IMG/VR virus record: IMGVR_UViG_3300037585_003199
Location: 1 to 20,348 of that record
DNA: 20,348 nucleotides
Source: a virus
Direction: 5' to 3' (one strand)
In this document: positions 1-20,348 of the stretch, in pieces
Numbering within the stretch: position 1 is the first letter of the stretch
How the letters are laid out: each line of letters begins with the position of its first letter
The notes under the pieces: model-generated
Told to the model about the DNA's origin: nothing
Database searches by the model: none
What the model saw: only the letters and a program-made list of their open reading frames with translations
Program-made: the position numbers and the translations under genes

Positions 1-264
1 GAAATCTCCCATATTCAAATTAATTGGTCTGCGGTAAACAAAAACAAACTCATCAAAAATCCATTCGGGAACATCCACAACCTCGTCTTTGCTGGAAAGC
101 TCCCTGTCAGATAGCGCCCAATCAAAATCTCTCGCATCCTCTTTGCTGGTGAAATCAAGAAGCGGAACCTCCAGCGCTCTTTTAACGATTCGCCCACCAT
201 CCTCATCACCGAGCAAGTTTTTCCCAAGGATTCGTTTTAGCATCATAGCGTCTGGTCTTTTCAT
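1..264 (-). CDS. Hypothetical phage protein, C-terminus cut by window edge
   Basis: Reading leftward from the ATG at 264-262 gives 88 open codons with no stop before base 1, so the gene continues beyond the window. Its start overlaps the stop of the upstream 165-residue gene as ATGA, which strongly supports this frame over a shorter opposite-phase ORF inside the same stretch. The visible protein starts MKRPDAMMLKRILGKNL, is rich in Asp, Glu, Lys and Arg, and has no membrane segment or motif I recognise. It is the last visible member of the leftward early operon and is probably translationally coupled to its neighbour. I cannot assign a function. Confidence 0.75.
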   Translation of the reverse strand, partial: MKRPDAMMLKRILGKNLLGDEDGGRIVKRALEVPLLDFTSKEDARDFDWALSDRELSSKDEVVDVPEWIFDEFVFVYRRPINLNMGDF

Positions 265-758
265 TGCGTTAGCTCGCTGGTGTATCTAACGTCAGCGTCT
301 GCATCTTCCCAAACTTGATACCTTCCAAGCTCTTGCTCTTCCTTAATCTCTTGAGCGGAAGTCATGGAGCGCCCATTAGGGTATGAATATTTCTTAACAA
401 GCACCCAAGAGCCATCAAGACTTTTCTTAATGTAATTTTGCTCTACGGTATCACTTGCAAGATAATCATCATCACGGAAAAAAGAATCTAATACATATTC
501 TTCTGACATTGGATTGCTGTAGGTAACGAGCTTTTGAGCTGTACCAAGAAATGTGTCAAATCCGTTAGCGTCCATCAGGGCTATGAGTTGCGCCTTGCTG
601 ACATCGTGATAGCTGCCATCAACAACAGACTTGCTCCACTCATCTGAATCTTTGCCAAGTGGGAAAAGATATTCACTGCCGCCTTTATACTTCCAGTACG
701 GATTATCTTCATCGCCATAGTTTTCTTTGTATTGTGTCTGTAAAATTAAAAGTGCCAT
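261..758 (-). CDS. Conserved phage protein of unknown function (165 aa)
   Basis: This 165-residue soluble protein starts MALLILQTQYKENYG. A short N-terminal hydrophobic strand followed by Q-T-Q-Y-x-E-N-Y is a signature I recall from small uncharacterised proteins of several lytic phages; no function is known to me. The rest is acidic with many aromatic residues, and no catalytic motif is evident. The ATG is preceded by an AAGGAT ribosome site in a clear leader, so this start is convincing. A candidate promoter (795-822) lies about 40 bases upstream, so the gene may be transcribed separately from the recombination genes. Its stop overlaps the start of the next gene as ATGA. Confidence 0.8.
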   Translation of the reverse strand: MALLILQTQYKENYGDEDNPYWKYKGGSEYLFPLGKDSDEWSKSVVDGSYHDVSKAQLIALMDANGFDTFLGTAQKLVTYSNPMSEEYVLDSFFRDDDYLASDTVEQNYIKKSLDGSWVLVKKYSYPNGRSMTSAQEIKEEQELGRYQVWEDADADVRYTSELTQ

Positions 759-794
759 CTTTTTATCCTTTCGGTTAATGTTGGAAGAGTTGTA

Positions 795-822
795 ATACTA
801 ACAGAGCAGATGAAGAAAACAA
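795..822 (-). promoter_or_regulatory. Candidate leftward sigma70-type promoter
   Basis: On the minus strand TTGTTT (822-817) and TAGTAT (800-795) are separated by 16 bases, about 40 bases ahead of the ATG at 758. A short ACCC/GGGT dyad (822-834) overlaps the upstream edge. The spacing and the TACCC motif just upstream resemble the promoter proposed at 8348-8375. The hexamers are imperfect, so this is a prediction only. Confidence 0.35.
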
Positions 823-881
823 CCCTTTTTGGGTATATATGGGAAAAAACGGCTTTACCTGAGCCTCTCTAAAGGATTTTA

Positions 882-894
882 AGGGGATACCCCT
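882..894. repeat. Perfect 5-bp inverted repeat in intergenic tract
   Basis: AGGGG-ATA-CCCCT is a perfect inverted repeat, followed by further C-rich blocks (CCCTAACCCTAATACCCCC, 890-908). On the minus strand it is not followed by a clear T tract, so it is a poor intrinsic terminator. It may be a protein-binding site or mRNA hairpin between the HNH gene region and the promoter of the 165-residue gene. Confidence 0.3.
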
Positions 895-922
895 AACCCT
901 AATACCCCCTAAATCTGAGGAA

Positions 923-1100
923 TTAGAAATTTATTGATATTAACCAGAGAGTTATAAGGATAGGAATTGGCATAAGACAGACTGTTATTACAGCCATCAG
1001 CGTAGTAAGGACTTCATAATGATAAGAGCTTATTTTTTTATTCGGAAAATTCGGATTCCGACCAGAGGGATTCGGATAGTTTTTTCCCGTAGTCTTCATC
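923..1100 (-). CDS. Doubtful small single-pass membrane protein
   Basis: From the ATG at 1100 a 58-residue ORF runs MKTTGKNYPNPSG and ends in a strongly hydrophobic stretch of about 24 residues that could be one membrane helix. Its first 20 or so residues overlap the end of the HNH gene in another frame, where coding is explained by the nuclease. The GGAAG before the ATG is too close to be a good ribosome site. The downstream part (923-1037) has no other gene. It could be a small membrane peptide or chance; a longer version starting at 1195 is a shadow of the nuclease. Confidence 0.25.
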
Positions 1101-1373
1101 TTCCGTATAGTTGATAAAAAAGGATGGTTCGCTGCCATATTGGTTATGTAGCAGATGATGGTGTCTAAAGCAAAGCGGGATAACATTCCGGTCATCCGCC
1201 TTCAAGCCCATCCCTCTTCCGCCAATCCACGGCCTGAGAAGATGATGAGCTTGAATGGGTCCGTTGCATTCGTGATTTCCTACCGCACAGCCAAGAGACC
1301 TTACCCATGCCAGATGCGGCTTGGATTTAAAACGGGGATGTTTCCTCAGATTCTTTAAGTCTGAGGTTGAAAT
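1038..1373 (-). CDS. HNH nuclease (DUF968/Ref-like), no normal start codon
   Basis: The frame ending with TAA at 1040-1038 encodes an HNH endonuclease of the small phage type. It contains KPHLAWVRSLGC, a second Cys six residues on, an A-H-H pair, a G-M-G-L-K-A-D-D-R-N block and IPLCFRHHHLLH, which together give the zinc Cys, the HNH His/Asn residues and the conserved glycine loop. The expected N-terminus lies around 1373, but the frame has no ATG, GTG or TTG between its upstream stop (near 1432) and the middle of the domain. I mark ATT at 1373 as a tentative start, with GGA about nine bases upstream; a CTG lies slightly further in. Alternatives are a +1 shift at TTT-TAA (1332-1327), fusing it to the upstream protein, a mutated start, or a sequence error. 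Such nucleases occur near phage recombination genes and are inferred to cut DNA. Confidence 0.7.
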   Translation of the reverse strand: MSTSDLKNLRKHPRFKSKPHLAWVRSLGCAVGNHECNGPIQAHHLLRPWIGGRGMGLKADDRNVIPLCFRHHHLLHNQYGSEPSFFINYTEDEDYGKKLSESLWSESEFSE

Positions 1374-1683
1374 ATCTTTTTCCGTTTGATGACGAGTTCT
1401 CCCATATTGATGCTTTGTGCTTGCTACTTAAAAGGGTGACTTTGCCCGAATAATCAGGGCTTTTTTCGGGGTCTAACTTTGTTTCAGGGGAGTTGAAATG
1501 TATCAAACCAGCAGAAAACATCAACTCTATTTTCTCGTCTCCGTCTTTGTTTCTTGATTTTGCAAGGGCGCAGTAAACATCTTGACCGAACAGTTTGACC
1601 TTGCCTCTGGCGATAAGTTCATTTGCATCATCAATCCACAAAGTCCCTTCTTTTTCTTTTAGTTCAAAATTTTCCTTTGACAT
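1327..1683 (-). CDS. Unknown 118-residue protein of the recombination operon
   Basis: This 118-residue soluble protein starts MSKENFELKEKEGTLW. Its ATG overlaps the preceding stop as TAATG, indicating coupling. It contains many alternating hydrophobic residues (predicted beta strands), and a C-terminal stretch of the form S-x-W-E-N-x-x-x-N-G-K-R-Y-F-N-L-R-L faintly recalls small DUF736-like beta-rich proteins. An OB-like or single-strand DNA associated role would suit its position between ERF and HNH genes, but that is inference. The 3' end overlaps the HNH frame by about 47 bases, and its stop reads TTT-TAA-A, a context where a +1 slip of phenylalanyl-tRNA would be possible. Confidence 0.75.
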   Translation of the reverse strand: MSKENFELKEKEGTLWIDDANELIARGKVKLFGQDVYCALAKSRNKDGDEKIELMFSAGLIHFNSPETKLDPEKSPDYSGKVTLLSSKHKASIWENSSSNGKRYFNLRLKESEETSPF

Positions 1684-1991
1684 TACTTTTCTCCTCTAGC
1701 TGTGCTTTTAGATTGCCATTGATTCATTACCAGATGGCTTAGTTTGTATTGATAGCCCTTACCGTTTGGTATTCGTTCACGGTTTACTACTTCGCCCGTC
1801 ATAGGCAAACCATACTTTGTCCTCATGTACGGCTTGCGAATATTCCGAATCGCCGCGCTTATGGATGGCTCTCCATAAAACTTGCCTGTCTTTTCGTTAA
1901 TCCTTTGCTGTATCTTCCAAAACGTCCAAGGCTGAAAATCTGATAGGCATCGCATAACATAGTGATCTAAGCCTCTTTTTTCATGCGCCAT
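1683..1991 (-). CDS. Small winged-helix-like protein (102 aa)
   Basis: This basic 102-residue protein starts MAHEKRGLDHYVMRCLSDF. The pattern of an N-terminal helix, then PWTFWKIQQRINEKTG, then GEPSISAAIRNIRKPY looks like the helical part of a winged helix (H2 and recognition helix H3), followed by a strand pair around GKGYQYKLS. DNA binding is therefore plausible but not proven. The start lies eleven bases inside the end of the ERF gene and the stop overlaps the next start as TAATG, so it is embedded in the operon. It could be a regulator or accessory factor of the recombination genes. Confidence 0.75.
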   Translation of the reverse strand: MAHEKRGLDHYVMRCLSDFQPWTFWKIQQRINEKTGKFYGEPSISAAIRNIRKPYMRTKYGLPMTGEVVNRERIPNGKGYQYKLSHLVMNQWQSKSTARGEK

Positions 1992-2712
1992 CAGATTCTC
2001 CTAGTCTATTAAACATACCCACCAATATGCCAAAAGCCTGTTTATCTTTTGCGTCCTCTGTGCTGGATAGCGCCCGTTGTATATCCTTTTCGCTGCTTTT
2101 AAAAATGTCCTGACAGGTTTTATCTGTAGCATCGCGCAAATGAGTACGACAAGATTCTAAAAATGCGGCTGTGTCATCGTTTTTGATAATAACTGTTTTG
2201 CCTTTTTTAAGGGTGTATTCATTCACGTTGACCCCCACTACCTCAGTCCATCCAGTGGTCTTTCTTTCAACAGTTTCTTTTTGCGCTTTATTGGCATCAT
2301 CATCCTTCTGGTGCGAGATGTTTAACGCCATTGCAAGCGAGTACCTTTTTCCATAAGTCACCGCTCCACCTGATCCATGCGGTGTTTGGGTCTGAGCCTT
2401 AATAGGTAACACCCCATGACTTTCTTCTTCACCGTACCCGCTAATTATGGTTTCAATTCCCACATCGTTATTCTCTAAAACATGGGCTACTTGCCTGAAT
2501 CTTAAACCAAGCGGCAACAGGACTGCTCTTGTCACTTGGATAAGCTGTTCAAACTCAATGAAATCCGATTTAAAATGTGGGTTCGTTCCTGTCCCTTCTA
2601 TTAGATTTGGCATAAATTTTTGCGCCCAATCCATTGCCTCCGCAAAGTCTTTTGGCTTAGCTTTTACAGCGAGTTCTATCGCCTCTGTAATGGAACTTAA
2701 ATTTTCACTCAT
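1981..2712 (-). CDS. ERF-family single-strand annealing recombinase
   Basis: This 243-residue protein belongs to the ERF superfamily, phage proteins that anneal complementary single strands during recombination. The signature lies at its middle: G-G-A-V-T-Y-G-K-R-Y-S-L-A-M-A-L followed by a D-D-D motif. The amino-terminal part is helical and the region after about residue 140 is less conserved. I choose the ATG at 2712 because it overlaps the exonuclease stop as ATGA and has GGAG six bases upstream; an ATG at 2724 would add four residues without a better ribosome site. It pairs with the upstream PD-(D/E)XK nuclease in the same way as lambda Exo with Beta or P22 Erf with its partners. Confidence 0.93.
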   Translation of the reverse strand: MSENLSSITEAIELAVKAKPKDFAEAMDWAQKFMPNLIEGTGTNPHFKSDFIEFEQLIQVTRAVLLPLGLRFRQVAHVLENNDVGIETIISGYGEEESHGVLPIKAQTQTPHGSGGAVTYGKRYSLAMALNISHQKDDDANKAQKETVERKTTGWTEVVGVNVNEYTLKKGKTVIIKNDDTAAFLESCRTHLRDATDKTCQDIFKSSEKDIQRALSSTEDAKDKQAFGILVGMFNRLGESDGA

Positions 2713-3542
2713 TCTAATCTCCATAGCCGTTTAGCGGCTCTTTTTTCCCCTGCCGACCAGCGCCAATCATCTAAATCTGGCACAAGCAACTGGGCTACTT
2801 CTTCAATATCAGGCGAGTAACTTAACAATCTCGCCATACCTTTTGCGGCGTTAAGCGCCACTCTCCAATGCCTTTCCTGAGAAGGAACCGCCATTACAGC
2901 AACTTGTGACACGCTTTTTGTGCAATGGACGTAATCAACAATGGGCAATGAATTTTCTGCTTTCGCGTAAATAGATAACTGTCTACAGGTTGTATCTGGC
3001 ACACGCGAGGGCAATCTTCCAACTGTCTTGATGTCACGAACTACTCCTTCATAGAGCAGATCAATATACCCAATCATGGGAACGCTTATTCCTACATCAT
3101 ATAGGTCAATTTTAATTTTTTTCTGACTAGCAATAGGTGTGCCAAGGCTGCGGTAGTGTGGCAACGCAACTGACAGGTATCGTGGCAATGCGGTCTGCTC
3201 AGAAAGAAGTTTTTTGTCATTTATTTCTGCGCCGTCATCAAGCGCGGACGAATGATTAATTTTAAACTCTGAGTCAGCATATTCCAGCACTTGCTCATCT
3301 GACAGTTCTGGCTCAAACAGCGCCTTAGTGATGGCCTTGTCTATAGCTGTTCCTCGCCACATAGCAGGGATACCTGCATTATCTCTGTAACCTGAAACGT
3401 GCAAGAGCCATCTTGCTGGGTTCTGGATGTATTCGTTAATGCTTGAGGCGCTTAGGTGTCCAACTTTGTGGGCTTCAAATGGGTCATTCATAGGCTGGCT
3501 CGTTCTTTTCAATGCCCAATTATGGCACGAAATGGGTTGCAT
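2709..3542 (-). CDS. PD-(D/E)XK exonuclease, recombination partner of ERF
   Basis: This protein is 277 residues from the ATG at 3542, or 260 from the ATG at 3491, where the text MNDPFEAHKVGHLSASS fits the family start better. The nuclease core is visible as M-I-G-Y-I-D-L-L-Y followed by V-R-D-I-K-T, the D...DxK arrangement of RecB/Cas4-like PD-(D/E)XK enzymes, with an upstream LSASSINEYIQNPARW helix typical of the PDDEXK_1 group. The likely role is resecting DNA ends to give single strands for the ERF protein, whose start overlaps this stop. It is the first gene of the leftward operon and diverges from the Cro-like gene. Neither start has a strong Shine-Dalgarno sequence; AAGAGA lies about ten bases ahead of 3542. 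Confidence 0.88.
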   Translation of the reverse strand: MQPISCHNWALKRTSQPMNDPFEAHKVGHLSASSINEYIQNPARWLLHVSGYRDNAGIPAMWRGTAIDKAITKALFEPELSDEQVLEYADSEFKINHSSALDDGAEINDKKLLSEQTALPRYLSVALPHYRSLGTPIASQKKIKIDLYDVGISVPMIGYIDLLYEGVVRDIKTVGRLPSRVPDTTCRQLSIYAKAENSLPIVDYVHCTKSVSQVAVMAVPSQERHWRVALNAAKGMARLLSYSPDIEEVAQLLVPDLDDWRWSAGEKRAAKRLWRLE

Positions 3543-3603
3543 CTCAATTAATCTCTTGATAGACTTTTCCCGAAATGGTTGTTATTTGTGACAAAAACGG
3601 CAT

Positions 3604-3646
3604 CGGAGAGTGCTATAAAACAAATTCGGCAGAGTGTTACTCCGCC
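3604..3646 (+). promoter_or_regulatory. Early rightward promoter with operator-like repeats
   Basis: An extended -10 element TGCTATAAA (3611-3619) sits about 60 bases ahead of the Cro-like gene; the matching -35 position is poor, as is usual for extended -10 promoters. Directly downstream is an imperfect 19-bp dyad, GGCAGAGT-GTT-ACTCCGCC (3628-3646, one mismatch). A related half-site CGGAGAGTG lies at 3604-3612, just before the -10. Three similar half-sites flanking the predicted start of transcription suggest a repressor operator, most simply for the adjacent Cro-like protein. The leftward exonuclease operon could be controlled from the same region. Confidence 0.5.
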
Positions 3647-3681
3647 AAATGTATCTCTAAAGGGCTATCTGAGATTCAAAT

Positions 3682-3888
3682 ATGAAATTATCCGCTTGGT
3701 TGAAACAGAACAGCATGACTCAAAGTCAGTTTCTTGAGAAATCAAAACAACAACAGGCGGGGTTTAGCATCCACGCGCTTGCAAAGTGGTGCAATGGATC
3801 AAGGATACCTCGCCAAAACGAAATGCAAGTAATTCACGGAATGACCAACGGCGAAGTTTCCCCCAACGATTTTTACGGGTTGAGATAA
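3682..3888 (+). CDS. Cro-like helix-turn-helix repressor
   Basis: This 68-residue protein has the layout of small phage Cro/CI-type DNA-binding domains: MKLSAWLKQNSMTQSQFLEK (helix 1 and start of helix 2), then a recognition region around IHALAKWCNGSRIP, and a carboxyl end G-E-V-S-P-N-D-F-Y-G-L that I know as a common ending of these proteins. It has no oligomerisation or cleavage domain, so it is not a full CI repressor. It is the first rightward gene, directly below the operator-like repeats at 3604-3646, so autoregulation and early-gene switching are likely. No strong Shine-Dalgarno is seen ahead of the ATG. Confidence 0.88.
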   Translation: MKLSAWLKQNSMTQSQFLEKSKQQQAGFSIHALAKWCNGSRIPRQNEMQVIHGMTNGEVSPNDFYGLR

Positions 3889-3899
3889 AATCTAAAACA

Positions 3900-3912
3900 G
3901 CCCATAATGGGC
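3900..3912 (+). promoter_or_regulatory. Perfect palindrome over the ribosome site of the next gene
   Basis: GCCCAT-A-ATGGGC is a perfect 6+6 palindrome that ends two bases before the ATG at 3914 and occupies the place where the Shine-Dalgarno should be; no purine-rich ribosome site is seen elsewhere. It could be a protein operator or an RNA hairpin that limits initiation of the replication gene. Confidence 0.4.
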
Positions 3913-3913
3913 A

Positions 3914-4288
3914 ATGAGTGTTCAAGCCCTAACGTGGTGCATTTCTAAGCGATGCCCATCACCCACCAGTAAGCTGGTTCTTCTTGTTCTTGCCAACTAT
4001 GCCGATAAACGGCATTCCTGCTTTCCATCTGAAAATCATATAGCAGAAATATGCGGAGTATCCGATAGATCAGTGCGTAGATGTTTGGTTGCGTTAGTTG
4101 ATTGCGGTCTTATTGAAATCAGACACCGCAGCGGAACAAGCAATCGGTATTTTCTGAGGGTGGAAGCCAGTGTCCAGAGTGGGGTGGACGTAGGTGGCCG
4201 GAGGGTTAGGCCACCAGTGTCCGACTATACTAAAGATATACAAAAGAATGATAACGAGGGGGGAAACCTAAATGAACTTGCTGGATAA
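3914..4288 (+). CDS. Helix-turn-helix replication-initiator-like protein
   Basis: This 124-residue protein starts MSVQALTWCISKRCPSPTS. Residues around 20-75 form a winged helix of the HTH_36 type: a helix LVLLVLANYADK, then S-C-F-P-S-E-N-H-I-A-E-I-C-G-V-S-D-R-S-V-R, then L-V-D-C-G-L-I-E. This domain is found in phage replication O-like and plasmid initiator proteins, where it recognises the origin. The carboxyl tail (VRPPVSDYTKDIQKND) is disordered and polar, as in helicase loaders. The gene overlaps the primase-helicase start by 17 bases, consistent with a joint replication role. Origin recognition is inference; a simple transcription regulator is the alternative. Confidence 0.75.
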   Translation: MSVQALTWCISKRCPSPTSKLVLLVLANYADKRHSCFPSENHIAEICGVSDRSVRRCLVALVDCGLIEIRHRSGTSNRYFLRVEASVQSGVDVGGRRVRPPVSDYTKDIQKNDNEGGNLNELAG

Positions 4289-5969
4289 ACTAAATAACGA
4301 ATACAACATCCCTACGCACAGATTAAAGGATGGAACGCAAAAAACTAAATGTCCAGAATGTCAGCCAGAACATAACCCCAGAGATAACCCGCTATCGGTT
4401 ACTTTGGAGCCGGATAAAATATTATTTAACTGTCATCACTGCGGATTTCAGGGCGGAGTGATAGAGCCATCTTTAAGCGTAATTCCAACCAGACGGCCAA
4501 AGCCAGAGCCAGTAACCTATCTAGCGAAACCATCCACATTCCTTGATTCCTATTTTAACAAGCGGGGCATCTCGCGTGAGACCTATGAATCATTCAACAT
4601 TTTTACTGACGACAACGAATGGATCGGATTTCCATACAACGGTCATCACGGACAATGCGACAACATAAAACACCGGACTCCAGATAAGCAATTCAGACAA
4701 ACAAAGAACGGGAAGAAAAGCCTCTACAATTACGACAGGGTTAAAGACTCAAAGGTGGTGGTGTTTGTTGAGGGCGAGATTGATGCGCTAAGCGTCTTTG
4801 AGGCGGGGATTGAATCGGTCACTACGCTACCAGATGGCGCTCCCCCTAATGTCACTTACAAGGAGAATGATAAAAGGTTTGGATGCCTTCAAACTCATCC
4901 TGTAAAAGCGGACAAGATAATATTGTTCTGTGATTCCGATGGGGCGGGTGAAAATCTGCGGAAGGAACTTTTGCACCGATACGGAAAAGAAAAGTGCTGG
5001 TACGTCAAAGCGCCGGAAGAATGCAAGGATGCAAATGATGTTCTGGTAAAACACGGGGCGCAGAGATTAAGGGAGCTAATAGACCAAGCAATACCTTATC
5101 CAGTTGACGGACTGTATACTGCATCCAGATATGCAACTGATGTACTTGATTTGTACCACGGAAGATATGACAGACCTATTAAAATTGGCTACCCATCCTT
5201 AGACAAGATTTACAAAGTAATGAAGGGTACGTTTCATGTGTGGACGGGAATCCCGAATCATGGCAAATCTACCTTTCTTGACCAATGCCTGATTGAGCTT
5301 TCTAAAAACTACAACTGGAAATTTGCCGTCTTTAGCCCAGAGCATTCATCAAAGATGCACATTAGAAGGCTGGCATCCATGATGCTTGGCAAATCATTTG
5401 ATAGCGGCTACCAAGGCCGAATGTCTGAGGAAGAATTAAAACAGGCTATTAACTGGATACATGGACGCTTTTTCTTTATAGAGACTAGGGAGCATACGCC
5501 AAACATTACCCGAATCCTTGATATTGCCAAAGGCGCGATACAAAAGTTCGGTTGCAATGGGCTGGTTATTGACCCGTACAATGAAGTAGATGCAAGCAGG
5601 GCTGGGAAGTACCGCGAGGACGAGCATATCAGAGACTTTATTAGTCTTAATAAGAGGTTTTGCAAATTGCACGATGTAACCACTTGGGTTGTAGCGCATC
5701 CGACCAAAATGCCAAAGCAGGATAGCGGCGGCTATGCTCCTCCGACTGCTTACGACATTAGTGGCGCTGCTCACTGGCACAACCAATCTGATGCTGTTGT
5801 TACAGTCCACAGGGATTTTGAAACCAACACTATCAGAGTGATAACGAGGAAGATAAGAGAGCAAGGCTTGTATGGGCAAATCGGAGAGGCATCGTTTTGC
5901 TTCAATGAAAACACGCGCTGTTTTGAGGAGCCTGTTGCTCCAGTAATTGCCACTGATCATCACTGGTAA
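4272..5969 (+). CDS. Primase-helicase (T7 gp4-like)
   Basis: This 565-residue replicative protein has all the parts of bifunctional phage primase-helicases. A zinc ribbon occupies the N-terminus (Cys27, Cys30, Cys54, Cys57). A TOPRIM primase domain follows, with E-G-E-I-D-A-L-S from residue 167 and the D-S-D motif at 221-223. The C-terminal RecA-like DnaB-type helicase has Walker A G-I-P-N-H-G-K-S-T at 326-334 and a Walker B-like V-I-D ending at Asp434. It is expected to unwind DNA 5'-3' and lay down primers at the fork. Its start overlaps the upstream initiator-like gene and its stop runs into the nuclease gene. No DNA polymerase gene lies in the window. Confidence 0.93.
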   Translation: MNLLDKLNNEYNIPTHRLKDGTQKTKCPECQPEHNPRDNPLSVTLEPDKILFNCHHCGFQGGVIEPSLSVIPTRRPKPEPVTYLAKPSTFLDSYFNKRGISRETYESFNIFTDDNEWIGFPYNGHHGQCDNIKHRTPDKQFRQTKNGKKSLYNYDRVKDSKVVVFVEGEIDALSVFEAGIESVTTLPDGAPPNVTYKENDKRFGCLQTHPVKADKIILFCDSDGAGENLRKELLHRYGKEKCWYVKAPEECKDANDVLVKHGAQRLRELIDQAIPYPVDGLYTASRYATDVLDLYHGRYDRPIKIGYPSLDKIYKVMKGTFHVWTGIPNHGKSTFLDQCLIELSKNYNWKFAVFSPEHSSKMHIRRLASMMLGKSFDSGYQGRMSEEELKQAINWIHGRFFFIETREHTPNITRILDIAKGAIQKFGCNGLVIDPYNEVDASRAGKYREDEHIRDFISLNKRFCKLHDVTTWVVAHPTKMPKQDSGGYAPPTAYDISGAAHWHNQSDAVVTVHRDFETNTIRVITRKIREQGLYGQIGEASFCFNENTRCFEEPVAPVIATDHHW

Positions 5970-5973
5970 TGAT

Positions 5974-6294
5974 GTGAAGAAATCAAAAGGGGAAGAAAGT
6001 CTGGCAATCTTGTTGAAACATCACGGGATACCCTTTAAGAGAGAAGTCAGATTTCACGAAAGCCGTCGCTGGAGATTTGATTTTGTTATTTGTTCTATCA
6101 GGAAAATAGCCGTTGAGGTTGAAGGAGGGACGTTCTCAGGAGGAAGGCATACCCGACCTATGGGTTATGCTGGGGATTTAGAAAAGTACAACGCAGCGGC
6201 TCTGCTGGGCTGGACGGTGTTGAGGTATACGACAGCCCAAATAGGGGATAAAGCTATCGGGGAAATTAGGGGGTTATATGATTCCAAGAAATAA
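5974..6294 (+). CDS. PD-(D/E)XK endonuclease (Vsr/resolvase-like)
   Basis: This 106-residue protein from GTG 5974 (a TTG at 5947 is possible but lies inside the helicase gene) reads KKSKGEESLAILLKHHG, then W-R-F-D-F, then A-V-E-V-E-G-G and G-R-H-T-R-P, and later Y-N-A-A-A-L-L-G-W-T-V-L-R. The order E, D, ExE with a final helix and strand matches the compact PD-(D/E)XK fold of Vsr-like and Holliday-junction-resolvase-like enzymes. I recall near-identical motif strings in phage proteins placed beside helicases. The likely role is cutting branched or mismatched DNA during replication and recombination. The exact substrate is unknown. Confidence 0.8.
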   Translation: MKKSKGEESLAILLKHHGIPFKREVRFHESRRWRFDFVICSIRKIAVEVEGGTFSGGRHTRPMGYAGDLEKYNAAALLGWTVLRYTTAQIGDKAIGEIRGLYDSKK

Positions 6295-6610
6295 AGATGT
6301 TCTTGATGAGCATCTGGAGCAGTGGGAAGTGGCGATTGATAACTGGTCGGAAGGTCAGACCCAGTACGCAGAAGTTGAATCCATGTTTAAGGCATGGGAA
6401 GCAGCAAGCAAGACGGCTCTTATGCAATCAAAGATGAGCGCGGCAATGGCTGATTCTCAGGTGAAGTCCCATCCTGATTGGGCTGACCGTTACTTACAAG
6501 TCCAAAAAGCAAGCATCAATGCAGAAACAAAAAAGCGGATATTACGGTTGGCGGAAGCGAAATGGGAAAGTGAAAGAAGCCGTCAGGTGACGCTGAGGCA
6601 GTTGAAGTAA
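6278..6610 (+). CDS. Helical protein of unknown function (110 aa)
   Basis: This 110-residue protein starts MIPRNKDVLDEHLEQWE and is rich in Ala, Glu, Gln, Lys and Trp. It is predicted to be almost wholly alpha helical with no turns for an enzyme core. Its ATG lies inside the end of the nuclease gene and has an AGGGGG ribosome site seven bases upstream, which supports the start. It closes the rightward replication operon. Small helical proteins at this position are common in phage genomes; I do not recognise a family. Confidence 0.7.
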   Translation: MIPRNKDVLDEHLEQWEVAIDNWSEGQTQYAEVESMFKAWEAASKTALMQSKMSAAMADSQVKSHPDWADRYLQVQKASINAETKKRILRLAEAKWESERSRQVTLRQLK

Positions 6611-6630
6611 TCGGGAAGTGTGGGCAGGGC

Positions 6631-6647
6631 AACAGGGTTTGCCTGTT
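6631..6647. terminator. Weak hairpin between convergent genes
   Basis: AACAGG-GTTTG-CCTGTT forms a perfect 6-bp stem in the 91-base gap between the rightward replication operon and the leftward cyclotransferase gene. Neither strand has a good T tract after it, so it may be a rho-assisted stop or chance. The position between convergent genes is the main argument. Confidence 0.25.
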
Positions 6648-6701
6648 CCGAGCGTCCGGTAGAGGCTCCCCATTGCTGGAGAGCCATACCCACGGTGGTC
6701 G

Positions 6702-7259
6702 TTAATACCCTTCTTGGTGGTATCGCTTCTGCTTGTACCAGAGCTTGCTGCCGGACTTCCCTTTGCCGGTCTGAGGCTTATGCTTAGTCTTGAATATCTT
6801 TTTGACGTGCTTAACCTCATGGGCATAGGAGTGTTTGACTGCATCCAGTAAAGGGTCTAGCTCTATTTTGAAGTCCGAATATCCCTCCGCTATCCCGTGT
6901 AGGTATTGATGGGGCGGCGGGTTAATATCGTGTTGGCGGTTCATAATGTAGACCATTACTTGTTCGTGTCCAGCCAGCGGGTGGTCTTGAGGAATCTTGA
7001 CCAGCTCCTTTCGGTAGAAGCTAGGCGCTCCCTCATACACATCAAGGCGATGTTCGCAGTCTTTTGTAACCTGCCACAGTCCCAACATAACCGAGCTTCC
7101 TTCTGATTTCTCAATGTCCGCAACACCCCTGAATCGTAGTGCGAAGTCTTGCAACTCCAGCACTCCAACCGCTTCCGCATTTGGGCATCTGTAAGCCATC
7201 TGCCTAAAGCTAAGATTGGAACCATAGGCTCCGTATAAATAGGGTCTAAATTTTTTCAT
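6702..7259 (-). CDS. Gamma-glutamylcyclotransferase-like (GGCT/AIG2) protein
   Basis: This 185-residue protein has the GGCT signature at the N-terminus (Y-G-A-Y-G-S-N-L, residues 9-16) and the conserved acidic segment D-V-Y-E-G-A-P-x-x-Y, where Glu76 would be the catalytic general acid/base. The family releases 5-oxoproline from gamma-glutamyl amides or reverses isopeptide-type links. The last 50 residues form a basic, Lys-rich tail (KIFKTKHKPQTGKGKSG) that the usual enzyme lacks and that may bind nucleic acid or the virion. Its ATG overlaps the stop of the amidoligase gene as TAATG, so the two are made together; the pairing fits a ligase plus a trimming enzyme. The substrate is unknown. Confidence 0.85.
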   Translation of the reverse strand: MKKFRPYLYGAYGSNLSFRQMAYRCPNAEAVGVLELQDFALRFRGVADIEKSEGSSVMLGLWQVTKDCEHRLDVYEGAPSFYRKELVKIPQDHPLAGHEQVMVYIMNRQHDINPPPHQYLHGIAEGYSDFKIELDPLLDAVKHSYAHEVKHVKKIFKTKHKPQTGKGKSGSKLWYKQKRYHQEGY

Positions 7260-8293
7260 TAGTTTAACTCCTCATCTCTTTCTTGCATCCAGTTTTGGAC
7301 ATCTTGTGTAATGCCATCAAACAATCCTGTGTCTGTGGTTTGCGCTTCTGCCATCCAGCCTAGCTCTCGCAATTTACGCTCAATCTTATTTCTGCTAAAA
7401 GCGTTGTGATCGTTAGGGCCATCGTACATTGCTTCCATTTCAGTGTAGTTAAAAATTGCAAAATCATCAGTTGGTCTGTGAATCCAGCGAAATCCTCTGC
7501 CTCTCATCCACTCAACTGTTACTTTATTTTCATCAGCTATCTTTCTAACCGCATCATAAGCAACGCTCTTACGAGCTTTGATCTGCTTGGGAGCGCTGTT
7601 ACCATTGCGCTGAAGCCTGATGCTAGTCTCAACAAACTGCATCAAGAAAGTGAGCCACTTTGAAATCTTGGTAAAATCAGTGGTTCCGCTATGCTGACGA
7701 AATTCAATACTGCCTCGGTCAGCCACATTGGTAAGGTTAATCTTGTAGTATCTACCAATCGCATAAGCGAGGTCTCTCTTCTCTCTGGTGGTGCGGCCAT
7801 CTTGGATTGCTCCGTTACCGGCTGTATCAATGGCTCTCTTAATTGAATCAACAGAACCAGTTATTGAGTTAGCCCATCGGCTATTGCCTCTGCGAGACCG
7901 TGGCATAATGTTATCAATGGAATCCTCAAAACTAGCGTACCTCTCAAAGACCCTACCAATCTCGCCAATGGTCATATCGCGTGAATCCAAGTGAACGTGT
8001 AATCCGCAACTTCTATTAACGTGCAAACCTTGGACACTATTGAGAGCTTCGGTAACTTTCTTCAAAGCCTCAAGTCCAGCTTCACCCTGTAAGATGGGGC
8101 TTACAACTTCACCGCACCCATCTCTGTGAGAGAGGCTGGCATCTGTAACCACTTTCCAGTGGTCGCGGGTAATGTGGTTGTAGCTTTCTACAGCACAATC
8201 AATTCCTGCATCTCGTATTGCTTGGGCAACCTGCCCGTTTCTAGCTCCAACAAACTCAATCTCTATACCGAAACCTCTGTTTGAAATTGCCAT
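7259..8293 (-). CDS. Phage amidoligase (glutamine-synthetase-like ligase)
   Basis: This 344-residue protein belongs to the amidoligase_2 family, which has a glutamine-synthetase-like fold and is predicted to form amide bonds at the cost of ATP. Visible motifs are G-I-E-I-E-F near the N-terminus (metal-binding Glu pair), D-A-S-L followed by C-G-E-V-V-S-P, C-G-L-H-V-H-L-D, and S-I-E-F-R-Q-H-S-G-T in the middle. The C-terminal third is specific to this protein. The start has AGAGGAG about ten bases upstream and a promoter-like pair at 8348-8375. With the downstream cyclotransferase-like gene it forms the pair described for phages by comparative genomics. Proposed targets there are cell-wall peptides, small metabolites or proteins. 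Confidence 0.88.
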   Translation of the reverse strand: MAISNRGFGIEIEFVGARNGQVAQAIRDAGIDCAVESYNHITRDHWKVVTDASLSHRDGCGEVVSPILQGEAGLEALKKVTEALNSVQGLHVNRSCGLHVHLDSRDMTIGEIGRVFERYASFEDSIDNIMPRSRRGNSRWANSITGSVDSIKRAIDTAGNGAIQDGRTTREKRDLAYAIGRYYKINLTNVADRGSIEFRQHSGTTDFTKISKWLTFLMQFVETSIRLQRNGNSAPKQIKARKSVAYDAVRKIADENKVTVEWMRGRGFRWIHRPTDDFAIFNYTEMEAMYDGPNDHNAFSRNKIERKLRELGWMAEAQTTDTGLFDGITQDVQNWMQERDEELN

Positions 8294-8347
8294 TTTTTTG
8301 TTTCTCCTCTGAGAAATTAATGTTTAGGTTTATTTACGAGCAGGATT

Positions 8348-8375
8348 AGTATAACAACCTCAGTTATTATTACAA
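8348..8375 (-). promoter_or_regulatory. Leftward promoter of the amidoligase cassette
   Basis: On the minus strand TTGTAA (8375-8370) and TATACT (8353-8348) are separated by 16 bases, about 55 bases ahead of the amidoligase ATG. This is the best sigma70-like pair in the window, and it lets the cassette be transcribed against the flanking rightward genes, perhaps at a different time in infection. Confidence 0.5.
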
Positions 8376-8416
8376 CTATTATTTAGGGTAAATGCCCCAA
8401 AACATGAAATAAATTT

Positions 8417-8435
8417 GCCGAAACGGGCTTTTTTT
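8417..8435 (+). terminator. Short GC hairpin with T7 tract
   Basis: A short GCC/GGC (or CCG/CGG) stem at 8417-8428 is followed directly by seven T residues. The stem is too short for a confident intrinsic terminator, but the position would insulate the rightward accessory operon from plus-strand transcription crossing the amidoligase cassette. Confidence 0.25.
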
Positions 8436-8463
8436 GACAGACTTGCATCATTAGGAGATAAAA

Positions 8464-9036
8464 ATGACTCTCAAGCAGCAGATAAGATTAGTGTCCACTG
8501 ACAGCCTCATTCCTTACGACAGAAATCCGAGGATTCACCCAGATAGCCAGATAGAGCAGCTTAAAAACAGCATCCGACAATGGGGATGGACAATTCCAAT
8601 CTTGATAGATGAAAACGACCAAGTTATCGCTGGTCACGGAAGATTGTTTGCCGCGCAAGGTCTGGAGATGGAATCCGTACCTTGTATTACTGCGGAAGGC
8701 TGGAGTGATGAACAAAAGAAAGCCTATGTCATTGCTGATAACAAACTGGCAGAAGGAGGTGAATGGGATTCAGGTCTGTACTTTTCGGAATTAAAAGCAA
8801 TTAATGAAAAAGGGTTTAATCTGGAGCTGGTTGGCTTTGATTCCAGCATCTCTCTTGATTTTGAGCCAAACCTTGACCCCTCTACATCATTTGCAGATGT
8901 AAGTGAGAGCGATATTGGAGATGCAAAATCTTCTATGTCCGACAACATGGATAAGCTAACAGGAGATAGATCGGCAAAAGGGACTAATGTTATGTGTCCG
9001 TTTTGTGCTGAATCTTTTACTTTTGATGGAATATGA
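8464..9036 (+). CDS. ParB-domain protein with C-terminal zinc-ribbon-like tail
   Basis: This 190-residue protein starts MTLKQQIRLVSTDSLIPYD. Residues about 8-95 form a ParB/Srx-type N-terminal domain: I-P-Y-D-R-N-P-R, H-P-D-S-Q-I-E-Q-L-K-N-S-I, then V-I-A-G-H-G-R (G57-R60), the nucleotide-binding/catalytic patch, and A-Y-V-I-A-D-N-K-L-A. There is no centromere-binding HTH, so it is not a partition protein. The last residues carry M-C-P-F-C, half of a zinc ribbon. Related single-domain ParB proteins sit beside DNA methylase and terminase genes in many phages, and some have CTPase or nuclease activity. AGGAG lies six bases ahead of the ATG. It heads the accessory block. Confidence 0.87.
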   Translation: MTLKQQIRLVSTDSLIPYDRNPRIHPDSQIEQLKNSIRQWGWTIPILIDENDQVIAGHGRLFAAQGLEMESVPCITAEGWSDEQKKAYVIADNKLAEGGEWDSGLYFSELKAINEKGFNLELVGFDSSISLDFEPNLDPSTSFADVSESDIGDAKSSMSDNMDKLTGDRSAKGTNVMCPFCAESFTFDGI

Positions 9037-9079
9037 AAACGCCGGATTATAAAGCACCGTTTTAATTCATGGGGTTGAT

Positions 9080-9334
9080 GTGAAATACATAATGAGAACC
9101 TGTGCTGGTAGGGAAAATTACGCAGAGTATTTGCACTATAAACTACCAGAGCTGATTGAATTAAAGGATGAGAGCTTTGACCCGATGAAAAATTTTATGA
9201 ATGCGCTAGAGGTTGCTGAAGATGATGAAGCAATCCATCTTGAGGACGATGCTATTTTGGCTAACGACTTCAGGCGAAGGCCGGAAAAGTCATTGATGCA
9301 AATCCCAATATGGTCATTCAGTTTTTCTCTATGA
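9080..9334 (+). CDS. Glycosyltransferase-like protein, N-terminal half (frameshifted)
   Basis: From GTG 9080 (GGGG five bases upstream) the frame reads MKYIMRTCAGRENYAEY and then A-I-H-L-E-D-D-A-I-L, an acidic motif like the metal-binding D-x-D of glycosyltransferases. After D-F-R-R-R-P-E-K at about residue 70 it leaves the family pattern and stops at 9334. The missing C-terminal half continues in the -1 frame (GTCATTGAT at about 9289). From memory the intact protein is a common phage protein of about 185 residues, so this is one gene in two pieces. A single lost A in CGAAGG (9274-9279) or a -1 slip at GAA-AAG would explain it. Confidence 0.75.
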   Translation: MKYIMRTCAGRENYAEYLHYKLPELIELKDESFDPMKNFMNALEVAEDDEAIHLEDDAILANDFRRRPEKSLMQIPIWSFSFSL

Positions 9335-9633
9335 GGAAGGCTGATTTAACTGTAGGCACAAGGATTGAAAATGGCTCAACTTTTCTTGCCGCACTTTGTT
9401 TTTACCTTCCCCCGAAAATGAGCAGAGGCTTGAGGTCATACTTTCCTAACTGGGAAAGGCGGGATGAGCATCCTACAGGGTTAGATTTAACTATTGCTGA
9501 TTATCTTAAAAAGACCAAGCAAAAGTATCTGATACATTGCCCTAATTTAGCCGATCACAGGGTTGGTAAATCAAAAATAGACAGTAGACGCTCATCAAAG
9601 AGAGTCAGCCTTACATTTGAACATCCAGCGTGA
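9310..9633 (+). CDS. Glycosyltransferase-like protein, C-terminal half (frameshifted)
   Basis: This is the -1 frame continuation of the preceding gene; the related sequence really begins at about 9289 (V-I-D-A-N-P-N-M), upstream of the listed ATG, which has no good ribosome site. It includes V-I-Q-F-F-S-M-R-K-A-D-L, an F-Y-L-P-P-K-M block, P-T-G-L-D-L-T-I-A-D-Y-L and a final D-H-R...S-S-K-R segment, all in the order I expect for the intact family member. The stop overlaps the next gene's GTG. If no frameshift product is made, this piece is unlikely to be functional alone. Confidence 0.65.
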   Translation: MVIQFFSMRKADLTVGTRIENGSTFLAALCFYLPPKMSRGLRSYFPNWERRDEHPTGLDLTIADYLKKTKQKYLIHCPNLADHRVGKSKIDSRRSSKRVSLTFEHPA

Positions 9634-10232
9634 AAACCCAGCGTAACAAGACCCTTTATCATTCTGCTCTTAAAAAAGGCTCAATTACTTATGGCAATGT
9701 AAATGAGACTTTAAGGGCTGACCATCCGAAAGGGGTGATGATAAAGAATGATATTATTGCTGATGGCCTGCCTTTGGAGTTTGAGGAATGTGATGTTCTT
9801 TACGCTGAGCCGCCTTGGCCTCATGGATTTAAGGTTTTCAATGAAAGAGCCGGAGTTACAGGTATATCCTATAGCGACTTAGCTGATGCAATAGCCAAAA
9901 TAATACTGCAAAGCAAGATTCCTGTTTATCTTCTTATGTGGAAACCGCTGTTAAACAAACTCCCTGCCCCTCAAGAATTGCACGAAACAGTATTACATGG
10001 GGGAGATGCGTTGGTAGGCATATGGAATGATAGTTATCTTGGCTCATGCGAATCGGCAAATGTGATATGTCAAACACTGGGGACTAAGTATAAATGTTTC
10101 GGTGATTTTACTTGTGGATATGGTGCTTGTGTAGCTGATTTTATGGATGGGGGTGGTAAGCGTTTTGTTGCATCTGATTATGACGGAAAGTGCATTACGG
10201 TTATGTCGGCAAGAATGAAAAAAATTATATGA
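9630..10232 (+). CDS. DNA methyltransferase-like protein (permuted, EPPW motif)
   Basis: This 200-residue protein starts at GTG 9630 inside the preceding stop (GTGA). It shows D-V-L-Y-A-E-P-P-W-P-H-G-F, where E-P-P-W (60-63) matches the catalytic D-P-P-W/Y motif IV of amino-methyltransferases. Near the C-terminus it has G-D-F-T-C-G-Y-G-A-C-V (from 158), a motif I-like S-adenosylmethionine loop followed by the acidic A-S-D-Y. The order IV before I is that of permuted (beta-type) adenine or cytosine-N4 methylases. It is short and lacks a clear target-recognition domain. The leading Asp is replaced by Glu, so activity is uncertain. It lies between the sugar-transferase-like and IbrA-like genes. 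Confidence 0.7.
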   Translation: MKTQRNKTLYHSALKKGSITYGNVNETLRADHPKGVMIKNDIIADGLPLEFEECDVLYAEPPWPHGFKVFNERAGVTGISYSDLADAIAKIILQSKIPVYLLMWKPLLNKLPAPQELHETVLHGGDALVGIWNDSYLGSCESANVICQTLGTKYKCFGDFTCGYGACVADFMDGGGKRFVASDYDGKCITVMSARMKKII

Positions 10233-11398
10233 AAATATTCTTAAAACAGAATGTCTGGGATGCTGCTTACGAAAGAATATCCTATCTTTTCAAGGAGTTT
10301 GACGAGGTAGTAGTGGCGTTTAGCGGAGGCAAGGACAGCACTGTAACGCTTGAGATGGCGCTGTTGGTCGCTGAGGAGCAAGGGAAACTACCTCTGAAGG
10401 TGATGTGGATTGACCAAGAGGCCGAATGGCAAGCGGTTGCATCTTACACAAAAAAGGTAATGTACCGAGATACTGTAATCCCTCACTGGCTGCAAGTCCC
10501 AATAAAGCTCTTTAACGCAACTACGATGGATTATCCTTGGCTGAATTGCTGGGCAGAAGATGAAAAATGGATGCGAGAAAAAGACCCTGTCAGCATCAAG
10601 ACCAATGATTACGGTACGGATAGATTTTTTAATATGTTTCCCGCTTACCTTAAAAAGCACTACAGCGGCAAATCAGTGGCGTTGCTGGGAGGGGTGAGAG
10701 CCGAAGAAAGCCCAAGACGGCGAGCAGGGATGACTCTTGACGCGACCTACAAGGATATAACTTGGGGCAAAATCTACGATAGAGACGAGGGGCATTATGT
10801 TTTCTATCCTTTCTATGATTGGAGCTACACCGATATATGGAAAGCAATCCACGATAACAAGTGGGATTACTGTCCTATCTATGACGAGTTTTATCGGTAT
10901 GGCATAGCGCCCTACAAAATGCGGGTATCAAATCTTCATCATGAAACGGCGGTTGACCAGTTGTTTTATCTGCACGAACTGGAGGGGAAAACTTGGGATG
11001 CGCTTACTCAGAGATTAAAAGGCATAAATCAAGCAAAGCATATGGAGAAATCCGATATGTTCAGGGCTGATGAGTTGCCGTTTATGTTTAACGATTGGCG
11101 AGAATACAGGGATCATTTGCTTGAAAACCTTATAAGAGATAAGGGGTTTAGGAAGAAGATAGAAAAGAAACACAAATTGATGGACTTAAAATTCAGTGGC
11201 ATGGACAGAATAGAAGAGATGTATAAGGCTCAAATTTTAGGGATTCTTGCTAATGACTTTGAGTTCACCAAAATAAAAAATTTTGAGGGCAGACCTGAAG
11301 CCGTCAATTTTCATAAATTCAAGCGCGGATTAGATGTTAACTGGAACAGGCCGGAAAAAGATTTACGGTTTATCAAGCCAGAACAGAGAGGGAAGTGA
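10229..11398 (+). CDS. IbrA-like PAPS-reductase-family PP-loop protein
   Basis: This 389-residue protein uses the ATG at 10229, which overlaps the methyltransferase stop as ATGA; an upstream ATG at 10190 lies inside that gene. The PP-loop S-G-G-K-D-S (32-37) binds ATP/PAPS-type nucleotides. It is followed by W-I-D-Q-E-A-E-W, a central G-G-V-R-A-E-E-S-P-R-R-R segment and the Trp/Tyr-rich Y-P-F-Y-D-W-S-Y-T-D-I-W. This order matches the DUF3440 group that includes Escherichia coli IbrA. No Cys motif for iron-sulphur is seen. The next gene is an IbrB-like ParB protein, reproducing the ibrA-ibrB pair. The chemistry is unknown; AMP-transfer or sulphur activation are possible. Confidence 0.85.
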   Translation: MKIFLKQNVWDAAYERISYLFKEFDEVVVAFSGGKDSTVTLEMALLVAEEQGKLPLKVMWIDQEAEWQAVASYTKKVMYRDTVIPHWLQVPIKLFNATTMDYPWLNCWAEDEKWMREKDPVSIKTNDYGTDRFFNMFPAYLKKHYSGKSVALLGGVRAEESPRRRAGMTLDATYKDITWGKIYDRDEGHYVFYPFYDWSYTDIWKAIHDNKWDYCPIYDEFYRYGIAPYKMRVSNLHHETAVDQLFYLHELEGKTWDALTQRLKGINQAKHMEKSDMFRADELPFMFNDWREYRDHLLENLIRDKGFRKKIEKKHKLMDLKFSGMDRIEEMYKAQILGILANDFEFTKIKNFEGRPEAVNFHKFKRGLDVNWNRPEKDLRFIKPEQRGK

Positions 11399-11983
11399 GT
11401 GAGCATTAAAGATCATCCAGTAAGTGATGTCATGTGGGTTCCTGTGGATATGGTGGAACCTAATGACTATAACCCTAACTCAATCGCTGGGACGGAAATG
11501 AAATTGCTCTACACAAGCATTAAGCATGACGGGTATACGCAGCCGGTAGTCACTATTTGGGATGAAGAAAAACAGAAGTACGTTATCGTGGACGGCTTTC
11601 ATCGTTACTTTATTGCATTGAATAACAAGGACATAAGGGAAAGCACAGAGAACAATGTCCCTATAGTGGTTATTAAGAAAGATGTGAACGAAAGAATGGC
11701 CTCAACTATTAGGCACAATCGGGCTAGGGGGAAACACTCTATAGGAGGAATGTCTAGCATGGTGTTCAGTATGTTAGATAACGGATGGAAGGATGCAGAA
11801 ATATGTAATCACCTCGGTATGGAACCTGATGAATTGCTAAGGCTCAAGCATATTACCGGCTTTTCAAAGTTGTTTGCTGATACCGAATACAACAAGGCTT
11901 GGGTTTCCAAACATCAGATAAGGTTAAAAAAGGCTCAAAAAGGCGACGGAGAGCATCCTAATAGAAGTCCGGCAGTATCCTAA
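11399..11983 (+). CDS. IbrB-like ParB-domain protein
   Basis: This 194-residue protein starts at the GTG directly after the IbrA-like stop, with GAGGGA six bases upstream. The ParB/Srx domain shows V-D-M-V-E-P-N-D-Y-N-P-N, then S-I-K-H-D-G-Y-T-Q-P-V-V, then V-D-G-F-H-R (D65-R69 region), and an R-H-N-R-A-R-G segment followed by a helical part with L-G-M-E-P-D-E-L-L-R-L, which may act as a helix-turn-helix. Escherichia coli IbrB is a ParB-like partner of IbrA, and the two are found together in prophages; they activate eib surface genes by an unknown route. Whether this pair regulates, modifies or defends is open. Confidence 0.85.
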   Translation: MSIKDHPVSDVMWVPVDMVEPNDYNPNSIAGTEMKLLYTSIKHDGYTQPVVTIWDEEKQKYVIVDGFHRYFIALNNKDIRESTENNVPIVVIKKDVNERMASTIRHNRARGKHSIGGMSSMVFSMLDNGWKDAEICNHLGMEPDELLRLKHITGFSKLFADTEYNKAWVSKHQIRLKKAQKGDGEHPNRSPAVS

Positions 11984-11986
11984 CGC

Positions 11987-12015
11987 ATGAAATTCATCGC
12001 TAAAGCGCGGTTTTT
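11987..12015 (+). promoter_or_regulatory. Palindrome, short hairpin and T5 tract ahead of terminase
   Basis: The 72-base gap before the small terminase gene holds ATGAA-A-TTCAT, a perfect 11-bp palindrome (11987-11997), followed at once by CGC-TAAA-GCG and a T5 run (12011-12015). This may be an operator plus a weak terminator that separates the accessory block from the packaging genes. No convincing -10/-35 pair is seen downstream. Confidence 0.3.
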
Positions 12016-12055
12016 AGTAGCAAAATAGATAAAACTGGACGAAACTATAACGGTT

Positions 12056-12616
12056 ATGGCTAAAAAATTAACAGATGAATTAGAAATAACCATCAGGGAT
12101 GAGTTCATTCATGGTTATATGAACGGGGATGGAGAACGAGTCTATCCCACTATTGACGGGCTTGTATCTAAGCATGGTGTGGGCAGGGCTACCCTATACC
12201 AAAGAGCAAAAGACGATGGATGGCAAACGCTAAAGAACCGCTATCAGACCGAGCTGCGAGAGCAGATTGATAATGAGCGCATGGAACGGGCGATTGAGAA
12301 TGCAAAAACACTGGATGACACCTGTATGCAGCTCGCTCAAGCCATGCTAAACGGGGTCGGTAGGCGTTTACAGAAGGCCATTGAAGAGGAAAGAAACGAC
12401 CCTGAGTACAAAGGTTTAGAGGCTCATATACTGAGCCACTTATCCGCGACAACGGCTACCGCTCAGAAGATCGGCAAGTTGGCGCTTGGGCAAGCACAAG
12501 AAATTTCAAAGGTGGCGGCAGATGTCAGCAATCCTGAATCCTTCAGAAGAATTATGGAACAACTGGACGAACTTGCGGAGGCAAGGTCACAGGAGTACGG
12601 CGACTCTATACACTGA
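12056..12616 (+). CDS. terS: Small terminase subunit (predicted)
   Basis: This 186-residue protein is placed directly before the large terminase and overlaps it. It has an N-terminal helix-turn-helix: R-V-Y-P-T-I-D-G-L-V-S-K-H-G-V-G-R-A-T-L-Y-Q-R-A-K is a classic HTH with the sequence-recognition helix after G-V-G. The middle (60-150) is coiled-coil-like and helical, as in oligomeric small terminases, which bind the pac or cos site and load the large subunit. The C-terminal tail is acidic and would contact the large subunit. The ribosome site is weak. Family membership rests on the layout and position rather than on a unique motif. Confidence 0.8.
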   Translation: MAKKLTDELEITIRDEFIHGYMNGDGERVYPTIDGLVSKHGVGRATLYQRAKDDGWQTLKNRYQTELREQIDNERMERAIENAKTLDDTCMQLAQAMLNGVGRRLQKAIEEERNDPEYKGLEAHILSHLSATTATAQKIGKLALGQAQEISKVAADVSNPESFRRIMEQLDELAEARSQEYGDSIH

Positions 12617-13823
12617 TTGGCTTTCTACGGCGAGAGTGAAACAGCTAACTCCTTTGGGAAAATGGCATATATGGCTAATCCTAGCTGGCAGAGGTTGGGG
12701 AAAGACCAGAACAGGGGCTACTGATGTTATGTTGTACGCCCTAAGAAACCCAGAAGTTCAAGTTGCAGTCGTAACGCCTACATTCGGAGACCTTAGACGA
12801 GTAGCTTTTGAAGGGGTATCGGGAATCCTGAGTACCATGCCCAAAGACTGCCTTATGAATGGAAGGGGGCAGGGTTACAATGCGACTGCATCAGAGATAA
12901 GGTTGTTTAACGGATCAAAGATAATGGGGTTTAGTGCTACTGAGCCTGATAGATTAAGGGGTCCGCAATTTCATAGGGCTTGGTGTGATGAGCTTGCATC
13001 TTGGAGGTATCCAGAAGCATTTGACCAATTAATGTTTGCCTTGCGTCTGGGGGAGCAGCCACGGTGCGTAATAACTACCACGCCGAAACCGACACCCCTG
13101 ATAAGGCAGCTTATGGAAAGAAATGATTGCCTCTTAACCACAGGAACAACCTTTGAGAACGAGGAGAATCTGGCTGCATCTACTCTTAATATGCTGAAGG
13201 AGAGATACGAAGGTACGACTTTAGGGCGGCAAGAATTATACGCAGAAGTCATTGATGCAATGGAGGGCGCATTATGGAAGCCCTCAATCATAGAAAACAA
13301 GAGACTGAAAACTGTAGATGAGGAAACTCTTACCAACGTACTGGTAGCTATTGATCCAGCGGTTACGTCACACAGCGACTCAGATGAGACGGGCTTGGTT
13401 GTAGTGGGAAAAGACGCGGAGAATGCGTATTATGTCCTTGAAGATAATTCAGGCCAATACTCGCCTGATCAATGGGGCAGAAAAGCGGTTGAGCTTTATT
13501 ATAAGTATGATGCCGATAAGATTGTAGCGGAAGTAAACAATGGGGGTGATCTAGTGGGGAAGTTGATACGAACCATTGATGAAAAAGCAAGATACAAGTC
13601 TGTTCACGCAACCAGAGGGAAGATGGTCAGAGCAGAGCCAATAGCGGCACTGTACGAGCAAGGGAAAGTCCACCACATAGGTGTTTTCCCAGAGCTTGAG
13701 ACTCAGATGTGTACTTACACAGGTGATAGACCAAAACCGTCACCGGACAGGCTTGATGCCTTGGTCTGGGGGCTGTCTGAATTAAGCAAGTCGCGGGGCG
13801 CGATTTCTTGGAGAATCAGCTAA
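12522..13823 (+). CDS. terL: Large terminase subunit (packaging ATPase-nuclease)
   Basis: This 433-residue protein from ATG 12522 (GGTGG seven bases upstream) has a second possible start at 12486. Either start overlaps the small-terminase gene, and homologues do have about 25-40 residues before the ATPase. Walker A is L-A-G-R-G-W-G-K-T-R-T-G (54-65), Walker B W-C-D-E (154-157), and the C-terminal RNase H-like nuclease shows A-I-D-P-A (Asp278), A-E-V-N-N (Glu337) and R-L-D-A-L (Asp412). It drives DNA into the prohead and cuts it. The stop overlaps the portal start as TAATG. Confidence 0.95.
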   Translation: MSAILNPSEELWNNWTNLRRQGHRSTATLYTDWLSTARVKQLTPLGKWHIWLILAGRGWGKTRTGATDVMLYALRNPEVQVAVVTPTFGDLRRVAFEGVSGILSTMPKDCLMNGRGQGYNATASEIRLFNGSKIMGFSATEPDRLRGPQFHRAWCDELASWRYPEAFDQLMFALRLGEQPRCVITTTPKPTPLIRQLMERNDCLLTTGTTFENEENLAASTLNMLKERYEGTTLGRQELYAEVIDAMEGALWKPSIIENKRLKTVDEETLTNVLVAIDPAVTSHSDSDETGLVVVGKDAENAYYVLEDNSGQYSPDQWGRKAVELYYKYDADKIVAEVNNGGDLVGKLIRTIDEKARYKSVHATRGKMVRAEPIAALYEQGKVHHIGVFPELETQMCTYTGDRPKPSPDRLDALVWGLSELSKSRGAISWRIS

Positions 13824-15562
13824 TGGCTCTATTTGAGGATATGTTAAACAGGTTCCGGCGCAAACCAGCGATGGATTTGAAACAGGCTGGAGCAATGGTT
13901 GGGTATTTCGGGGTTGGGTCAACAACTACCAAAATGTTTCAGTACGAGGACTTGGCGCGGGAAGGGTATTTAAGGAATGCTATTGTTTATCGCTGTGTCA
14001 ACGAAATTTCAAAAGGCGCTTCATCTGTTCCGTTTGTCCTAAAGTCTGGCGATGACGCTTTAGAAAGCCATCCTGTTATTTCTTTGCTTGATAGGCCAAA
14101 TCCTCAGCAAAGCTATTCTGAGTTCTTTACTGCTCTCTATGGGTATCTGTTATTGAGCGGGAACGCTTACATACTCAAGGTTGCTGGGGCAAGGGGAGTG
14201 CCTAAAGAGCTACATCTTTTAAGGCCGGATAGAATAGAGATTAAAGGCAAAGGGGGCAGTGTATTCCCTGAAATATATGAATATCGTGTAAATGGGAGCC
14301 TAAAGGCATCCTATGAAGTAGACCAAGACACTGGGTTTTCAGAGCTGAAGCAAGTTAAGTTATGGCATCCTATGGATGATTATTACGGCTGCTCTCCTCT
14401 AACAGCGGCAGCTATGGAGGTTGATCAGCACAATTCAGCCACAAAGCACAATATCAATCTGTTAGAAAATGGAGCAAGACCAAGCGGGGCGGTAGTATTC
14501 AAGCCGCAAGATGATGCGGGTTATCAAATGCAGCTCTCTGATTCTCAGCGACAGCAGTTACTCACTGATCTAAATACCCGCTTTACAGGCAGCAAGAACG
14601 CTGGCAGACCTATGCTGTTGGAAGGAGACTTTGATTGGAAAGAAATGGGCCTTTCTCCAAAAGATATGGACTTTCTCAACCTAAAACACATGAGCGCCAC
14701 TGACATTGCGATGTGTTTTGGGGTTCCGAGCCAGTTAGTCGGAGTGCCGGATGCCCAAACCTACAGCAACGTAGCAGAGGCAAGATTGGCGCTTTATGAG
14801 GAAACAATCATTCCCTATTTAAGAAAAGTAGAGTCTGACTTAAACGAGTGGCTGGTTCCGCAGTTTAATGAAGATTTCAAATTTGAATACGACATTGATA
14901 AAATACCAGCTTTATCAGAAAGAAGGCGGCTTATCTATGAAAACGTAATAGGGGCTGTAGATAAAGGAATCATGACTCGCAACGAAGCGCGAGAGCTGGT
15001 TGGGCTTAACCCGATGGAAGGAGCCGATGACTTGCTGGTTCCTGCTAATCTGTTTCCTTTAAACGAAGGACCACCGCCGGAGCCTGAAAGAGTGGACGAT
15101 GAGGACGATATAGCCCAGTACGAGGAGGAAGAAGAGGAAGAAGAGGAAAATATAACCAACTTCCCGTCAGCAGGGCAGAACAAAACAATATCTTTAAAAA
15201 ACAGCAACTTCCCGCAGTTTGATTATAAGTTTGCGGAAGTAATGGCGAAAGACGAATCAAAAGCCGGAAAACTGCTCTGGAAAAAAGGGGATGAGGCTAG
15301 TAACCATGCTTATAGCCAATGGTCTAAAGCAAGGCAGGGGTCACAGGCATCCGAGGTAAGAGAGTGGATTAAAAGGCGGGAAGAAAGATGCGTTAAGCAT
15401 AACGGAGGTCTTACTTCTAACGGCATCGCGCTTGAAGAAGTGATGGATTTGGTCAAATGGGGAGTCATTAACACTGGCCTTGGGGAGAAAGGAATGAAAA
15501 AGACCATATTGGAGGCCGCACAAAAACTGGAAATAAAGAAATGGGGGATCGTTAAATCATGA
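13823..15562 (+). CDS. HK97-family portal protein with long acidic C-terminal extension
   Basis: This 579-residue protein starts at ATG 13823, overlapping the terminase stop; an upstream in-frame ATG at 13808 lies inside terL. Residues 1-about 410 are a normal HK97-type portal: Y-R-C-V-N-E-I-S-K-G-A, L-L-S-G-N-A-Y-I, L-W-H-P-M-D-D-Y-Y-G-C-S-P-L, and the D-F-K-W-E/D-W-K-E-M and Q-L-V-G-V-P segments. The family usually ends here. Instead there is a Pro/Glu-rich linker with nine consecutive Glu (434-442) and a final helical domain of about 130 residues with E-V-R-E-W-I-K-R-R-E-E-R and L-V-K-W-G-V-I-N-T-G-L-G-E-K-G-M-K. The extension may be a scaffold or adaptor function fused to the portal. Confidence 0.92.
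   Translation: MALFEDMLNRFRRKPAMDLKQAGAMVGYFGVGSTTTKMFQYEDLAREGYLRNAIVYRCVNEISKGASSVPFVLKSGDDALESHPVISLLDRPNPQQSYSEFFTALYGYLLLSGNAYILKVAGARGVPKELHLLRPDRIEIKGKGGSVFPEIYEYRVNGSLKASYEVDQDTGFSELKQVKLWHPMDDYYGCSPLTAAAMEVDQHNSATKHNINLLENGARPSGAVVFKPQDDAGYQMQLSDSQRQQLLTDLNTRFTGSKNAGRPMLLEGDFDWKEMGLSPKDMDFLNLKHMSATDIAMCFGVPSQLVGVPDAQTYSNVAEARLALYEETIIPYLRKVESDLNEWLVPQFNEDFKFEYDIDKIPALSERRRLIYENVIGAVDKGIMTRNEARELVGLNPMEGADDLLVPANLFPLNEGPPPEPERVDDEDDIAQYEEEEEEEEENITNFPSAGQNKTISLKNSNFPQFDYKFAEVMAKDESKAGKLLWKKGDEASNHAYSQWSKARQGSQASEVREWIKRREERCVKHNGGLTSNGIALEEVMDLVKWGVINTGLGEKGMKKTILEAAQKLEIKKWGIVKS
15123..15149 (+). repeat. GAR-codon tract encoding nine glutamates
   Basis: A run of nine GAG/GAA codons within the portal gene forms a low-complexity purine tract. 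The mixture of GAG and GAA indicates selection on the acidic peptide rather than a simple slippage array. It joins the portal core to its C-terminal domain. Confidence 0.85.
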
Positions 15563-15927
15563 CTCAGCCTTTTTATTACGTTGCAAAAATAGACAGAATT
15601 GTTGATGGCGACACCATAGATATAAACTTAGACCTTGGCTTTAAAATTATCCTTATAAAACAGCGAGTTAGGCTCGCAGGAATAGACACCCCAGAAAGCA
15701 GGACTCGCAACAAAAAAGAAAAGGTAATGGGTCTAGCTGCCAAGGAGCGATTAAGGGAGTTGTGCGGGGAAGAAATCTTGCTTCAATCGCTTGGAAGGGG
15801 CAAATATGGCCGCATACTGGGCATCCCTCTAACCAAGAAAGACGGCAAGAATATTTGTTCCATGCTCATCAATGAAGGACACGCTGTTGAATACTGGGGC
15901 GGTAAAAAAACTCACAAATGGGCTTAA
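15559..15927 (+). CDS. Staphylococcal-nuclease-like (thermonuclease) protein
   Basis: This 122-residue SNase-fold protein has K-I-D-R-I-V-D-G-D-T (metal Asp18 and neighbour), then R-V-R-L-A-G-I-D-T-P-E (Arg38, Asp43, Glu46) and later G-K-Y-G-R-I-L-G (Arg85). These correspond to the two catalytic arginines, the metal Asp and the general-base Glu, all present. It has no signal peptide, so it acts in the cell or the virion. The ATG overlaps the portal stop as ATGA and its end lies inside the MuF gene, so it is part of the head operon. It may degrade host or competitor DNA or process ends; the target is unknown. Confidence 0.9.
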   Translation: MTQPFYYVAKIDRIVDGDTIDINLDLGFKIILIKQRVRLAGIDTPESRTRNKKEKVMGLAAKERLRELCGEEILLQSLGRGKYGRILGIPLTKKDGKNICSMLINEGHAVEYWGGKKTHKWA

Positions 15928-17563
15928 AGCCTTAGTTGATTTCCGTCAAGGCCGAGTCAACGCCAGACGGTACTTATCTCAGCAGCACAGGCTAACAAGG
16001 AGCCTGAGTCGCAACTTCCAGAAAAAAGTCTCTTCTGCGCTAAAGAAAACAACCCTTATAGTTGCCGATGACATCAAGAATGGCATTGAGCCTGATTATG
16101 GGCGTGTTTCGCTAAGATTAAACAATGAGTTGAACGCTACCCTTAAAACTCAGATACAGCGCGTATTCAGCACCGTATATTCCCTAAACCTTGATAAATA
16201 CAAAGTAAACCAAAAGGCGGCTGTTGGTTTTGACTTTGAGGAATCAGCAGAATTTCAAATACACGTTAATAAAATGTTTAGAGAACGCGCTGAATATATG
16301 CGTCTTGCTGCGACTCATTACAGTAAGGACATTTTGGATCGTGTAAATATTTTAAGGAATGACGGAGTAGGTGTAGACGGTATTGCAAAGAGCATAGTAA
16401 AAGATTTTGGACCCATTAGCCGTAACAGGGCGGCGCTAATAGCAAGAACAGAGACCCATAGCGCTGTTGGTTCAGCCAACTTTTCCTATCACAGCGACAT
16501 ATCTAAAACCTATGGCATCCAGATGATGAAGCAATGGCAAGCCACTTCTGATGCCAGAACGCGGTCAGCCCATGCTGCAATGAGCGGTAAAAAAGTAGGC
16601 ATGGATGAAGGGTTTACGATGCCCAACGGTTCAGTAATGAAATATGTAGGTGATCCAGCCGGAGGAGCTGCTAACGTCATAAACTGCCGATGCGTAATTA
16701 TTTACGTTGAGTCTCAAGATGAGGTTGTGAATACCGGAAAGCCAGAGTTCCAAGAGTCCACAGATTCGCTTGGTCGGCCTATTCCGATGTCGGCGGATGC
16801 GTTTAGAGCCGGATTTTTAGCCAAAGGACTAGAGGATAACTTTAGCGCATCAAAAAGGAGTATGAAGCAAAGAGTAAAGGACAATGCAGAGGAATGGCCT
16901 GATCAAAGAGGAACAAGATTCAGTGGCAGAAGCAAGACTGATTTTGCAAAAGTCTCATCTGGGCTAGAAAAGAACCTTGGAGCAGATGCGGCAACAAAAG
17001 CAGGGGCAGTAATGCTAGATCAAGCTGTAAAAGAAACTGATGCTTTCGCCGCTTTATTTGGCGTTCCAAAACTGAGAGGATTAAAACTTGTCCGCTCAAC
17101 TAGGAGTAGGGCAAATATGGGTGATGGAGTAATGGGGGTAAATCCAAAGGGATGGCTTGCACCAAACGGGCGAGCTATGTTGAACAGTGATAAAGCCTCT
17201 ACATCTAAGTGGAAACAAGGAGACTCAAATTTTGATAAGCCCCATTCAACGGCACAATACTATGCTGACCCATTGGATAGGATAAGAAGTACCGTGTACC
17301 ATGAGTTTGGGCATCTTATACATCAGAATTATAAGGTGGCTGCAAATAGCGGTTCCTATTTTAGTCCAGTGGTAGAGCGTTGGTTCTCAAGGAAAAAGCT
17401 CAAAGGAACCTCGGCATCAAAGTATGCAAATAAAAACGCTCAGGAGTGGTTTGCTGAAAACTTTAGTTTATGGGCGCAAAGGAAAGATGACTTGGTAGCG
17501 CCAAGATTTAAAAAGCTGATAGAGGCTATGCTTAACGGGGCTGACGAGTTAAGCGGAATTTAA
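15887..17563 (+). CDS. MuF head protein fused to zincin metallopeptidase-like domain
   Basis: I place the start at TTG 15887 (AAGGA seven bases upstream); ATG 15872 in the same frame has no ribosome site, and with it the protein is 563 residues. Counting from that ATG, residues to about 280 form the Mu gpF/SPP1 gp7 minor head domain: S-R-N-R-A-A-L-I-A-R-T-E-T near 182-194, K-Q-W-Q-A-T-S-D-A-R-T-R, and a final N-C-R-C near 271-274. A variable linker follows. The C-terminal part has V-Y-H-E-F-G-H-L-I-H-Q (His477, Glu478, His481) and A-Q-E-W-F-A-E-N (Glu525 or Glu529 as third ligand), a zincin signature. MuF proteins are injected or structural; a protease tail suggests an ejected effector or a maturation role. 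Confidence 0.88.
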   Translation: MNTGAVKKLTNGLKALVDFRQGRVNARRYLSQQHRLTRSLSRNFQKKVSSALKKTTLIVADDIKNGIEPDYGRVSLRLNNELNATLKTQIQRVFSTVYSLNLDKYKVNQKAAVGFDFEESAEFQIHVNKMFRERAEYMRLAATHYSKDILDRVNILRNDGVGVDGIAKSIVKDFGPISRNRAALIARTETHSAVGSANFSYHSDISKTYGIQMMKQWQATSDARTRSAHAAMSGKKVGMDEGFTMPNGSVMKYVGDPAGGAANVINCRCVIIYVESQDEVVNTGKPEFQESTDSLGRPIPMSADAFRAGFLAKGLEDNFSASKRSMKQRVKDNAEEWPDQRGTRFSGRSKTDFAKVSSGLEKNLGADAATKAGAVMLDQAVKETDAFAALFGVPKLRGLKLVRSTRSRANMGDGVMGVNPKGWLAPNGRAMLNSDKASTSKWKQGDSNFDKPHSTAQYYADPLDRIRSTVYHEFGHLIHQNYKVAANSGSYFSPVVERWFSRKKLKGTSASKYANKNAQEWFAENFSLWAQRKDDLVAPRFKKLIEAMLNGADELSGI

Positions 17564-17573
17564 GAGGTTATAT

Positions 17574-17795
17574 ATGGCTGAAAAATTAAGCGTTGAACAA
17601 ATCAAAGCTAGGATGGAAGAGCTAGTTTCTATTGACAGAATAACAGGCTGGACTAAAAATGAAGAGAAGGAGTTTGACGAGCTACTTGAATTGCATCCTG
17701 ATGAAACAGAGGATGACGAAGAGTATTTAATGATAATGGATGAGACTTCTGATCTTAAACGGCTTAACGTAAGTCCTGCGTCGCTGAGCAATTAG
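17574..17795 (+). CDS. Small acidic protein of unknown function (73 aa)
   Basis: This 73-residue protein starts MAEKLSVEQIKARMEELVS. It is strongly acidic, with a helical N-terminal half and a Glu/Asp cluster (E-T-E-D-D-E-E-Y-L-M-I-M-D-E) in the second half. The start is ten bases after the MuF stop with an AGAGGTT site. Position between MuF and the prohead protease would suit a small head or scaffold accessory protein. I recognise no family. Confidence 0.65.
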   Translation: MAEKLSVEQIKARMEELVSIDRITGWTKNEEKEFDELLELHPDETEDDEEYLMIMDETSDLKRLNVSPASLSN

Positions 17796-17810
17796 CACAA
17801 TAATGTTTTG

Positions 17811-17834
17811 TTATTGGGTTGATGCAGGTATGAT
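17811..17834 (+). promoter_or_regulatory. Possible promoter ahead of protease-capsid genes
   Basis: The 65-base gap contains TATGAT (17829-17834) with TTTTGT or TTGTTA 15-17 bases upstream. The pair is weak, but this is the only clear gap in the head operon, and the capsid genes need high expression. The following ribosome site AGGGGGG (17848-17854) is unusually strong and fixes the protease start at ATG 17861. Confidence 0.3.
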
Positions 17835-17860
17835 ATGTCAAAATTCAAGGGGGGTTGCAA

Positions 17861-18781
17861 ATGCCTATCCCTAAGCCGCGATCAGATGAGAGCAACAAAG
17901 ATTTCATTGACCGATGTATGGCGGATACAACCATGACTGAAGAATACAATGTAACTGAACGTCTAGCGGTATGCCTTAGTACGTTAGAAGATAAAACAGA
18001 TACCGTTGAAGATGAGAAGCACGTTGTAGGTGTTTCAGAGACAGAAAACTCATTCATTATAGAGTATCTAAAGGATATGGAAGAGGAAAGCGAATACGAA
18101 GATGATGAAGATGAAGAGAAGCGTACCGAGCATATTGATGTAACGTCAGAAATAAAAGCAGAAGATACAGACAACGATGACGGCACATTCGTAGGGTATG
18201 GCTCAATCTTCAACAATACGGATTTGGGTAATGATGTGGTAGAAAAAGGTGCTTTTACCAAATCGCTGGGTAAAAGCGGACCCAAAGGCGTAAAAATGTT
18301 ATTCCAGCATAAAACCGATATGCCCATTGGGGTATTTGAGTCTATTGAAGAGGATTCAAAAGGTTTAAAAGTTAAAGGACGCTTGGCCTTAAAGACACAA
18401 GCAGGGCGAGAAGCCTACGAATTACTGAAGATGGGCGCTATAGATGGGCTGTCTATTGGCTTTAGAGTAAAGCCTGATGGGCAGAAGTACGATGCAAAAG
18501 CAAAAAAGCGTTACATCAAAGAAGTAGAATTGATGGAAATTTCGTTAGTAACCTTTCCGATGAATCCCCGCGCAAGGGTAAGATCAGTCAAAGGAGACGA
18601 GCTTTCTATTAGAGAATGGGAAAATGGACTACGAGACGTTTTTCATTTATCACGTTCAGAAGCAAAAGCGGCTGCAAAGGCAGTCCACGATACATTTGCT
18701 CAGTGCGAGGCTGAGTCAAAGTCGGTTACGGTAAGCGCCGTTGCATCATTAACCGAAAAACTTATACACCTGAAAGAATGA
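17861..18781 (+). CDS. Prohead protease (HK97 gp4/S78 family) with acidic N-terminal extension
   Basis: This 306-residue protein starts at ATG 17861, six bases after AGGGGGG; a TTG at 17855 is inside that site. Residues 1-about 100 are an extension: MPIPKPRSDESNKDF with two Cys further on, then a Glu/Asp-rich stretch near 75-90. The protease domain follows with G-Y-G-S-I-F-N-N-T-D, Q-H-K-T-D-M-P-I-G (His150), G-L-S-I-G-F (Ser198) and V-E-L-M-E-I-S (Glu223 or Glu226), the His/Ser/acid set of S78 enzymes. It cleaves the capsid delta domain during maturation and sits next to the capsid gene as usual. The acidic part may act as a scaffold or inhibitory segment. Confidence 0.92.
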   Translation: MPIPKPRSDESNKDFIDRCMADTTMTEEYNVTERLAVCLSTLEDKTDTVEDEKHVVGVSETENSFIIEYLKDMEEESEYEDDEDEEKRTEHIDVTSEIKAEDTDNDDGTFVGYGSIFNNTDLGNDVVEKGAFTKSLGKSGPKGVKMLFQHKTDMPIGVFESIEEDSKGLKVKGRLALKTQAGREAYELLKMGAIDGLSIGFRVKPDGQKYDAKAKKRYIKEVELMEISLVTFPMNPRARVRSVKGDELSIREWENGLRDVFHLSRSEAKAAAKAVHDTFAQCEAESKSVTVSAVASLTEKLIHLKE

Positions 18782-18790
18782 GGAGTTCCT

Positions 18791-20002
18791 ATGGACGATG
18801 TTAAATCGGCTATCTCCGAAATGGGCAGTGCTTTTGAAGAATTTAAGAAAAGCTATGACCAGAAATTGGAGAATGTGGAAAAAGGTGTGAGTGACCCACT
18901 TCTGGACGAGAAGCTAGTTAATATTGAAAAAAAGCTAGACTCTCTTGAGGAAGTGAATCAGCACATCACACTGCAACAAAAAGCTAGTGAGAACATCAAA
19001 GAGCAAATGGATCGTTTGGAAACAGCGGTACGCCGTCCTGCTTCTGGGTTTGATTCAAAGCAAATTGATGAAACTCTAAGTGCCTTTGATGTCTATTGTA
19101 GAAAAGGGATTGAGTCTTTAACACCAGATGAGCGTAAAGCTCTTACTGTCAGCAATGACACAACTGGCGGTTACTTAGCTCCCCCTGAGTATGTAAGAGA
19201 AATCATTAAGGGCATAACTGAAATCTCACCAATTCGCTCTATAGCGAGGGTGCGGTCAACAGCTCAACGCTCTATTCAAATTCCAAAGCGCACAGGACAG
19301 TTCAGTGCAGCGTGGGTCGCTGAAAGCGGAACACGATCTGAAACTACTGGCTGGTCAGTGGGCATGGAAGAGATACCAGCGCATGAGCATTACGCACTTG
19401 TTGATATTTCTGAACAAGACCTTGAGGACACTGTCTTTGATCTTGAAGCTGAAATGCAAGCTGAATTTGCAGAGCAATTTGCCAAATCAGAAGGCACAGC
19501 TTTTGTCTCTGGTAATGCAGTGGGCAAACCTGAAGGTATCATGACCAATTCCAGCGTGGGTGAGGCCGTATCTGGCTCTGCCGCTGCACTAACTGGCGAT
19601 GGGTTACTCACTTTGGTTCATAGCGTGAAGTCTGGCTATGGGTCAAATGGAACTTTCGTATTTAACCGTACTACTTTAGCAGCTATCCGAAAGCTAAAGG
19701 ACACAGCGGGACAATACGTTTTTCAAGCTGGCATGAGCTTACAGAATGGTGTTCCTAATACCATTGTGGGCTACCCATATATTGAAGCAACAGATATGCC
19801 TGATATTGCGGCTAATGCGTACCCTGTAGTATTTGGGGACTTTAACCGTGGGTATTTGATTGTTGATCGTATAGCCTTAGCTGTTTTGCGTGATCCTTTC
19901 ACTCAAGCAACTACTGGCAATGTACGATATGTGGCTCGTCGCCGTGTTGGGGGGCAAGTAGTTCTGCCTGAAGCCTTAGTCAAGCAGAAATGCTCTACAT
20001 AG
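18791..20002 (+). CDS. Major capsid protein (HK97 fold)
   Basis: This 403-residue protein starts at ATG 18791 with AGGAG five bases upstream. Residues 1-about 95 are a highly charged coiled-coil delta region (MDDVKSAISEMGSAFEEF and heptad-like repeats) that acts as internal scaffold and should be removed by the upstream protease, probably near 95-120. The mature part begins around T-V-S-N-D-T-T-G-G-Y-L-A-P-P and shows A-W-V-A-E-S-G-T (E-loop region), A-E-Q-F-A-K-S-E-G, N-R-T-T-L-A-A-I-R-K-L-K-D and P-Y-I-E-A-T-D-M-P as in phage capsid_5 members. The order of protease then capsid is standard. Confidence 0.95.
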   Translation: MDDVKSAISEMGSAFEEFKKSYDQKLENVEKGVSDPLLDEKLVNIEKKLDSLEEVNQHITLQQKASENIKEQMDRLETAVRRPASGFDSKQIDETLSAFDVYCRKGIESLTPDERKALTVSNDTTGGYLAPPEYVREIIKGITEISPIRSIARVRSTAQRSIQIPKRTGQFSAAWVAESGTRSETTGWSVGMEEIPAHEHYALVDISEQDLEDTVFDLEAEMQAEFAEQFAKSEGTAFVSGNAVGKPEGIMTNSSVGEAVSGSAAALTGDGLLTLVHSVKSGYGSNGTFVFNRTTLAAIRKLKDTAGQYVFQAGMSLQNGVPNTIVGYPYIEATDMPDIAANAYPVVFGDFNRGYLIVDRIALAVLRDPFTQATTGNVRYVARRRVGGQVVLPEALVKQKCST

Positions 20003-20011
20003 GAGACTGAC

Positions 20012-20348
20012 ATGAGAGACTTAGCAAATAGTGTAGCAGCGATCCAAAGTATTGCTCCCGTAACTGGGACTTCCGATGCTAATGGCACTGGCGTTGACCT
20101 TCAGGGGTTTGAATCCGCCGTTGTTGTCGTTAATACAGGAATAGAAGGTGATACTTTAAGTTCCAGCGTTAAAATTGATTTTAAATTAGAGGATTCCTCT
20201 GATAACAGCACTTTTAGCGCCGTAACTGCCGCCACATCTGTAACTGATGGAACAGTTGATAGCAGTGGTATTTTCCTCACTCTTGATGCAAATACTGAAA
20301 CTCCGCAGATAACAACCATTGGTTATGTCGGTGGGGCGCGATACATTC
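20012..20348 (+). CDS. Structural protein following the capsid gene, 3' end cut
   Basis: An ATG at 20012 with AGGAG (20001) ahead begins a reading frame that is open to the window end (112 codons). It starts MRDLANSVAAIQSIAP and goes on with G-T-G-V-D-L-Q-G-F-E-S-A-V-V-V-V-N-T-G, S-V-K-I-D-F-K-L-E-D-S-S-D-N-S-T-F and I-G-Y-V-G-G-A-R-Y. I recall this pattern as a frequent small beta-rich protein found just after the capsid gene in siphovirus-like phages, probably a head decoration or completion protein. The role is not established. The capsid stop is only nine bases upstream, so the two are cotranscribed. Confidence 0.8.
   Translation, partial: MRDLANSVAAIQSIAPVTGTSDANGTGVDLQGFESAVVVVNTGIEGDTLSSSVKIDFKLEDSSDNSTFSAVTAATSVTDGTVDSSGIFLTLDANTETPQITTIGYVGGARYI

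Follow-up and report, generated by a model that had tools for sequence, protein, structure and literature searches.

In many environmental phages, a constant frame of three genes, encoding ParB1, IbrA and IbrB, lies beside the terminase genes and encloses a slot in which enzyme sets are swapped between close relatives. In the window, as we call the complete 20,348-nucleotide viral stretch analysed here, the five genes of this cassette stand head to tail on the plus strand at 8464-11983, as the initial annotation had it. The left anchor, ParB1 (8464..9036), has a ParB/Srx fold and a C-terminal CPxC motif. It is followed by two cargo genes, for a small GT-A-like glycosyltransferase (GT; 9080..9633) and a protein resembling beta-class DNA methyltransferases (MT; 9630..10232), then by the right anchor, the PP-loop adenylyltransferase-like IbrA of 388 amino acids (10229..11398), and by its obligate partner IbrB (11399..11983), again of ParB/Srx fold and with a conserved DGFHR motif. 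With the last two, a PAPS-reductase/PP-loop gene directly followed by a ParB-fold gene of the IbrB family, the window carries an IbrA-IbrB pair. The coupled starts described previously are found as GTGA at 9630, ATGA at 10229 and TGA|GTG at 11396-11401. Two corrections concern the start of IbrA, which alignment with relatives places at ATG 10229 instead of GTG 10190, and a frameshift in GT, whose frame is interrupted near 9269 by a one-base deletion. GT is thereby split over two overlapping ORFs in different frames (9080-9334 and 9310-9633), so that six ORFs are seen in a block of five genes. The split results from one T fewer than in a sister contig (L002), in which GT is a single intact ORF of 184 amino acids; as this copy differs only by that T and reads through, programmed frameshifting is rejected. 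Unless the missing base is an error of assembly, the broken GT frame may leave the cassette of the window with only the product that depends on the methylase.

On the minus strand, the cassette has a divergent neighbour, an Amidoligase_2 gene (7259..8293; PF12224, 3.7e-38), and the partner of the latter, a gamma-glutamyl cyclotransferase-like gene (6702..7259; PF06094, 1.8e-6). Amidoligase_2 is a frequent but not obligatory companion, found within 7 kb of IbrA in 17 of 36 IbrA-led loci, and the cyclotransferase-like gene occurs in 14 of the 36. Directly 3' of the cassette, and outside it, lies a small terminase-like gene (12056..12616, plus strand), a call that rests on its place before TerL and on an order kept in relatives, the match of its product to the terminase small subunit family phrog_1206 reaching only 0.07. 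A DNA-level search of phage records with the window gave no matches. At the level of gene families, joint occurrence was scored from five search directions, IbrA-led viral loci being counted where the flank sufficed. Both IbrB and an upstream ParB of the ParB1 type were present in 36/36 of these loci, and IbrA stood beside the cargo in 32/32 loci led by OX, a hydroxylase-like slot family, in 34/35 led by GT and in 6/6 led by MT. Bacterial loci had IbrB near IbrA in all 55 testable cases. The independent occurrence that would have spoken against a joint block was thus looked for, and the genes were together almost without exception.

The contents of the slot, which is the gap between ParB1 and IbrA, vary among close relatives: GT with a methylase, as in the window, GT with a hydroxylase-fold protein, GT with GNAT, GNAT with a methylase, or two methylases. 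The exchange is gene-precise, with the sets swapped as units. One pair of relatives (L046 and L128) is 86% identical across ParB1 and most of the slot gene c0, and 96% identical from base one of IbrA onwards, GT-OX having given way to GNAT-MT; a second pair (L010 and L013) shows 98% identity from 12 bases 5' of IbrA, and a third (L047 and L048) 93% up to the end of ParB1 and 95% from the start of IbrA. On the IbrA tree, at least 20 changes among MT, OX and GNAT are seen. The combinations obey a pathway-like logic, OX being accompanied by GT in 21/21 cases (p=3e-8) and never by MT (p=2e-7) or GNAT (p=9e-4). Only c0 or no recognised cargo was present in 20 of 88 cassettes, and bacterial IbrA-IbrB pairs are mostly without ParB1 and cargo, which indicates that the core genes are useful by themselves, too.

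The rapid swapping, the methyltransferase fold, the GNAT and hydroxylase-fold alternatives in the slot and the ParB partners all speak for, without proving, the DNA-modification pathway proposed initially. We regard it as an evenly balanced proposition that the cassette is a hypervariable, diversifying phage locus for DNA modification directed against restriction, with DNA as the substrate we infer. Against it weigh the cassettes and bacterial pairs without cargo, the EPPW motif of MT, the middling fold matches of OX, the wider range of targets of GT, GNAT and hydroxylases, and the lack of a thymidylate-synthase-type enzyme in the records searched, all taken up in this account. Rather unlikely, to our mind, is a hot spot of recombination between ParB1 and IbrA that collects unrelated genes of the anti-restriction or moron kind (DNA methylases, GTs, acetyltransferases), while IbrA, IbrB and ParB1 serve another purpose, for instance in packaging or DNA segregation. 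Such a hot spot would fit with the replacement of whole sets between conserved flanks, and with cassettes that have no recognised cargo and bacterial pairs that have none. However, a general hot spot would not restrict the OX and GT families almost entirely to the vicinity of IbrA, and the fixed gene order, the strict company of OX and the overlap of start and stop codons between cargo and IbrA argue against it as well.

What can be said about the cargo enzymes themselves? As MT of the window finds no match in Pfam or PHROGs, its class was assigned by profile and fold: the family profile matches M1.HpyAVI (5e-9), the AF2 model (pLDDT 89.8) resembles M1.HpyAVI, MboIIA and M.BceJIV with Z about 11, and motif IV precedes the SAM motif in the alignment. 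MT is thus predicted to have the Rossmann-type fold and motif order of the beta-class DNA N6-A/N4-C methyltransferases. The catalytic motif of this class is [DNS]PP[YFW]; in the MT family, DPPW is found in 24/40 and EPP(W/F/Y) in 11/40 members, and with EPPW in place of DPPW, the catalysis of the window protein may be lost or changed. GT gave no Pfam match in the window and no credible match in the PDB profile search, but 23 of 24 family members match phrog_854 'glucosyltransferase' (best 2e-11), and this, together with an acidic DxD-like motif (IHLEDD, with invariant E55 and D57), points to a glycosyltransferase of GT-A type. A double-stranded beta-helix and an invariant HxD...H characterise OX; Pfam and PHROGs yielded nothing useful for it, the PDB profile search no credible match, and its fold matches are middling (Z 7-8), the nearest being proline-3-hydroxylase (Z 8.2), together with a hydroxylase of nucleoside antibiotics at Z 8.1. 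GNAT has the fold of Mom, the DNA-modifying enzyme of Mu (PMC7824862). Among 50,697 isolate phage records, neither the OX family nor the window-type methylase family found a match, and the broad alignments of MT and c0 were too poorly conserved to provide patterns for scanning.

The toolkit of base modification in phages consists of GNAT, GT, hydroxylase-fold and methyltransferase enzymes, and proteins, glycans and small molecules, too, are substrates of GT, GNAT and hydroxylases. We nevertheless consider it unlikely that the cassette decorates a target other than DNA, be it a virion protein, a host surface glycan or a nucleotide signal, by transfer of methyl, acetyl, hydroxyl or sugar groups. 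For such a target speak the presence of GTs, GNAT, GalE and an FkbM-like protein in pathways of glycans, too, the amino-acid and protein hydroxylases among the nearest hydroxylase folds, and the gamma-glutamyl enzymes adjoining the cassette. Against it, the same slot accommodates a beta-class DNA-methyltransferase fold, and two partners have a ParB fold. Moreover, unlike the lipid-linked enzymes of surface glycans, the cargo is almost devoid of membrane segments, with none in GT, OX, MT and GNAT bar one outlier each in GT and GNAT, which also disfavours seroconversion of surface glycans.

Of the anchors, ParB1 matches PF02195 (2e-6) and phrog_620 (1e-48), and among the families closest to it is the ParB portion of fusions between ParB and a DNA methyltransferase (phrog_498, 1e-43; PADLOC MTase_II, 8e-31). 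Its CPxC is kept in at least 85% of 80 relatives, as is the DGFHR of IbrB, a match of phrog_2159 (8e-70), in at least 85% of 52. ParB-fold proteins are also used by the Dnd and Dpd DNA-modification systems (PMC12839542). IbrA matches PF01507 (1.6e-16) and phrog_2302 (3e-79), and the window copy is 35% identical to proteins annotated as putative IbrA. SGGKDS and GxRxxES are kept in at least 90% of 49 aligned IbrA sequences, and a P-x-x-DW-x-x-x-D-I-W motif is conserved as in PP-loop adenylating enzymes. In the PDB profile search, the best solved relatives are CysD (2.6e-10) and FAD synthase (4e-9), with CysH below both and no DndC structure among the matches. PAPS reductase (CysH) is marked by a catalytic cysteine near the C terminus; this hallmark is not conserved in the IbrA alignment, in which no column exceeds 61% Cys over the 49 sequences, the window copy having two cysteines in total. 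Judged by its motifs and relatives, IbrA is predicted to be an adenylating enzyme of the PP-loop type, like CysD and FAD synthase. The lack of a conserved cysteine and the kinship to CysD and FAD synthase leave the activated-sulphur chemistry of the initial annotation, as in DndC or CysH, unsupported; in the literature we found, no chemistry is reported for IbrA-IbrB.

If the cassette is a DNA-modification locus, ParB1 and IbrB, with their nucleotide-binding, DNA-associated ParB/Srx fold, would recruit the enzymes to the phage DNA at a late stage of replication or during packaging. At the expense of ATP, IbrA would adenylate a group on the DNA or close to it, yielding an activated handle, and the slot enzymes would then methylate, glycosylate, acylate or hydroxylate the DNA bases or this handle. 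Different enzyme sets would yield different decorations, and thereby a moving target for host restriction or modification-sensing nucleases. Going further, and only tentatively, we suggest that IbrA, aided by IbrB and ParB1, could carry out a previously unknown, ATP-dependent modification of DNA by adenylation-type chemistry, a universal handle which the exchangeable sets decorate, so that a single phage lineage could switch between DNA coats; in bacteria, IbrAB would then represent this chemistry in its bare form.

The same two families, closely linked, are known from enterobacterial prophages, and databases label relatives 'co-activator of prophage gene expression'. Transcriptional co-activation of surface genes in the host or a prophage, the role for which IbrA-IbrB were named in Escherichia coli, would make the neighbours incidental; it agrees with bacterial pairs often standing alone, and regulation of surface genes, the alternative raised earlier, is conceivable for bacterial IbrAB. 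As an account of the cassette it is very improbable, however, as it leaves the cargo slot, the linkage to ParB1 in viral contigs and the conserved enzyme motifs of IbrA unexplained, and DNA modification could itself bring about regulation. Phosphorothioation systems (Dnd, Ssp, BREX-4) likewise link a PP-loop enzyme and a ParB-superfamily protein, DndC and DndB, to DNA modification (PMC10853773, PMC12839542), but DndC requires an Fe-S cluster on three cysteines and a cysteine dyad (PMC10853773), which IbrA does not have, and the cassette has swappable cargo. A phosphorothioation-like phage system, with IbrA as DndC and IbrB as DndB, is hardly credible and already disfavoured: the same two folds are paired and IbrA has weak DndC profile matches (TIGR03183, 3e-4; PADLOC, 9e-7), but the DndC-type cysteines are missing, no DndD/E was seen, and no desulfurase appeared among the slot gene families.

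With Mu Mom and phage hypermodification clusters, the DNA-modification locus proposed here would share GNAT, GT, hydroxylase-fold and methyltransferase enzymes. A thymidylate-synthase-type enzyme is a route to hydroxymethylated pyrimidines; unlike those clusters, 23 records, including the 97-kb isolate Hendrix, contain no such enzyme, many of the records possibly being fragments. A further difference is the swapping of alternative enzyme sets in a single slot flanked by the constant genes for ParB1 and IbrA. Phage base-modification operons were reportedly surveyed by Iyer and colleagues in 2013, and we found no description of the cassette in the openly accessible papers searched. Going by the available part of its description, a Mu-like phage from cryoconite has a comparable 2-kb variable region in its packaging module, with ParB, TerS and TerL, which holds two, one or no DNA methyltransferases or, in the same place, an acetyltransferase; in that part, IbrA is not named and the region is treated as flexible methyltransferase genes (PMC7468147). 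These population data, independent of ours, speak for the DNA-modification reading. Pairs of IbrA and IbrB occur widely among phages and bacteria, and a role as the fixed frame of a swapping locus would give them a concrete, testable function. If true, phages would thereby diversify the chemistry of their DNA, and the locus would be a source of novel DNA-modifying enzymes. Related gene sets are present in isolated phages of Microbacterium, Mycobacterium, Arthrobacter and Bacillus; the Microbacterium phages Hendrix, Rasputia and Leaf vary in the number and order of their GT genes, and the Mycobacterium phage Athena lacks any recognised cargo enzyme. It is in such cultured phages that the proposed function can be tested.

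What holds this block together, and on which substrate might it act? Re-reading of the window, a 20,348-base IMG/VR virus record, places five genes on the plus strand at the positions given in the initial annotation, with two corrections: ParB1 (8464-9036), a glycosyltransferase-like gene (GT, 9080-9633), a methylase-like gene (MT, 9630-10232), IbrA (10229-11398) and IbrB (11399-11983). The coupled starts described there, overlaps GTGA and ATGA and an abutting TGA and GTG, are all present. The frame of GT is broken, as it has one T fewer than the single 184-aa frame of the sister contig L002 and hence appears as two overlapping ORFs, and alignment with relatives sets the start of IbrA at ATG 10229. 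Upstream lie an amidoligase and a gamma-glutamyl cyclotransferase gene (6702-8293, minus strand), a pair that diverges from the cassette and recurs next to it in roughly half of the relatives found through IbrA (best 80 of more than 500); small-terminase-like, large-terminase-like and portal genes follow on the 3' side. A DUF559/phrog_503-like small nuclease-related protein (5947-6294) adjoins the primase-helicase gene, and by eye a small staphylococcal-nuclease-like protein (15559-15927) lies between portal and head genes, with a similar one in the relative L007 (821-1198, minus strand).

The cassette, comprising ParB1, a variable slot of cargo genes, IbrA and IbrB, is jointly conserved. Per-gene profiles were run on loci fetched from several independent directions, and the counts cover distinct loci flanked on each side by 3.5 kb or more. 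Of over 500 relatives the IbrA and IbrB scans took the best 80, and cassettes supplied the seed profiles, so the sample leans to the window's relatives. Within these best 80, all 36 IbrA-led loci carry both IbrB and ParB1, together with GT (20), MT (15), the hydroxylase-like OX (10), the acetyltransferase-fold GNAT (9), the small protein c0 (27), TerL (24) and amidoligase (17), and the 24 IbrB-led loci carry IbrA in every case and ParB1 in 23. Searches from the cargo lead back to the same frame: IbrA and IbrB occur in 32/32 OX-led loci (GT in 31), IbrA in 34/35 GT-led loci, and IbrA, IbrB and ParB1 each in 6/6 MT-led loci. In bacterial genomes IbrA accompanies IbrB in 55/55, but just 7 have ParB1, and most kinds of cargo are rare. 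In some bacterial genomes (L177, L187, L189, L203, L223) a GNAT gene lies between the two, which suggests that acyl transfer could recur as a partner outside phages as well.

Two new facts stand out most: ParB1, IbrA and IbrB form a constant frame, and within it enzyme sets are exchanged with gene precision. The slot draws on c0, GT, a second GT type, MT, OX and GNAT, rarely on GalE or an FkbM-like protein, and holds at least one enzyme in 68 of 88 cassettes from IbrA/IbrB-led (best 80 of more than 500) and bacterial loci only. In the IbrA/IbrB-led and bacterial loci OX accompanies GT in 21/21 cases (Fisher p=3e-8), and never MT (p=2e-7) or GNAT (p=9e-4). The last slot gene, directly 5' of IbrA, is MT in 28, OX in 21 and GNAT in 13, a state that requires at least 20 changes over 55 rows of the IbrA tree; on independent pairs, gain of OX is associated positively with GT (median p 0.004) and negatively with MT (median p 0.016). 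Whole sets are replaced at fixed junctions: loci L046 and L128 share 86% identity across ParB1 and the greater part of c0, then 96% from the very start of IbrA onward, but between these stretches one holds GT-OX and the other GNAT-MT, sets without detectable similarity. In L010 and L013 (MT-MT versus GT-OX) 98% identity restarts 12 bases 5' of IbrA, L047 and L048 agree as far as ParB1 extends and again from the first base of IbrA, and L022/L023, L082/L138 and L109/L106 show a like pattern.

Among the slot families, GT matches phrog_854 glucosyltransferase in 23 of 24 members. The window MT gave no match in Pfam and PHROG searches; its family profile matches the H. pylori adenine methyltransferase M1.HpyAVI (5e-9), CcrM and others, and its AlphaFold model (mean pLDDT 89.8; Foldseek was also run) superposes on MboIIA, M.BceJIV and M1.HpyAVI with Z of about 11 (142-161 residues aligned, 2.8-3.5 A). 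As motif IV reads EPPW in the window copy and DPPW in 24/40 family members, catalytic activity, likely in the family at large, is uncertain in this copy. OX, absent from the window, has an invariant HxD and a distal histidine, and its model (pLDDT 93.8) finds double-stranded beta-helix neighbours at middling values (proline-3-hydroxylase, Z 8.2; nucleoside-antibiotic hydroxylase, Z 8.1). The roughly 100-aa c0 has the look of an adapter module in common use, being fused elsewhere to an S-adenosylmethionine-decarboxylase-like domain (L007:3181-3837; PF02675, 3.7e-9), a hint that some cassettes may involve polyamine or decarboxylation chemistry, to a SET domain with an integrase arm-type DNA-binding domain (L113:3697-4707) and to a class I SAM methyltransferase (L121:3306-4136); similarly long c0 proteins occur at L078:4746-5387, L129:3315-3989 and L143:2733-3374.

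The proposal of a DNA or nucleoid modification pathway stands in part, favoured by joint conservation and the DNA-methyltransferase fold, while its activated-sulphur chemistry is not supported. In IbrA, SGGKDS, GxRxxES and a PxxDWxxxDIW stretch are conserved and no cysteine is, whereas the published hallmarks of DndC are three cysteines holding an Fe-S centre plus a dyad of cysteines (PMC10853773), and in a profile search of solved structures CysD (2.6e-10) and FAD synthase (4e-9) rank above PAPS reductase (9e-5) and LarE (2e-3). Lacking counterparts of these hallmarks, IbrA is disfavoured for sulphur transfer, and adenylation is the natural guess. We see about an even chance that the cassette would work as a phage DNA-modification locus. 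DNA is suggested as substrate because a DNA-methyltransferase fold is among those that occupy the slot, because GNAT is the fold of the DNA-base-modifying Mu Mom (PMC7824862), because Dnd and Dpd DNA-modification systems likewise have ParB-superfamily partners (PMC12839542), because the cassette precedes packaging genes, because cargo proteins are almost always without membrane segments, and because rapid exchange is expected under anti-restriction pressure. ParB1 and IbrB both have the ParB/sulfiredoxin fold by profile, and among the families that ParB1 matches are ParB domains in fusions with phage DNA methyltransferases. A pre-made hydroxymethyl base is disfavoured, since 23 records, many of them possibly fragments, hold no thymidylate-synthase-type enzyme; as far as fragments allow, this argues for modification after replication.

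According to a metagenome study, packaging-module DNA methyltransferases of a Mu-like phage are gained and lost, with an acetyltransferase in their place (PMC7468147), similar to the behaviour of the slot, and an M. abscessus prophage was noted to carry cysteine-dioxygenase-like and PAPS-reductase-like genes three genes apart (PMC8092301). Among cultured phages, Microbacterium phages Hendrix, Rasputia and Leaf hold related sets with GTs, acetyltransferase, methyltransferase and IbrA; in Hendrix the series continues past the genome end with IbrB, two more ParB genes and TerL. Mycobacterium phage Athena has ParB, two small genes, IbrA, IbrB and terminase, Arthrobacter phage Salgado has ParB, IbrA, IbrB, methyltransferase and terminase, and a related set is present in Bacillus phage 031MP003.
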